A model generated the notes under the pieces. That model was not told the origin of the DNA and did no database searches. It saw only the letters and a program-made list of their open reading frames with translations. This document shows, in pieces, positions 1 to 60,788 of a stretch of DNA of 60,788 nucleotides. Source of the DNA: Aequorivita xiaoshiensis (lineage in GTDB: Bacteria; Bacteroidota; Bacteroidia; Flavobacteriales; Flavobacteriaceae); the NCBI RefSeq assembly GCF_022008395.1, contig NZ_JAIRBB010000014.1, positions 1 through 60,788 on the forward strand, given 5' to 3'. Positions within the stretch are counted from its first letter, which is position 1, and every line of letters starts with the position of its first letter. Both the position numbers and the translations under genes were made by a program.

Positions 1-72
1 AGGAGATTGTTCTTCTTCCTTTTATTTGACAGTTGTTTTTCTAAAGTTATAAATAGAACGACCTACACTCCC

Positions 73-726
73 ACAGCGTGGGTGGTGATTGCAGCATTAC
101 CAAAGTAACCCTGCAAGAACCGTTTTTACTCCTCCAGCCGCCTTCCTTTTTTGCAAACCTTATAGTATTGGAGGTGATCAAAACTTCTATTTGTTCTAAA
201 CTGACAGCGTGGGTGGTGATTGCAGCGTTACCAAAGTAACCCTGCAAGAACCGTTTTTACTCCTCCAGCCGACTTCCTTTTTTGTAAACCTTATAGTATT
301 GGAGGTGATTAAAACTTCTTTTGGCCTAAACTGACAATGTGGGTGGTGATTGCAGCGTTACCAAAGTAACCCTACAAGAACCGTTTTTACTCCTCCAGCC
401 GCCTTCCTTTTTTGTAAACCTTATAGTATTGGAGGTGAATAAAACTTCTTTTGCCTTAAACTGACAGCGTGGGTGGTGATTGCAGCGTTACCAAAGTAAC
501 CCTGCAAGAACCGTTTTTAACTCCTCCAGCCGCCTTCCTTTTTTGTAACCTTATAGATCTGGAGTTGAGTAACATTTTTTTTGCCCTAAACTGACAGCGT
601 GGGTGGTGATTGCAGCGTTACCAAAGTAACCCTGCAAGAACCGTTTACACTTTCCAAGCCGGCTTTTTCTTTTTTTGTAAACCTTATAGATCTGGAGTTG
701 AGTAACATTTTTTTTGCTTTAAACTG
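73..726. repeat. Tandem array of five ~130-bp repeats
   Basis: Five head-to-tail copies begin at about 73, 204, 334, 464 and 594 (period 130-131 bp), followed by a decayed start of a sixth copy near 727-745. Each copy starts ACAGCGTGGGTGGTGATTGC (third copy ACAATG...). Each holds a palindrome GCAGCGTTAC-CAAA-GTAACCCTGC (10-bp arms, one mismatch) and a second, longer inverted repeat ACTCCTCCAG ... TTGGAGGTGA, which in copy 4 becomes CTCCAG/CTGGAG. Copies 1-4 are nearly identical; copy 5 is more diverged. No convincing coding frame runs through the array. The function is unknown. Confidence 0.93.
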
Positions 727-1107
727 AAATACTTTACTGGGTGGTAAAATTTTTGTATTTGGTTAGAATCTTATTGCTGTCCCTGGCGTTGCTATTATGG
801 AAGGCCTAATCAGTTACAAAAAAAATCAATTAAATATTCTTAGGCTTAGTTTTAAGTAAGCGATTTGTTATTCTGCTATAACCACAGTATAATTCACATA
901 AATCAAATCATTTTCATATTTAATTGAACTGCCTACCTCATTTCGATTAAAGCTTGAAAAACTGCTGTTTACTCAACAATTAGTTTAAGGCTAAATTATT
1001 ATTGATGCAAACTATGACCTGTAGGTTTTAATTTCCAATTTTGTTTCCACGCTATATTTATTATATTTAATAATCCAATACATTAATCTCCTCCACAATT
1101 TTTAGTT
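727..1107. other. Intergenic, nothing recognised
   Basis: AT-rich stretch between the repeat array and the helicase gene. It holds the decayed edge of a sixth repeat (GGGTGGT near 739-745), but I see no tRNA, terminator hairpin or coding frame. No clear TAnnTTTG promoter box could be assigned to the downstream gene. Confidence 0.5.
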
Positions 1108-3567
1108 ATGATTGAAAATCCTGAAATCGATCTGGCTTGGAACTTCGTCAATTATACCGATAGGAATATTTTTCTGACCGGGAAAGCAGGGACTGGAAAA
1201 ACTACGTTTCTACATAGGTTAAAAACGGGTTCCTTAAAGAGGATGGCAGTTGTTGCACCTACCGGAGTGGCGGCTATCAACGCAGGAGGGGTAACTATTC
1301 ATTCTTTTTTTCAGTTGCCATTTGGGCCCATATTACCCGAGTCTGCAAATACGCAAGACAATTCTTTCTCTAAAAAATTCAGTAAAAAGAAAATCAATAT
1401 TATTAAGTCTTTAGATTTGTTGGTTATAGATGAAGTAAGTATGGTGCGAGCTGATTTACTCGATGGAATAGACCAAGTTTTGCGTAGGTTTAGAGATAGA
1501 AGCAAACCCTTTGGTGGCGCCCAACTTTTAATGATTGGTGACTTGCAACAGCTTTCGCCAGTAATTAAAAATGATGAATGGCAGCTTTTAAAACAATACT
1601 ACAGCACAGGATTTTTTTTTGGAAGCAATTCTTTTCAGAACTCGAATACGCTTACCATTGAATTGAAACACATCTACAGACAAGAAAGTGAAGATTTTAT
1701 AACAATATTGAACGAAATTAGAAATAATTCCTTGACTCACGAATCTTCCGAAATACTCAACAAACAGTATATTCCCGAGTTTTCGGCACATAATGGCGCT
1801 GGGTATATCACTTTGACCACCCATAACAATAGAGCCGACAGAATTAATGCTGCAGAACTGAAAAAGCTGAAAACGAAAAGCTTTATTTACGACGCAGAAA
1901 TAGATGGAAAGTTTCCCGAATATACCTATCCCACTCATTCGGAGCTGGAACTCAAGATAGGTGCGCAAGTTATGTTCGTTAAAAATGACAGCTCTCCGGA
2001 AAAGCGTTATTTCAATGGAAAGATTGGGACTGTGGTCGATTTAGACGAAGGTGAAGTGCTAGTGCGATGTCCCGATGATAAATTTGATATTGTAACCAGC
2101 CCAGAAATATGGAAGAATATTCAATATTCCATAAATCCAAAGACAAAAGAAATAATGGAAGATGAAATTGGTTCATTTACACAAATTCCGCTGCGTTTGG
2201 CTTGGGCTATAACTATTCATAAAAGTCAGGGGCTCACTTTTGAAAAAGTAATTATCGATGCCCAAGAAGCCTTCGCCCACGGACAAACCTATGTAGCTTT
2301 AAGCCGATGCAAAACTTTGGAAGGGATAGTTTTAACTGGTCCGCTCTTCCAAAAAAGTATTATCAACAATCGTGAAGTCGCTTCCTTTAACAAAAATGCC
2401 GAAGAGAACCAGCCAGATTCTTCTATTTTGGAAACTTCGCAGATAGTATATCAACTTAATTTGATTAACGAAATTTTTAATTTCCATTCTTTTCTACAAC
2501 CGGTTAGTAGAATTATAGATATATGCTTTATAAATAAAGGCAGCATTAGCGGAAATTTATTCGATCAATTAACCATTTTAAAAGAAAAAGGTGTGACCGA
2601 ACTTTTAAAAGTTAATACGAAATTCCAAATTCAAATAAAAAACTTAAGTGAACACGAGGCTCCAGAAAATAATGTTATACTACAGGAACGCTTCAAAAAA
2701 GCGGTTTTTTATTTTGAAAAGCACCTAGAAAATTTTATTGTACAACCTTTAGCTAATTTAAATTTTGCAACAGATAATAAAGCAATTAAAGAAGATATTA
2801 CAAATCAGCTTAATAATTTGGAAGAATTGATAGCTGTAAAACAATATTGCTTTAAAGGTTTAAAAAAAGGTTTCAATACCTCAAAATACCTTGATTTACG
2901 GGCTAAAGCTGCACTACAAGAAGTAGAAATACCAAAACGGAAAAACGCCGACTTTATCCCTTCAATTGAAAATAATCAATTATTTGAATTTCTGCGAGAA
3001 CTGCGCACCAAGTTTTCGGAAGAAGAAGCTATTCCGCCCTATCAAGTTTTTACCCAAAAAGCGCTTTTTGAAATGTGCGAAGTATTACCAACAAACGTAA
3101 AGCAATTGCGACAAATTTCCGATATCGGAAAAGTTAGACTTAAAAAATACGGTGCTGCAATCCTGGAGGTAATTAATCAATACTGTGAAGATAACGCAAT
3201 AACCATAAATAAGGAAACCAAATTGGTTCCTAGAAAAAGCGAAACACAGAATATCTCCTTCAAATTATTCAAATCGGGTATGAGCGTTGCTGAAATTGCT
3301 AAAGAACGAGGTTTTACAATGGGCACTATTGAAGGGCATCTCAGCACTTTTCTTGCTACGGGTGAAATTAAAATTACCGAATTAATGCCTGTGGAAAAAT
3401 ATCTTGAACTCAAAAAAATAATGGAAACCGAAGACTACAAGGGTTTCGGCGATTTAAAAAGCAAAATTGACGATAAATTCACTTATGGTGACTTACGAAT
3501 GGTTGCCAATGTACTTCAGCTCAAGAAAGGCGCGAAATCTCAAGCCAATTCATCTAAAGTAAATTAA
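1108..3567 (+). CDS. PIF1-like DNA helicase with HRDC and helix-turn-helix tail
   Basis: Probable ATP-dependent 5'-3' DNA helicase of the PIF1/RecD-like superfamily 1. Visible motifs are Walker A GKAGTGKTT (residues 25-33), PTGVAA (51-56), Walker B DEVSM (108-112), GDLQQL (144-149), HKSQG (371-375) and YVALSR (395-400). The last ~200 residues look like an HRDC nucleic-acid-binding domain (about 640-705) followed by a helix-turn-helix of the type often fused to Bacteroidota helicases (about 715-775). At 819 aa it is complete. It starts with ATG without a Shine-Dalgarno. The last codons overlap the convergent ZIP gene by 4 bp. The role (replication-fork or recombination maintenance) is inferred from family. 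Confidence 0.9.
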   Translation: MIENPEIDLAWNFVNYTDRNIFLTGKAGTGKTTFLHRLKTGSLKRMAVVAPTGVAAINAGGVTIHSFFQLPFGPILPESANTQDNSFSKKFSKKKINIIKSLDLLVIDEVSMVRADLLDGIDQVLRRFRDRSKPFGGAQLLMIGDLQQLSPVIKNDEWQLLKQYYSTGFFFGSNSFQNSNTLTIELKHIYRQESEDFITILNEIRNNSLTHESSEILNKQYIPEFSAHNGAGYITLTTHNNRADRINAAELKKLKTKSFIYDAEIDGKFPEYTYPTHSELELKIGAQVMFVKNDSSPEKRYFNGKIGTVVDLDEGEVLVRCPDDKFDIVTSPEIWKNIQYSINPKTKEIMEDEIGSFTQIPLRLAWAITIHKSQGLTFEKVIIDAQEAFAHGQTYVALSRCKTLEGIVLTGPLFQKSIINNREVASFNKNAEENQPDSSILETSQIVYQLNLINEIFNFHSFLQPVSRIIDICFINKGSISGNLFDQLTILKEKGVTELLKVNTKFQIQIKNLSEHEAPENNVILQERFKKAVFYFEKHLENFIVQPLANLNFATDNKAIKEDITNQLNNLEELIAVKQYCFKGLKKGFNTSKYLDLRAKAALQEVEIPKRKNADFIPSIENNQLFEFLRELRTKFSEEEAIPPYQVFTQKALFEMCEVLPTNVKQLRQISDIGKVRLKKYGAAILEVINQYCEDNAITINKETKLVPRKSETQNISFKLFKSGMSVAEIAKERGFTMGTIEGHLSTFLATGEIKITELMPVEKYLELKKIMETEDYKGFGDLKSKIDDKFTYGDLRMVANVLQLKKGAKSQANSSKVN

Positions 3568-4232
3568 ATAAAATAAGCAATGATCACAGCTAGGATAACT
3601 GCTGTCATTTTAGAGAGATTGAACTTATGGTTTTTAGAACTTTCAAAAAGTATTGTTGTTGAAACGTGTAAAAAGATTCCGATTACTATTGCTGTTATTG
3701 GCGTTTCGTATTGATGAAAGAAGTCATAATGAGTCGAAAGATAGTTTCCTAGAGGTGTCATTAAGGCAAAAAAGAATAAGAATAACAATGTAGTCGATTT
3801 TCGATACCCAGCGGTTATAAAAAAGAAGGATAGTATGATGGCGACAGGCACCTTATGAATAATAATAGCTGTTAGTAAATTGTTTTCTTCCGAGATAGGA
3901 AAACCTTCCATAAAGGCATGTATGCCCAAACTTATAAAGAGTATCCAAGGAAAATGTTTGTTTTCTGAATGTAGATGAATGTGTCCGTGTTCGGCCCCCT
4001 TAGAAAAAAACTCTAGAAATATTTGCAAGAGTATTCCGAGCATTATATATACTCCAATACTTTTAGAATGGTCTTCAAATACGTGTGGTAACAATTCAAA
4101 AACTGTTATAGATAATAGAAATCCACCGCTAAAGGCTAGAAAAACTTCCATATTGCGCATTTCTTTTTTCTTTAAAAAAAGTGCGACTATGTAACCTATT
4201 ACTACGGCTAAAAAAAGTAAAATATAATTCAT
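3564..4232 (-). CDS. ZIP family divalent metal transporter
   Basis: 222-residue integral membrane protein with about eight hydrophobic segments. It has the family-defining TM4 and TM5 motifs: HAFMEG (residues 105-110) and HKVPV (126-130). A His-rich loop, EHGHIHLH (81-88), lies between TM3 and TM4, as is usual for the variable metal-binding loop. ZIP proteins move Zn2+, Fe2+ or Mn2+ into the cytoplasm; the specific metal cannot be told. The start codon overlaps the stop of the upstream methyltransferase (TAATG), so the two are probably one translationally coupled transcript. Confidence 0.88.
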   Translation of the reverse strand: MNYILLFLAVVIGYIVALFLKKKEMRNMEVFLAFSGGFLLSITVFELLPHVFEDHSKSIGVYIMLGILLQIFLEFFSKGAEHGHIHLHSENKHFPWILFISLGIHAFMEGFPISEENNLLTAIIIHKVPVAIILSFFFITAGYRKSTTLLFLFFFALMTPLGNYLSTHYDFFHQYETPITAIVIGIFLHVSTTILFESSKNHKFNLSKMTAVILAVIIAYFI

Positions 4233-4963
4233 TAGTTAAAAATCAGGATTAATCTTTCTGAGGTGTTTTCATCAAATTTATTGAGTTTGTAATCTCCAAA
4301 TACTGCTTTTAACGTTACTCCAGCCTTCTCAAAGTAGTCTTTAAAGCCTTCCAATCTTAATGCTTTTACTCTTTCAGTAAAACAATAGTCATCTCCTTCA
4401 TCATTAAATCGGATATTTTTTATGATATAACCATCTTCAACATATTTTTCAATATCAAATAAGATTCCACCAACTTCTTTTTTTTCTGAAGGAACTAATT
4501 TTTTTATAGCTAATTCGACATTTAAAAAATCTATAACCCCATATCCGTTTGGTTTTAATTCAGATTTAATTGCTTTAATTGTCCTTAAGTTATCTTCTTC
4601 TTTTTCAAAATAACCAAAACTTGTATAAAGATTAAATACAGCGTCAAATTTTTTTGGAAATGGTAAACACATATCGTGGACTTCAAATTGGAGTCTAGGT
4701 TTTTCGTATTGTTTGGCATAAGCAATACTTTCTTCAGAAAGATCTACTCCTGTTACATTAAATCCTTGTCGGTATAAATATTTTGAATGTCTGCCCTTTC
4801 CACAGGCAAGATCTAGAATACTGTCGTTCTCTTTTAATTTTAAATAATTAGTGAGCGTGTTCATAAACAACGCCGCTTCTCTGTGGTCTCTATCTTTGTA
4901 GAGAATATGGTAATAAGGCGTGTTAAACCAGGAAGCGTACCAATTGTTTTTTTCTTTTTGCAT
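4232..4963 (-). CDS. Class I SAM-dependent methyltransferase
   Basis: 243 aa with a standard Rossmann methyltransferase core: motif I DLACGKGRH (residues 51-59), the acidic end of strand 2 in GVDLS (72-76), and a VHDMCLPF motif further on. The N-terminal SWFNTPYYHILY pattern is common in small Bacteroidota methyltransferases of unknown substrate. It overlaps the ZIP transporter by one base. It is divergent from the RlmL gene with only 58 bp between. The substrate is unknown; no restriction partner is nearby. Confidence 0.85.
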   Translation of the reverse strand: MQKEKNNWYASWFNTPYYHILYKDRDHREAALFMNTLTNYLKLKENDSILDLACGKGRHSKYLYRQGFNVTGVDLSEESIAYAKQYEKPRLQFEVHDMCLPFPKKFDAVFNLYTSFGYFEKEEDNLRTIKAIKSELKPNGYGVIDFLNVELAIKKLVPSEKKEVGGILFDIEKYVEDGYIIKNIRFNDEGDDYCFTERVKALRLEGFKDYFEKAGVTLKAVFGDYKLNKFDENTSERLILIFN

Positions 4964-4992
4964 AGTTATCGTTTCGCACTGCTAAAATACTG

Positions 4993-5000
4993 TATTTTTG
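4993..5000 (+). promoter_or_regulatory. -7 promoter box for the RlmL-like gene
   Basis: TATTTTTG matches the Bacteroidota -7 consensus TAnnTTTG and sits 22 bp before the ATG. No TTG lies at the usual -33 distance. Confidence 0.55.
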
Positions 5001-5021
5001 CAGTAAAACTGATTATATATT

Positions 5022-6179
5022 ATGGTAAAGAATTTTAAAATGGTAGCTAAGACCCTTTTCGGGATGGAAGAGCTACTGGCTCAGGAACTTCGTCAATTAG
5101 GAGCGTCTTCGATTGAATTAGGGACCCGAAATGTTTCCTTTGAAGGAGACACTGGCTTTATGTATAAAGCAAACTTATGCTGCCGTACTGCAATTAAAAT
5201 TCTGAAGCCAATTACAGCCTTTAATATTTTCACAGAAGAAGATTTATATAAAAAAGTCTATGAGATGCCCTGGGAAAACTATATGGACGTAAAAGGTTCA
5301 TTAGCAGTGAATGCTACTGTTTTTTCAGATGTATTTACACATTCTCAATATATCGCTTTAAAGACAAAAGATGCTATTGTAGATCGTTTTCGCGATAGGG
5401 AAGGAGTTAGGCCAGATGTGGATTTAGACCACCCTACTTTACGTATAAATGTACATATAGATCGTAATATCTGTACTATTTCACTAGATAGTTCTGGAGA
5501 ATCATTACACAAACGTGGTTATAAAGTAGAAAGTACTCTTGCCCCAATAAATGAAGTTTTAGCTGCAGGTATTTTAATGTTATCTGGTTGGCAAGGGCAG
5601 TGTGACTTTTTAGATCCAATGTGTGGGAGTGGCACTATGTTGACTGAAGCTGCATTGATAGCGTGTAATATTCCACCAAATCTAAATCGTGAGGAATTTG
5701 GTTTCGAAACTTGGCCAGATTTTGATATAGATTTATATGAGAAAATAGAAGAAGCAGCTCTTAAAAAAGTTCGTGATTTCCCTCATAAAATTTATGGTTT
5801 CGATTCTGATCCTGTTGCTGTTCATAAAGCTAAGGAGAATATAAAAAGTGCAAATCTTCAAGAATTTATTGAGGTAAGACAACAAGATTTTTTTGAAAGT
5901 AAAAAGCAAGGCGAAAAGTCGTTGTATATGGTTTTCAACCCACCGTATGATGAAAGAATATCTGTAAATGATATTCGGGAGTTTTATAGCTCTATTGGGA
6001 ATACATTAAAGCGTGGGTATCCTGGGACTCAGGCTTGGATGATAACTTCAAATATGGAAGCGCTTAAATTTGTTGGACTTCGACCTTCAAGAAAAATTAA
6101 ATTGTTCAACGGAAAATTAGAATCCAAACTTGTGCGATACGAAATGTATGAAGGAAGTAGAAAAGCGTCTAAGCAATAA
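5022..6179 (+). CDS. rlmL: THUMP-domain 23S rRNA methyltransferase, RlmL (m2G2445) type
   Basis: 385 aa. The N-terminal half (about 45-155) is a THUMP RNA-binding region. The C-terminal half is an N2-guanine methyltransferase with motif I DPMCGSGT (198-205) and catalytic motif IV NPPYDERI (306-313). This matches the RlmL half of the E. coli RlmKL fusion; the RlmK half is absent, as usual in Bacteroidota. It acts in the cytoplasm on 23S rRNA during ribosome assembly. It is monocistronic, with a -7 box upstream and a terminator hairpin about 150 bp downstream. Confidence 0.9.
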   Translation: MVKNFKMVAKTLFGMEELLAQELRQLGASSIELGTRNVSFEGDTGFMYKANLCCRTAIKILKPITAFNIFTEEDLYKKVYEMPWENYMDVKGSLAVNATVFSDVFTHSQYIALKTKDAIVDRFRDREGVRPDVDLDHPTLRINVHIDRNICTISLDSSGESLHKRGYKVESTLAPINEVLAAGILMLSGWQGQCDFLDPMCGSGTMLTEAALIACNIPPNLNREEFGFETWPDFDIDLYEKIEEAALKKVRDFPHKIYGFDSDPVAVHKAKENIKSANLQEFIEVRQQDFFESKKQGEKSLYMVFNPPYDERISVNDIREFYSSIGNTLKRGYPGTQAWMITSNMEALKFVGLRPSRKIKLFNGKLESKLVRYEMYEGSRKASKQ

Positions 6180-6722
6180 AATTTAAGATTAATCTCCTAT
6201 TCAAGAAAATTTTCCTCTAAAAAATTAGTCTATTTCTAAAATATCGCCTTGGTGATTAATCGTGAAATCGGTTATCGGCCTAGTAATAAGTTGATGATTG
6301 AAATTTCTATTGAATGCACTTTGCGAATCACTTCTTTGCTATGACTGAAAAGTGATTTTTTTACTTTACAAAATACTTTGCTATATCGGCAAAGGCACAT
6401 CAAACTGGCTCAACTATTATCTTGGATTTTAGGTATAGTATAAAGCTTAAAAAACCTATATATGCCGCTATAACTACATTGCCACTGAAGCGAATTATTA
6501 TGGAACTGGTTTCCTTGTATATTGAGAAAAACATAATTTATTCTTGTATTATTAAATAATAAATTGTATTTATGCAATATCATTACGAGTTTCTTAATTG
6601 AAACAGCAACCTGCCTAAACAGGCGAAGGTGCTAAAACGATGAGCCAGTCCGGGAAAAATATGTTATCCTACACATTTCATTTGTTTTTTTGTAATGGTT
6701 TAATTTTTTAATTAAATCTATT
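6180..6722. other. Intergenic region with terminator and a structured element
   Basis: 543 bp without a convincing gene. It contains an intrinsic terminator (6326-6362) and a nested hairpin at 6606-6632: inner arms GCCT-AAAC-AGGC, outer arms GCAACCT/AGGTGC with small bulges. The hairpin has no U-tract, so it is not a terminator. No TAnnTTTG box could be fixed for the gene at 6723. Confidence 0.5.
6326..6362 (+). terminator. Intrinsic terminator downstream of rlmL
   Basis: Perfect 8-bp arms AATCACTT (6326-6333) and AAGTGATT (6350-6357) are followed directly by a T tract. The loop of 16 nt is large. Confidence 0.6.
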
Positions 6723-7370
6723 ATGGAACATCTTATATTAAGCATAAAGGAGAGAGAACTGCATATCTCAAACTTCTTAGAAGTTTTTAAAACCTTGTGT
6801 GACGAGGAACTTATAGGAGCCTACAAAAATGCACTTAAAACCAACACAGGTGGCGAGCACCTTCAGGGTTTACGTATACAAGCTATGCGTAAAGCAATTT
6901 TCAGGAGATTAAATAAAACACCAGTTGATTTTAAAGATACCGTTTTAAGCACTAACGAAAACTCTGATATTCCAAATTTAAGTGTAGAAATAAAAGATCC
7001 AAAAATTCAAATCGTCAAGGAGATAAAGAAAAAATTTACTACAAAAACAGATACTGAGTCTCAGGTAATTGTTCATATCGATTCGGGGCCATATCGCGAT
7101 AGCCAAAGATTGCGAATTTGGGATAACACTTATCTAAAATGTAAGCAAACTGCAAGAACGTCTAAGTTGCTTTTTAGTGAAAATATTGCAATATACCCTA
7201 AATGGAGTTTTGTTGCATCTGGTACGATTTTCTCGTTTACCCTAATCTTCGAAAACCTTCCTAAAGAATGTCTCTCTTTTGATTTAATTGAAAATATACC
7301 AGAAATGGGTGGATTCTTTTTTAAAGGAATAAGGAGGAACAATCCGAACGTTTATCACTTACGGATGTAG
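6723..7370 (+). CDS. Uncharacterised protein, first gene of accessory island
   Basis: I do not recognise this 215-residue protein. It has no signal peptide or membrane segment and is basic and mixed alpha/beta. Residues about 20-65 form a helical stretch with LCDEELIGAY and many Arg/Lys. A linker and a beta-rich C-terminal half follow, ending in a PEMGGFFFKGIRRN segment. A similar DxxLIxxxN...R helical stretch recurs at the C-terminus of the protein at 7949-8725. The gene stands in front of a decayed coding remnant and the sirtuin operon, and is probably part of a horizontally variable island (inference). Confidence 0.72.
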   Translation: MEHLILSIKERELHISNFLEVFKTLCDEELIGAYKNALKTNTGGEHLQGLRIQAMRKAIFRRLNKTPVDFKDTVLSTNENSDIPNLSVEIKDPKIQIVKEIKKKFTTKTDTESQVIVHIDSGPYRDSQRLRIWDNTYLKCKQTARTSKLLFSENIAIYPKWSFVASGTIFSFTLIFENLPKECLSFDLIENIPEMGGFFFKGIRRNNPNVYHLRM

Positions 7371-7496
7371 AAAATTTTAAGCAACTTATAGCAGACTGAA
7401 ACTATACGAGATGTTTTAAAGCAATTTGGATTGCGCTATGATAATCAAATCTCCTACTCTAAACAAGAAGTTTATAATTACTTTTCAATTATTTAA
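7358..7496 (+). pseudogene. Decayed coding remnant with frameshift
   Basis: Two overlapping open frames join into one plausible peptide. Frame A (from 7358) reads LTDVENFKQLIAD and stops at TGA 7397-7399. Frame B takes over at 7395-7398 with ETIRDVLKQFGLRYDN and runs to TAA at 7494-7496. The composition looks coding and the switch occurs at a single point, as expected for a frameshifted C-terminal fragment. It also overlaps the end of the preceding gene in another frame. The original product is not recognised. Confidence 0.4.
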
Positions 7497-7569
7497 TCTA
7501 TGTAAAGGGTAGTACCATAAAAGTGTTTTTATAAACTAATATCACAACAACTAAGAATTAATAAATAAT

Positions 7570-7938
7570 ATGAATACCATTAATGTCAAATTAACCAATT
7601 CAAAAATCTCACAACCAATTGATGTGGTTGTTGCTACTATAGAAAAAGATTTCATTGATGTATCAGAAATTGTTACACAAAATAGATTTCCTTATTTGTT
7701 ATGCTTACCAGCTGAGAGTGTCGTGGCTTTATTAGATTTCACCAATGTATCACCCTATGAGATTTGGTATTTCGATGATGAATTTAAATTCTCAGGAAAA
7801 GGATTTAGTTTGATTTCGGGTAAAGGATCTTTTAGAATTCAAACACGTGCGAAGTATATTGTTTTGTGGAATCTCAAAAGCCAGTATTATAACAAGCACG
7901 CTCCTAAAAAATGTAATGAAGTTAGTTTGATAATATAA
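7570..7938 (+). CDS. Small uncharacterised protein, possibly a diverged DUF192 fold
   Basis: 122 aa, soluble, beta-rich, no signal peptide. The spacing of FPYLLCLP, a Trp-containing 'YEIWYFDDEFKF' segment and a terminal 'AKYIVLWNL' resembles the DUF192 layout (strand, FID-type turn, PARYVLE strand). The resemblance is weak and the canonical fWMknT motif is missing, so this is only a suggestion. The next gene starts 10 bp after its stop and the sirtuin follows 12 bp after that, so all three are probably cotranscribed. Confidence 0.7.
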   Translation: MNTINVKLTNSKISQPIDVVVATIEKDFIDVSEIVTQNRFPYLLCLPAESVVALLDFTNVSPYEIWYFDDEFKFSGKGFSLISGKGSFRIQTRAKYIVLWNLKSQYYNKHAPKKCNEVSLII

Positions 7939-7948
7939 TTCTGAATTT

Positions 7949-8725
7949 ATGGAAAATAAAAATAATACATTGGAAAACGGGCCTGAATTTCTAGATAGCG
8001 ACCAGATGCCCTTTGTCTTTTCAAGCCTTATAATAAATGTGGCGTCGGTTAACAAGAAGTTTGGAACATTGATAGACTTTATTTCAAAGTTTGATTTAAA
8101 TGGACAGACTAATGGAAAACTCTTAATAGTAGCTGAGATAGTCACTCCACCTGGCAACCTTATTCAAATAGTTGAAAATCGGCTTCGCCCTTTGAATTTT
8201 GTAAATAAGCTGGATTATGTATTTGTTGACGAAGAGTTAATACGTGGTGCTGGAGGTTCATATACACCTTACCTTAATCAGCCTCACCTTGCTTGTAAGA
8301 ATATTCCTTGGTTAGGCAGCTTGATTACAGCAGATGGGAACTTTGTTTGGTATAAAGAAACAGTTGAGAAAGAGATTGAAGCATATAATTTTCCATTCGT
8401 TAAATTTAATGTTTGGAAACAAATAGGTGTACAGAAGGCAGAAAAATCTGTTCTAAGAAGTGCCAAAATGAACCATATGCCTATTTCAGAATCTAGAGTA
8501 GAATATATTAAGAAGCTGTCTAAGCTTGACGATTTAGGGCTTATAGAATTGTTTAATACGTACGTTGGTCGAAAACATTTCAGCATTAGAATGCAAATGG
8601 ATGTATGGCTACTCCAGGATGAGTTTATAAAAAGGAATTTAGATTATAGTGTGATATTCGATGGTAAGTCATTCTCATTTGCCAAGAAGATAAAATTAGA
8701 GGGAAAAAAAGTAATTACTATATAG
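7949..8725 (+). CDS. Uncharacterised protein in sirtuin operon
   Basis: 258 aa, soluble, no family recognised. The middle contains aromatic and Pro-rich motifs (ACKNIPWLGSLITADGNF, about residues 115-132) that look like a structured enzyme or binding pocket. The last ~70 residues are helical, with 'KLDDLGLIELFNTYV' and a following Arg/Asp-rich helix that echo the N-terminal helices of the protein at 6723. It lies 10 bp after the 122-aa gene and 12 bp before cobB. No transmembrane or catalytic signature could be assigned. Confidence 0.7.
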   Translation: MENKNNTLENGPEFLDSDQMPFVFSSLIINVASVNKKFGTLIDFISKFDLNGQTNGKLLIVAEIVTPPGNLIQIVENRLRPLNFVNKLDYVFVDEELIRGAGGSYTPYLNQPHLACKNIPWLGSLITADGNFVWYKETVEKEIEAYNFPFVKFNVWKQIGVQKAEKSVLRSAKMNHMPISESRVEYIKKLSKLDDLGLIELFNTYVGRKHFSIRMQMDVWLLQDEFIKRNLDYSVIFDGKSFSFAKKIKLEGKKVITI

Positions 8726-8737
8726 AAAAACAAACTT

Positions 8738-9424
8738 ATGAAACATAAACATCACATAGTGTTTTTTACAGGTGCAGGTATTAGTCAGGAAAGTGGTATT
8801 CGCACTTTTAGAGATAACAACGGACTTTGGTCCAACCATAAAGTTGAAGACGTTGCGTCTATAGAAGGCTTTAGTAAAAACCCACAACTTGTATTGAACT
8901 TTTATAATGAAAGAAGAAGGGAGGTTGAAAAAGCTCAGCCAAATTTAGCGCACAAATTAATTGCTGAACTAGAAGACAAGTATGAAGTGTCTGTGATTAC
9001 ACAAAATGTGGACAACCTACATGAAAGAGCTGGCTCTACAAATGTTTTGCATTTGCATGGTGACCTGACTAAATGTAGAAGTATTAAAGATGAAAACCTT
9101 ATTTACCCGTATACTAAAGATATTCAAGTTGGTAATTTGGCAGCCGATGGAGGTCAATTAAGACCACATATAGTATGGTTTGGCGAAGAAGTTGCGGAAA
9201 TTGAGAAAGCCATTTCAATAGTTGAAACGGCAGATTTGTTTGTAATTGTAGGAACTTCAATGGTAGTGCAACCAGCGGGATCATTGTTACTGTCTGTTCC
9301 TGTAGATGCTCAAACAGTTTATATCGACATAAAGCCTGATGTGGAAGATGGTATAAATCTGTTAGTACTTAAAGAAAAAGCCACAACAGGGGTAAAGCTG
9401 TTGGTCGAAGAGTATCTGCCTTAA
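8738..9424 (+). CDS. cobB: Sir2-family NAD-dependent protein deacylase, CobB type, zinc-less
   Basis: 228 aa sirtuin that removes acyl groups from lysines using NAD+, in the cytoplasm. Visible motifs are GAGISQESGI (12-21), TQNVDNLHERAG (88-99) and HLHGDL with catalytic His107. Tyr56 and Arg59 in FYNERRRE match the Y-x-x-R pair of SIRT5/E. coli CobB that favours succinyl or malonyl groups. Only one Cys (113) remains where the family normally has a four-Cys zinc site, so the zinc module is lost. It is the last gene of a three-gene run with two unknowns. It is a metabolic-type sirtuin and does not carry the domains of sirtuin defence proteins. Confidence 0.9.
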   Translation: MKHKHHIVFFTGAGISQESGIRTFRDNNGLWSNHKVEDVASIEGFSKNPQLVLNFYNERRREVEKAQPNLAHKLIAELEDKYEVSVITQNVDNLHERAGSTNVLHLHGDLTKCRSIKDENLIYPYTKDIQVGNLAADGGQLRPHIVWFGEEVAEIEKAISIVETADLFVIVGTSMVVQPAGSLLLSVPVDAQTVYIDIKPDVEDGINLLVLKEKATTGVKLLVEEYLP

Positions 9425-9593
9425 ACATTCGAACTATTATTTATGTAATTTTTTATTGTGAAACCGGGGAGATTATAAAGAACATATGATCTCCATAGGC
9501 ACCAGTCCTGCAATTAGAAAACCACAGGCTGCGTCCTAGCTTTGTGATTTTATTCCGAAATTTTGAGCGAGCTCAATTTCTTCATAAAATAAC

Positions 9594-9619
9594 AAAACCA
9601 CACCTATTGGCGTGGTTTT
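9594..9619 (-). terminator. Duplicated ssrA terminator, copy A
   Basis: On the minus strand the arms are AAAACCACGCC and GGTGTGGTTTT around an AATA loop, with a G-U pair at one position. The base differences from copy B keep pairing only on the minus strand. Confidence 0.6.
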
Positions 9620-9766
9620 CTAAGTAATCAGTGGAGCCGGGGAGATTATAAAGAACATATGATCTCCATGGGCACCAGTCCTGCAAATAGAAAACCACAG
9701 ACTGCGTCTTAGCTTTGTGATTTTATTCCGAAATTTTGAGCGAGCTCAATTTCTTCATAAAATAAC

Positions 9767-9792
9767 AAAACCACGCCTATTGGCGCGGTTTT
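9767..9792 (-). terminator. Intrinsic terminator of ssrA
   Basis: On the minus strand the arms are AAAACCGCGCC and GGCGTGGTTTT around an AATA loop, followed by a T-rich tract. It lies 12 bp after the tmRNA 3' end. The G-U pair exists only on the minus strand (A-C mismatch on plus), which fixes the orientation. Confidence 0.75.
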
Positions 9793-9804
9793 CTAAGTGA
9801 TCAG

Positions 9805-10200
9805 TGGAGCCGGGGAGATTCGAACTCCCGTCCAAACGTGCAACCATAATGCTTTCTACATGCTTAGTTTTCAATTAGGTTTTCGAGAGATTGCCGGTCG
9901 AAAACTACCAACGCACTCCTTATCTTTACTTGAGTTTCACGATGCCATCAAAGCACTAACATCGCTAGGTTTACTTTTACGAAGCCACTAAATCAACCGC
10001 CGTAAACCAAGGCCGTTGAGTGACTTCCTGCTTGCCCACCTTGTGGGCCGAGGCACATCCTACTATGATTCAGATTATGCAGCTAGGGCGTAGTTATTCT
10101 CGCCGTTTAAAAAGTGTGAAATATGATATTTACGAGCTATATCCCAGCGCTCGGCATGCTTACAATACAATTAGACCCGCTGTCAAAACCAGTCGGCCCC
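9805..10200 (-). ncRNA. ssrA: Transfer-messenger RNA (tmRNA), trans-translation
   Basis: 396-nt one-piece tmRNA that rescues stalled ribosomes and adds a degradation tag. The 5' end GGGGCCGACT (10200 downward) pairs with the 3' end CGGCTCC-A, giving a 7-bp acceptor stem with one G-U pair; the terminal CCA is encoded. The T-arm GGGAGTTCGAATCTCC is near the 3' end. The early GGTTTTGACAGCGGGT block is typical of tmRNA. The tag frame at 10104-10075 ends GENNYALAA-stop, like tags in other Bacteroidota. SmpB is not in the window. Transcription likely starts from a -7 box about 90 bp upstream, so the 5' end is probably processed. Confidence 0.97.
10075..10104 (-). other. tmRNA proteolysis-tag reading frame
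   Basis: Codons GGC GAG AAT AAC TAC GCC CTA GCT GCA TAA encode GENNYALAA followed by a stop. The hydrophobic ALAA end is the expected ClpXP/Lon signal. The resume codon is taken as GGC; the AAC before it could only matter if the register were shifted. Confidence 0.9.
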
Positions 10201-10289
10201 ATTTATTTGTCAGTGATTTTTAGAGAATTAACAGAAATAAACAAGGTTTACGCTACCTTTTCTCTATCATCTAGCTACTAACAAACGTG

Positions 10290-10297
10290 CAAAGATA
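10290..10297 (-). promoter_or_regulatory. -7 promoter box for ssrA
   Basis: On the minus strand TATCTTTG fits TAnnTTTG about 90 bp before the mature tmRNA 5' end. No clear TTG at -33. It is only 12 bp away from the opposing plus-strand box at 10310. Confidence 0.55.
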
Positions 10298-10309
10298 CAA
10301 GAAATCTAT

Positions 10310-10317
10310 TACATTTG
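10310..10317 (+). promoter_or_regulatory. -7 promoter box for the LYS1-like gene
   Basis: TACATTTG matches TAnnTTTG. It lies 46 bp before the ATG at 10364 and back-to-back with the ssrA promoter. Confidence 0.5.
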
Positions 10318-10363
10318 CATTCCTAGAAATTCCATTATTCATTTGTTCAAAAAATATACCAAA

Positions 10364-11578
10364 ATGCCAATAACCTTTGCTATTATAAAAGAACGTAAGA
10401 ATCCGCCAGACCGTCGTGTAGTTTTTTCACCAGAAATGTGTCAAGAAGTCATAAAGGAGTTTCCCGATGCCCGTATTATCGTTGAATCTTCGGATGTTCG
10501 TGTTTTTCCTGATGAGGCTTATCGCAATGCAGGCTTTGACGTTTTGGATGATGTGTCTGAGGCAGATGTAATGTTGGGAGTAAAGGAAGTTCCGGTTGAG
10601 GCGTTAATTCCTAATAAAAAATATTTCTACTTCAGTCATACAATTAAAAAACAGCCCTATAACCGTGAGTTATTAAGGGCAATGCTGGAAAGAAATATAG
10701 AAATGTTCGATCATGAAACTATAGTAAATAAATCTAATAAGCGATTAATTGGATTCGGTTATTACGCTGGACTAGTTGGTGCTTACAATGGAATTAGAGG
10801 CCTAGGTTTACGTGATAATTTATATGCATTACCTAAGGTTGAAAACTTGCCAGATTTAAATGCTGTTAAGGCAGCCTTAGATAAAATTACCATCCCGAAC
10901 ATGAAAATTGTTCTTTCAGGGACAGGAAAAGTAACCAAAGGAGCAAAACGAGTTCTAGACCATTTAAAAATTCGTGAAGTAAGTGATGAAGATTACCTAA
11001 CTAAAGAATTTGATGAGCCTGTATATTGCTTGATTGATGTTTCTGAATACAATAAACGCAAAGATGGGGGTGAGTTCAATAAAAGAGAATTTTATAAAGA
11101 TCCCTCAGGCTATGAAAGTGATTTTATGAAATATGCGAAGGTGAGCGATATGTTTATTTCTGGCCACTTTTATGGAAATAATGCTCCTTATCTTTTTACA
11201 AGAGAAGATGCTAGAAACCCTGAATTTAAAATCAATTTTGTTGCTGATGTTTCTTGCGATATCGATGGTCCCGTGGCTTGTACAATTCGAGCATCAACTA
11301 TTGCTAATCCGTTTTACGGTTACGACCCAGTAACCGAAAGTGAAACCGAGCTAGGAGCTCCTGGGTCTATAGCGGTTATGGCTGTAGATAATTTACCATG
11401 CGAATTGCCAAAAGATGCTAGTGAAGGTTTTGGCGAGATGTTTATGGAACACGTAATGCCAGCCTTTTTTAATAACGATAAGGATGGTGTTTTGAAGCGT
11501 GCACAAATGACGACTAGTACAGGAAAGCTAACTTCTAATTTTAAATACCTTAACGATTATGTAAATGGTGTTGAGTAA
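10364..11578 (+). CDS. Saccharopine/alanine dehydrogenase-like NAD(P)-dependent oxidoreductase
   Basis: 404 aa. The N-terminus (ITFAIIKERKNPPDRRV) carries the alanine dehydrogenase/transhydrogenase-type substrate domain. The middle contains a Rossmann nucleotide fold starting IVLSGTGKVTKGA. The overall layout matches the LYS1-type saccharopine dehydrogenase family found in Bacteroidota, with conserved DVSCDIDGPVACT and 'ANPFYGYDP' segments. The physiological substrate in this phylum is not certain. The frame extends to a TTG at 10343, but the ATG at 10364 begins at the conserved N-terminus and is preferred. Its promoter opposes that of ssrA. Confidence 0.82.
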   Translation: MPITFAIIKERKNPPDRRVVFSPEMCQEVIKEFPDARIIVESSDVRVFPDEAYRNAGFDVLDDVSEADVMLGVKEVPVEALIPNKKYFYFSHTIKKQPYNRELLRAMLERNIEMFDHETIVNKSNKRLIGFGYYAGLVGAYNGIRGLGLRDNLYALPKVENLPDLNAVKAALDKITIPNMKIVLSGTGKVTKGAKRVLDHLKIREVSDEDYLTKEFDEPVYCLIDVSEYNKRKDGGEFNKREFYKDPSGYESDFMKYAKVSDMFISGHFYGNNAPYLFTREDARNPEFKINFVADVSCDIDGPVACTIRASTIANPFYGYDPVTESETELGAPGSIAVMAVDNLPCELPKDASEGFGEMFMEHVMPAFFNNDKDGVLKRAQMTTSTGKLTSNFKYLNDYVNGVE

Positions 11579-11612
11579 ATAATGAATTAAATAATTGTAA
11601 AAATTCTAAATT

Positions 11613-12410
11613 ATTGAAACACATAAAAAAATAGCAATAGTAACAGGAGCTGCTTCGGGCTTGGGGTTCGAACTTGCTTTGTTATTAGCAAGGGATGGGT
11701 ATGATTTAATTTTAGCAGATATTGATGCAGACAAACTGCAACAAGCTAAAGAAAATCTTGCAAGTCAATACGCTTCAGAAATTCAACTTATTGTAAAGGA
11801 TTTGAGTAAGAATAATGTTGCAGAACAAATTTTTGAAGCTACTCACGGCAAACCTATAGACGTATTAATTAATAATGCAGGTTTTGGAATATTTGGAACT
11901 TTCAGTAATACCGATTGGCAGCGTGAGATGGATATGCTAAACCTTCACGTGATGACTACCACACATTTAACCAAATTAGTTTTAAAGGGAATGCTTGAAA
12001 GAGGTGAGGGGAGAATTTTAAACATGTCCTCTCTTGCCGCATTTCAGCCGGGCCCGTTGATGTCCTTGTACTATGCATCTAAAGCCTATATTCTTTCTTT
12101 CTCAGAAGCTATAGCCAATGAGTTAAAAGGAACTGGCGTAACGGTTACCTGTTTATGTCCTGGACAAACCAATACTTCATTTCAGCAAGTAGTTTCAAAT
12201 GGTGCTGAGGCATCGAATAATAAAATTAAATTCAATATAGGATGTCCTAAAGAGGTAGCTAAATATGGTTATGAAGCAATGCTCAAGGGAAAAGTTGTGG
12301 CAGTTCCAGGTAAAATTAATAGGTTTCTATCTAGACTTCCTCGCTTTCTACCGAGACGTACTTCAACTGCCATAATTCGTAAAATACAAGAAAAGAATCG
12401 GGATCATTAG
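11613..12410 (+). CDS. Short-chain dehydrogenase/reductase with disrupted start
   Basis: SDR oxidoreductase: cofactor loop TGAASGLG, structural INNAGFG, catalytic Ser in NMSSLAAF and Tyr/Lys in YYASK. About 265 aa when the cofactor motif is included. The first ordinary start codon in frame (TTG 11661) lies inside the cofactor motif, so it cannot be the true start. Upstream the frame has only ATT codons (11610, 11613). A TTG at 11614 would give a normal N-terminus (MKHIKK-IAIVTG) if the A7 run at 11625-11631 had one more A. Either the start is ATT, or slippage or a frameshift in the A-run is involved. The long-chain SDR substrate is unknown. Confidence 0.8.
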   Translation: METHKKIAIVTGAASGLGFELALLLARDGYDLILADIDADKLQQAKENLASQYASEIQLIVKDLSKNNVAEQIFEATHGKPIDVLINNAGFGIFGTFSNTDWQREMDMLNLHVMTTTHLTKLVLKGMLERGEGRILNMSSLAAFQPGPLMSLYYASKAYILSFSEAIANELKGTGVTVTCLCPGQTNTSFQQVVSNGAEASNNKIKFNIGCPKEVAKYGYEAMLKGKVVAVPGKINRFLSRLPRFLPRRTSTAIIRKIQEKNRDH

Positions 12411-12430
12411 TGACTTACTACTATTGAATG

Positions 12431-14401
12431 TCAAATTCTTTTTAAGTGAATGGGCTCTTCGTTTTGAACTTTAATTAATTCAGTAAAAAATTCTTGTAGA
12501 GATTTATAAGCTTCTGGAGCAAAACTTGGATTGTTCAGTTTTACACTAAGTCGGATATTTATTTTACTCCCTGAAACATCGTATACCACTGAAAACTCGC
12601 CATCGTTTTCTGGAAGTTTTAGAATCTTATTGGCAGGAACTTTTTCAATTTTATATTGATCATTTACATCTATAGCTATTAAGTAGTTGTTCATTACCGG
12701 AAAACCAAAATCTATAGGGTAAATTCTTTCTTTTTTCACAAAAGGATTTTCACCAAAATAGGTTTCCATTAAAAACGGATATAGATAAAGATTATCTGCT
12801 ATTGGCTGTTCGTGAAGCACTAAATTAAAGGTCTCTTTGTACGGCTTGTCTAGGTCTTTTTCATTTTCAATTTTAAGATCGGAAATCTCCAAGCTTTCAT
12901 TTCTACTTTGTTTCTTTCTGTCGATTATATCTTTTCTGTAATCGTTGTACTCTTTCCGTTCTACAACCGATACATATCCCGTAGAAACTTGACTTGCTTT
13001 CCCAGTGAATAATCCAGATTCGTCTGCAGTAAGTTGCATATTTACATAATGTAGATTTTTGTTAAAAGGAATGATGTTTTCCCAATAACTACCTTTGTTA
13101 AAGTCCATTAAACGTCCTTCTGTACTAAGGGCGCGAAAGGGTAAGACGCCAAAGGGCGTGAATTTGTCTGTTGCGTCTAGAAAGTACTTGTTACCTTGAA
13201 TTTCTAAAACTACAATTGCATAAATAAAATCGGCAATTACAGGGTATTGTTTTGTAGGAAGGGCGTATTCTCGGGTAGAAATAAGCATTGTATTCACATT
13301 CAGACCTGCTGCATCAAGGGCGTTGTATAGAGCGAAATTAATCTCATGACTGTTTCCAGATTTTTCATTAAATGCATCTTTTACGCGTACGTCTTCCGAG
13401 TACCCATATCGTCCATTCCAATTCATATTACTTTGAATGTAGTAATAAATGTCTTTTGCTTTTTCAACCTTATCTTGCTTTGATAATAACGAAGCTGGAA
13501 GTTCATTTTTAAAGAACTTAGAATATTTAAGTTGTCGCCCGTAATTTTTATCGTATTGAAAATGTTTATCTACATCTTTCCATTCGTTGGTATATCGGTG
13601 AACAGTTCGATTAAAGTCTACAAATTCAATAAGCTCGTATTTCATGCTAGCTAAATAGTTGTCGGGAGAAAGCATAAACTTTTCCTCTTTTACGGCTGGT
13701 ACATTTATCATAGCGTAAGTCGCTTTTTCACAATCGGCGTGAACATCAAAGCCTTCAATAGAGAAACAGGCTTTAGATTTAATTGCGTCGTTAATATATA
13801 AAGGTAGATTTCCGTAAAGCGTTCTATTGTATTTAAAATTACCAGGAATGTCGGTATACAGTTCTACATATAATTTTGGAAGTGGTCCTTGAAATTTCCA
13901 ACCTCGAATATTTGAAAAATAAGTAGATTCTACTCGGTAGGTATATTCTAAAATACTACCGTTCTGTATGTTTGGGAAAGTAAATTTTTTAATCGACCAT
14001 TTGGGGGTTTCATCTGTAGTAAAAATATCCTTATCACTCACAAATGTCTTTACAGCACCATTATGGGTTATCGCGGTAATTTTAGTGACTTTTTCACTGT
14101 TATTTTTTTTGTTGTAAAATGGTATTCTTACTGTCGCTTGATCGAATTTGCTAATATCAAACACTTTTGTCTTTACGTGAACCTCTTTAATTAGTTTCAC
14201 TTGATTATCCACTAGTTCTACATAATTTTTAGCGCTTTCAAAAAGAACAACTCCAGCTGCTTCAGGATCTTGATTATACGAATTTATTTTGAAGTCTTCG
14301 GAAGTAGGTTCGCCAAACACCGCAGTTTTTCGTGATTGTGAAAATGTAAAAGTAAAAACAAATAAAAATAAAATTAGGATACTGTGTTTGAAGTAAAGCA
14401 T
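12431..14401 (-). CDS. Secreted DUF3857/transglutaminase-like protein
   Basis: 656 aa with a signal peptide (hydrophobic residues about 5-20, ending FSQS). The N-terminal half is a DUF3857 domain (VFDISKFDQATVRIPFY region). The C-terminal half is a transglutaminase-like core. The usual catalytic Cys position is occupied by other residues (KSGNSHEINFALYNAL), so it is probably not an active transglutaminase. DATDKFTPFGVLPFRA follows as the conserved strand. It probably acts in the periplasm or on the cell surface. The paralogue just upstream is 26 bp away on the same strand; the pair is probably one operon. Exact role unknown. Confidence 0.85.
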   Translation of the reverse strand: MLYFKHSILILFLFVFTFTFSQSRKTAVFGEPTSEDFKINSYNQDPEAAGVVLFESAKNYVELVDNQVKLIKEVHVKTKVFDISKFDQATVRIPFYNKKNNSEKVTKITAITHNGAVKTFVSDKDIFTTDETPKWSIKKFTFPNIQNGSILEYTYRVESTYFSNIRGWKFQGPLPKLYVELYTDIPGNFKYNRTLYGNLPLYINDAIKSKACFSIEGFDVHADCEKATYAMINVPAVKEEKFMLSPDNYLASMKYELIEFVDFNRTVHRYTNEWKDVDKHFQYDKNYGRQLKYSKFFKNELPASLLSKQDKVEKAKDIYYYIQSNMNWNGRYGYSEDVRVKDAFNEKSGNSHEINFALYNALDAAGLNVNTMLISTREYALPTKQYPVIADFIYAIVVLEIQGNKYFLDATDKFTPFGVLPFRALSTEGRLMDFNKGSYWENIIPFNKNLHYVNMQLTADESGLFTGKASQVSTGYVSVVERKEYNDYRKDIIDRKKQSRNESLEISDLKIENEKDLDKPYKETFNLVLHEQPIADNLYLYPFLMETYFGENPFVKKERIYPIDFGFPVMNNYLIAIDVNDQYKIEKVPANKILKLPENDGEFSVVYDVSGSKINIRLSVKLNNPSFAPEAYKSLQEFFTELIKVQNEEPIHLKRI

Positions 14402-14426
14402 ATTGGTATTATAAGGAATGGTTGGA

Positions 14427-16397
14427 TTATATTTTTTTTAAAATTATAGGTTCATCTTTCAGCATGGTAACCATAGTGCCAAAAAATTCTTTGAGGGCTG
14501 GGTATGCTTCGGGAGCATAACGATATGAATTTAATTTCATATTAAAACGAATATTCACTTTGTTGCCATCAGCTATATAGGTTACAGAACATTCACCATC
14601 ATCACCTTGCAGTTTTATGCTTCTACTATCTGGAAGATGTTCAACTTTATATTTATCGTCTAAATCTATTGATACCAAATAAGTATTAGTAAACGGAAAC
14701 CCAAAGTCTATGGGGTAATTTCGCTTATTCAAATTAAATGGGTTTTTAGAAATATAAGTTTTATTGAAAAAAGGATGAAGTATTACTTTGTCGCCTATTA
14801 TTTCAGGTTCAACAGTTACCTCATAGTTTTCTTTAAGCGGTTTCTCAATATTATAAAGCTCCTCTATTTGAAAGTTTTCGACCTCAATTCCAGCGCTTTT
14901 ATTTTCTTGAGTTTTTATGTATTGTTGTAGCGTTGCTTTTTCAATTGTATTTCGTTTTTCAAATCCTATATAACCATAATTAGCCTGATTTACTACTCCT
15001 TTAAAATGTCCGTTTGTATCGGCTAAAATTTTTGAATGTGCAAATAGAATGTTTTTATTATAAGGCTTTATAGGCATCCAATAACTGCCTTTGTTAAAGT
15101 CCATTACCCTACCGTGTATATTAAGAGCGCGAAAAGGAATTATACCAAAAGGTGCTTGTTTATTTGTAGCGTCTAATAATATAAACTCATCGTTTATCAT
15201 CAGTACTGAGATCACATAGTTAAAATTTGAAAGGATTGGATAAACTTTTGTAGGTAAGCCATTTTTACGTGTGGACAATAACACAGGTTTAGCTTTAAGG
15301 CCGGCGGCTTCTAAGGCATTTACTAAAGATAAATTTATAGCAGATACACTTCCTAATTTATCTTTGAAAGCTTCTTTTACGTTTACATTATAGTTAAAGT
15401 ACTGTTCATTCCAAGTGTATTCATTTTGAATAAATCTATATACAGCTTTAGCCCGTTCTAGTTCGTTTTCAATATTTAAAATATCTTTTGGTAATTTTCT
15501 TCTAAAATAGTTTTTTCGCACAAGTTGATCACCAAAATCCTCGTCCTCTTTAAATAGCTTATCTATATCATTCCAATTTCGGGTAAAAACTTGTTTTTTC
15601 CATTCAACATTAAAACTCTTAAATGATACAGGTTCGTAAACTATTCTTGAAACGTAATTTTTTTTTCCAAGCATATAGTCTTCTTCGCTAAAAGAGGGAA
15701 TATTCTCCATTGAGAATAAGTGAACTTCAGAATCAACTCTCCTATCATCTGGAAGCTTAAAACCATTTTTTTTAAGGGCTGTGTTGTTAATTACTAATTT
15801 CTGATCACCATATAATATACGGTTATACTTAAAATTGACAGGAATTACTGTTTGAAATAAACTATAAATTGTAGGTAATTCATGTTGAAATTCCCACCCA
15901 TTAAGATCATAAAAAAACGGACTTAATTTGGTGTATTTGTATTCTAAAATACTTCCATCTTGAACATTTGGAAAGGTAAATTTTAATGATTTTCTGGTAT
16001 TCGACTCCTCTACGGTAAAGAATGCACTTTCGGGGACATGGCTTTGGTTGGTGCCATTGTGCGTTATAGCTTCATATTCTAAAACTTCTTCTTTATACCT
16101 GCCATTTCCTTCATAATAGGAAATAGTTACATCGGAATAATCAAATTTTTTAGCATTAAAAACTTTAATCTTTCTATAAACTTCTTTAACTAAATAAATA
16201 CGAATACCGACAGACTTAGCGTAATAATTTCCCGATTCATATAAAATTGCACCTGGAGAATCAGGTTCAGGATCATATTTATTTATTGCAAAATCATGAC
16301 TAGTGGGTTCTCCAAATTTTTTATAACGTGGACTTTGAGCGTGCAAGGAATAAAAGGTTAGAAGTAAAACTAGAAAAAAGATCTTTTCAGATTTCAT
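14427..16397 (-). CDS. Secreted DUF3857/transglutaminase-like protein, paralogue
   Basis: About 656 aa from the second Met (MKSEKIFFLVLLL), which starts a clean signal peptide ending HAQS; the frame is open 9 codons further (to 16424) but that would spoil the signal. Same domain order as the next gene downstream: FGEPTSHDF opening, DUF3857, pseudo-transglutaminase (KLGSVSAINLSLVNAL, no Cys), DATNKQAPFGIIPFRA. The two proteins align over their full length, so this is a tandem duplication. It is the first gene of the pair. Its own -7 box was not found with confidence. Confidence 0.85.
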   Translation of the reverse strand: MKSEKIFFLVLLLTFYSLHAQSPRYKKFGEPTSHDFAINKYDPEPDSPGAILYESGNYYAKSVGIRIYLVKEVYRKIKVFNAKKFDYSDVTISYYEGNGRYKEEVLEYEAITHNGTNQSHVPESAFFTVEESNTRKSLKFTFPNVQDGSILEYKYTKLSPFFYDLNGWEFQHELPTIYSLFQTVIPVNFKYNRILYGDQKLVINNTALKKNGFKLPDDRRVDSEVHLFSMENIPSFSEEDYMLGKKNYVSRIVYEPVSFKSFNVEWKKQVFTRNWNDIDKLFKEDEDFGDQLVRKNYFRRKLPKDILNIENELERAKAVYRFIQNEYTWNEQYFNYNVNVKEAFKDKLGSVSAINLSLVNALEAAGLKAKPVLLSTRKNGLPTKVYPILSNFNYVISVLMINDEFILLDATNKQAPFGIIPFRALNIHGRVMDFNKGSYWMPIKPYNKNILFAHSKILADTNGHFKGVVNQANYGYIGFEKRNTIEKATLQQYIKTQENKSAGIEVENFQIEELYNIEKPLKENYEVTVEPEIIGDKVILHPFFNKTYISKNPFNLNKRNYPIDFGFPFTNTYLVSIDLDDKYKVEHLPDSRSIKLQGDDGECSVTYIADGNKVNIRFNMKLNSYRYAPEAYPALKEFFGTMVTMLKDEPIILKKI

Positions 16398-16617
16398 AAA
16401 ATAAAAAACAGATATCCTTCGCAAAATAAAATATTTATTACTCCTACAAAACTTTTAAAGTGGTTTTAAGGGAAAAAGGAAGTATTAATAAGTAGTGACC
16501 AAAATTATATACATCATACTTTCGTAAATGCTTTTTTTGTATTAAAAGGTTTAGTTAGGGGTTTAGGATCAGGGAATTACACATGTTTTATAAAAAACTC
16601 TCATTTTTTTAAAAATT

Positions 16618-16662
16618 GGGGGATTTCCCCCTTGTAGCGCGTTTACAAAAGTTACATCTTTG
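16618..16662 (+). promoter_or_regulatory. Promoter of small-RNA-like unit 1 with palindromic operator
   Basis: Perfect palindrome GGGGG-ATTT-CCCCC (16618-16631) runs straight into TTG (16632-16634). After 20 bp comes CATCTTTG (16655-16662), one mismatch from TAnnTTTG. The TTG-N20-box layout is that of Bacteroidota promoters, and the palindrome sits where an activator or repressor could touch RNA polymerase. Confidence 0.6.
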
Positions 16663-16665
16663 CAT

Positions 16666-16740
16666 CACTAGACATTAATTGGGGAGTTAATATGTAGTAT
16701 TCTAAAAAAAAGGTTGTCTTTAATAGACAGCCTTTTTTAT
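16666..16740 (+). ncRNA. Candidate small RNA, unit 1
   Basis: Predicted ~70-75 nt transcript with no usable reading frame. It begins with a hairpin (arms ACAT..TAA 16672-16678 and TTA..ATGT 16687-16695, loop TTGGGGAG 16679-16686). It ends in the terminator at 16710-16740. Unit 2 (16956-17112) has the same order of parts with changed but still pairing outer-stem bases. No known RNA family is recognised. Confidence 0.5.
16710..16740 (+). terminator. Terminator of unit 1
   Basis: Arms AAGGTTGTCT (16710-16719) and AGACAGCCTT (16725-16734), 10 bp with one G-U pair, then a T-rich tail. Confidence 0.75.
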
Positions 16741-16906
16741 TTTAAAGGAGTGTTTGGTTGCTTAAGGAAAGTAGGTCAGTAACAATTCTATCTGAGTGAA
16801 TTGCTTAAATATTATTCTTCTTTTTTATACCTAACTAGTGAAACAGCCATCTTTCGTTAGAGTTTTTTATTAAAATATTGAAAATCAGGGGTTAGTTGTA
16901 AATTTA

Positions 16907-16952
16907 GGGGGATTTACCTCTTGTTTTGTATGTGTAATTAAACTGATATTTG
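16907..16952 (+). promoter_or_regulatory. Promoter of small-RNA-like unit 2
   Basis: GGGGGATTTACCTC (16907-16920) is a half-kept version of the unit 1 palindrome, again placed directly before TTG (16921-16923). After 21 bp comes GATATTTG (16945-16952), one mismatch from TAnnTTTG. Confidence 0.55.
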
Positions 16953-16955
16953 AAT

Positions 16956-17112
16956 ACTTATTTAATTGGGGAGTTAATAAGTAAAATATCTAAACTCTTA
17001 TAGCTTAATTGTTATTTAGAATTGGATATAAAATGTAAGAGTCTTTTTTATAAGGATTTTTAGCCAAAAGTGCCCTACCAATTTGAGGAGATGGTAGGGC
17101 ACTTTATTTTAT
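16956..17112 (+). ncRNA. Candidate small RNA, unit 2
   Basis: Predicted ~155-nt transcript. The 5' hairpin has arms ACTTATTTAA (16956-16965) and TTAATAAGT (16974-16982) around the same TTGGGGAG loop (16966-16973) as unit 1. The region between the hairpin and the terminator has no good open frame. It ends in a 13-bp terminator stem. The shared operator, promoter, loop and terminator order with unit 1 suggests a duplicated RNA gene. Confidence 0.5.
17067..17112 (+). terminator. Strong terminator, possibly bidirectional
   Basis: Perfect 13-bp arms AAAGTGCCCTACC (17067-17079) and GGTAGGGCACTTT (17093-17105), then ATTTTATTT on the plus strand. It lies 60 bp beyond the end of kdsA on the other strand, where four T's follow the stem, so it may also stop kdsA transcription. 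Confidence 0.85.
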
Positions 17113-17166
17113 TTATAAATTATGTATAGCTTCTACAATCAATCCTTATTTTAAATAGGAGTACAG

Positions 17167-17985
17167 TTACAGTTGGTTAATTGTTTTTCTAATCGCTACA
17201 AGATCTGATAGTAGTTTTTCAAGTAAATTTAGATTTAACATATTGGCACCATCGCTTTTTGCATTTGCAGGATCGAAGTGGGTTTCAATAAATATCCCAT
17301 CTACGCCAGTTGCAACTCCAGCCTTTGCAATTGTAGAAATCATTTCTGGGCGTCCACCTGTAACTCCAGCCGATTGATTTGGTTGCTGTAAACTGTGAGT
17401 CACATCTAAAACTACTGGCGCGTATTGTTTCATAGTAGGAATGCCTCTAAAGTCCACAATCATATCCTGATAACCAAACATTGTTCCGCGGTCGGTAATT
17501 AGTACTTGCTGGTTATTAGAATCTGTAACTTTAGTAACCGCGTGCTTCATGCTTTCAGGACTCATAAATTGTCCTTTCTTCAAATTCACAACTTTTCCTG
17601 TATTAGCAGCAGCCACAACTAAGTCTGTTTGACGAACCAAAAATGCAGGGATTTGCAATACATCAACATATTCCGCAGCCATTGCTGCATCACTTACTTC
17701 GTGAATATCGGTAACTGTTGGTACATTAAAAGTGTTGGATACTTTTTTGAGAATCTTTAATGCTTTTTCGTCGCCAATTCCTGTAAAGCTATCAATCCTA
17801 CTTCGGTTTGCTTTTTTAAAACTACCCTTAAAAATGAAAGGAATTTCAAGCGTGTCGGTAATTTTTACAATTTTTTCAGCAATCTGCATTGCCATCTCTT
17901 CACCTTCAATAGCACAAGGTCCTGCAAGTAAGAAAAAATTGTTGGAATTGAGGTGTTTTATATGGGGGATTAATTCGAGTTTCAT
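17167..17985 (-). CDS. kdsA: 3-deoxy-8-phosphooctulonate (KDO-8-P) synthase
   Basis: 272 aa. Condenses phosphoenolpyruvate with arabinose 5-phosphate to make KDO-8-P for the lipopolysaccharide inner core; cytoplasmic. Family signatures are visible: LAGPCAIEGEE near residue 21, the IPFIFKGSFKKANRS segment, GTMFGYQDM, and the terminal IETHFDPANAKSDGANM. Full length. A near-consensus TATCTTTA box lies just before the start on the minus strand. It stands alone, divergent from typA. Confidence 0.96.
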   Translation of the reverse strand: MKLELIPHIKHLNSNNFFLLAGPCAIEGEEMAMQIAEKIVKITDTLEIPFIFKGSFKKANRSRIDSFTGIGDEKALKILKKVSNTFNVPTVTDIHEVSDAAMAAEYVDVLQIPAFLVRQTDLVVAAANTGKVVNLKKGQFMSPESMKHAVTKVTDSNNQQVLITDRGTMFGYQDMIVDFRGIPTMKQYAPVVLDVTHSLQQPNQSAGVTGGRPEMISTIAKAGVATGVDGIFIETHFDPANAKSDGANMLNLNLLEKLLSDLVAIRKTINQL

Positions 17986-18104
17986 ATTTTATTTTTAACA
18001 CTGTAAAGATAGTTATTTTACACTTCTGATATAATGCATATATTATTTGATGTTAATAATTGAAAATTAACTTGTTTGCTTAAATAAAAATAAAATGTTA
18101 ACTT

Positions 18105-18137
18105 TTGTTTCTAATCCACTTATAAACACTACTTTTG
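18105..18137 (+). promoter_or_regulatory. typA promoter
   Basis: TTG (18105-18107), a 22-bp spacer, and TACTTTTG (18130-18137) fit the Bacteroidota TTG-N(17-23)-TAnnTTTG pattern exactly. The start of transcription would fall at about 18141. Confidence 0.75.
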
Positions 18138-18140
18138 CAC

Positions 18141-18158
18141 CCTCCAAAAAAAAGGAGG
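18141..18158 (+). promoter_or_regulatory. typA leader hairpin masking a strong Shine-Dalgarno
   Basis: CCTCC (18141-18145), eight A's, GGAGG (18154-18158), then AAGTTT and ATG. GGAGG is a full Shine-Dalgarno at a normal distance from the start, unusual in this phylum. The predicted mRNA 5' end begins with CCTCC, the perfect complement of that Shine-Dalgarno and a copy of the 16S anti-Shine-Dalgarno core. Confidence 0.6.
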
Positions 18159-18164
18159 AAGTTT

Positions 18165-19958
18165 ATGAAAATTAAAAACATCGCCATTATTGCCCACGTT
18201 GACCACGGTAAAACTACCTTGGTTGATAAAATTATGCACCACTGTAGTCTTTTCCGTGAAAACGAACAGTCTGGTGAGCTTATCTTAGATAACAATGATC
18301 TTGAACGTGAAAGAGGAATTACTATTACTTCAAAAAACGTTTCTGTAGTTTATAAAGACACAAAAATAAATATTATCGATACTCCTGGTCACGCCGATTT
18401 TGGTGGTGAAGTAGAAAGAGTATTGAATATGGCCGACGGAGTATTACTTTTAGTAGATGCTTTTGAAGGACCAATGCCACAAACTCGATTTGTATTGCAA
18501 AAAGCTATCGATCTAGGTTTAAAGCCTTGTGTGGTTGTAAATAAAGTAGATAAAGATAACTGTACTCCAGATGACGTGCACGAATCTATTTTCGACCTAA
18601 TGTTCGAATTAGGTGCTGAAGAATGGCAACTTGATTTCCCTACTGTTTACGGTTCGGCAAAACAGAACTGGATGAGTGATGATTGGAAAAAACCAACCGA
18701 TTCTATTGAGCCATTATTAGATATGGTTTTAGAGCACGTGCCTTCATTTGAAGCAGAAGAAGGGTCGCTACAAATGTTGATTACATCTTTAGACTTTTCT
18801 TCATTTACAGGAAGAATTGCAATTGGTCGTTTACAAAGAGGTGTATTAAAAGAAGGTTTACAAGTAGCCTTAGTGAAGCGAGATGGTACTATTGTAAAGT
18901 CTAAAATAAAAGAAATCCACACTTTTGAAGGGATGGGCCGTAAGAAAGTTACGGAAGTGCAACCTGGAGATATTTGTGCTTTAGTAGGTCTTGAAGGTTT
19001 CGAAATTGGTGATACTATTGCCGATGCAGAAAATCCTGAAGCACTACAAACTATAGCGATTGATGAGCCTACAATGAGTATGCTTTTCACGATTAACGAT
19101 TCACCTTTCTTTGGAAAAGATGGAAAATTTGTTACCTCGCGCCATATTAAGGAAAGACTTGAAAAAGAATTAGAGAAAAACCTTGCGTTGCGTATGGTGC
19201 CGACGGATAGTGCCGATAAATTTATGGTTTTTGGCCGTGGCGTTTTGCACCTTTCAGTTTTAATTGAAACTATGCGTCGTGAAGGTTATGAACTTCAAAT
19301 TGGGCAACCACAAGTTATTGTTAAAGAAATTGACGGTGTAAAATGTGAGCCAGTTGAAGAAATGACTATCGATTTACCTGAAACCGTAAGTGGAACCGCT
19401 ATTAATATGGTGACCATTCGTAAAGGGGAAATGCTGAGTATGGAAGGAAAAGGAGATCGTATGGTTTGTAAATTCGTTATTCCATCTCGTGGTATTATTG
19501 GTTTGCGTAACCAATTACTTACAGCAACTGCAGGTGAAGCAATTATGACACACCGTTTTCTAGAATACCAACCGCTAAAAGGTGGAATTCCAGAAAGACA
19601 AAACGGATCTTTAGTTTCTATGGAAACAGGAACTGCGATTCCTTATTCTATAGATAAGTTACAAGATAGAGGTAAGTTTTTTGTAGATCCAGGTGAAGAT
19701 ATTTACGAAGGGCAGGTAATTGGTGAAAACTCTCGTCAAGATGATATGACCGTGAACATCACTAAAACTAAAAAACTTTCGAACGTACGTTCTTCTGGAG
19801 CTGATGATAAAGCGAAGATTGTTCCTGCAATTAAGTTTTCATTAGAAGAAGCTTTAGAATACATTCAAAAAGATGAATACGTTGAGGTTACTCCTAACCA
19901 CTTGAGAATTCGTAAGATTCACTTAAAAGAGGTTGATCGTAAGAGAAACAAAATATAA
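18165..19958 (+). CDS. typA: Translational GTPase TypA/BipA
   Basis: 597 aa ribosome-binding GTPase involved in 50S assembly and stress adaptation. G-domain motifs are visible: AHVDHGKTT (G1), DTPGHADFGGE (G3), NKVDKD (G4). The EF-G-like domains follow and the C-terminal domain is present (RNQLLTATAGEAIMTHRF). The frame is open to a TTG at 18135, but that codon lies inside the -7 box, so the ATG at 18165 with GGAGG 6 nt before it is the start. Monocistronic, with a long terminator hairpin just downstream. One of only two genes here with a strong Shine-Dalgarno; the other is rpsU. Confidence 0.97.
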   Translation: MKIKNIAIIAHVDHGKTTLVDKIMHHCSLFRENEQSGELILDNNDLERERGITITSKNVSVVYKDTKINIIDTPGHADFGGEVERVLNMADGVLLLVDAFEGPMPQTRFVLQKAIDLGLKPCVVVNKVDKDNCTPDDVHESIFDLMFELGAEEWQLDFPTVYGSAKQNWMSDDWKKPTDSIEPLLDMVLEHVPSFEAEEGSLQMLITSLDFSSFTGRIAIGRLQRGVLKEGLQVALVKRDGTIVKSKIKEIHTFEGMGRKKVTEVQPGDICALVGLEGFEIGDTIADAENPEALQTIAIDEPTMSMLFTINDSPFFGKDGKFVTSRHIKERLEKELEKNLALRMVPTDSADKFMVFGRGVLHLSVLIETMRREGYELQIGQPQVIVKEIDGVKCEPVEEMTIDLPETVSGTAINMVTIRKGEMLSMEGKGDRMVCKFVIPSRGIIGLRNQLLTATAGEAIMTHRFLEYQPLKGGIPERQNGSLVSMETGTAIPYSIDKLQDRGKFFVDPGEDIYEGQVIGENSRQDDMTVNITKTKKLSNVRSSGADDKAKIVPAIKFSLEEALEYIQKDEYVEVTPNHLRIRKIHLKEVDRKRNKI

Positions 19959-19987
19959 TAAAAGGTAAATAACCTTTTTTATAAAGG

Positions 19988-20043
19988 ACGTAAGACAATT
20001 GATTTTAGTTTTTAAACTAAATTCAAGTCTTACGTTTTTTTTT
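19988..20043 (+). terminator. typA terminator
   Basis: Long imperfect stem with outer arms ACGTAAGAC and GTCTTACGT and inner arms TTTAGTTT and AAACTAAA, followed by nine T's. Confidence 0.85.
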
Positions 20044-20090
20044 GGAACAATCTTTTTGCAAATGCATCAGACCTAATGTAAGCTAATGGC

Positions 20091-20098
20091 TATATTTG
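20091..20098 (+). promoter_or_regulatory. -7 box for the 20136 gene
   Basis: TATATTTG fits TAnnTTTG 38 bp before the ATG; no TTG at a good distance. Confidence 0.45.
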
Positions 20099-20135
20099 CA
20101 AAAAAAAATACCTTAAGATTAATTCCTGAACTTTT

Positions 20136-21119
20136 ATGGCCGAAATGCTTTTTAATCCTTACTTAGAATTAATTTTCGATGAACACTTTTGTTTTCTTAC
20201 TGGAGATTTAACAAATGAAAAAATGTCGGTTTTCCCTCAGTGGTTAATGGATCATTTTAAGTTTGGAGATGAAAAGATTGAGATGATGGATAAAACCAAG
20301 TCTTATACATATGCCGATTTGGAATTACCGTGTTCGCCTAAAGTGAAAAAAGCTTTTGATGAATTAGACCTTAAAATTCAAGAAGCATACAAAGATGGCT
20401 ATGAAGGAATGGCGACGCTAGACGAAGAGCTTGTTTTCCAATGGTCGGGCAGAATGGTGTATGGCTTGCTTTATTACGAAATGCTATATGAAAGAGATAG
20501 GCTATTACGCTTAGGTGAAGATTTTAAACTCTCGCTAGCCTTAAGAGAGCGTTTTGGACAATTTCACCTAATGCTTCAATCTATTATCGAGCCTGTTTCA
20601 TTTGTTGGAAAAAAGCCCTGGAGTATTGCAATTTTCCCGCTTAAGTATTCAGCGGATATCTTTAGCTACCGCGATGATGCTATTAACTTGATGTTTTCGT
20701 TTGGTGTAAATGGCTTCGGATTTATTGCTTCTTTGCAAGACGCTGGTATCATTGGTGAAAGTCAAAAAGATATTCTAGATAAAATGAAAGGACACGTATT
20801 ACATCCTATTCAATTTGAAGAGTTATATGCACGTTTCCACTATTCCGACTATATTCTACAGTACAAGCCTGAGTTTAATATTGAAAGTAGTGAAAATGGG
20901 ATTACTATTGAGGCGCTTCCAATAGAAGGTACTGCTGAAAAACCAATTTTTGGATTTTGGGATGAAAATATTTTTGCACAGTTGCTTTCTAATTATTGGA
21001 GTGTCTATGGTATAGAGCGAGAAGATATTCTTAGGTTTCAGAAACCACCGCTAAGTTTTTTAGAAAATCCGTATTCTAAAGAATTTATCAAACCAGAGAC
21101 TATTACTTTACCTTTTTAG
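20136..21119 (+). CDS. Conserved uncharacterised protein
   Basis: 327 aa, soluble, no signal peptide, no recognised family name. It opens with NPYLELIFDEHFCFLTGDLT, an arrangement that looks like a structured N-terminal beta sheet. The mid-section (about 90-160) is strongly helical with many Arg/Glu (ERDRLLRLGEDFKLSLALRE). It ends with a Pro-rich tail. It has its own -7 box and stands alone between typA and the convergent glycosyltransferase genes. Start ATG fits the spacing from the promoter. Confidence 0.8.
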   Translation: MAEMLFNPYLELIFDEHFCFLTGDLTNEKMSVFPQWLMDHFKFGDEKIEMMDKTKSYTYADLELPCSPKVKKAFDELDLKIQEAYKDGYEGMATLDEELVFQWSGRMVYGLLYYEMLYERDRLLRLGEDFKLSLALRERFGQFHLMLQSIIEPVSFVGKKPWSIAIFPLKYSADIFSYRDDAINLMFSFGVNGFGFIASLQDAGIIGESQKDILDKMKGHVLHPIQFEELYARFHYSDYILQYKPEFNIESSENGITIEALPIEGTAEKPIFGFWDENIFAQLLSNYWSVYGIEREDILRFQKPPLSFLENPYSKEFIKPETITLPF

Positions 21120-21167
21120 AAGCTCTAGAGTATTTAAATTATTACAACAAGCATTTAAGAAAAGCTG

Positions 21168-22313
21168 CTATTTTTTTAATCCTAGGATGCTGAAAAATAA
21201 GCTAAACAAAATTACTTGCACGCCTAATAGCATTAGGGTAATTGCGGGAATAACGCTTCGGAGGGTAGAAGTATTTTCTATATCTCCAAAATTTATTGCT
21301 TGCCAATCAAAATAGGCAGAAAAGCTTAGTATTATTCCAATTATCACTAGTATAGCCCCAACAATTAAACCTTTCTCTAAATTGATTAATTTAAAGAGTT
21401 TGTCATATTTATTCGATTTTGGGAGCAATTCATTTTCTACGGTAAACACTTTAGTGAGGCCATAAAAAAGAATAAATTGAAAGCCAATCAACACAAACCC
21501 TGATGTGAAGATAAGTGTATGAACCCCAAAATTCACTGAGCCTATGCTAACCGTGCCAAACAGTAAAAAACTAGAAGTTATAATCCCAAAGATAAAAAGT
21601 AACAATCCTGGGATTAAAAAGAGCCAATTAGGACTGTAAAGCACTAAAAACCGTAAATGTCTCCATCCATCTCGCCAAGTATTTAAATGCGGAGGGCGGG
21701 AGCGTCCATCTGGAGAGAGAATGGTGTTAACCTCAGTAATTTTTAAGTCTTTAAGGCTGGATTTTACAATCATCTCACTGGCAAACTCCATTCCTGTAGT
21801 TTTAAGCTCCATTTTGTAATAGGCTTCTTTACTAAACCCACGCAGACCACAATGAAAATCTCCAATTTTACTTTTAAAGAATAGCCTTCCAATAAATGAG
21901 AGCACAGGATTCCCTAAGTATTTATGAAGAAAAGGCATAGCCCCTTTTTTAATACCACCTTTAAAACGGTTACCCATTACTAAATCATACCCTTCACGAA
22001 GTTTTATCACATAAGGCATCAGGTTGCTAAAGTCGTAACTGTCATCGGCATCACCCATAATTACATACTTTCCATTTGCAGCTTCAATGCCCCCGCGTAA
22101 GGCGCTTCCATAACCTTTTTGAGGCACATTAACCACCGTTGCGTTTAGGTCAGTTGCTATTTTTTGAGAACCATCGGTGCTGCCATTATCCGCAATAATT
22201 ACTTCCCCGTTAATATTTTCGCGTTCAAAAAACGATTGCGCTTTATTTATGCAAACTGCAAGTGTTTCAGCTTCGTTCAGACAAGGCATTACTATGCTTA
22301 GTTCTATATTCAT
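21168..22313 (-). CDS. Family 2 glycosyltransferase with membrane tail (DPM-like)
   Basis: 381 aa. An N-terminal GT-A domain (SIVMPCLNEAETL; catalytic acidic motif GDADDSYDF; FHCGLRGFS) resembles polyprenyl-phosphate mannosyl/glucosyl transferases. About four C-terminal transmembrane segments (from residue ~225) anchor it in the inner membrane. It likely transfers a sugar from a nucleotide donor to undecaprenyl phosphate. It overlaps the preceding gene on the same strand by 4 bp; that gene is a membrane protein that could use such a lipid-linked sugar. Confidence 0.88.
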   Translation of the reverse strand: MNIELSIVMPCLNEAETLAVCINKAQSFFERENINGEVIIADNGSTDGSQKIATDLNATVVNVPQKGYGSALRGGIEAANGKYVIMGDADDSYDFSNLMPYVIKLREGYDLVMGNRFKGGIKKGAMPFLHKYLGNPVLSFIGRLFFKSKIGDFHCGLRGFSKEAYYKMELKTTGMEFASEMIVKSSLKDLKITEVNTILSPDGRSRPPHLNTWRDGWRHLRFLVLYSPNWLFLIPGLLLFIFGIITSSFLLFGTVSIGSVNFGVHTLIFTSGFVLIGFQFILFYGLTKVFTVENELLPKSNKYDKLFKLINLEKGLIVGAILVIIGIILSFSAYFDWQAINFGDIENTSTLRSVIPAITLMLLGVQVILFSLFFSILGLKK

Positions 22314-23593
22314 CTTGTGTAGGTTATTTTTTTAGAGAGTAATACTATTATAATAAATGCCATTGCAAAATTATAGAATATATACCTCATAATTGTATGA
22401 ACTGCCACAGCTACAATTAATGCATTAGATAATATTAAAAGACTTCCAAAAAACAGTAAACCGTTTTCTAAATTAAATTTTTTCAAACATTTTAAGCCGC
22501 TGTAAATACAGATAATAACAAAGAAAATAAAAATAAATACCGAATAAAAGCCGTGCATTACACTGGTGAAATAAAGCGAAATATAATCTTTAAAATGTGC
22601 TTTTAAGAGTACCGGAAACATTTGCTTCGCAGCTATTTCTGTATCTATAGCGCTTTTAAAGGGATCGTTTTCATCTTTGTAATATTCCCTCCCTATATTG
22701 TGAAAACTTTGATTGCATATATAAGGAAAGTTATCGTGAAAAACTTGATATTTTTGGCTATAATCCCCTTCAACTTTGGAGCTCAATAACCCTAAACTAT
22801 CTATGCGTTTATACGTTTTAAGAAAGATAGCTGTATGGGCTGGGTTTTCAAAAAGTAAACTGTCTTTTTTCTCTGAAATATACAGAGGAAGCGTAAGAGC
22901 ATTTGTAAAGGTAAAGGGTGTAGTAATAAAGTGTTTATGAACTGCTTTTCTATAAATGGCGTCTAGGGTGCTGGTTATTATGGGTAGTAGGATAAGCAAC
23001 AACAAATATTTTAAATGCGATTTTCTGAAAATATTTTTCTTGTGTTTCAGAAGTAAGAGGAAAACAATAATTGGAACGATAATTACAAACTGCCCACGAG
23101 TTAGTGCTAAAGCAATAAAGACGGCTGAAAAGAAATAAATTCTTTTTGTTTTCTCTCTAAATAGAAAGTCTATTGCGAAGGATATTAATAATAAATATAG
23201 CGGGTACGAAAGTCCTTCGGAAGCTAAGTTGTTTGCGGTAAGTAAGGGAGGAAATATCGGGAATAATAGGATTGCTAATAATAGCAACTCCAATACAAAG
23301 TTTAGTTTCAGTAAATTTGAGATGTTTTTAAAGAAAACTTGAATAGAACCTAAAACGAATAGTAATTGAAAAGCCACAACGGCAGTCCAATAATTATTGC
23401 CAAAAATAAATTCGAATCCTCTTAAAAACAGCGGGTAGATGGGGTATCGAAATACATCCAGATGCCAATAGCTTCCAGTGTCTGGCGAATATATTGGAGG
23501 TTGAAAAACAAAATATGTAAAAACGCCAATATATAGTAATAGCCATAAAATATCCTTTTTTGAAACTTTTATAAACTTTAAAGAATATTTCAA
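22310..23593 (-). CDS. Multi-pass membrane protein, probable GT-C glycosyltransferase
   Basis: 427 aa with roughly ten hydrophobic segments. The first outside loop holds SPDTGSYWHLD, an acidic motif like those of GT-C (PMT/ArnT-type) enzymes that use lipid-phosphate sugars. A ~120-residue periplasmic loop lies between about 215 and 330. Coupled to the DPM-like gene by a 4-bp overlap, which supports a donor-making plus donor-using pair. A Wzy-type polymerase is an alternative. Confidence 0.7.
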   Translation of the reverse strand: MKYSLKFIKVSKKDILWLLLYIGVFTYFVFQPPIYSPDTGSYWHLDVFRYPIYPLFLRGFEFIFGNNYWTAVVAFQLLFVLGSIQVFFKNISNLLKLNFVLELLLLAILLFPIFPPLLTANNLASEGLSYPLYLLLISFAIDFLFREKTKRIYFFSAVFIALALTRGQFVIIVPIIVFLLLLKHKKNIFRKSHLKYLLLLILLPIITSTLDAIYRKAVHKHFITTPFTFTNALTLPLYISEKKDSLLFENPAHTAIFLKTYKRIDSLGLLSSKVEGDYSQKYQVFHDNFPYICNQSFHNIGREYYKDENDPFKSAIDTEIAAKQMFPVLLKAHFKDYISLYFTSVMHGFYSVFIFIFFVIICIYSGLKCLKKFNLENGLLFFGSLLILSNALIVAVAVHTIMRYIFYNFAMAFIIIVLLSKKITYTR

Positions 23594-23670
23594 TTAATTG
23601 GAGGTTTTAATATGTTATTTATAGAACTGTAAAACTAAAAATAAATTTTAGTTTTACAGGATAATGTAAA

Positions 23671-24678
23671 ATGTCATTTTTAAAAGCAAAATCATTGGAC
23701 ACTAGTACTTTTACAGTAAAAAAATATGCGCCTGAAGATAAAGCTTTGTGGAATAACTTTGTGATGTCTTCAAAAAACGGCACATTTCTATTCCATAGAG
23801 CTTTTATGGACTATCATTCCGATCGTTTTGAAGACCATTCGCTAATTGTTTACAAGAAAAACAAAGTAGTAGGCGTATTTCCTGCCAATGTGATAGAAAA
23901 CAAAGTTTACTCGCATCAAGGGCTTAGTTACGGCGGAATAATTCTCAAGACTTCGGTTAAGTTTAAAGAGACGGCTCTTATTTTTAAAAGTATTTTAAAG
24001 TATTTGGATGAAGCGGAGATTGCTGAGGTTTCCATAAAGCAAACGCCTAGAATATATCATCGGGTGCCTTCAGACGAATTAGATTGGTTGTTAAATATTG
24101 TGGAAGCAAAGCCTTATCGCGTAGATTTACTTTGTGTAATTGATAATAGAAACCCGATTAAAATTGCGTCTAATAGAATGGAAGGAGTTAAAAAAGGAAT
24201 TAACCAAAACCTTAAAATTGAAGAGACTGATGATTTTGAAGCGTTTTGGAATCAAATCCTTATTCCAAACCTCTCACAGAAACACGGAGCTTCGCCTGTT
24301 CATAGTTTGGCGGAAATTAAATTATTAGCTAATTCTTTTCCTAAAAACATTAAGCAATTTAATGTTTATAAAGATACTGTAATTGTTGGCGGTGCAACTA
24401 TCTTTGAAACAGATACAGTTGCACACGCGCAATATATTTCGGCTAATCAGGATAAACAACAACTGGGCACTCTGGATTTTTTATTTAAATACTTGTTGCG
24501 AGAGCGCTTTGCTAAAAAGTTGTATTTTGACTTTGGAGCTTCCAACGAAAATCAAGGAAAAAATATTAACGAAGGCTTACTTTATTGGAAAGAATGTTTT
24601 GGCGGTAGAAGTATCGCGCAGTCTTTTTATAAAGTGAAAACTTCAAACTATAAAAACTTAGAATCCATTTTTGTATGA
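23671..24678 (+). CDS. FemAB/GNAT-like acyltransferase
   Basis: 335 aa, soluble. The N-terminal half has [13 protein letters not shown] and '[10 protein letters not shown]'; the C-terminal half has [18 protein letters not shown] and '[13 protein letters not shown]', the order found in FemAB-like GNAT proteins of polysaccharide loci. It probably adds an acyl or aminoacyl group to a sugar or lipid-linked intermediate. The stop overlaps the start of the aminotransferase by 4 bp, so the two are coupled. Confidence 0.78.
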
Positions 24679-25775
24679 TTCCATTTCTAGATTTAAAAGG
24701 TATAAATCAACGCTTTGAAACAGCCTTTCAAAATAGCTTTCAAAAGTTTTTAGATTCAGGCTATTATATTTTGGGAAGCCAAGTAAAGCTCTTTGAAGCC
24801 AATTTTGCGCGCTATTGTGGTACAAATCATTGTGTGGGTGTAGGAAATGGATTGGATGCCTTACGATTGATTTTAGAAGGGTACAAGGTTCTTGGGAAGC
24901 TAAAAGAGAACGATGAGGTGCTAGTAGCCTCCAATACATATATAGCCACGATACTCGCCATTAAGCAAGCGGGATTAAAACCTGTACTTGTAGAAGCAGA
25001 TTTAAACACTTACAATTTTGATTTAATTTCCTTACAAAATTCAATTTCAGGTACCACAAAAGCAATTATGCCTGTGCATCTTTACGGGCAGATTTCAGCT
25101 ATAGATGAAATTTTAACGATTGCTAAAGAAAACAATCTTTTGGTGATTGAAGATGCTGCCCAAGCCCATGGGGCAATAGCAAATAATGGAAAGCGAGCTG
25201 GGAATCTTGGGGATGCTGCGGGGTTTAGTTATTACCCAACCAAAAATCTTGGCGCTTTAGGCGATGGGGGAGCGGTTACCACGAACGACGATGCCTTAGC
25301 CGAAGTAATTACTAAACTTCGTAATTATGGCGCTACCACTAAATATGTAAATGAAATTTCAGGCTTCAATTCTCGACTTGACGAGCTTCAAGCCGCTTTT
25401 TTGAATTGTAAGTTACCTTACTTAGACGATGATAATGAACGCAGAAGAACGATTGCGAAAAAATATACAGCTGAAATTAGCAATAAAAAGATAGTCCTTC
25501 CAAAATACGACGGAAGTGATAGTCATATTTTTCACTTGTTTGTGGTTCGCGTTGATAATAGAAACGGATTTATAGATTACTTGGATAGAAATGGAATTGG
25601 TCATTTAATACATTACCCAATTCCACCCCATAAGCAAGAAGCCCTTTCAGAATATTCACATTTGAGTTTTCCAAATACTGAAAAGATTCATGATGAAGTA
25701 ATAAGTATTCCAATAAGTCCGATATTGACGGATGCTGATGTGGAAAAGATTATAAAAACTTTAAACGCATACTAG
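24675..25775 (+). CDS. DegT/DnrJ/EryC1 aminotransferase, FdtB/QdtB-like
   Basis: 366 aa PLP-dependent sugar aminotransferase. Visible are [21 protein letters not shown] (PLP-binding Asp), and [18 protein letters not shown] with the Schiff-base Lys190. It likely converts dTDP-3-keto-6-deoxyhexose to the 3-amino sugar, because an FdtA-like ketoisomerase (31932) and a hexapeptide acetyltransferase (29339) are in the same locus. An alternative is a 4-aminotransferase. It runs directly into the flippase gene. Confidence 0.88.
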
Positions 25776-27080
25776 TTGAAGATTCCAGGTTTTATAAAGA
25801 GGAATTTATTGTTGAAGATGACCTCTTTGAATGCAGGGGTTATTGGTATACGTTTATTTATTTCCCTCTTTATTCAACGTCTGCTAGCCGAAATGGTAGG
25901 CGAAGCTGGGGTTGCTAAAATAGGATCTCTTCGCAATCTATTAGAAATGCTTGGTTCTTTTACCTCGGTTGGTGTTTTTACTGGCGTTGTAAAATATGTA
26001 GCAGAATATAAAGATGATAAAGACCAACTTCAGAAATTATTTTCAACTACCCTAGTTTTTACTATTATTGGAGTATTTACAGTCGCAGCTGTACTTTTTT
26101 TTGGTGCAGGTTATTTAAGTGAAACTATTTTCGATTCATTAAAATACGAATACCTAATCAAGTTATTAGCAGTAGTTGTTCCGTTTATAGCGATGTATCG
26201 CATATTTAAAGCTGTTATTAATGGGCTTTCGAGGTATAAAGTGTTGGCTAAAATCGAGATTATAAGCTATATACTTAGTTCAGCTTTAACCGTTGCACTA
26301 CTACTTATTCATAACCTCGATGGAGCACTTATAGCTATAGCCATAACTCCAGTAGTACAGTTGTTAGCCTTGCTTTTTATTATGACTAGCATCCTTAGGG
26401 AGTACGTTCAGTTTTCTAAATTATCATTCAAAATACCAATGGCAAAAAGCTTATTGGCTTTTTCATTAATGTCATTTTTTTCTACTGTACTACTAAATTA
26501 TGTAGAATTAGATATTCGTGTTATGGTGACTAACCGATTATCAGAAGTAGATGCCGGGATTTGGACAGCGATGACCAATATTTCTAAAAATTATATGGTG
26601 TTTTCAAGTGCTATATTTTCGCTCTATGTATTACCAAAGTTTGCAGGGATTTACACTAAAACAGATTTTAAGGTAGAGCTTGCAAATATTTATAAAACAT
26701 TGATGCCGCTGTTTGGAGTGGGAATGTTGCTGGTCTATTTTTTACGTGATTATGTAATACAAATTATCTATCCTGATTTTTACGCAATGTCTCCATTGTT
26801 TAAATGGCAACTTTTAGGTGATTTTGTTCGTTTAGCAGCTTTGATCCTAGGATATCAATTTCTTGCAAAAAAAATGGTGCGCAACTTTATTTTTTCTGAA
26901 ATAATATCGCTCTCTCTTTTTTACGGCTTTTCATATTATTTTGTTGAAATTTACGGAGTTGAAGGAGTTGTAATTGCTCACTTTTTGAGATATGTACTCT
27001 ATTTTCTCCTGGTTTCCTACTTGGTTTTCAGATATTTTAAAAATAATAATAACTCGACCAAAAAAGATTCTGTAGCATAA
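25776..27080 (+). CDS. O-antigen translocase, Wzx-like flippase
   Basis: 434 aa, about 12 transmembrane helices, no soluble domain. The N-terminus (SLNAGVIGIRLFISLFIQRL) matches the WzxE/RfbX type of the MOP superfamily. It starts with TTG directly after the stop of the aminotransferase (TAG-TTG), with no better ATG nearby. It would move undecaprenyl-linked oligosaccharide across the inner membrane. A second flippase follows 29 bp downstream. Confidence 0.85.
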   Translation: MKIPGFIKRNLLLKMTSLNAGVIGIRLFISLFIQRLLAEMVGEAGVAKIGSLRNLLEMLGSFTSVGVFTGVVKYVAEYKDDKDQLQKLFSTTLVFTIIGVFTVAAVLFFGAGYLSETIFDSLKYEYLIKLLAVVVPFIAMYRIFKAVINGLSRYKVLAKIEIISYILSSALTVALLLIHNLDGALIAIAITPVVQLLALLFIMTSILREYVQFSKLSFKIPMAKSLLAFSLMSFFSTVLLNYVELDIRVMVTNRLSEVDAGIWTAMTNISKNYMVFSSAIFSLYVLPKFAGIYTKTDFKVELANIYKTLMPLFGVGMLLVYFLRDYVIQIIYPDFYAMSPLFKWQLLGDFVRLAALILGYQFLAKKMVRNFIFSEIISLSLFYGFSYYFVEIYGVEGVVIAHFLRYVLYFLLVSYLVFRYFKNNNNSTKKDSVA

Positions 27081-27109
27081 AATAGTAAGTAGTATCTACT
27101 TTATCTAAA

Positions 27110-28591
27110 ATGAAAGACCCAAAAAACTCATATAGACAAGTAATGAAAGCCACCTCACTTTTTGGAGGTGTCCAGGTATTTAATATTTTGGTTTCAATCG
27201 TCCGGTCTAAGTTCATTGCATTGTGGATTGGTCCAACAGGTTATGGGATTGCTGCACTGTTTACATCTACCTTGGGGTTAGTAAACGGAATTACCAATTT
27301 CGGTTTAGATAGGAGTGCCGTAAAAGATATTTCGTTTAATAATAACGAACATCCAGAAAAGACTCCCCGAACAATACATATTTTAAGACGACTGATTTGG
27401 TTCACAGCCATTTTAGGATCTTTGGTTATGATTATTGGTTCACCTTGGTTGAGTGAGTTTGCATTTGAAAGTCGGGAATACACACTTTCATTTATAATGA
27501 TTTCTTTAGCCTTGCTTTTTAAGCAACTTTCAAGTGGGCAGTTAGCGGTATTACAAGGGCTTCGAAAGTTGAAAAAACTCGCTAAAGCAAACTTATACGG
27601 TAATTTGGTTGCATTACTTATCACACTGCCACTATATTATTTTTATAGAATTGACGCAATAGTGCCGGCGATTATTATTTCGTCACTCGTAGCATTTATT
27701 TTTACCTATTATTATTCGCAAACTGAAAACATAGAAAAGATTGAGCTTACCAATAAGGAAGCGTTTACTGAGGGGAAACCAATGATAAGATTGGGATTGA
27801 TGCTAAGTATAAGTAGTATGATAGGTTTGTTGGTTGCTTATATTATTCAAGTATTTATCAGCCAAACAGGGGGCGTAGAAGAGGTTGGTTTATACAATGC
27901 AGGCTTTGTAATCTTAAATTCGTATGTTGGATTAATTTTTACTGCAATGGAAACAGATTATTTTCCTAGACTTTCTGCCATTGCTGATAAAATAGAAGCT
28001 ATTCGTAAAACTGTTTTCGAGCAAGCTTTTATAGCAATTTTACTGATTACACCTATAGTGGTTGTGTTTTTAACTGTAGCTCCATTAATTATAGTTTTGC
28101 TCTATACCAAAGAGTTTACGCCAATTATAGAAATGGTGCGTTGGGGGATTTTGGGAATGATTTTTAAAGCTGTTTCTTTCTCTATGGGCTATATATTAAT
28201 CGCAAAAGGCGATTCACGACTTTTTTTAAAAACGGCAATTGGTTTTAATGCGCTACTTTTAACAATGAATGTTTTAGGGTATTATTACGGCGGATTAGAA
28301 GGTCTAGGAATTAGCTTTCTAGTGTATTATATAATTCACTTTATGGCAATTAGAGTTATTACTAAATTGCGTTATAACTTTTATTTTGAAGAAGGATTTT
28401 ACACAATTTTTAATATATGTGTTTTGATTTGTGGCTTGTCCTACGCATTAACTTATATTGAAAATCCGTATCTTAGATATTCATCGTTATTAGTATTGTC
28501 GTTGTTATCTATTGTATTTTCTTATATACAATTGGATAAGAAAATGGATATAAAAGAATTGATTAGTAAGATTTTTAAACGAAACCGATGA
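27110..28591 (+). CDS. Second oligosaccharide flippase (MOP superfamily)
   Basis: 493 aa, about 12-14 transmembrane segments, with the polysaccharide-transporter start 'FGGVQVFNILVSIVRSK' and IGPTGYGIAALF. It is clearly different from the preceding flippase in length and sequence, so this is not a recent tandem copy. The next gene, an acyltransferase, overlaps it by 4 bp. Which of the two exports the unit made here cannot be told. Confidence 0.85.
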   Translation: MKDPKNSYRQVMKATSLFGGVQVFNILVSIVRSKFIALWIGPTGYGIAALFTSTLGLVNGITNFGLDRSAVKDISFNNNEHPEKTPRTIHILRRLIWFTAILGSLVMIIGSPWLSEFAFESREYTLSFIMISLALLFKQLSSGQLAVLQGLRKLKKLAKANLYGNLVALLITLPLYYFYRIDAIVPAIIISSLVAFIFTYYYSQTENIEKIELTNKEAFTEGKPMIRLGLMLSISSMIGLLVAYIIQVFISQTGGVEEVGLYNAGFVILNSYVGLIFTAMETDYFPRLSAIADKIEAIRKTVFEQAFIAILLITPIVVVFLTVAPLIIVLLYTKEFTPIIEMVRWGILGMIFKAVSFSMGYILIAKGDSRLFLKTAIGFNALLLTMNVLGYYYGGLEGLGISFLVYYIIHFMAIRVITKLRYNFYFEEGFYTIFNICVLICGLSYALTYIENPYLRYSSLLVLSLLSIVFSYIQLDKKMDIKELISKIFKRNR

Positions 28592-29337
28592 TTGAATCAT
28601 TAAAAAAAACATATCGAAAACTTCGAATGGATTTCAGGTTTTTTTATTCTGTAAACTGGATAAAGACAATTTATTTTAACTATAAAATGTTTCCATACAA
28701 TACAGCCAAAAAACTTCCTGTATTTTTCTATGGAAAAGTTAAATTTTCAAATTTAAGCGGGAATGTAAGTATTGAAGGCCCCATAAAAAAAGCTATGATT
28801 GGTTTTGGCCAAAAGTTTGAATTTCCCTCCACTTCAAAAGGTACGGCAGAACTCTCGTTGAAAGGGAATCTTTGTTTTAAAAGCAATGCTCATATAGGAT
28901 TAGATTACGCCATTCTAATTGATAAAGATGGTTATTGTGAATTTGGTTTTATGGGATGTCTTGGATCCAATGTAAAGCTTATTTGTACCCAAAAAATTAT
29001 CATCGGAAAATGGTGTGGTATAGGATATGATTCAAAGATTATTGATACAAATTCCCATCCAATGAAAAATACACTGACAGGTAAGGTTTATCCGATATCT
29101 TCGTCAATAGAATTGGGTAATTATAATGCTTTTTCCAATTCGGTTTCAATTATGCCAGGAACTAAAACTCCAAATAATTGCGTGATAGCATCACACACAA
29201 TCTGCAATAAGGATTATACAGATCTTGGAGAAAATATATTAATAGGAGGAATACCTGCAAAACTGATTAAAAATAATTTTGCGCGCGATTGGGAAAGCGA
29301 AAAAGAAATGCTCCTAGAAAGTAAAAGGGTAAAGTAA
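28588..29337 (+). CDS. Left-handed beta-helix (hexapeptide) acyltransferase
   Basis: 249 aa. The C-terminal half has imperfect hexapeptide repeats (IIIGKWCGIGYDSKI, 'NYNAFSNSVSIMPGT', GENILIGGIPAKL), typical of WbbJ/maltose-O-acetyltransferase-like trimeric enzymes. The first ~70 residues are unlike other members. It likely O-acetylates a sugar of the surface glycan. It is the last gene of the plus-strand operon; the convergent acetyltransferase ends 1 bp away. Confidence 0.8.
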   Translation: MIESLKKTYRKLRMDFRFFYSVNWIKTIYFNYKMFPYNTAKKLPVFFYGKVKFSNLSGNVSIEGPIKKAMIGFGQKFEFPSTSKGTAELSLKGNLCFKSNAHIGLDYAILIDKDGYCEFGFMGCLGSNVKLICTQKIIIGKWCGIGYDSKIIDTNSHPMKNTLTGKVYPISSSIELGNYNAFSNSVSIMPGTKTPNNCVIASHTICNKDYTDLGENILIGGIPAKLIKNNFARDWESEKEMLLESKRVK

Positions 29338-29338
29338 G

Positions 29339-29833
29339 TTATTTCAAATTTTTCTTTTGGAATTTTGCAGGGTTGCCAAACCAAATTTCATTGCTAGGAA
29401 CATCTTTGTTTATAAATGACATAGAGCCTAGAATAGTATTATTGCCAATGTTAATTCCATGTTGAATAACACAACCAGTTCCAATAAAAACATTTTCACC
29501 TATTTGAGCACCTCCAATTTGTTCGTGTTCAGTATTTAGATTGTTGGTCATAACTTTAGGGCAAACATAGGTGTTGTTGCCAATTTTTATTCCTCTTGCA
29601 ATAATACTATCATAACGAATAATTACATTGTCTCCAATAGTACAATTACCAGAAGATGAAACTCTAGAGTCTATATAGCAATTTTTTCCAATTATTGTAG
29701 ATTTACGTAATTCTACATAATTTTTAATAACTGTATTATCTCCAATTTGGACATCATCCTCGATTATGCAGAAAGAACCGATTTCTACATTTTTTCCAAT
29801 TTTAGCTTTTTCTGAAATTATGTTATTTGGCAT
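29339..29833 (-). CDS. Hexapeptide N-acetyltransferase, possibly FdtC/QdtC
   Basis: 164 aa, almost entirely left-handed beta-helix with hexapeptide rungs from AKIGKNVEIGSF to NNTILGSMSF, and the closing IWFGNPAK that these enzymes share. Length and layout fit the dTDP-3-amino-sugar N-acetyltransferases (FdtC/QdtC), and the FdtA and FdtB homologues are in the locus. WlbB/WbpD-type UDP-sugar acetylation is an alternative. It is transcribed alone on the minus strand. Confidence 0.75.
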   Translation of the reverse strand: MPNNIISEKAKIGKNVEIGSFCIIEDDVQIGDNTVIKNYVELRKSTIIGKNCYIDSRVSSSGNCTIGDNVIIRYDSIIARGIKIGNNTYVCPKVMTNNLNTEHEQIGGAQIGENVFIGTGCVIQHGINIGNNTILGSMSFINKDVPSNEIWFGNPAKFQKKNLK

Positions 29834-29885
29834 TATTTAAAAATTTTTATACAAAGTTAAATATTCACAGTTATTATCGGCTTAA

Positions 29886-31019
29886 TTAATTCCACTTCAT
29901 TAAATATTTCTCCGCCACTTCTACATAATCATGTTCTTTTATAATAAATTCCCTCGCATTATTTCCAATGCTTTCAATTTTGTCAGGATTTAAAACTAGA
30001 TATTCAAGTTCTTCAGCAATTTTTTTAGCATCGGGCAGTGCATTTATGGCTACTCTTTCCTTAAGGTTGAAATGCTCCATAAATTCTTTTTCGGCTCCTC
30101 CAAATACCACCTTCCCGCGAGACATAGCTTCTAGGGCATTATATCCTTGATCGTAAGCGTAAACGTTGTCCATTAAAATGTCACATTGTTCCAATTCTTT
30201 AACATATTGGCTGAACGGCAAGTTTTTGGTGCGTTTTATATCTACTAGGTTTGGATATTTCTCTTCGATTATATCTAATGCTTCATCAAAAAATCGATAT
30301 CCCTTCTTCTCATAGTTCATTGTGTTTATTCCAAACAGGATTCTAATTTTTCTGTTTTCAATTTTAATGGGAGTATATTCTTCTGAAATAATAATTGGAT
30401 TAGGAATAAGTGCTGCAACCTTATCCCAACCTCGCCAAGGAATCACATAATCCATATCGCTTGGAATAACAGCTTTTGCATTTTTATATACAAAGTGAAA
30501 CAGTTCTTTGTAGGGTTCGGTAAGGTATTTTAAGGCAAAATCTGCCTTCATTTTTGAATTTGGCTCTAAATAGGGCGTAAGCATATGGTAGCGCATACTG
30601 CCTTCTAGATATGATTTTATAACCGGATAATCATCGCCACAACCCATTAAAAACACCTTTCCATTCTGTGAAAATAGTGTTTTTAGAAGCTTTATTTCAG
30701 ATTCAGGATAGGTGCCAATACTATGCGAATTTATGAGTTGAACAACATCATAATCTTTAAGTTTCGGCAGTAATTTTTTAAAACGATAGCCTATTTCCCA
30801 CTGTGCGGGATCTTTTTTAAAGAGACGTAACCATATTTTTCTAAACAATAAAGGGAAAGTTTTATCACTTAGCCATTCTGCTCTAATGCTTTCATCTACA
30901 GGAAATTTTTTAAACATATCGCCAGTACCCACAAGCGTTACTTCGTGTCCTAAAACCTCTAATCCTTTTTTTAATGAATTGTGCAGTCGGCTATATTCAC
31001 CTATTAATAAAACTTTCAT
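29886..31019 (-). CDS. GT4-family glycosyltransferase
   Basis: 377 aa, GT-B fold. The N-terminal domain starts 'MKVLLIGEYSRLHNSLKKGL', and the C-terminal domain carries the acidic E-containing motif ALEAMSRGKVVFGG that contacts the nucleotide sugar. There is no membrane segment. It probably adds one sugar of the repeat unit at the cytoplasmic face. It is divergent from the glycosyltransferase at 31112, across a short hexanucleotide repeat. Confidence 0.85.
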   Translation of the reverse strand: MKVLLIGEYSRLHNSLKKGLEVLGHEVTLVGTGDMFKKFPVDESIRAEWLSDKTFPLLFRKIWLRLFKKDPAQWEIGYRFKKLLPKLKDYDVVQLINSHSIGTYPESEIKLLKTLFSQNGKVFLMGCGDDYPVIKSYLEGSMRYHMLTPYLEPNSKMKADFALKYLTEPYKELFHFVYKNAKAVIPSDMDYVIPWRGWDKVAALIPNPIIISEEYTPIKIENRKIRILFGINTMNYEKKGYRFFDEALDIIEEKYPNLVDIKRTKNLPFSQYVKELEQCDILMDNVYAYDQGYNALEAMSRGKVVFGGAEKEFMEHFNLKERVAINALPDAKKIAEELEYLVLNPDKIESIGNNAREFIIKEHDYVEVAEKYLMKWN

Positions 31020-31045
31020 CGGTATGTAATATTCTCTAATTTATT

Positions 31046-31088
31046 ATTTCGATTTCGATTTCAACTTCGATTTCGATTTCATTTTCGA
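31046..31088. repeat. Hexanucleotide (TTTCGA) microsatellite
   Basis: About seven units of TTTCGA (two degenerate, e.g. TTTCAAC and TTTCATTT) fill the gap between the GT4 gene and the -7 box of the next glycosyltransferase. Confidence 0.85.
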
Positions 31089-31096
31089 TACATTTG
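31089..31096 (+). promoter_or_regulatory. -7 box for the glycosyltransferase at 31112
   Basis: TACATTTG fits TAnnTTTG and directly follows the hexanucleotide repeat, so the repeat occupies the spacer and -33 region. Confidence 0.55.
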
Positions 31097-31111
31097 CTTA
31101 AACGAAAATTG

Positions 31112-31948
31112 ATGCCCGAATATACATATAAAACCACAGATTTGGAGATTTTGGTGGCGACCATGCACCGAACATCCTTGGACTTTCTAAATGCTATGTT
31201 TGCGGAATCTGGAATGGAAGGGTTTAAAGTGTTGATTGTTAATCAAACGGATGAAAACTCAATATTAGAATCTAGTAACCCAAACATTCGTGTAATCAAT
31301 TCCTTTGAAAAAGGACTTTCAAAAAGTAGAAACCTAGCCATTCAAAATGCAATTGGGCCATTGTGTTTTAATACAGATGATGACGTAGTGTTTATGAAAG
31401 GTTTTGCAGCTGTAATTGTAAAAGCTTACAATACACATCCAAATCCAATAATTACCTTTAAAACGCTAACTACTGAAAGCAAAGATTATTGGAAGTATCC
31501 TAAAAAAGGGATGGTTCACAACAGGTTTGTAACTCAGAAAACCCTGTCTATTGAAATATCATTTAAGCTTGCTGAGGTCTTAAATAAAAAATTGTTTTTT
31601 GATGAACGATTTGGACTAGGGGCACAATTTGAAGATGCTGAAAACTTTGTGTTTCTTACCGATGCAAAAAAGCTTGGATTAACGCCATATTTTTATCCTG
31701 AATATATAACCATACATCCTCCACTATCTTCTAGTGATGATGTAGAAAGTGATAGACTGCTGTATGCTAAGGCGGCCATTAAAACATATGACTATGGAAT
31801 TTTCAGTTATATTTGGGTGTTCAAATTTGTGTTCTTTATCTATAGAAAAAAATATATTTCACTGTCGGAGGTGCCTCATAAAATAAAAGTTGGATTTGAA
31901 AGTATAGCCGATTACAACAAAACAAAACCAAATGAAAAATACAATTGA
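31112..31948 (+). CDS. GT-A (family 2-like) glycosyltransferase
   Basis: About 278 aa from the ATG at 31112; the frame is open from a TTG at 31094, but that overlaps the -7 box. LEILVATMHRTSLDF begins the nucleotide-binding strand; NTDDDVVFMKGF is the metal-binding acidic motif; FDERFGLGAQFEDAENF is typical of GT2-like enzymes of polysaccharide loci. It overlaps the FdtA-like gene by 17 bp. Sugar specificity is unknown. Confidence 0.82.
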   Translation: MPEYTYKTTDLEILVATMHRTSLDFLNAMFAESGMEGFKVLIVNQTDENSILESSNPNIRVINSFEKGLSKSRNLAIQNAIGPLCFNTDDDVVFMKGFAAVIVKAYNTHPNPIITFKTLTTESKDYWKYPKKGMVHNRFVTQKTLSIEISFKLAEVLNKKLFFDERFGLGAQFEDAENFVFLTDAKKLGLTPYFYPEYITIHPPLSSSDDVESDRLLYAKAAIKTYDYGIFSYIWVFKFVFFIYRKKYISLSEVPHKIKVGFESIADYNKTKPNEKYN

Positions 31949-32339
31949 TAATTGCCAGGTGTTAGATATTCCTAAAATTGCCGATCATCGTGGAAATTTG
32001 GCGGTTATAGAAGGAGACACCTTACCTTTTGATTTTAAGCGTGTGTATTATTTGTATGATGTTCCTAGTGATGCCCATAGAGGAGGACATGCCCACAAAG
32101 AACAACAAGAGTTCCTAATAGCAGTTAGCGGAAGTTTTGAGGTAATACTGGACGATGGAATAAATAAGAAAACAGTTACTTTAAACAAGCCCAATAAAGG
32201 ATTGCTTATTCCTACAGGTATTTGGCGTGAACTTGGTAATTTCTCTTCAGGAGCGATTTGTGTGGTGTTTTCTTCAGATGTTTTCTTAGAGTCGGATTAC
32301 ATCCGTGAATATTCAGAATTTGAGAAATTTTACCGATAA
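31932..32339 (+). CDS. FdtA/QdtA-like dTDP-sugar 3,4-ketoisomerase (WxcM-like cupin)
   Basis: 135 aa cupin. ADHRGNLAVIEG at the start, HRGGHAHKEQQEFLIAVSG with the conserved His pair, and GIWRELGNFSSGAICVVFSS are hallmarks of the WxcM-like family that moves the keto group of dTDP-4-keto-6-deoxyglucose from C4 to C3. This feeds the FdtB-like aminotransferase at 24675. The upstream RmlA/RmlB enzymes are not in the window. It overlaps the convergent glycosyltransferase by 10 bp. Confidence 0.9.
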   Translation: MKNTIDNCQVLDIPKIADHRGNLAVIEGDTLPFDFKRVYYLYDVPSDAHRGGHAHKEQQEFLIAVSGSFEVILDDGINKKTVTLNKPNKGLLIPTGIWRELGNFSSGAICVVFSSDVFLESDYIREYSEFEKFYR

Positions 32340-33268
32340 GTACTGAAATAGAAGCCAGATTGATGTAAAAACTCTTTAAACGCTTTCGACTTTATTAAAA
32401 CTTGCCTTGGTAGGGAAAGTAATAATTTTTGCTTGGCGTTTAATCCTTCCAAAATCAATTTGCTTTTATACTTTTCAAAATTTGCTTTATCTCCTGCTAG
32501 CTTATACTGAATTGCAATAGAATATCTGTGTACATTTAAATATTGCTTTAGTGCCGGATTGGTTTCTGCTTCTTTGTCATAAAGATCGAAATCTGGGTAA
32601 ATTCGTGATTTTAAGCTACTGTGGTTAAGGCGATTGTTCGAGTCTAGATTTATAACAGCAGATACTTTATTTGAAAAAGCCAAAGGTGCTTTTAATGCAG
32701 CTCTTATCCATAAATCGGTATCTTCAGAGAAAGTTATATTGGTGTTATGACCTCCAAGGCTCTGAAAAAACCGCTTTTTAAACCCGACACTTGAAGGATG
32801 TGCTGCAGAATCGGCTAGGCTATATTCAAAAAAGTTTACCTGCCCAATCCAATCCTCAGTCATATCAGAAAAAGGAGTGATTATTCTTCTTTTTAATTTG
32901 GTGTTGTATTTTACTTCGTGAGCTGTTGAAAACCACATGGCATCAGGGAACTTAGCTAAAATAGCATCTATATTTTCTAGGTGCCAAGGCAACCAATAGT
33001 CATCTGCATCTATCCATACAACATTTTCTGAAGTGGCTTTTGCTACAGCATAATTTCGTGTGGCTGCTAGACCTTCATTTTCTTTGCTATATATTTTTAT
33101 GCGACCATCTTTAATGGATTCTGCTACTGCTAAACTGTTATCTGTAGAGCCATCGTTAACTATTATCACTTCAAAATCTTTGAAGGTTTGACTCATAACG
33201 CTTTTTAGAGTGGATGGAAAATCCTCTTCTTTGTTATATAGTGGTATAATTACAGAAAATCTAGGCAT
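32330..33268 (-). CDS. Family 2 glycosyltransferase
   Basis: 312 aa GT-A enzyme: FSVIIPLYNKEEDF, VNDGSTDNSL, WIDADDYWLP (the DxD region), then GGHNTNITFSEDTDLWIRA (ED motif near the catalytic base). No membrane segment. It overlaps the next glycosyltransferase gene on the strand by 8 bp, so both are coupled and form the minus-strand part of the locus. Confidence 0.88.
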   Translation of the reverse strand: MPRFSVIIPLYNKEEDFPSTLKSVMSQTFKDFEVIIVNDGSTDNSLAVAESIKDGRIKIYSKENEGLAATRNYAVAKATSENVVWIDADDYWLPWHLENIDAILAKFPDAMWFSTAHEVKYNTKLKRRIITPFSDMTEDWIGQVNFFEYSLADSAAHPSSVGFKKRFFQSLGGHNTNITFSEDTDLWIRAALKAPLAFSNKVSAVINLDSNNRLNHSSLKSRIYPDFDLYDKEAETNPALKQYLNVHRYSIAIQYKLAGDKANFEKYKSKLILEGLNAKQKLLLSLPRQVLIKSKAFKEFLHQSGFYFSTYR

Positions 33269-34154
33269 TTTGCTCTTTCTTAAGTTGAATGTAATAGTTT
33301 AATCTATAAAGATCGAACCAGAATAAATTTGGGTTCTCAGAATTAAAATTACGCTCCATGGTTTTTCTAAACCGAGAAACTATGAAACTAAAACTTTTTA
33401 ATAAATGATACTTTTTAAGTTTTATAAATGCATTTTGAATTGGCATTATATCATTTTCTAAAAACGCTTTCTTTTCAAGTGTAACAATAGTTTCAACGGC
33501 TTGTAGTGCTTTCTTAATGAATTTGCCATTATCTTCTAATCCATAATGAATTACAGGGTTGTCTATATGTATAACTTTTATTTGCTTTTTCTTAATGTTA
33601 CTCGATAACACTAAATCATCTCCGTAAAGGTTATCCAGCATTGTATTAATTTCTAAAAAGCATTTTTTTAAAATAAGAATATTAGCAGATACTATAAAAT
33701 GCGATTCATTTTGTCTTTTAGAAACAGATTTTTGTTCTCTATTTACACCATAAATATAGCGGAGGTTCTCGTTTTTCTTAGGTTTTACTCCATCGTAAGT
33801 TATTCCCCCACATATTATCTCTGCATCTAGATTTAACTTCGAAATATATTCATCAATAAAGTCAGGCCTCAAAGGCATTACATCTGCATCTAGAAATAGT
33901 AAACTTTCAGCAACTGCATTTTGAGCTAATAGATTGCGTATTGCGCTACGTCCAATATTTTTCTCTAAAGTTTGAAATTTGCAGTTCCTTAAGAGATTAA
34001 TTTTTAGGTTTTCTTGTAAATATTGCTTGTCGGTAGAAGCGTCATCCATTACCAAGATTTCAAAATCAATATTTGACTTTTCGCACTGTAAATACAAGGT
34101 GTTTACTAATGGAAATATATTGCAATTGAATGTAGGTATTAAAATAGATATCAT
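33261..34154 (-). CDS. Family 2 glycosyltransferase
   Basis: 297 aa GT-A enzyme: ISILIPTFNCN, LVMDDASTDKQY, FLDADVMPLRPDF (DxD), then YGDDLVLSS. Soluble or peripheral. First gene of the minus-strand pair; transcription diverges from the protease gene at 34266. Confidence 0.86.
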   Translation of the reverse strand: MISILIPTFNCNIFPLVNTLYLQCEKSNIDFEILVMDDASTDKQYLQENLKINLLRNCKFQTLEKNIGRSAIRNLLAQNAVAESLLFLDADVMPLRPDFIDEYISKLNLDAEIICGGITYDGVKPKKNENLRYIYGVNREQKSVSKRQNESHFIVSANILILKKCFLEINTMLDNLYGDDLVLSSNIKKKQIKVIHIDNPVIHYGLEDNGKFIKKALQAVETIVTLEKKAFLENDIMPIQNAFIKLKKYHLLKSFSFIVSRFRKTMERNFNSENPNLFWFDLYRLNYYIQLKKEQNA

Positions 34155-34250
34155 TTCGCTAATCGCTTTTCAACTTGCTAAAATACGCTAAAGACTTTTA
34201 GAAATTAAGTAACTAACGGCAAAAGTCAAACGAACTTCTTATCTTGTCAC

Positions 34251-34258
34251 TAATTTTG
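34251..34258 (+). promoter_or_regulatory. -7 box for the S8 protease
   Basis: TAATTTTG fits TAnnTTTG 8 bp before the ATG, which would give a nearly leaderless mRNA. Confidence 0.45.
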
Positions 34259-34265
34259 CTAAACT

Positions 34266-35897
34266 ATGAAACATTACCTGATAGTTATATTTTGTTTAAT
34301 CATCTCCATACCCTCCACAGCACAGAGTGATTCTTGGTTTTATTTAACCGCAAGAGATTCTACCGTTGAGGTGCCCTTTGTAAAAGAAGGGAATTATTTA
34401 AAATATACCGGCAACAATTCAAGGTTGAAATCTGTCTTCGAAAACTATAAGATTTCTGAATTCAAAAAAACCTATCGAAGAGCTAAAAAGGAAGATTTAG
34501 ATGCAACATTTTTTGTAATTGCAGACAATTCGTTTTTACTAGAAGACCTACTTCAAACTTCTGGAGGTTTATTTAAAAGAGGGGAAATAATTCCTGACGA
34601 ACAAAAGAAAATTTTTGAACCTAATGATTATGGGCTTACAAGTACGATAGGAGGGAATGAGGGGTTTGCCGCAAACCTTGATTATTTAGACTTCCTCGGC
34701 TTGCCCGAAGCTTGGTACTATACTACAGGAGATAGCAGAACGATTATTGGTATATCAGATGGAGCTATTGATACCACTAATATAGATTTAAAAGATAAAA
34801 CAAAGATATTCCACAAATCTCCCGATGTTGATGGTCATGGTACTTCGGTAGCAGCGATAGCCGCAGCCCAAGGCGATAACGGCTACGGTATTCCTGGCGT
34901 TTGTTATGATTGTGCTATCTACGGCACTACCTATGGCAGATTTAGAACTTTTGAAATACTGCAAGAGCTTTCAAAAGCAGGGGCAAAAGTTATTAATTGT
35001 AGTTGGGTAGGTAGTTATAACACGCCAGAAGTGCAAGATGAGGTTAATGAAATGTTTGCGCGAGGTACCATACTAGTTGCAGCTGCCGGAAATCGTGGAT
35101 GGGAAAGAAATAAAGGCGAAATGAGTTACTTTCCAGCTTCCTATGATAATGTTATTTCCGTTTCTTCCGTAAATTATAAATACGAAAATATTGAAGACAA
35201 TATTTTAAAAAGCGATAATAATAAATTTTATATTGAAAACATTCGTGGATATGTAGGGAGAACAGGAGGGTTTAAAAATAACGACATTACTCAAGCCGTT
35301 AGCACTTACCCTGTTTCAGTAACCACTTTAAATAAGGATGTGGATATTTTAGCGCCATCCAATGGGCAATTGCGTTTTACTCATAGTATTAAAGAAGGAA
35401 AACCTGTTTATATTACTATTGAAGCAACTTCACCAGCAGCGCCATTAGTTTCAGGAACTATAGGGTTGATGTTTTCGCTTTATCCTTGTTTACCGGTTAC
35501 AGAAGTTGAAAGTATTTTGAAGATGACATCTACTAATATCGATCATATTGAAGCTAATAAACCTTTTGCCGGTAAATACGGAGCAGGGATGCTACATACT
35601 GGACGGGCTGTAAAAATGGTGTTTGATATGTTTGCTGAAAAGGGCCCTGTTACAATTGAAAACCAAAGTTTTAATCGATGGAATTTTAAACTCACTTCTC
35701 ACGCTGAAGTAATACTGCAAAATCAAACTTTTAAAGACGATGCCAGTTTAAACTTAACGTCTAAAAAAGGAATTACAATTGGAAAAAATACTGTGCTAAA
35801 GCCGAATGCGAAAGGGAAAATCCACCTACAAATAGATCCAACACTTCAAAAGGAGTGTGAGCTTCAATTACGCGATCCAAGTATTATGAAAGATTAA
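34266..35897 (+). CDS. Secreted subtilisin-like serine protease (S8)
   Basis: 543 aa with a signal peptide ending STAQS. The S8 triad is in place: Asp165 (GISDGAID), His191 (GHGTSVAA) and Ser389 (ATSPAAPLVSG, instead of the usual GTSMAxP), with oxyanion Asn276 (AAAGNRG). A ~70-residue pro-like region precedes the catalytic domain. The last ~80 residues form a beta-rich tail (SHAEVILQNQTF repeats) that does not look like the type IX secretion signal. Likely periplasmic or outer-surface; substrate unknown. Confidence 0.88.
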   Translation: MKHYLIVIFCLIISIPSTAQSDSWFYLTARDSTVEVPFVKEGNYLKYTGNNSRLKSVFENYKISEFKKTYRRAKKEDLDATFFVIADNSFLLEDLLQTSGGLFKRGEIIPDEQKKIFEPNDYGLTSTIGGNEGFAANLDYLDFLGLPEAWYYTTGDSRTIIGISDGAIDTTNIDLKDKTKIFHKSPDVDGHGTSVAAIAAAQGDNGYGIPGVCYDCAIYGTTYGRFRTFEILQELSKAGAKVINCSWVGSYNTPEVQDEVNEMFARGTILVAAAGNRGWERNKGEMSYFPASYDNVISVSSVNYKYENIEDNILKSDNNKFYIENIRGYVGRTGGFKNNDITQAVSTYPVSVTTLNKDVDILAPSNGQLRFTHSIKEGKPVYITIEATSPAAPLVSGTIGLMFSLYPCLPVTEVESILKMTSTNIDHIEANKPFAGKYGAGMLHTGRAVKMVFDMFAEKGPVTIENQSFNRWNFKLTSHAEVILQNQTFKDDASLNLTSKKGITIGKNTVLKPNAKGKIHLQIDPTLQKECELQLRDPSIMKD

Positions 35898-35963
35898 ATT
35901 TGAATTGACGTTTTGTAAAACCTCGTTGAGGGCCAAGACTTTTACTACCAACTATCAATTTTT

Positions 35964-36647
35964 TTATACTGTTTTCTGTACAACTTCAAAAATCTGATTT
36001 TCGTCGCATTTTAGCGTTTTTGAAGGGTATTTTAGTAGTAAGGCATAATCGTGAGTTGCCATTAAAATAGTGTTTCCGTTTTTGTTTATTTCACGTAAAA
36101 CTTCCATCACTTCAACACTAGTTTGAGGGTCTAAGTTTCCCGTAGGCTCATCGGCAAGAATTAATTCTGGGTCGTTTAATAATGCTCGAGCAATTGCAAT
36201 ACGTTGCTGCTCTCCACCAGAAAGCTGATATGGGTATTTAAAAGCTTTGGTTTTCATCCCTACTTTGTCAAGCACTTCGTTAATTCTATTTTCCATAGCA
36301 GCTTTATCCTTCCAGCCGGTTGCTGTAAGTACAAAATGCAAATTCGCGTTTACCGTACGGTCGTTTAACAACTTAAAGTCTTGAAAAACTACTCCTAACT
36401 TTCTTCTTAAAAATGGAATGTCTTTTTCTTTTAAAGTAGCCAAATCGTAGCCAACAATATCACCCTGACCTTCTTTAAGCGGTAGATCTCCGTAAAGTGT
36501 TTTCATAAAACTACTCTTTCCTGTCCCAGTTTTTCCGATTAGGTAAACAAACTCACCTTTATCTACAGAAACAGTAACGTCTGAAAGCACCAAATTATCT
36601 CCTTGATAGATTACGGCATCTTTTAATTGTAATACGTGGTTGGACAT
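35964..36647 (-). CDS. ftsE: Cell division ATP-binding protein FtsE
   Basis: 227 aa ABC ATPase, cytoplasmic partner of FtsX in the divisome. Visible are Walker [10 protein letters not shown], signature LSGGEQQR, Walker [13 protein letters not shown] and the H-loop MATHDYALL. The frame is open to 36743, but the extra 32 residues are not family-like; [15 protein letters not shown] at 36647 is the right start. The ftsX gene is not adjacent; the nearest FtsX-fold protein at 45905 belongs to the LolCE-like type. Confidence 0.9.
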
Positions 36648-36757
36648 TTTTAAGTTGTATGTTAAGCGTTTAGCGTAATAAGTGTTTAAGGTTTCCCATT
36701 GAAGCCGAGAGACAAAAGTAATTTGAATTACCGCAAACTGCAATAGATTACTGGGAC

Positions 36758-37219
36758 TTATTTATTATCTGAAATTTTTTCTTTTAAAGCATCAATTTCT
36801 TTTTGCTGCTGAAGGGTGTACAGCGTTAATTCCTCAATTTTTTGAAGAAGCAGCAAGTTCATTTCTTTTAACGATATGCCTTCCGCTTTCATTGTATCGG
36901 CTGATGGAATATTTGGCAAGTGGTTGTTTTCTTTTAAATACAATTCTAATTCCTCTAATGAAATTAAGTTGTATTCGGGCATCAAGCTAGAAGTGCCTGT
37001 AAAGTATTTTTCAAAAACATAATCTGGAGCAACCGCGCCATCCAAATCTACTAAAACCTCTTGGGTGTGTATTTTTCCTTTTACAGTTAATAATTGGTCT
37101 GGATTTGAAGTCCCAATTCCTATTTTGCCATTTTTCTCGGTTAAATTCTTAAAAGGATTGCGTTGGGCAGTGGCGGAAACCGTCAATAAAACCACACCAA
37201 TAATTAATAACTTCTTCAT
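36758..37219 (-). CDS. Secreted tail-fibre-like protein of Bacteroidota
   Basis: 153 aa with a signal peptide (MKKLLIIGVVLLTVSATAQ). The GKIGIGTSNPDQLLTVKGKI block and the later YLKENNHLPNIPSADTM, 'ISLKEMNLLLLQKIEELTLY' segment is a recurrent small-protein architecture in this phylum, with a terminal coiled coil. Probably a surface or fibre component; exact role unknown. The gene ends 111 bp before the FtsE start on the same strand. Confidence 0.8.
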   Translation of the reverse strand: MKKLLIIGVVLLTVSATAQRNPFKNLTEKNGKIGIGTSNPDQLLTVKGKIHTQEVLVDLDGAVAPDYVFEKYFTGTSSLMPEYNLISLEELELYLKENNHLPNIPSADTMKAEGISLKEMNLLLLQKIEELTLYTLQQQKEIDALKEKISDNK

Positions 37220-37448
37220 AACAACAGGATTAATGTTTTAAAAATTTTAAAATTACAGTATTTTTTTCAAGTGTTTTAGTCAATGTTAAATTCTCTCATA
37301 ACTTTACATACTTATTTCCCAATTATAGCGTTATATTCTCTAGAAAATCACACTAAAAATCAATCGTTAATAAAACCTTAAAAGTTACAGTATCGAAGAA
37401 AGCTACACTTAAAGTTAAATATCTTTACGCATTCAAAAACTGTAAATA

Positions 37449-40400
37449 ATGATTAAGAATTTTCTAGTCTTTTCGCTTTTTCTATTCCTTTCATTTTCAT
37501 CTTTTTCACAGCAAACGGCCGTGTTTACAAATCACCTGGCAGAATTCAATCAGGCTTTGGAGATGTATAATAATGGGCAGTATTTAGCAGCCCAAAGTCT
37601 TTTCGATAAAATAAAAAATAGCTCAGATGATGAAACAGTGCAAAGCGACTGTGCTTACTACATTGCTAATGCAGCTGTTCGCTTAAATCAACAAAATGCC
37701 GATCAATTAATGGAGTCGTTTGTTGAAAATCATCCTACTAGTTTAAAACGAAACTCTGCATATATAGATGTTGCGAATTATTATTTTGATAACGGAAAAT
37801 ATTCTCACGCTCAGAAATGGTACAACAAAGTTGATGAATCTAGCCTAAGCCGAAGCGAGAAAGAGCGTTTTAACTTTAATAATGGATACGTTTATTTTAA
37901 AGCTAAACGTTACGATGAGGCAAAAAACTACTTCAATAGAGTGATAACATCACAAGAATACGGTTCGCAAGCAAAATACTATTTAGGGTTTATCGCCTAT
38001 GAAGGTGATGATTACGAGGAAGCAAATAAAAACTTTGAAGATGTAAAAGGGGAGGAGCGCTATTCGGAAGACTTAAGCTACTACCAAGCCGATATGAACT
38101 TTAAACTTGGCAACTTCCAGAAAGCTATTGATATGGGCAAGGAACAGTTTAATAATTCTTCTCCTGCCGAAAAAAGCCAGCTTTCAAAAATTATAGGTGA
38201 AAGCTATTTTAACCTAGGGCAATATTCCGAAGCTATTCCTTATTTAAAGGAGTACAAAGGAACGCGTGGTAAATGGAATAATACAGATTATTACCTGCTA
38301 GGTTATGCGTATTACAAACAAGGAGATTTTGAAAAAGCTATTGGTGAATTCAATAAAATTATTGACGGAAAAAATGCAGTTGCGCAAAACGCTTATTACC
38401 ATTTAGCCGAGAGTTATTTAAAACTGAATAAAAAACAAGAAGCATTAAACGCTTTTAAAAATGCTTCAGAAATGGATTTCAGTGCCGAAATTCAAGAAGA
38501 TGCGTATTTAAACTATGCAAAACTGAGTTACGAAATTGGGAATAGCTACAAAAGCACGCCACAAGTTATTCTTTCTTTTATAGAAAAATATCCAAACAAT
38601 GCTAATAATGAGGAGCTTAAAAAATTACTGATAGACAGCTATATCACTTCAAAAAACTATAAAGAGGCTCTAGATTTGTTGGAAAACAACAAGAACTTCG
38701 TAGATAAAGCAGCTTATCAAAAAGTAGCTTTTTTCAGAGGAATTGAACTTTATAACGAATCGAATTACAATGAAGCTATTATGTATTTCGATAAGAGTTT
38801 GAAAGAACCACAAGACCAAGACTTCACTGCTCGCGCAACATTTTGGAAGGCAGAAAGTGATTACCAATTGGCAAACTATGAAAAGTCTTTAAGTGGCTAT
38901 AATAAGTTTGCAAAGTTAGCAGGGTCTCAAAATATTTCAGAGTATAAAAATTTGAAGTACAATTTAGCTTACAATCAATTCAAATTAAAAAATTATGCAG
39001 ATGCAATTGCTAACTTTAAGAGTTATGTAAGTTCGCCTTCGGCGGAAAATGTAAGAAAGAAAGATGCTTATTTGCGATTGGGAGATAGTTATTTTGTAAC
39101 GAGTCAATACTGGCCGGCAATGGAAAATTACAATGCTGCCGTTGAAATGGGCGGTAACAACGACTATGCAGAATTCCAAAAAGCAATAAGCTATGGATTC
39201 GTAGATAGAAGCGAAAAGAAAATAGAGGAGTTAATTGCGTTTTCTAAGAAATATCCAAAGTCGGTTTACCGTGATGATGCTTTATACGAATTAGGAAATA
39301 CGTATATAGCTCAAAATAAAAACACAGAAGCTATTTCGGCTTACGATCAAATGATTCGCGATACCCCAAACAGTATTTTCGTGCCGAAGGCATTGCTTAA
39401 AAAAGCACTTATTTACGACAACACCGGAAGGAGTAATGAGGCCTTAGCTATTTTTAAACGAGTAGCGAAAGATTTTCCATCTACACAAGAAGCTTTACAA
39501 GCAGTATCGTCTGCAAAAATCATTTATATAGACCAAGGTAATGTAGATGAATATGCACGTTGGGTAAAAGGATTAGATTATGTGCAAGTTGGCGATACAG
39601 AACTTGATGATGCAACTTATTTAGCAGCGGAACAACCATATTTAGAAAACAAACAGTCACAAGCACAAGGTCGTTTTCAAGAATATTTAAAAGAGTTTCC
39701 AAACGGGCAACACGCTTTAAAAGCGCACTTTTATTTAGGTCAGATTTATTTTGCAAACAAAGCTTCAGATAAAGCTATTCCACATTTTGAATATGTTGTA
39801 AACCGCGAGAGAAGTGAATTTACAGAACAGGCACTATCGAGAGTTTCAGAATTGTATTTAGGGAAGCAAGATTATAAGAATGCTTTAAAATACTTAACAA
39901 GATTAGAGGCTGAAGCAGATTTTCCACAGAATATCATCTTTGCACAGACTAACAGTATGAAGGCTTCTTACGAGTTGAAGAAGTATGCTGAAGCAGTAAA
40001 CTATGCCGAAAAGGTTTTACAAAATTCAAAAATTGATAACGCTATTAAGAGTGATGCGCAAGTAATTATTGCACGTTCTGCGATGAAAACAAACAATGAA
40101 GCTAAAGCTAAAACAGCCTATGCCGAAGTTCAAAAAATTGCAACAGGCCAGCTTGCTGCTGAAGCATTGTACTTCGATGCCTATTTCAAAAACAAAGAAA
40201 GAAATTACGAGGCTTCAAATGCATCGGTTCAGAAATTAGCTAAAGATTATTCGGGATATAAGTTGTATGGAGCAAAAGGTTTGGTGCTAATGGCTAAAAA
40301 CTTTTATGCGCTAAACGACGCGTATCAAGCAACTTATATTTTGGAAAGCGTTACTAAAAACTTCACTGAATTTACAGAAGTAGTTGAAGAAGCAAAAGCA

Positions 40401-40463
40401 GAATTAGCACTGATTAAAAACGCTGAAGCAAAAACAAATTCATCTGTAGACACCAGAAATTAA
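37449..40463 (+). CDS. Secreted tetratricopeptide-repeat protein (1004 aa)
   Basis: Signal peptide (MIKNFLVFSLFLFLSFSSFSQ), then about 20 or more TPR-like helical repeats spread over the whole protein (for example YYLAYYKQGDFEKAI, 'YELGNTYIAQNKNTEAI' pattern). Tyr/Asn-rich repeats spaced by ~34-36 residues. It likely forms a periplasmic scaffold. A beta-barrel gene follows 100 bp downstream, which suggests a two-part envelope complex (inference). The box TATCTTTA at 37421-37428 is one mismatch from the -7 consensus. Confidence 0.88.
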   Translation: MIKNFLVFSLFLFLSFSSFSQQTAVFTNHLAEFNQALEMYNNGQYLAAQSLFDKIKNSSDDETVQSDCAYYIANAAVRLNQQNADQLMESFVENHPTSLKRNSAYIDVANYYFDNGKYSHAQKWYNKVDESSLSRSEKERFNFNNGYVYFKAKRYDEAKNYFNRVITSQEYGSQAKYYLGFIAYEGDDYEEANKNFEDVKGEERYSEDLSYYQADMNFKLGNFQKAIDMGKEQFNNSSPAEKSQLSKIIGESYFNLGQYSEAIPYLKEYKGTRGKWNNTDYYLLGYAYYKQGDFEKAIGEFNKIIDGKNAVAQNAYYHLAESYLKLNKKQEALNAFKNASEMDFSAEIQEDAYLNYAKLSYEIGNSYKSTPQVILSFIEKYPNNANNEELKKLLIDSYITSKNYKEALDLLENNKNFVDKAAYQKVAFFRGIELYNESNYNEAIMYFDKSLKEPQDQDFTARATFWKAESDYQLANYEKSLSGYNKFAKLAGSQNISEYKNLKYNLAYNQFKLKNYADAIANFKSYVSSPSAENVRKKDAYLRLGDSYFVTSQYWPAMENYNAAVEMGGNNDYAEFQKAISYGFVDRSEKKIEELIAFSKKYPKSVYRDDALYELGNTYIAQNKNTEAISAYDQMIRDTPNSIFVPKALLKKALIYDNTGRSNEALAIFKRVAKDFPSTQEALQAVSSAKIIYIDQGNVDEYARWVKGLDYVQVGDTELDDATYLAAEQPYLENKQSQAQGRFQEYLKEFPNGQHALKAHFYLGQIYFANKASDKAIPHFEYVVNRERSEFTEQALSRVSELYLGKQDYKNALKYLTRLEAEADFPQNIIFAQTNSMKASYELKKYAEAVNYAEKVLQNSKIDNAIKSDAQVIIARSAMKTNNEAKAKTAYAEVQKIATGQLAAEALYFDAYFKNKERNYEASNASVQKLAKDYSGYKLYGAKGLVLMAKNFYALNDAYQATYILESVTKNFTEFTEVVEEAKAELALIKNAEAKTNSSVDTRN

Positions 40464-40465
40464 AA

Positions 40466-40530
40466 CCTCGACGCTCTCTGCGACTTTGCGGTGTGATTTG
40501 TACCACTGAGACGTCAAGAACGCAAAGAAA
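40466..40530. repeat. Dispersed intergenic repeat, copy 1
   Basis: Contains ACTTTGCGGT and AACGCAAAG; shares blocks with the segment at 44005-44053. Sits between the TPR and beta-barrel genes. Confidence 0.65.
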
Positions 40531-40563
40531 TTATTAAAACAATAAATATAAATTTTTGAAAAT

Positions 40564-42279
40564 ATGTCCATAAAACAAATAGTTTTATTTTCAATCTCAG
40601 CAATATTTCTTTTTCATTTTTCTGCAAATGCACAGGAAAAGGAATTAGATCCTGAAGTGGTTAATATTGTAAAACCATATACTCCAACTATTTCAGATGC
40701 ATTTAAAGTAAAGGAAACCCCGTCCTTAAACGATTCGGTTTCTACCGCTAAAAAAGATGTGAAGTATAGTATATTTTCTGTTCCTGTAGCATCAACCTTC
40801 ACTCCTGCCAAAGGAAAAGCTACAAATGTAGAAAAAGCGAAACCTGTTAAGTTATATGATAATTATGCCACTTTAGGTTTTGGGAATTACACTTCAATTT
40901 TAGGAGAGTTATACAGTAATTTCGAATTAAGCCGTACGGATAATGCGGGTTTCTTTTTCAGACATAATTCTTCACAAGGAGATATAAAAGGGGTGAAACT
41001 AGACAACCACTATTACGATACTAGTCTAGACGTAAACTACACAAGTAGACAAAGGGATGTTACCTATAGATTGGATGCAGGAGTTGAACATCAGTTATTT
41101 AATTGGTATGGAGTTCCAAAAGGGTATTATTCAGATGAAATCTTAGCCGGAATTGATACCAAGCAAAACTATTTAAGCGGATATGTGGGAGGTAGCATTG
41201 CTTTAGACGATTCGTTTTTTGATAAGGCAGCGGCTTCTATACGTTATACCGGAGATTCGTTTTCTTCTTCTGAACTAAACGCTAAATTGAAACCAGAATT
41301 CTCTTTTCCCTTAGAAAATGTGACCTTCAAACTTGATGGGGATTTAGATTATTTGATGGGGAGTTTTGATAACGATTATTCAAACTCAACCGATATAAAA
41401 TACAGTTATTTAAATGTAGGATTAGCGCCATCTATCAACTTTATAAACAACGATCTTAGTGTTTCTTTGGGGGTTGCAGGTTATGTGAGTTTAGACACTG
41501 AAAATAGCGACACCAACTTTTCACTTTATCCAAAAGTGAATGTTTCGTATAGATTGCTTGACGAAACTGTAATTGCGTATGGTGGTGCAGAGGGTGGAAT
41601 TAAGCAGAATACCTATTATGATTTTAAGGAGGAAAATCCATTTGTTTCCCCAACCTTAAATATTGCACCTACTAAAAAATTATATGAAGCATTTGGAGGG
41701 ATTAAAGGAAAGCTTTCTAATGCTTTCGCTTACAACGCGAGAGTATCTTATGGTAAAGATGAAAACAGTACTTTATTTCAATCGAACGATATAAATTTTA
41801 CTACTTCACAAAACGAAGGGTATCATTATGGAAATTCGTTTAATGTAGTGTATGACGATATAAATACATTGGCGTTTTTCGGAGAAGTTAAGGTTGATGT
41901 TTCAGGACAATTTTCTATTGGGGTTAATGCTAACTATTACAGTTATAGTACCGATGTGCAAAGTGAAGCATGGAATTTACCTAGCCTAAAGGCTTCTGTA
42001 TTCTCTAATTTTAATATTACTGAAAAACTGTATGGTAGTGCATCCTTATTTTATATTGGAGAGCGAAAGGATATATCAAACGCAGGTTTTATAGGTGAAG
42101 AAATTACCTTAGACGCTTATGTTGATGCTAATCTTAGTTTTGGTTATCGATTTACAGATAGACTTTCAGCCTTTGTAAAAGGAAGCAATTTATTTGGTGA
42201 CAACTATAAAAAGTGGATGAATTATCCAGTTCAAGGAATCCAAGGCCTAGCTGGAGTTACATATAAATTTGATTGGTAA
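40564..42279 (+). CDS. Outer-membrane beta-barrel protein (TonB-receptor-like)
   Basis: 571 aa with a signal peptide (ending HFSANAQ). A short N-terminal segment (about 25-100) precedes regularly alternating amphipathic strands rich in aromatics that fill the rest; the protein ends in an aromatic residue (YKFDW), as outer-membrane barrels do. No plug or TonB box is clear. It sits behind the TPR gene and probably works with it; the pair could form a transport or assembly channel. Confidence 0.82.
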   Translation: MSIKQIVLFSISAIFLFHFSANAQEKELDPEVVNIVKPYTPTISDAFKVKETPSLNDSVSTAKKDVKYSIFSVPVASTFTPAKGKATNVEKAKPVKLYDNYATLGFGNYTSILGELYSNFELSRTDNAGFFFRHNSSQGDIKGVKLDNHYYDTSLDVNYTSRQRDVTYRLDAGVEHQLFNWYGVPKGYYSDEILAGIDTKQNYLSGYVGGSIALDDSFFDKAAASIRYTGDSFSSSELNAKLKPEFSFPLENVTFKLDGDLDYLMGSFDNDYSNSTDIKYSYLNVGLAPSINFINNDLSVSLGVAGYVSLDTENSDTNFSLYPKVNVSYRLLDETVIAYGGAEGGIKQNTYYDFKEENPFVSPTLNIAPTKKLYEAFGGIKGKLSNAFAYNARVSYGKDENSTLFQSNDINFTTSQNEGYHYGNSFNVVYDDINTLAFFGEVKVDVSGQFSIGVNANYYSYSTDVQSEAWNLPSLKASVFSNFNITEKLYGSASLFYIGERKDISNAGFIGEEITLDAYVDANLSFGYRFTDRLSAFVKGSNLFGDNYKKWMNYPVQGIQGLAGVTYKFDW

Positions 42280-42299
42280 TCATTTTTAAATAACCCTTT

Positions 42300-42336
42300 G
42301 AAAACATCCGTCTTTGGCGGATGTTTTCTATTTTTA
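42300..42336 (+). terminator. Terminator after the beta-barrel gene
   Basis: Perfect 11-bp arms GAAAACATCCG and CGGATGTTTTC around TCTTTGG, followed by a T-rich stretch. Confidence 0.85.
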
Positions 42337-42362
42337 CAGCTTTACTAAAACACTTCATTCCG

Positions 42363-44000
42363 ATGAAAAAACTATTACTCCTTTTACTTACCGCTTTTAT
42401 TTTTTCCTGTGCGCCTGAGAAAATCCCTGCCGATTTGCTCATTAAAAATGCGACAATTTATACAGTAGATAAAGATTTTAGTGTGGCGAACGCGCTAGTT
42501 GTAAAGGATGGAAAAATCTTAGAGATGGGCCTAAAGCCAGAACTCGAATTAAAATATAAAATCAAGGAAACCTATGATGCAAAAAACAATACGGTTGTTC
42601 CTGGGTTAATCGATGCACACGCACATTTATACGGTCTAGGTTTAGGCTTACAAAGAGTAGACTTAATTGGAACTAAGAGCTATGACGAGGTGTTAGAAAG
42701 GGTTGTTACATTCCAATTGGAACAGAATGCAGATTACATCATTGGTCGGGGATGGGATCAAAATGATTGGGAGGACAAAAACTTTCCAACTAAGGAAAAA
42801 TTAGATTCACTTTTCCCAAATACTCCTGTGGCATTACGACGAATTGATGGTCACGCCCTTTTAGCAAACTCTACAGCCTTAAAAATGGCTGGAATTACAG
42901 CAAAAACGAAAATGCCAGGTGGGGAAGTTATTTTAGAAAATGGTCAGCCAACAGGGGTTTTGGTAGATAGCCCTATGGAATTGGTTTTTAAAACGTACCC
43001 AGAAATAACTAAAGAAGTTTCCATTGAAGCACTATTAGATGCAGAAAAAGAAGCTTTAAAATATGGGCTAACTACTGTAGACGACGCAGGCTTAGATAGA
43101 AACATTATTGATTTGATTGATACACTTCAAAAGCAAGGGAAATTTAAGCTTAGAATGTATGCAATGGTGAGTAATAGTCCGGAGAACTTAGATTATTATT
43201 TAGATAAAGGAACTTATAAAACCGACAGGCTTAATGTGCGATCGTTTAAAATTTATTCCGATGGAGCATTAGGTTCGAGAGGAGCTGCCATGCGAGAGCC
43301 TTATAGTGATATGCCGGGCCATTATGGAGCTATGATGACTTCTTCAGAACAGTTAGAATCTATTGCAACTAAGTTGGCTAATTCAGAGTTTCAAATGAAT
43401 TCACACGCAATTGGTGATTCGGCAAATATTGCTGTTCTACGTGCCTACAAAGAGGCATTAACTGGTAAAAATGATAAGCGTTGGAGGGTAGAACACGCTC
43501 AAATTATCACTATGGAAGACTTTGAATATTTTAACGACCATAACAACATACTTCCTTCTGTGCAGCCAACTCATTGTACAAGCGATATGTATTGGGCCGA
43601 AGATAGGATAGGATCAAAGCGAATGCAAGGGGCTTATGCTTACAAAGGTTTATTAGATAAAGCTGGAAGTATTGCATTAGGAACCGATTTTCCTGTGGAA
43701 CACGTAAACCCGATGTACACATTCTATTCGGCGGTAGCTAGAAAAGATTTAGAGCACTTTCCAGAAGAAGGCTTCCAAATGAAAGATGCTTTAACACGTG
43801 AGGAAGCGTTAAAAGGAATGACTATTTGGGCAGCTTTTGCAAATTTTGAAGAAGATGAAAAAGGGAGTATTGAGGTAGGTAAGTTTGCCGATTTTACAAT
43901 TCTTGATAAAGATATAATGACTGTTGATGAAAAGGAATTGCCAAATACAAAGGTGATTGCCACTTTTATAAATGGTGAATTGGTTTACGAAGCCAAATAA
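42363..44000 (+). CDS. Amidohydrolase-family lipoprotein (YtcJ-like)
   Basis: About 545 aa. Signal sequence with lipobox LLTAFIFSC starting at ATG 42363; an upstream ATG at 42321 is inside the terminator hairpin and is rejected. Metal-binding and catalytic motifs of the superfamily are visible: DAHAHLYG, 'NSHAIGDSAN' and GTDFPVEHVNP. A C-terminal composite beta domain re-forms (GSIEVGKFADFTILD). It hydrolyses an amide or related bond in an unknown compound, lipid-anchored in the envelope. Confidence 0.88.
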   Translation: MKKLLLLLLTAFIFSCAPEKIPADLLIKNATIYTVDKDFSVANALVVKDGKILEMGLKPELELKYKIKETYDAKNNTVVPGLIDAHAHLYGLGLGLQRVDLIGTKSYDEVLERVVTFQLEQNADYIIGRGWDQNDWEDKNFPTKEKLDSLFPNTPVALRRIDGHALLANSTALKMAGITAKTKMPGGEVILENGQPTGVLVDSPMELVFKTYPEITKEVSIEALLDAEKEALKYGLTTVDDAGLDRNIIDLIDTLQKQGKFKLRMYAMVSNSPENLDYYLDKGTYKTDRLNVRSFKIYSDGALGSRGAAMREPYSDMPGHYGAMMTSSEQLESIATKLANSEFQMNSHAIGDSANIAVLRAYKEALTGKNDKRWRVEHAQIITMEDFEYFNDHNNILPSVQPTHCTSDMYWAEDRIGSKRMQGAYAYKGLLDKAGSIALGTDFPVEHVNPMYTFYSAVARKDLEHFPEEGFQMKDALTREEALKGMTIWAAFANFEEDEKGSIEVGKFADFTILDKDIMTVDEKELPNTKVIATFINGELVYEAK

Positions 44001-44004
44001 ATAA

Positions 44005-44053
44005 AGACTTTGCGGTAAGAATGCACCGCAGAAGCGCAAAGAGCGCAAAGAAA
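44005..44053. repeat. Dispersed intergenic repeat, copy 2
   Basis: Contains ACTTTGCGGT, GCACCGCAGA and two GCGCAAAG boxes. ACTTTGCGGT and the complementary ACCGCA...GCAAAG can pair. Confidence 0.65.
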
Positions 44054-44060
44054 TATTGAA

Positions 44061-44555
44061 ATGAAGAACATTCTAAATCAACTTCCACAAAAAGCAAAAG
44101 AAGCCGAAGCCGAAAACAAAAAGTTTTTTGCCAAACTGAAAAAGAAGCCGCCTAAGCATCTCGATACTTTAATGCAAGAGTTACACGAGGAAGAGTTTGA
44201 AAAAACAGATTGTCTTACTTGTGCCAATTGCTGTAAAACCACGGGCCCACTTTTCACCGATAAAGATATCGAACGAATTGCTAAGCATTTTAGAATGAAA
44301 CCGCAACAGTTTATTGAATCCTACTTGCGGATTGATGAAGATAAAGATTACGTACTGCAAAGTGTTCCCTGTACCTTTTTAGGTGCGGATAATTACTGTA
44401 GCATCTACGATGTACGCCCTAAGGCATGTCGCGAATTCCCACATACCGATAGAAAGAAGTTTCAGCAGATTTCTAACTTAACAATGAAAAATGTAGCTAT
44501 CTGTCCAGCAGCTTTTAATATTGTAGAGGAAATGAAGAAACGCTTGCCGAAGTAA
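44061..44555 (+). CDS. YkgJ-family cysteine-cluster protein
   Basis: 164 aa, cytoplasmic. CLTCANCC (about residues 52-59) with later VPCTFL, NYCSIYDVRPKACREFPH gives the CxxCxxCC ... C ... CxxxxxxxxxC pattern of the YkgJ/UPF0153 zinc- or iron-binding family. Function in this phylum is unknown. Confidence 0.88.
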   Translation: MKNILNQLPQKAKEAEAENKKFFAKLKKKPPKHLDTLMQELHEEEFEKTDCLTCANCCKTTGPLFTDKDIERIAKHFRMKPQQFIESYLRIDEDKDYVLQSVPCTFLGADNYCSIYDVRPKACREFPHTDRKKFQQISNLTMKNVAICPAAFNIVEEMKKRLPK

Positions 44556-44615
44556 ATAGTGTCTTCGGCTCCGCTATGATATTAAAACCAGTCTTTTAAC
44601 GGTGTTTGAATAGGT

Positions 44616-44635
44616 CATTGAGCGGAGTTGAAATG
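44616..44635. repeat. Short dispersed repeat (GAGCGSAGTYGAA family)
   Basis: CATTGAGCGGAGTTGAAATG; a related copy CCTGAGCGCAGTCGAAGGGA occurs at 60755-60774. I know this motif as common in intergenic DNA of Bacteroidota. Confidence 0.55.
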
Positions 44636-44638
44636 AAA

Positions 44639-45895
44639 TTACTTATACAATAAATACTTCGCTCTTACTTTTCCAAACTCATTAAGTCCTTCCTTCCATG
44701 TGGCTCGGATTTCTTCGGCAGTAAGACCTTGTTCAATTTGTTGTTGCAGTTTTTCAGTACCTGCTAGTTTTACGAAGAATGAATTGAAAAAATCCTTCTT
44801 TCTGCCATTGGCATTGTAGGCATCAATCAACCACTTTAAGTTAATTTTTTTAAGTTTAGGCTCATTTCGTAAGTCTTTCCCGTAACAAAGTTCTCCTTTA
44901 AATTTTGGGTTTTTTGCCCCTTCATTAGATTGTGGAGTATATGTGAAATTATATTTTGAAGCAGGTAAGCTTGGCGCTCCAAATACTTGAAATTGCATAT
45001 CGGTACCGCGACCAGCGTTTATAAATGTACCTTCAAAAAAACAAAGGCTAGGGTAGAGGTTTATAGATTGGGCGTTCGGTAAGTTTGGTGAAGGTTTTAT
45101 AGGAAGCGAATACTCCATTTTGTGATTGTAGTTTTTCATACTTATCACACTCAACTCACATCTTACACTGTTTTTTAGCCAGCCCTCGCCATTAATCATT
45201 TTTGCGTATTCGGCAATTGTCATTCCATGTACAATAGGAATTGGGTGCATCCCTACAAAACTTTGATTTTCCGCTTCTAAGATGGGGCCGTCAATATAAT
45301 GCCCGTTTGGGTTTGGACGGTCTAAAACGACAACTGAAATCCCTGCTTCGGCACAAGCTTCCATTACATAATGCAATGTAGAAATGTAGGTGTAAAAACG
45401 CGCACCAACATCTTGTATGTCGAAAATCACGACGTCAATTCCTTTTAGTTGTTCTTGTGACGGCTTTTTGTTACTGCCATACAGTGAAATTAATGGTACC
45501 CCGGTTTTTGAATCAACACCATCTTTAACGTGTTCGCCAGCATCAGCTGTCCCACGGAAGCCGTGCTCTGGAGCAAAAACTTTTTTAACCGAAACATTTT
45601 TAGAAATTAAAAAATCTACCAAATGCTGATTTTCACTTTCTAAAAAAGAGGTTTGATTTGCAACCACCCCCACATTTTTATCTTTTAAAAGGTCAGAATA
45701 CAGTTGAAACTGTTCCGCCCCAACGACAATTTCTTGGTCACCGAATGATGCCAAGGTGTCGTCTTGAGTCTTGGCGTTTGCTACTTGGTTCTCTTTTCTC
45801 TCTTCTCTCTGCTCTTTCTTCTCAGTAGAACTTCCGCAAGAAAAAATGGTTAAAACAAGCAATAAAACTGTATTTTTGAAAAAATTTAAGCCCAT
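44639..45895 (-). CDS. DUF1343 protein, NamZ-like exo-N-acetylmuramidase lipoprotein
   Basis: 418 aa from ATG 45895 (MGLNFFKNTVLLLVLTIFSC, lipobox Cys about residue 20); the frame is open 54 residues further but that stretch overlaps the divergent permease gene. The DUF1343 body shows VGVVANQTSF, FAPEHGFRGTADAGE, FDIQDVGARFYTYI, LDRPNPNGHYIDGP and NAGRGTD. NamZ of Bacillus subtilis, in this family, releases terminal N-acetylmuramic acid from peptidoglycan fragments, so a role in muropeptide recycling is likely. Start is 9 bp from the divergent gene. Confidence 0.86.
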   Translation of the reverse strand: MGLNFFKNTVLLLVLTIFSCGSSTEKKEQREERKENQVANAKTQDDTLASFGDQEIVVGAEQFQLYSDLLKDKNVGVVANQTSFLESENQHLVDFLISKNVSVKKVFAPEHGFRGTADAGEHVKDGVDSKTGVPLISLYGSNKKPSQEQLKGIDVVIFDIQDVGARFYTYISTLHYVMEACAEAGISVVVLDRPNPNGHYIDGPILEAENQSFVGMHPIPIVHGMTIAEYAKMINGEGWLKNSVRCELSVISMKNYNHKMEYSLPIKPSPNLPNAQSINLYPSLCFFEGTFINAGRGTDMQFQVFGAPSLPASKYNFTYTPQSNEGAKNPKFKGELCYGKDLRNEPKLKKINLKWLIDAYNANGRKKDFFNSFFVKLAGTEKLQQQIEQGLTAEEIRATWKEGLNEFGKVRAKYLLYK

Positions 45896-45904
45896 ATAAT
45901 CGTA

Positions 45905-47140
45905 GTGAATTTTGAATTTTTCATCGCTCGGCGCATCGTTGCTTCCAAGGACTATAAAAGTAGTATTTCGGCACCGATTATAAAAATTGCAATTACGGCA
46001 ATTGCGTTGGGTATTATTATGATGCTTATCTCCATCGCCACAGGTGTTGGACTTCAAAAAAAGATTCGCGAAAAGGTTTCAGCTTTTAATGGCGATATTG
46101 TTATTTCCAATTTCGACACTAACTTTTCCAACGATTCTCAAAATCCTATTTCAAAAAATCAGGATTTCTATCCAACTTTCAAAAACATCGAAGGCATAAA
46201 ACACGTGCAAATTACTGCTTCCAAAGGTGGCGTAATCCGTACAGAAACCGATTTTGAAGGTGTAGTTGTAAAAGGAGTAGGCAGCGATTACGATTGGGGG
46301 TATTTTGAAGATTATTTAATTGAAGGGAAATTGCCAAATTTTAAAGATGATTTAAATTCAGAAATCTTAATTTCAGAATATTTAGCCAATAGACTTCATC
46401 TAAAATTGGGTGATAAAGTGACCACTTTTTTCTTAAACGATGATGTGTCAAAATCGCCAAGGCCTCGCGGTTTTAATATTGTAGGGATCTATAACAGCGG
46501 TTTTCAACAGTTTGATGAGCAGTTTTTAATAGCTGATATTCGACATATTCAACGATTAAATAAGTGGGAAGACGATCAAATTGGAGCATTTGAGGTTTTT
46601 GTGAATGATTTTGACGAAATAATTCCAATTGGGAATGAGGTTTATAATGAAACCAGTAGTACTCTTGACACACAGACTATCCGTCAGAAATACGCTTCCA
46701 TATTTGAATGGCTTGATCTATTTGACTTCAACATCATTATGATTATCGGGATAATGATCCTGGTTGCCGGCATTAATATGATTACAGCTTTATTGGTTTT
46801 AATATTAGAGCGCACCCAAATGATAGGTATTCTAAAAGCTTTAGGAAGCAGTGATTGGAGCATTCGGAAAGTATTTCTTTACAATGCGATGTACTTAATT
46901 GGGGTTGGTCTTTTTTGGGGGAATGTAATAGGAATTGGATTGCTTTTAATTCAGAAATACGGTAAAATCTTCAAGTTAAATCCAGATACATATTACGTTA
47001 ACGAAGCTCCTGTTTATTTAAGCTTAGACTATATTCTTATTTTAAATGCAGGCACTTTTCTACTGTGTTTAATAATGCTTTTGATTCCTTCATTTATTAT
47101 TTCAAAAATATCTCCGGTTAGGGCTATTCGATTTGAGTAG
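45905..47140 (+). CDS. FtsX-like ABC permease (LolC/LolE type)
   Basis: 411 aa with a GTG start. One N-terminal transmembrane helix (about 22-45), a large periplasmic domain (about 45-270), then three more helices, which is the LolCE/MacB/FtsX layout. ERTQMIGILKALGSSDWSIRKVF is the coupling-helix region. Probably exports lipoproteins from the inner membrane with an ATPase encoded elsewhere. It begins 9 bp from the divergent NamZ-like gene. Confidence 0.86.
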   Translation: MNFEFFIARRIVASKDYKSSISAPIIKIAITAIALGIIMMLISIATGVGLQKKIREKVSAFNGDIVISNFDTNFSNDSQNPISKNQDFYPTFKNIEGIKHVQITASKGGVIRTETDFEGVVVKGVGSDYDWGYFEDYLIEGKLPNFKDDLNSEILISEYLANRLHLKLGDKVTTFFLNDDVSKSPRPRGFNIVGIYNSGFQQFDEQFLIADIRHIQRLNKWEDDQIGAFEVFVNDFDEIIPIGNEVYNETSSTLDTQTIRQKYASIFEWLDLFDFNIIMIIGIMILVAGINMITALLVLILERTQMIGILKALGSSDWSIRKVFLYNAMYLIGVGLFWGNVIGIGLLLIQKYGKIFKLNPDTYYVNEAPVYLSLDYILILNAGTFLLCLIMLLIPSFIISKISPVRAIRFE

Positions 47141-47246
47141 TTTTATAAAAACTCTCATTAAACATCATTTTACAAATAATTAGGTAACAATGATGTCATT
47201 AGATTTTCAAAAACCATCCAGCTCTTTTCTTTTCAGCATTAAATTG

Positions 47247-47254
47247 TACCTTTG
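47247..47254 (+). promoter_or_regulatory. -7 box for the cysteine synthase family gene
   Basis: TACCTTTG fits TAnnTTTG 18 bp before the ATG. Confidence 0.5.
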
Positions 47255-47271
47255 CACTTCTAAAATTTGTT

Positions 47272-48261
47272 ATGGAATACGCAGAAAATATACTTGGTAC
47301 TATTGGTAATACACCAATGGTAAAAATCAACAAAATAATTGGGGATATCCCCGCCTTGGTACTTGCCAAATACGAAACTTTCAACCCTGGAAACTCGGTT
47401 AAAGACCGTATGGCATTAACGATGATTGAAGATGCTGAGGCTGATGGTAGGTTAAAACCAGGTGGAACAATTATAGAAGGAACCTCTGGAAATACAGGAA
47501 TGGGGCTAGCCCTAGCTGCCATCGTAAAAGGGTATAAAATGGTCTGTGTTATTAGCGATAAGCAGAGTAAGGAAAAAGTTGATATTCTTAGAGCGGTAGG
47601 TAGCGAAGTAGTAGTTTGTCCAACAGATGTTGCTCCCGAAGATCCACGCAGTTATTATTCTGTTTCAAAAAGATTAGCAGAAGAAACACCTAATAGTTGG
47701 TATGTAAACCAATACGACAACCCAGGTAATGCAAAAGCACATTACCAAAGTACAGGGCCGGAAATCTGGAAACAAACGGATGGAAAAGTGACTCATTTTG
47801 TAGTTGGTGTTGGTACTGGCGGAACAATTAGCGGTGTAGGCAAATACCTAAAAGAGCAAAATCCAAATGTGAAAGTTTGGGGAATTGATACCTACGGAAG
47901 TGTTTTCAAAAAATATCACGAAACGGGGATTTTTGACGAAAACGAAATCTATCCGTATATAACAGAAGGAATTGGTGAAGACATTCTACCGAAAAATGTA
48001 GACTTCAGTATTATCGATGGTTTTACGAAAGTAACCGATAAGGATGCGGCAATTTATACTCAGAAACTTGCTAAAATGGAAGGTTTCTTTTTAGGGAATT
48101 CTGCTGGAGCAGCGATTAAAGGGCTGCTTCAATTAAAAGAGCATTTTACAAAAGATGATGTGGTTGTAGTTCTTTTCCACGATCACGGAAGTCGTTACGT
48201 TGGGAAAATGTATAACGACGAGTGGATGCGTGAGCAAGGCTTTGTGGAGGACGAGGAATAA
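47272..48261 (+). CDS. Cysteine synthase/cystathionine beta-synthase family enzyme
   Basis: 329 aa fold-type II PLP enzyme. NPGNSVKDR carries the PLP Lys44; SGNTG (72-76) and GVGTGGTISG (near 175) hold the substrate and PLP phosphate. The later TYGSVFKKYHETG and EGIGED look more like the catalytic part of cystathionine beta-synthase than like O-acetylserine sulfhydrylase A, and the C-terminal CBS domain pair is absent. It makes cysteine or cystathionine; the exact substrate cannot be fixed from sequence. Confidence 0.88.
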   Translation: MEYAENILGTIGNTPMVKINKIIGDIPALVLAKYETFNPGNSVKDRMALTMIEDAEADGRLKPGGTIIEGTSGNTGMGLALAAIVKGYKMVCVISDKQSKEKVDILRAVGSEVVVCPTDVAPEDPRSYYSVSKRLAEETPNSWYVNQYDNPGNAKAHYQSTGPEIWKQTDGKVTHFVVGVGTGGTISGVGKYLKEQNPNVKVWGIDTYGSVFKKYHETGIFDENEIYPYITEGIGEDILPKNVDFSIIDGFTKVTDKDAAIYTQKLAKMEGFFLGNSAGAAIKGLLQLKEHFTKDDVVVVLFHDHGSRYVGKMYNDEWMREQGFVEDEE

Positions 48262-48318
48262 GTAACTAAGATTATTCCTTGATTATAACTGATTAATCGG
48301 TTTTAAGGCTATAAGTTA

Positions 48319-48326
48319 TATTTTTG
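48319..48326 (+). promoter_or_regulatory. -7 box for the DUF202 gene
   Basis: TATTTTTG fits TAnnTTTG, about 170 bp before the DUF202 start codon, implying a long leader. The gap holds no clear structure. Confidence 0.4.
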
Positions 48327-48496
48327 TATCTTAACTGAGCTGCTCTAGAGAGTCTACTTATGTAATCATCATAAAGAGGTTCCTTTTAGGTGTGAGCTAT
48401 TGTGGATTAGGAAAAAGCCTATGACTAAGTATATCTTAACATAGATCAGGCAAAAGGAATTCTCGGAGTAGAAAAAATTAAACTTTAACTGTAATA

Positions 48497-48874
48497 ATGA
48501 AAAACGAAGCTAAAAAACTTTTCCGCTTTCTACGTACTAAGCCTGTGCCAACAAATACTAATGAGATTTTAGCATTGGAGCGCACAAAGTTAGCCAACGA
48601 GCGAACGTTACTTTCATATATACGCTCCTCGTTATATTTGCTATTAGGGGGGATTGGAATTTTACAGTTAAAAGATTTTGAGAGTATAAAGTGGTTGGGA
48701 TACGTAGCCCTTGGAGTATGTGTTATTTTTTTAGCTGTTGGTATAATCAGGTATATGCTACTTATGCGTAGGCTTTATAAATGGAATCGTATTTTATTTG
48801 TCGATACAATTCCTGAACCAGTAGAGAAAAAGCAACAACCTAAAGACTCTAGGGTTGAAGTGGAAGCCAAGTAA
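48497..48874 (+). CDS. DUF202 (YidH-family) membrane protein
   Basis: 125 aa. LALERTKLANERTLLSYIRSSLYLLL is the DUF202 signature running into the first transmembrane helix; a second helix lies at about 70-92. The C-terminal tail is charged. YidH-type proteins are inner-membrane proteins of unknown function. Confidence 0.88.
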   Translation: MKNEAKKLFRFLRTKPVPTNTNEILALERTKLANERTLLSYIRSSLYLLLGGIGILQLKDFESIKWLGYVALGVCVIFLAVGIIRYMLLMRRLYKWNRILFVDTIPEPVEKKQQPKDSRVEVEAK

Positions 48875-48925
48875 TATTTCAGTATATTTACTAAGGCTTA
48901 TTTAAAATTCTTAATGATTTTTGAA

Positions 48926-50209
48926 ATGAACGAGGACTTTCTACATTATTTGTGGAAATTTCAGAAGTTCGATACATCTAAGTTTTACACTTCGACGAAT
49001 GAGAAATTACACATTGTAAATCAAGGGAGCCATAACTTTAATTCAGGCCCCGATTTCTTTAATGCCCAAATTGAAATAGATAATCAACTTTGGGCTGGCA
49101 ATGTTGAAATTCATATCAAATCTTCAGATTGGTATGCGCACAATCACGAATTGGATCCCGCTTATGACAATGTAATTCTCCACGTTGTTTGGATTCACGA
49201 TGTTGAGGTTCATAGAAAAGACGGTTCAGTGATTCCGACTTTTGTAATTAAAAACCACACTCCAAAAAGTGCAATAACACAATATCAAAAGCTGTTTTCA
49301 AAATCTAAGAAATGGATTAATTGTGAAAACGACTTTGCTGATGTAGATGAGTTTGTGATTGAAAATTGGTTGGAGCGGCTTTATTTCGAAAGGCTACAAA
49401 AGAAAGAAACCTTAATTATAAGTGAGTTGGAAGATTCTCAAAATCATTGGGAAAGCTTGCTATTTAAAATGCTGTGTAAAAACTTTGGCCTAAAAATTAA
49501 TGGCGATTCGTTTTTTAGCATTGGAAAGTCGATAAACTTTTCAGTTGTAAAAAAATGTAGTCAGGATTTAGAGAGTTTGGAAGCGTTGCTGTTAGGGCAG
49601 GCAGGAATGCTTGAGGGCGATAAGGAAGATCAATACTTTAAAGCTTTAAAAAGTAAATACGAATATTTGAAACACAAATTTAAGCTTGAAAATAGTAGTG
49701 TGATAATACCAAAATACTTCAGGTTAAGACCTCCTAATTTTCCAACTATTAGGCTATCGCAATTGGCTAATTTGTATGCTAATAAAACAAATCTTTTTTC
49801 AAAGGTAATTGCTTCAGAAAAGCTAGATGAGTTATATAGGCTCTTTGATATAGAGGCAAGTTCCTATTGGAATAATCATTATAACTTTGGAGTTCCTTCC
49901 GCTAATAGAAAAAAGCAAATAACGAAAAGTTTTATAGATCTTCTTATTATCAATACTATTATTCCTATTAAGTTCTGTTATGCTAGACGAGAAGGAAGGG
50001 ATGCTTCAGAGGAGATAATAAATTTAACTTCTGAAATTGCTTCAGAAGAAAATTCCATTGTAAAAAAGTTTAATTCTTTAAAGTCTATTTCCATAAACGC
50101 TTATCAAAGTCAAGCATTACTTCAGCTTAAAAATGAATACTGCGATAAAAATAAATGTTTACAATGCGCAATTGGAAACTCGATTATGAATTCAGAAGAA
50201 GGGAAATAA
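48926..50209 (+). CDS. DUF2851 family protein
   Basis: About 427 aa from MNEDFLHYLWKF (ATG 48926); an ATG 12 bp earlier is possible. NSGPDFFNAQIEIDNQLWAGNVEIH is the DUF2851 signature. The last third has a conserved ARREGRDASEEI region and ends in a YCDKNKCLQCAIG Cys cluster that may bind a metal. Cytoplasmic; function unknown. It starts a run DUF2851, PspC, K+ channel that is familiar from Flavobacteriaceae. Confidence 0.88.
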   Translation: MNEDFLHYLWKFQKFDTSKFYTSTNEKLHIVNQGSHNFNSGPDFFNAQIEIDNQLWAGNVEIHIKSSDWYAHNHELDPAYDNVILHVVWIHDVEVHRKDGSVIPTFVIKNHTPKSAITQYQKLFSKSKKWINCENDFADVDEFVIENWLERLYFERLQKKETLIISELEDSQNHWESLLFKMLCKNFGLKINGDSFFSIGKSINFSVVKKCSQDLESLEALLLGQAGMLEGDKEDQYFKALKSKYEYLKHKFKLENSSVIIPKYFRLRPPNFPTIRLSQLANLYANKTNLFSKVIASEKLDELYRLFDIEASSYWNNHYNFGVPSANRKKQITKSFIDLLIINTIIPIKFCYARREGRDASEEIINLTSEIASEENSIVKKFNSLKSISINAYQSQALLQLKNEYCDKNKCLQCAIGNSIMNSEEGK

Positions 50210-50269
50210 TAAACTTTTAATTTTGATTCCGTATTACTGTATTTAACTACAAAATTGTAATTTGCGAAT

Positions 50270-50500
50270 ATGTTGCAAGCCGTTTATAAATTACGTCACT
50301 ACCTTGAAAAAAGAGGTTTTTATGTGTCTTCACGATTGGCAGACCGTTTAGGGATGCGTGCCAAAAGCGTTAGGCTATTCTTTATATACGTTTCGTTTGC
50401 CACATTAGGTGTTGGCTTTGCTATATATCTTACCATGGCATTTTTATTAAAACTTAAGGATCTTGTTAATACTAAGCGCACTTCAGTATTCGATTTATGA
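50270..50500 (+). CDS. PspC-domain protein
   Basis: 76 aa. An N-terminal helix-rich part (YVSSRLADRLGMRAKSVRLFF) and one transmembrane segment with the PspC-like FIYVSFATLGVGFAIYL. Likely an inner-membrane stress protein. Its stop overlaps an ATG (50497) that looks like the true start of the downstream potassium-channel gene. Confidence 0.85.
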   Translation: MLQAVYKLRHYLEKRGFYVSSRLADRLGMRAKSVRLFFIYVSFATLGVGFAIYLTMAFLLKLKDLVNTKRTSVFDL

Positions 50501-50529
50501 TTAAAAAATTCAATTCAAAAACACCCTAA
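50497..50529 (+). pseudogene. Probable severed N-terminus of the K+ channel gene
   Basis: ATG overlaps the PspC stop (ATGA), reads MIKKFNSKTP and then hits TAA. The first residues look like the short cytoplasmic start of flavobacterial two-helix K+ channels. The rest of TM1 and the pore helix are missing, and the remaining part of the gene resumes at about 52227. Confidence 0.45.
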
Positions 50530-50530
50530 A

Positions 50531-51907
50531 ATGAACGACATATTTAGAATTATAATCTTGATTCTGTTATTAAGCTCTTGTAAAAAGGAAATAAACTCTG
50601 ATGTAGTAATTTTAAAAGGTTTAGTTGAAGAAAATGATATAACACATCTTGAAATAAAAACAAATGAATTATTTAAATTATATAAACAACCGGTTGCAAC
50701 TATAAAATTAAACCATTCTAAAAACAGTTTTAACGATACCTTAAATGTCGGAGAAGGCTATTATGATTTGACTATTAATGAAAAAACAATTTTAGTCTAT
50801 CTTAAAAATGGATTCCAGTTAAACTTTAATATATCAAAAAAACAAATTGGAATTACTGGCTTGGGCGAAAAAGAGAATAACTATTTACTACAAAGAGACA
50901 AATTTGATAAAAATATATCTTCAAAAAATTTTTCAAGTTTTTATTCAAATTTAAACGAAATAGAATTTTTAAAACATGCTAACTCAATTTATCGGTATAG
51001 AATTAATTTAATTGAAAAATGGAATTTAGAGAATTCCAAATTCAAATATATTGAGGAGACTTTTGCAAAATTGGATAAAGCTCATAAATATCTGAACTAT
51101 CCAAAAGCAAGACAATCTGTTGATCCTTCTTATATAGCGTCAAATGGATTTCCGAAAACTTTTGAAACAATAGACATTAATGATGAAAGATTAATGGACC
51201 TACCCTTCTATACAGTGTTAATGTTTCTCAATACTGTAAGTGAAGTTCACAATAGAAAACATCAATCAATTGATAAAAGTCTTGAAACCTTAAAGTATGT
51301 AATTTTAGACAGTCTTAGAATTAAAAATAAGAAATTGAAAGAAGAAGTAGCGTATAGAACAATTGATTGGACTTTTGAACAAACTGACAGTCTCGATAAA
51401 GTTTTTACGTTATACAAAAATTACACAAAAAATGAAAAATACTTAAATGAAATAACTAATAGATATCTAAAAATCAAAGGTCTTTCAAAAGGTAGCCCTG
51501 CAACAAATTTTACTATTAGAGATAGTGAGGGAAAATTAATTTCCTTAGAAAATTTGAGAGGAAATATAATCTATATTGATTTTTGGGCTACATGGTGCAA
51601 ACCTTGTTTATCCGAAATAAAACCTTCTTCTCAACTTCAAGAAAAACTAAAAGATAAAGAAATAAAATTTCTAAATATTTGTATCGAAAGCGAATATAAT
51701 ACCTGGAAGAGAATGGTTTTAAACCAAAACATAGAAGGAATCAACCTTTTCGCCGATAAAGAAATTGAAAAAAAACTTAAAGAAGATTATATGATACAAG
51801 CTTTGCCAAGATATGTCATTATTGACAAAAATGGTAAAATATATGATTTTAGCGCAAAAAGACCTTCTGATTCAGAATTAGAAGTGGAATTAATTAAATT
51901 ATTATAA
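50531..51907 (+). CDS. TlpA-like thioredoxin lipoprotein
   Basis: 458 aa. Lipoprotein signal (ILILLLSSCKK) at the N-terminus. A long unrecognised middle part (about 25-310) follows. The C-terminal ~140 residues are a TlpA/ResA-type thioredoxin fold with the redox pair in WATWCKPC. It probably reduces or isomerises disulphides in the periplasm. Its codon use is more AT-rich than the neighbours. It lies between two pieces of a potassium-channel gene, and looks like inserted cargo. Confidence 0.85.
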   Translation: MNDIFRIIILILLLSSCKKEINSDVVILKGLVEENDITHLEIKTNELFKLYKQPVATIKLNHSKNSFNDTLNVGEGYYDLTINEKTILVYLKNGFQLNFNISKKQIGITGLGEKENNYLLQRDKFDKNISSKNFSSFYSNLNEIEFLKHANSIYRYRINLIEKWNLENSKFKYIEETFAKLDKAHKYLNYPKARQSVDPSYIASNGFPKTFETIDINDERLMDLPFYTVLMFLNTVSEVHNRKHQSIDKSLETLKYVILDSLRIKNKKLKEEVAYRTIDWTFEQTDSLDKVFTLYKNYTKNEKYLNEITNRYLKIKGLSKGSPATNFTIRDSEGKLISLENLRGNIIYIDFWATWCKPCLSEIKPSSQLQEKLKDKEIKFLNICIESEYNTWKRMVLNQNIEGINLFADKEIEKKLKEDYMIQALPRYVIIDKNGKIYDFSAKRPSDSELEVELIKLL

Positions 51908-52110
51908 AATAGGTAGCACTCCTTATAAATAGTAGGATAAAAAAATTAAAATCTAACTCTTAAAGAATGCAGGACCTTTAAAAACCCATATTTAAAAGAG
52001 GTACGGAAAAAAGACTTTAAAACCGATTAAAGCGCAGCGTGCGCCGATTCAAACCTAGAAAAGAAAAAATACGGACGACAAGGACAACTCACTCGGGCGG
52101 GGGTAATTTT
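51908..52110. other. Downstream part of inserted segment
   Basis: AT-rich, no clear coding frame and no channel-like peptide on either strand. It leads into the palindromic element at 52111. Confidence 0.4.
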
Positions 52111-52240
52111 GGTAACAACATATAAAAACAATGCTTAATTTGTTTTTGAATCGAAAACCTGTGTTCGCTTGCTCTGCTGATTGTCCAGCGGACAATCACG
52201 CTCGCCAGCTCGCACAGTTTTTATACGGGACGTTATTACC
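52111..52240. repeat. Long imperfect palindrome at the cassette end
   Basis: Outer arms GGTAACAACATATAAAAACA (from 52111) and CAGTTTTTATACGGGACGTT (to 52234) are inverted repeats over most of their length. The centre is a perfect hairpin GATTGTCC-AGC-GGACAATC. The whole ~130 bp can fold back on itself. The right arm runs into the surviving channel coding sequence (GTTATTACC). Confidence 0.7.
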
Positions 52241-53113
52241 ATTACAACGGTTGGATATGGAGAGGTTATGCCTTTGAATCCTCAAGAAATAGTTTTTGGA
52301 TCTCTTTTTATCATTTCGAGTATCTTTATTGTGGGTTACGCCATTTCTGTAATTACGGAGTATTTAATAAGCAAAAATTTGGGACGTTTTAGAGAGAAAA
52401 CGGTTCTAAAAAAATTAAAATCTATGAAAGACCATATAATAGTTTGTGGATACGGTAGGAATGGAAAACAAGCTGCTCAAAAACTTCTAGCTTATATTAA
52501 GCAATTTGTGATAATAGAAAAAGATGAAGAAGTGATCGATCGTTTTTCTAATGAAAAAATACTTTTCGTTCAAGGGGATGCAATAGAAGATGACGTTTTA
52601 CTGAAAGCTAGAAAAGAAAAAGCATCTACTCTAATTTGTACTACTCCTAATGATGCTGATAATTTATTTATGGTTCTTTCTGCCAGGCAGATGAATAAAA
52701 ACTTGAAAATTATAAGTCGTGCTAGTGAAGAAACCAGTTATAAAAAGCTAAAGCTTGCCGGTGCTGATAATGTAATAATGCCAGACAAAATAGGAGGCGA
52801 CCATATGGCTTCGTTAGTTGTGGTGCCAGATTTAGTTGAGTTTTTAGACAATCTTACGATATCTGGAGAACAAGATAGTATTAACGTAGAGCAAATCCCT
52901 TTCGAAAAAATGTGTCCTGATGAAAAAGAACAAGCTATAAAAGACTTAGATGTTCGAAAAAAAACCGGATGTTCTATTATAGGGTATAGGGCTCGTACAG
53001 GTGAATATATAGTAAATCCAGAACCATCCTTATTGATACAAAAAGATTCAAAATTAATTTTGATTGGTCGTCCTGAACAAATTGAAAGTCTTAAAAGAGA
53101 ATACGGGGTTTAG
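52181..53113 (+). CDS. N-terminally truncated potassium channel with RCK domains
   Basis: The open frame starts with a TTG inside the palindrome; the first ~15 residues are not channel-like. From about 52227 it reads VITITTVGYGE (K+ selectivity filter), then the second transmembrane helix, a TrkA-N/RCK NAD-binding domain (HIIVCGYGRNGKQAAQKL) and a TrkA-C domain. TM1 and the pore helix are gone, so it can hardly work as a channel. The RCK part is intact and shows no decay. It is transcribed in the direction of the AGCS gene downstream. Confidence 0.85.
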   Translation: MSSGQSRSPARTVFIRDVITITTVGYGEVMPLNPQEIVFGSLFIISSIFIVGYAISVITEYLISKNLGRFREKTVLKKLKSMKDHIIVCGYGRNGKQAAQKLLAYIKQFVIIEKDEEVIDRFSNEKILFVQGDAIEDDVLLKARKEKASTLICTTPNDADNLFMVLSARQMNKNLKIISRASEETSYKKLKLAGADNVIMPDKIGGDHMASLVVVPDLVEFLDNLTISGEQDSINVEQIPFEKMCPDEKEQAIKDLDVRKKTGCSIIGYRARTGEYIVNPEPSLLIQKDSKLILIGRPEQIESLKREYGV

Positions 53114-53215
53114 GAAAGCCTTAACAATTTATAGGGTGATTTATTGAAATTCTAATTTTTTTTAAGCATCTTGCTTTGTTTTAAATATAACAATGTTAAA
53201 TTTTAAAAATCCACT

Positions 53216-54841
53216 ATGAAGAAATTTCTTCTTTCACTTATCACTTTTATCATTCCATTTTTCACTTTCGCACAAGAACTTTCCACTTCTGAAAGGATAG
53301 ATTTAAATTTTAAAAAATATACAGGTTGGTTTGTTGATGGTATTTTTTATGAAATTCCATTTTCTGAATCCTTTCAAATTCCTTGGGTATTAATAGTACT
53401 TATTGGAGGAGCGCTTTACTTCACTATTTATTTTAAACTTATAAATCTTACTGGGTTTTATACGGCTGTGAAAGTTGTAATGGGTAAGTATGAAGACATT
53501 GAAAAGCACGGGGTGGATACCTTATACGGTGATGTTACTCCAAACGAACAAGAAAACCTTATAGAAACGATTCGCGATGATAGTGCTGATGGTGAGGTTT
53601 CACACTTTCAAGCATTAACGGCTGCGCTTTCTGCTACTGTTGGTCTTGGTAATATTGCTGGAGTTGCTGTGGCACTATCTATTGGTGGTCCAGGTGCAAC
53701 TTTCTGGATGATTTTAGCTGGTATATTGGGTATGGCTTCTAAGTTTGCCGAATGTACCTTAGGGGTTAAATTCCGAGATGTAGGTCCAGACGGAACTGTG
53801 TATGGTGGTCCGATGTACTATCTTAAAAAAGGGTTGGCTCAAAAAGGGATGGGCGGACTTGGAAAAGTACTTGCAGTAATATTTGCAATTTTTGTTATTG
53901 GTGGTTCTTTTGGTGGAGGAAATATGTTTCAAGCCAATCAAGCCGCAGCACAATTTGTTCAACTCTTCGACCTTCAAGGTACGAGTGCATCGATATGGTT
54001 TGGAATTGTAATGGCTATAATTGTAGCCTTTGTTATAATTGGAGGTATTAAAAGAATTGCAAAGGTTACTGAGAAAATTGTTCCTTTTATGGCCGGTATT
54101 TATGTACTTGGTGCACTTATTATACTAATAGCAAATTACAATCATATAGGTGAGGCATTTGCTCTTATTTTTGAAGGAGCTTTTTCTGGACTTGGTATTG
54201 CAGGTGGACTTGTAGGAGTTATGATTCAAGGTATTCGTCGTGGTGCATTTTCTAATGAAGCCGGAGTTGGATCGGCGGCTATTGCTCATTCTGCAGTACG
54301 AACTAAGTATCCAGCCTCCGAAGGTATTGTTGCACTTTTAGAACCGTTTATCGATACAGTGGTTATTTGTACTATGACGGCTTTAGTGATTGTAATTACA
54401 AACTTCGACAACAATATAATTCAATACGGAGTAGAAGTTAAGGAAGGGGTAGAGCTTACGGCAACTGCTTTTGATAGTGTAATTCCTCACTTTTCAATCG
54501 TTCTTACAATTGCCGTTATAATGTTTGCTTTCTCTACGATGATTTCTTGGTCTTATTACGGAATGCAAGGTTGGGTTTACCTTTTCGGAAGAGGAAAAGT
54601 AACTGAACTTGTATATAAACTGCTATTTTGTATCTTTATTTGGATTGGTTCGGTTATTAGCCTTGGATCGGTAATTAACTTTTCCGATGCAATGATTTTC
54701 GCAATGGTAGTGCCTAATATTATAGGGGTGGTGTTACTAACTCCTGTAGTACGCAAGGAACTTAACCGATATATGAAAGCCATAAAAATTAAACACCAGG
54801 CTATCGACGACGGACTAGAAGATATGTCCAAACATTTATAA
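53216..54841 (+). CDS. Alanine or glycine:cation symporter (AGCS family)
   Basis: 541 aa. A signal-peptide-like N-terminus (MKKFLLSLITFIIPFFTFAQ) precedes the usual AGCS body with about ten transmembrane helices. LSATVGLGNIAGVAVA and 'GGPMYYLKKGL', plus AFSNEAGVGSAAIAHSA, are family motifs. It imports alanine or glycine with Na+. Located in the inner membrane, 12 bp before the helix-hairpin-helix gene. Confidence 0.92.
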   Translation: MKKFLLSLITFIIPFFTFAQELSTSERIDLNFKKYTGWFVDGIFYEIPFSESFQIPWVLIVLIGGALYFTIYFKLINLTGFYTAVKVVMGKYEDIEKHGVDTLYGDVTPNEQENLIETIRDDSADGEVSHFQALTAALSATVGLGNIAGVAVALSIGGPGATFWMILAGILGMASKFAECTLGVKFRDVGPDGTVYGGPMYYLKKGLAQKGMGGLGKVLAVIFAIFVIGGSFGGGNMFQANQAAAQFVQLFDLQGTSASIWFGIVMAIIVAFVIIGGIKRIAKVTEKIVPFMAGIYVLGALIILIANYNHIGEAFALIFEGAFSGLGIAGGLVGVMIQGIRRGAFSNEAGVGSAAIAHSAVRTKYPASEGIVALLEPFIDTVVICTMTALVIVITNFDNNIIQYGVEVKEGVELTATAFDSVIPHFSIVLTIAVIMFAFSTMISWSYYGMQGWVYLFGRGKVTELVYKLLFCIFIWIGSVISLGSVINFSDAMIFAMVVPNIIGVVLLTPVVRKELNRYMKAIKIKHQAIDDGLEDMSKHL

Positions 54842-54852
54842 CTAGAGTTATT

Positions 54853-55737
54853 ATGGAATTAAAATCCCACTTCACGTTCTCGAAACAGCAACGAAGTGGG
54901 ATTTTGCTTTTGTTGTTACTTATAGTCACTTTACTGTGCTTGTTTTGGTTTGTCGATTTTTCTGAATCGGAAAGTTTTGATATTTCTTCTGAAGAAATCA
55001 CTTCCATAAAAAATGAAATAGATTCTCTTCGTCTAATTGAAATAGAGAAACGGAAACCAAAGAGGTCTGAGTTTAATCCTAATTTCATAACAGATTATTC
55101 AGGTTATGTTTTAGGATTGTCTAATGAAGAAATAGATAAACTGCTTCAATATAGGAAGGATGGGAAGTGGATAAATTCTGCCGCAGATTTTAAAAGAGTA
55201 ACGGGAGTTTCTGATTCATTATTATCCGAGATAAGTCCTTATTTTAAATTTCCAGCTTGGGTAAATAATTCTGCTTCAAAAGTAAGTGCTACTTCATATA
55301 ATCAAAATAAAGGTTTTGTAGCGCGACCATTCAGTAAAAAAATAGATTTAAACCAAGCAACCGAAACTCAATTACAACAGGTGAGCGGTATTGGAGAAAC
55401 ACTAAGTAAACGAATTGTTTCTTATCGTGAATCGATAGGTGGTTTTAGTGACGAAAAACAGCTTTATGCAGTTTATGGTTTAAGCCCCGAAGTTGTAGAA
55501 CGAACATTAAACGTCTTTACTGTAAAAACACCAAAAGAAATAAGTAAGATTAACGTAAACCATGCTTCGGCATCAGATATTGCAACTATTCCAGGAGTAT
55601 CCTTTGAGTTGGCTAAAAAGATATGGGAATATCGACGACTACGTGAAAAAATTACGAACGTGGAAGAACTAAATAAAATTGAAGGTATGAGCCAAAGAAA
55701 GTTACAGCTAATTCAGTTATATTTGTCTGCTGAGTAA
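54853..55737 (+). CDS. Helix-hairpin-helix protein with one membrane helix (ComEA-like)
   Basis: 294 aa. A transmembrane helix near the N-terminus (about 15-35) is followed by three helix-hairpin-helix units: YVLGLSNEEIDKLLQYRKDG, then LNQATETQLQQVSGIGETLS, then VNHASASDIATIPGVSFELA. This layout matches ComEA-type DNA-binding proteins, so a role in DNA uptake or envelope-tethered DNA binding is possible. It lies 12 bp after the AGCS gene. Confidence 0.87.
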   Translation: MELKSHFTFSKQQRSGILLLLLLIVTLLCLFWFVDFSESESFDISSEEITSIKNEIDSLRLIEIEKRKPKRSEFNPNFITDYSGYVLGLSNEEIDKLLQYRKDGKWINSAADFKRVTGVSDSLLSEISPYFKFPAWVNNSASKVSATSYNQNKGFVARPFSKKIDLNQATETQLQQVSGIGETLSKRIVSYRESIGGFSDEKQLYAVYGLSPEVVERTLNVFTVKTPKEISKINVNHASASDIATIPGVSFELAKKIWEYRRLREKITNVEELNKIEGMSQRKLQLIQLYLSAE

Positions 55738-55853
55738 GGCTTAGAAATGCTGCCACATCGTTCTACATACGGTAAAAGTGTGTTTGTAGAACTTTGATTA
55801 GTGGGTGTCACTCAATAATATTAAACATAATAATTTCAAGATAAGATTTACAG

Positions 55854-57017
55854 ATGAATTTACATTTTACAGAAGAACACGATTTTTTCAGAAAAAGTTT
55901 TCAGGATTTTCTTCAAAAAGAAGTAGTACCTCACATTGAAAAGTGGGAAAAAACAGGTACCATCGACCGTTTTATATGGAAAAAATTTGGTGAAATGGGA
56001 TACTTCGGAATTTATCAGCCTGAAGAATATGGCGGATTAAATTTAGATCTTTTCTATACGGTGATTTTCTTAGAAGAATTACAAAAAGTAAACAGTGGTG
56101 GATTTGCTGCAGCAATGTGGGCACACGCTTATCTTGCAATGACACATCTTAAAAAAGAAGCTAATCACGAACAAAAAGAAAAATATTTAGCACCGAGTAT
56201 TTCGGGAGATAAAATTGGCTGTTTGTGTATTACCGAACCATTTGGAGGAAGTGATGTTTCTGGAATGCGTACAACTGCGGTTAAAAAAGGAGATAAATAT
56301 ATAATCAACGGTTCTAAAACCTTTATCACAAATGGAATTTACAGCGATTACTTAGTAGTTGCTGCTAAAACCGCTCCAGAACTAGGTAACAAAGGGATTA
56401 GCATTTTTGTTATGGACCGTGATACCAAAGGTATTTCTGCAACTAAACTCGACAAACTAGGATGGAGAGCAAGTGATACAGGAGAAATAGCATTCGATAA
56501 TGTTGAAATCCCTGCATCAAGCTTAATGGGTGAGGAGAACATGGGGTTCCCATATATTATGCAACATTTCGCATTAGAAAGACTTATTATGGGGGTTAAC
56601 GCACACGCACGTAGTGAGTTTGCATTAGATTACACCATTCAATATATGAAAGATAGATTTGCTTTTGGTAAGAGTATTTCGAAGTTTCAAGCGCTACGTC
56701 ATAGAGTTGCACAACTAGCAAGTGAAGTAGAAGTGGCAAAAACATTTAACTACGTAACTGCCCAACGTCTAAACGATGGGGAATATGTTGTAAAAGAAGC
56801 TACAATGAGTAAACTTATTTCAACTAAGGTAGCAGATGAGGTAATGACGGAATGTCTTCAATTTTTAGGAGGATATGGTTATATGGAAGATTATCCATTG
56901 GCAAGATTATTACGCGATAGCAGATTAGGTCCTATTGGTGGTGGTACGTCTGAAATTCTAAGAGAAATTATTTCTAAGATGGTTATTGAGGGAGTATCGT
57001 ACAAACCAGCTACATAA
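55854..57017 (+). CDS. Acyl-CoA dehydrogenase
   Basis: 387 aa flavoenzyme of fatty acid or branched-chain amino acid breakdown. ITEPFGGSDVSGMRTTAVK is the first FAD/substrate signature; KDRFAFGKSISKFQALRHRV and the C-terminal LGGYGYMEDYPLARLLRD, IGGGTSEILREII are typical. Length is standard. The acyl chain specificity cannot be told. An electron-transfer flavoprotein is not in the window. Confidence 0.93.
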   Translation: MNLHFTEEHDFFRKSFQDFLQKEVVPHIEKWEKTGTIDRFIWKKFGEMGYFGIYQPEEYGGLNLDLFYTVIFLEELQKVNSGGFAAAMWAHAYLAMTHLKKEANHEQKEKYLAPSISGDKIGCLCITEPFGGSDVSGMRTTAVKKGDKYIINGSKTFITNGIYSDYLVVAAKTAPELGNKGISIFVMDRDTKGISATKLDKLGWRASDTGEIAFDNVEIPASSLMGEENMGFPYIMQHFALERLIMGVNAHARSEFALDYTIQYMKDRFAFGKSISKFQALRHRVAQLASEVEVAKTFNYVTAQRLNDGEYVVKEATMSKLISTKVADEVMTECLQFLGGYGYMEDYPLARLLRDSRLGPIGGGTSEILREIISKMVIEGVSYKPAT

Positions 57018-57261
57018 CCTAAGCTTTAAATTTGGAAGTTAGGAAAGAAGACATTTTAAAACTGATTGAAATTGAGTCAAAAGATACTATCTACAATCAT
57101 TTTTTTAATGTCTTTTTTATTGATTATCGTGCCCGGTGTTGATCGGGTTTTATTTCGTTGTAGGTTTAAAGCTGATATTTAAAAAGAATACCAAATAGCC
57201 CTAAAGTTCTAATGTAAAATAATGGATATTCAAAGTTTAATATTTTAATCTTTTCAAAATA

Positions 57262-58680
57262 ATGAAGCACTTTAAATTAAAGCATTTAGTAAGTGTGATC
57301 GTGATGTTCATAACTGCGACCGCCTTTTCACAATCCAACCTAAATGGGAAGGTTGCAGATTTCTTAACTTTTCAGCCTATAGAAAGTGCTAGTGTGTATA
57401 TCAAAAATACTACCATTGGAACTATTTCTAACAGTGATGGTAATTTTGCCTTAAAAGTTCCCAAAGAACATTTAAATGATACTTTGGTTATCTCTTCTAT
57501 AGGTTATAAAAGCTATAACGTGGTAATTGAAAGCTTTGAAAATGGTTCCGATATTTTTCTTGAAGAAGATGTTGCTTCCCTAGATGAAGTTGTAATCGTA
57601 GCAGATCCACGACCTACGACGGGGAACGGCATCGTCCAAAAAGCTATCGAAAGACTTCCAGCAAACTTACCAGAACAAGCCTATCTTCAAAAAGGGTTTT
57701 TGCGTCACAAAGAACGAAATAAAAAGGAATACAAGTGGCTTATAGAAAGTGCCATTACATTATACGATTCTAGTTATGCCGCTGGAGCAAAAGATTTTAT
57801 AAAAATAAACGTAGATGAAACCCGAAAAAGTTACGATTTAAGGGATATCGACAGTCTTTTTACCTATTCGGCTTACTTAAAAAGTATAGGGTCTAACGCT
57901 GGTAATGTAAGTTTGAATTCTGTTAAGAAGTCAGCTTTGATTAACGCCATTAAGTGGAATGATAGTCGTGTAAATGGATTGGAAAATCTATTTAAAGGAA
58001 AACTGAATCTGTTGAGGAATAGTAATGCAACAGGAGCGTTATTGGGGAAAAATATGTTAGAAAAACATCAGTTTAACCTCGATACAATTTTAGTAGATAA
58101 CGGAAGGAAAATTTATAAAATTGAAATTACTAAAGGCAAAGATTTTGTCGGTTTGAATACGCCTAACATCTATAACGAAGGGTTTGCGCCAAAAGGGTGG
58201 ATTTACATATATTACGATAATTACGCGATTAAAAGGGTGGAGTATGAGTTGACAGCAGCTTCTGATGTTCAGAAAAGAAGAAGCAAGAGTTTGTTTGATA
58301 CTCAAACCATGCATAAGTTAACCATGACTTATATGGAGTATAATGATAAGATGTATCCTAATTACATTTATTATGAAACTCCAAAACTTGTAAATACAGG
58401 AGATAGGTCTACTAATAGAGTTAAAACTGAAGCGGAGCCTGGTTTTGATAAAGGGGAACAATATTATTATACTGTTCAGGAAATTCTGTTTACCGATATA
58501 ATTCAGGAGACCGAGCTTATTAAAGAAGAATTACAACAGAATGACTGGTCTGCAGATATATTCTCTAGCAAGCCTTACAATGAAACTTTTTGGAAAACTT
58601 ACAACGTATTATTAGAAAGTGAAGAAGAAGAAAAATTGATTTTAGATTTAAGTAAAAGAGCTTCATTGTATAAAAATTAA
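57262..58680 (+). CDS. Secreted carboxypeptidase-regulatory-like protein
   Basis: 472 aa with a signal peptide (ending TAFSQS). Residues about 27-110 form a CarboxypepD_reg-like beta-sandwich (LNGKVADFLTFQPIESASVY, 'SIGYKSYNV'), as in the N-terminal extension of SusC-like proteins, but no receptor barrel follows. The remaining ~350 residues are beta-rich without a family name. Probably an envelope protein; function unknown. Confidence 0.83.
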   Translation: MKHFKLKHLVSVIVMFITATAFSQSNLNGKVADFLTFQPIESASVYIKNTTIGTISNSDGNFALKVPKEHLNDTLVISSIGYKSYNVVIESFENGSDIFLEEDVASLDEVVIVADPRPTTGNGIVQKAIERLPANLPEQAYLQKGFLRHKERNKKEYKWLIESAITLYDSSYAAGAKDFIKINVDETRKSYDLRDIDSLFTYSAYLKSIGSNAGNVSLNSVKKSALINAIKWNDSRVNGLENLFKGKLNLLRNSNATGALLGKNMLEKHQFNLDTILVDNGRKIYKIEITKGKDFVGLNTPNIYNEGFAPKGWIYIYYDNYAIKRVEYELTAASDVQKRRSKSLFDTQTMHKLTMTYMEYNDKMYPNYIYYETPKLVNTGDRSTNRVKTEAEPGFDKGEQYYYTVQEILFTDIIQETELIKEELQQNDWSADIFSSKPYNETFWKTYNVLLESEEEEKLILDLSKRASLYKN

Positions 58681-58818
58681 TCTTGTCTTAATTAGGTTTT
58701 AAACTATTTCCTCATTATCAGAAAGGTAAATTGCAATGTTTTAATTGCGCAATTTTAGGTGTAAACTTCTTTTTTTAAAAAATCTTGTAAGTTGTTATTT
58801 ATAAATCAAAACTTTTTA

Positions 58819-58826
58819 TATCTTTG
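58819..58826 (+). promoter_or_regulatory. rpsU promoter -7 box
   Basis: TATCTTTG fits TAnnTTTG; a TTG at 58792-58794 lies 24 bp upstream, close to the usual spacing. Confidence 0.6.
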
Positions 58827-58840
58827 CCGCCCTAAAGAGA

Positions 58841-58849
58841 GGAGGTGAT
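58841..58849 (+). promoter_or_regulatory. Strong Shine-Dalgarno of rpsU
   Basis: GGAGGTGAT is a near-perfect complement to the 16S rRNA 3' end, 6 nt before the ATG. Such a site is rare in this window. Confidence 0.85.
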
Positions 58850-58855
58850 GACACT

Positions 58856-59050
58856 ATGTTAATTATACCAGTTAAAGACGGAGAAAATATCGACAGAGCA
58901 CTGAAGCGTTTCAAGCGTAAGTTTGACCGTACAGGAACAATGCGCCAGTTGCGTGCAAGACAAGCTTTTACAAAGCCATCTGTTAAGAAAAGAGCGCAAA
59001 TGCAAAAAGCGCAATACATCCAGAATCTTAGAGATCAGGAAGATATTTAA
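58856..59050 (+). CDS. rpsU: 30S ribosomal protein bS21
   Basis: 64 aa, very basic. IIPVKDGENIDRALKRFKRKFDRTGT is the bS21 signature. Found at the platform of the small subunit near the 16S 3' end. The mRNA has a full Shine-Dalgarno, and in flavobacteria bS21 is known to hide the anti-Shine-Dalgarno, so the gene is expected to be autoregulated. Followed by a strong terminator. Confidence 0.97.
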   Translation: MLIIPVKDGENIDRALKRFKRKFDRTGTMRQLRARQAFTKPSVKKRAQMQKAQYIQNLRDQEDI

Positions 59051-59075
59051 TATTCTTTTTGAATCTATATCATAT

Positions 59076-59109
59076 AAATCCGTTGGAATTTTTTCCAACG
59101 GATTTTTTT
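59076..59109 (+). terminator. rpsU terminator
   Basis: Perfect 13-bp arms AAATCCGTTGGAA and TTCCAACGGATTT with a T loop, followed by T's. Confidence 0.88.
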
Positions 59110-59230
59110 ATGATTTAAAATTATTAGTTTATGAGGTAATTGAGTTATTTTGTAGAACCACTGTTTGAAATAGAGGCTAACGTCGCCTTCTAATTAAATG
59201 CGCAGTTGGCTACAATCTAAAAACCTGCAA

Positions 59231-60115
59231 ATGCCTTTTTCTTCTTTTAAGGATTATTTAGAGCTTGAGAAAAAATATTCATCTCATACGGTGGTGGCAT
59301 ACTTAAAAGATCTAGACGGATTTCAGCAATTTGCGTCAGAAGAGTTTCAGTATGAAAATATTTTAAATATTAACTACTCAGTTATCCGTAGCTGGATAGT
59401 CTCATTGGTTGATGCTGGTATTTCAAATCGAACTGTAAACAGGAAAATATCTTCGCTTAAAACCTATTATAAATTTCTTTTAAAAACGGGGCAAATCCAG
59501 GTTAGTCCGTTGACGAAGCACAAAGCATTAAAAACTTCAAAAAAAATACAAGTTCCGTTTTCTGAAGATGAAATCGTAAATGTAATGGAATTGCTTCAAG
59601 GCAATGATGATTTTAAGGGATTGCGAGATCGTCTTGTGGTCGAATTGTTTTATTCAACAGGTATAAGAAGGGCAGAGTTAATTAATATTAAGATTGATGG
59701 TATTTCCTTCGCCCAAAAAACGATTAAAGTGTTGGGTAAGCGTAATAAGGAGCGAATAATTCCCTTATTGCCAACAGTCGTTGATACTATTCGTTCTTAT
59801 ATGGCTGTGCGGGATGAGCTTGAAGATATAGTAGATGATGAGTATTTGTTTCTCACGGCCAAAGGTTCGAAAATGTATGAAACCCTTGTGTATCGCATAA
59901 TTAATATCTACTTTAGTAAGGCATCTGAAAAAGTAAAAAAGAGTCCTCATATATTAAGGCATTCATTTGCGACTCATCTTTTAAATGAAGGTGCCGATAT
60001 CAATTCGGTTAAAGAGTTATTGGGTCATTCTAGTCTAGCATCTACTCAAGTTTATACCCAAAACAATATCGCTAAATTGAAAGAAGTTTATAAAAATTCA
60101 CATCCTCGTAATTAA
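59231..60115 (+). CDS. xerC: Tyrosine recombinase XerC-like
   Basis: About 294 aa from ATG 59231 (MPFSSFKDYLELEKKYSSHT, the family start); an ATG at 59198 would add 11 residues. The N-terminal SAM-like DNA-binding domain is followed by the catalytic domain with Arg in TGIRRAEL, HILRHSFATHLL (His-x-x-Arg), LGHSSLASTQVYT (His, Tyr nucleophile). It resolves chromosome dimers at dif together with XerD. The setting rpsU, xerC, hpf, tRNA-Thr is a familiar flavobacterial order, so this is the housekeeping enzyme and not a phage integrase. Confidence 0.92.
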   Translation: MPFSSFKDYLELEKKYSSHTVVAYLKDLDGFQQFASEEFQYENILNINYSVIRSWIVSLVDAGISNRTVNRKISSLKTYYKFLLKTGQIQVSPLTKHKALKTSKKIQVPFSEDEIVNVMELLQGNDDFKGLRDRLVVELFYSTGIRRAELINIKIDGISFAQKTIKVLGKRNKERIIPLLPTVVDTIRSYMAVRDELEDIVDDEYLFLTAKGSKMYETLVYRIINIYFSKASEKVKKSPHILRHSFATHLLNEGADINSVKELLGHSSLASTQVYTQNNIAKLKEVYKNSHPRN

Positions 60116-60172
60116 TTTTAAATGGCATTTATGGTGTAAAATTACTTAGCAATTAATTAAAACTTTAGTGAT

Positions 60173-60475
60173 ATGAAAGTAAATGTACAAGCGCCAAATT
60201 TTACGGCCAAAGAAGAGCTGTTGTTATTTGTTAAAAAAAGGTTGTCGAAGCTTGAACAATTTTACGACAAAATTGTGTTCGCAGATGTCTTTTTGAAGGT
60301 TCAAAAAACGAGTGAAAAAGAAAATAAAATAGTAGAGGTGTTATTGAGTGTGCCTGGAGGTGATATAATGGTAAAAAAGGAGGCAAAGACCTTTGAAGCT
60401 GCTGTTGACGAGGCTTCACGGGCTTTAGAAAGACAGTTGAAGAAGCGCAAACAGAAAGAAAAATCATATTTATAG
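60173..60475 (+). CDS. hpf: Ribosome hibernation-promoting factor (HPF/RaiA, short type)
   Basis: 100 aa. Begins MKVNVQAPNFTAKEELLLFV, with the basic KKEAKTFEAAVDEASRALERQLKKRKQK end; matches the short HPF/YfiA family that binds the 30S A and P sites during stationary phase. No long C-terminal dimerisation domain. It lies between xerC and tRNA-Thr. Confidence 0.93.
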   Translation: MKVNVQAPNFTAKEELLLFVKKRLSKLEQFYDKIVFADVFLKVQKTSEKENKIVEVLLSVPGGDIMVKKEAKTFEAAVDEASRALERQLKKRKQKEKSYL

Positions 60476-60506
60476 AATTTATTTTAAAAAAAGTTTTAAA
60501 AAAGTT

Positions 60507-60537
60507 TTGTTTGAAACGAGAAGTTTATATACATTTG
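60507..60537 (+). promoter_or_regulatory. Promoter of the tRNA-Thr transcript
   Basis: TTG (60507-60509), 20-bp spacer, TACATTTG (60530-60537): a full Bacteroidota promoter, about 60 bp upstream of the tRNA. Confidence 0.7.
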
Positions 60538-60600
60538 CACTCCGTTAGAAATAACGAGCTTTTTTACGAGTTAGGAAGCAACTCAGAAAAAGATAAAAAA

Positions 60601-60674
60601 GCCGATGTAGCTCAGCTGGCTAGAGCAGCTGATTTGTAATCAGCAGGTCGTGGGTTCGAGTCCCTCCATCGGCT
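60601..60674 (+). tRNA. tRNA-Thr (anticodon TGT)
   Basis: Acceptor GCCGATG/CATCGGC with discriminator T, D-arm GCTC/GAGC, anticodon arm GCTGA-TTTGTAA-TCAGC with anticodon TGT (60635-60637), T-arm with GGTTCGAGTCC. No CCA encoded. Reads ACA codons. Confidence 0.95.
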
Positions 60675-60788
60675 CTGAAATTTTGAAAAGTGCATCAGGA
60701 ATTAAGCTGAAGTTTTAAAATTAGGACTTGGTTTAATTGGGACGAGAAGTTTATCCTGAGCGCAGTCGAAGGGAGTCCCTCCATCGGC
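60658..60788. repeat. Duplicated 3' end of tRNA-Thr
   Basis: GAGTCCCTCCATCGGC occurs at 60658-60673 (in the tRNA) and again at 60773-60788, the last bases of the window. ACGAGAAGTTTAT is also duplicated (60516-60528 and 60742-60754). Confidence 0.8.
60755..60774. repeat. Short dispersed repeat, second copy
   Basis: CCTGAGCGCAGTCGAAGGGA, related to 44616-44635. Confidence 0.55.

Follow-up and report, generated by a model that had tools for sequence, protein, structure and literature searches.

A predicted family of regulated, tandem small RNA genes near kdsA in Aequorivita and related Flavobacteriaceae

To our knowledge, few small RNA (sRNA) families have been described for marine Flavobacteriaceae; literature searches found no report that joins kdsA, an sRNA and Flavobacteriia, and none on sRNAs of Aequorivita. 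GsrN of Caulobacter is said to be encoded by a single gene and to expose a C-rich loop. The units described here would resemble this regulated sRNA (PMC5869019) in exposing a loop dominated by one base, but their loop is of the opposite base type and the bacteria are unrelated. Within the family, extracts of the paper on Rfp18 and the other Rfp RNAs of Flavobacterium psychrophilum present these as stand-alone RNAs, many of them condition-dependent. Rfp18 is structured, its pairing region is the third stem-loop, and stationary-phase cells that have lost it contain less mRNA of two metalloproteases; the same extracts do not mention kdsA (PMC9723704). Compared by description alone, the units are like the Rfp RNAs in being putative stand-alone RNAs of Flavobacteriaceae (PMC9723704, extracts). 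They differ from Rfp18 in that R2, the wider of two covariance models, matched none of the family genomes sampled from genera other than 12 (E 0.001, among the best candidates scored). Sibling sRNAs in general, according to extracts of a further paper, are several highly related sRNAs per genome (PMC4211561). The units likewise occur in 1–4 copies per genome, with an operator common to 60 of 67 units; unlike sibling sRNAs generally, they have as their common module a hairpin whose loop is mostly GGGG, and they are clustered at one conserved locus. They are structured, as are the bacterial RNAs in Rfam 15, but neither the units nor 8 related loci match any of its 4227 families at gathering score, and all 25 matches obtained down to E 10 in 16400–17200 lie far under their gathering scores.

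The window, i.e. the whole 60,788-nucleotide stretch that was analysed, belongs to the 3.06-Mb genome of Aequorivita xiaoshiensis. Two short units lie in it between a DUF3857/transglutaminase-like gene (14427–16424, minus strand) and a conserved, convergent neighbour (17167–17985, minus strand; Pfam DAHP_synth_1), which from its sequence would be kdsA and toward whose 3' end both units point. As the original prediction had it, no reading frame fits them: the list of open reading frames (ORFs) contains none of ≥40 aa anywhere between 16425 and 17166, and a coding reading of the units was rejected on that ground. The other side of the locus is occupied by two adjacent, similar long ORFs of 656 and 665 aa (12431–16424, minus strand), apparently a tandem pair, the second of which has DUF3857/transglutaminase-like Pfam matches scoring just under the cut-off. 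Elsewhere the window carries a SAM-I/IV riboswitch match above gathering score (6575–6670, plus strand) and a tmRNA gene (9802–10200, minus strand) with the tag GENNYALAA.

Both units are read from the plus strand and have the proposed order of operator, TTG, spacer, -7-like box and hairpin. In unit 1, the operator is the palindrome GGGGGATTTCCCCC (16618–16631), of the [AG]GG-N6-CC[CT] class that was counted on 67 units. It abuts the -33 element TTG (16632–16634), and after a 20-nt spacer comes the -7 element CATCTTTG (16655–16662), which we take to be of the Bacteroidota TAnnTTTG type. The predicted sRNA 1, of type A, would be about 73 nt long (16666–16738, the 5' end being assumed from the -7 box). 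Its hairpin, ATTAATT/GGGG/AGTTAAT (16674–16691), is drawn from folding, arm swap and covariation, and it is followed by an intrinsic terminator, AGGTTGTCT...AGACAGCCT with a T run (16711–16738, stem 16711–16733). Unit 2 has the operator GGGGGATTTACCTC (16907–16920), TTG (16921–16923), a 21-nt spacer, the -7 element GATATTTG (16945–16952) and the hairpin ACTTAT...GGGG...ATAAGT (16956–16982), the last drawn from folding and arm swap. An intrinsic terminator had been claimed for each unit; that of unit 1 stands, whereas for unit 2 the terminator scan found no compact one within 95 nt of the loop. Two candidates are left for unit 2, namely a long-armed stem seen by eye before the T run 17044–17049, and a 14-bp inverted repeat (17067–17105, assigned to neither strand) that is also at the 3' end of kdsA. 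The predicted sRNA 2, of type C, would be about 94 nt long with the first end (16956–17049) and about 150 nt with the second, and the inverted repeat is perhaps a shared bidirectional terminator for read-through from unit 2 and for kdsA.

Direct repeats D1 and D2 were detected mechanically at spacings of 289 and 287. The likeness of the units is no accident: the hairpin 17-mer TTAATTGGGGAGTTAAT has exact matches at these two units only in the whole 3.06-Mb genome. So does operator plus TTG at ≤1 mismatch; at ≤3 mismatches there are 22 matches vs 23 in the control, i.e. equal numbers. No second operator copy, and thus no operator pair, was found in the window, so its two units carry the proximal copy only. 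The window holds types A and C; type B, the middle one of many relatives, is absent.

How far does this arrangement extend? DNA searches placed the locus in most members of the genus. kdsA adjoins the units in 20 of 20 genus loci, and of the 28 genus genomes 26 have a unit no farther than about 1.5 kb from kdsA, one of these units being diverged. A genus locus has up to three paralogous types (typed by eye) in the fixed order A, B, C. The original prediction had suggested a covariance-model search, and such searches bear out a family. R1, a model built from 46 genus units (alignment A1), matches 27 of the 28 genus genomes. The unit of genome G026 is diverged; G003 has two hits, one of which precedes a gene for a protein of ~160 aa, not an sRNA, and the other is without assignment; G007, 69% complete, gave no R1 match. 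Non-genus DNA matches were mostly terminator sequence and were set aside in favour of the model searches. R1 matches at least 20 of 199 genomes of the family; nine of the 20 do so at E >0.001 only, and seven of the nine lack the hairpin core and are therefore probably chance matches. With the wider model R2, at E 0.001, matches are found in at least 22 of 397 family genomes and at least 12 of 237 genera (at least 11 of 236 besides Aequorivita), and order-wide in at least 2 of 296 genomes, both Flavobacteriaceae; all these family and order counts are lower bounds, since the best 11–21 of some 1,000–7,000 first-look candidates per genome were scored. Copy number reaches four in G112 and G327. 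Outside the genus, 19 regions were fetched; kdsA is present in 16 of them, at most about 4.3 kb away from the closest unit, and absent from three, one of which is just 8 kb long. Close relatives that keep the surroundings also keep the hairpin, whose loss there had been proposed as a test.

The hairpin itself differs in one respect from what was first proposed. An eight-base loop, TTGGGGAG, is ruled out by folding: the minimum-energy folds have a GGGG tetraloop (16681–16684 in unit 1, 16968–16971 in unit 2) closed by AATT/AGTT, and the outer letters of TTGGGGAG form U-A and U.G pairs of the stem. Of these two loop-side pairs, the inner is U-A in the 46 genus units, whose outer pair is U.G in 42 cases and C-G in 4; the presence of GGGG in all 46 is by construction, because the units were picked with a TTGGGGAG-like pattern. 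Among hits of the models, which were themselves built on TTGGGGAG-picked units, the loop [CT]T-GGGG-A is present in 51 of 58 on the kdsA contigs of the genus and in 30 of 34 from outside it; the remaining hits have GAGG, GGGA or other loops, or diverged sequence.

Outer stems differ between types and genera with complementarity kept: CACTA/TAGTG in type A, ACTTAT/ATAAGT in type C, GCTT/AAGC in most other genera, and CTTTAT/ATAAAG (G002) and GATTTT/AAAATC (G167) in single genomes. Selection on RNA structure, which had been proposed from the two units of the window, is borne out by arm-swap tests, pair counts and compensatory change. In the alignment-free arm-swap test, the 5' arms of 61 units were paired with 3' arms of other units, and the mean energy was -6.84 kcal/mol for native and -4.28 kcal/mol for swapped pairings, with 60 of the 61 units beating their median swap. 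None of 20,000 permutations was as low as the native mean, and with 17 representatives none of 50,000 reached it (15 of 17 units beat the median swap), counts that are no true or independent probabilities because the units are related. On a MAFFT alignment of 33 sequences (A2), 84% of cells pair, two-sided changes occur in 7 of 11 pairs, and the covariation score is 0.175 vs 0.112 in shuffled alignments, the native value being reached by 0 of 500 shuffles and by none of the slid registers (0.065–0.092). Further pair types do not stand out in number (15 vs 13.2, reached in 81 of 500 shuffles), and the outer helix pairs in just 65% of A2 cells because the register differs between types. Overall, selection on the hairpin pairing is supported by these comparisons of predicted folds.

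The promoter and its surroundings were likewise compared in silico. TTG is invariant and the TT of the -7 box is conserved in the 46 genus units, and the promoter of most units is of the Bacteroidota type. The palindrome [AG]GG-N6-CC[CT] stands directly upstream of TTG in the 60 of 67 distinct units already mentioned (shuffles, mean 0.18), and a second copy 20–25 bp farther upstream in 54 of the 67 (shuffles, mean 0); both counts lean upward because the 21 units outside A1 were pre-filtered for a CTCTTG-like motif, which favours the last letters of the palindrome, and because the models include the operator. A terminator-like structure follows 58 of 64 units (shuffled mean 1.15), unit 2 of the window being among the six misses, and the predicted RNA length in most units is about 70 nt. 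Might the units be no RNA genes at all, but DNA sites (an operator array with a downstream element) or promoter-proximal attenuators of another gene? Protein genes do share the operator and promoter, as described below. However, compensatory arms act at the RNA level, terminators follow the units at the frequency just given, and kdsA is convergent in the window; such a reading is very improbable.

Comparison with the sister species G023 adds a view of unit 1 base by base. Operator 1 keeps 26 of 28 bases, the -33/-7 spacer 10 of 18, the stretch from the -7 box to the hairpin end 42 of 47 and terminator 1 all 31 of 31, while in the 127 bases upstream 45 match, 25 of the remainder being gaps from the end of the piece compared. 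This pattern is the footprint of a putative promoter and structured RNA. At unit 2 no footprint is readable in G023, because all parts there are 91–100% alike.

Regulated, tandem sRNA genes at the window locus, as judged from sequence, are strongly supported. The original view of a duplicated, regulated sRNA gene is upheld by the selection on structure and by synteny with kdsA in 26 of 28 genus genomes, and our verdict is that the units represent a new, predicted family of regulated, tandem sRNAs near kdsA. The best explanation as a whole, to which a probability of roughly 0.65 is given, is that of tandem sibling sRNA genes under the control of an activator, with the hairpin as the working part. 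Units 1 and 2 would then be types A and C of the family. An activator at the operator, whose centre is near -42 if the assumed start is right, would switch on all copies together, and the same activator may also turn on other genes with the same operator. The hairpin would be the working part of the sRNA, since it is the linker and the terminator that vary from copy to copy and from genus to genus.

Do the linkers nevertheless matter? The siblings could pair through their own linkers with their own targets, the hairpin merely shielding the 5' end. The linker changes with the type (A, B or C) but is similar in orthologous units, e.g. GAGGTTAA in several B and C units, as this would require. Between genera, however, the linkers look unlike; moreover, if structure alone were selected, one would not expect the letters of the inner stem and the loop to stay constant across genera, a constancy that is partly a selection effect. 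Linker pairing is thus regarded as doubtful.

If the hairpin is the working part, what does it act on? The original prediction pointed to CUCCCC in target RNAs, and this was not supported. The complement AACTCCCCAATT, at ≤1 mismatch, has 25 sites in the window's genome, two of them the units, vs 20 in the reversed control. One of the 23 non-unit sites precedes an ORF of ≥90 aa by ≤150 nt (it starts 21 nt before the ATG of a 207-aa ORF), and another was seen by eye directly before a 60-aa ORF. Genus-wide sums are 940 vs 452 in the control, units included, an excess without full explanation. Among 30 genus loci fetched, 17 have an exact site outside recognized units: four are leader copies of one gene family, one is without an ORF, and 12 are antisense to (7) or inside (5) coding sequence. 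CUCCCC as a general target was set aside on these grounds, the sites in the window's genome being about as common as in the control and the exact genus sites in the loci fetched mostly antisense or coding. The exact 12-mer also occurs early in a coding sequence, taken by eye for a putative TonB receptor, of G013 and G004 (L207, L220) and of G112 (L268); the 12-mer there is noted, not established. In 19 non-genus carriers it is found at scattered places, ten of which were inspected. CUCCCC is likewise found in the tmRNA of the window and, for E. coli, in 23S and 5S rRNA, a proxy check that was not built upon.

The best candidate leader belongs to a secreted PGAP1-like hydrolase, with the exact site beginning 39–40 nt upstream of the ATG in five of five orthologues (L222–L225 and L249), whose first codons contain a run of 9–12 C. 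Read from that ATG, the frame stays open throughout in just one of the five, the others stopping after 10–11 or 109 codons, so that the gene is either phase-variable or decaying; the window's genome gave no match to it. Conservation covers the entire leader, not the site alone. Depending on which of three G004 sRNAs is used, the duplex energy is reached by 4–12 of 43 background leaders and by 22–70 of 200 shuffles. This energy is unremarkable, and the leader as a possible target stays a lead.

The lack of enrichment of complementary sites in the window's genome is a point for a different role, in which the hairpin is a protein-binding site and the 1–4 tandem copies titrate, as decoy or scaffold, an RNA-binding protein that recognizes AAUU-GGGG-AGUU. 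CsrB-type RNAs titrate CsrA in this manner. The constancy of the hairpin between genera, the retention of the U.G pair in the stem (30 of 33, otherwise C-G) and the several copies per genome also suit a protein ligand; one site per RNA of about 70 nt does not suit it, as the CsrB layout has many sites. Titration of a protein is therefore rated a possible but rather unlikely function. Given the G-rich loop and the weakness of the inner stem, antisense pairing that begins at the loop has a slight edge over a protein decoy. The most likely mode of action, at about even odds, is that the weak AAUU-GGGG-AGUU module makes its first contact with C-rich mRNAs through the loop and pairs with them from there.

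The operator also lies before other genes. Searched for across the genus, CCCTGTANNANNNTGGGGGANTTCCC has 38 matches, part of them the sRNA units, spread over 20 of 28 genomes; the reversed control has 4. In the window's genome, CCCTGTANNANNNTGGGGGANTTCCC occurs at two places (G000:C32:44846 and G000:C32:134626), each upstream of a gene for a secreted-looking protein, within upstream stretches of ~100 bp that are 84% alike and have the same operator architecture; in the one of the two proteins that was run against Pfam, a Por_Secre_tail type IX sorting domain was detected. Elsewhere in Aequorivita, a CTCTTGACTGGTAT-like promoter block often follows the operator, and a block like CAGGGTTTTTCCTCTTGACTGGTAT is also present upstream of genes other than those for the sRNAs. 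One gene so preceded encodes a lipoprotein-like protein with an HExxH motif, seen by eye. In G024 (contig C7, 1–9000), several AGG-N6-CCT palindromes resembling those of the sRNA units form an array in front of a contractile-injection operon with Pvc16_N, sheath, gp19-like tube, baseplate V and gp25 genes. The same double operator also precedes genes for a ~160-aa protein family present in multiple copies (MANLSENR/MSNVNQNLLNQ) and seen at nine loci; two members, together with two other proteins, gave no significant Pfam or NCBIfam family, and the same two members no PHROGs family. A literature search found nothing on an operator regulon with a contractile injection system and type IX cargo. 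That one activator serves the sRNA units and all other operator-bearing genes is suggested by the operator alone.

Taken together, these observations allow a joint reading, which is tentative and, on balance, unlikely in its full form. An activator acting on tandem AGG-N6-CCT palindromes would couple the sibling sRNAs to outward-facing machinery (the contractile injection operon, type IX-secreted proteins and the multicopy 160-aa proteins) in Aequorivita and relatives, and the nearly self-complementary AAUU-GGGG-AGUU hairpins would act as loop-first antisense on C-rich leaders, e.g. that of the poly-C hydrolase. If true, transcriptional and post-transcriptional control would converge on the same output. 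Because the kdsA neighbourhood is fixed, the promoter code clear and the conserved hairpin compact, expression, activator and targets are directly testable. The sRNA family is perhaps switched on together with secretion genes, and if the shared operator is real, it would be an entry point to a regulon with a contractile injection system and type IX cargo.
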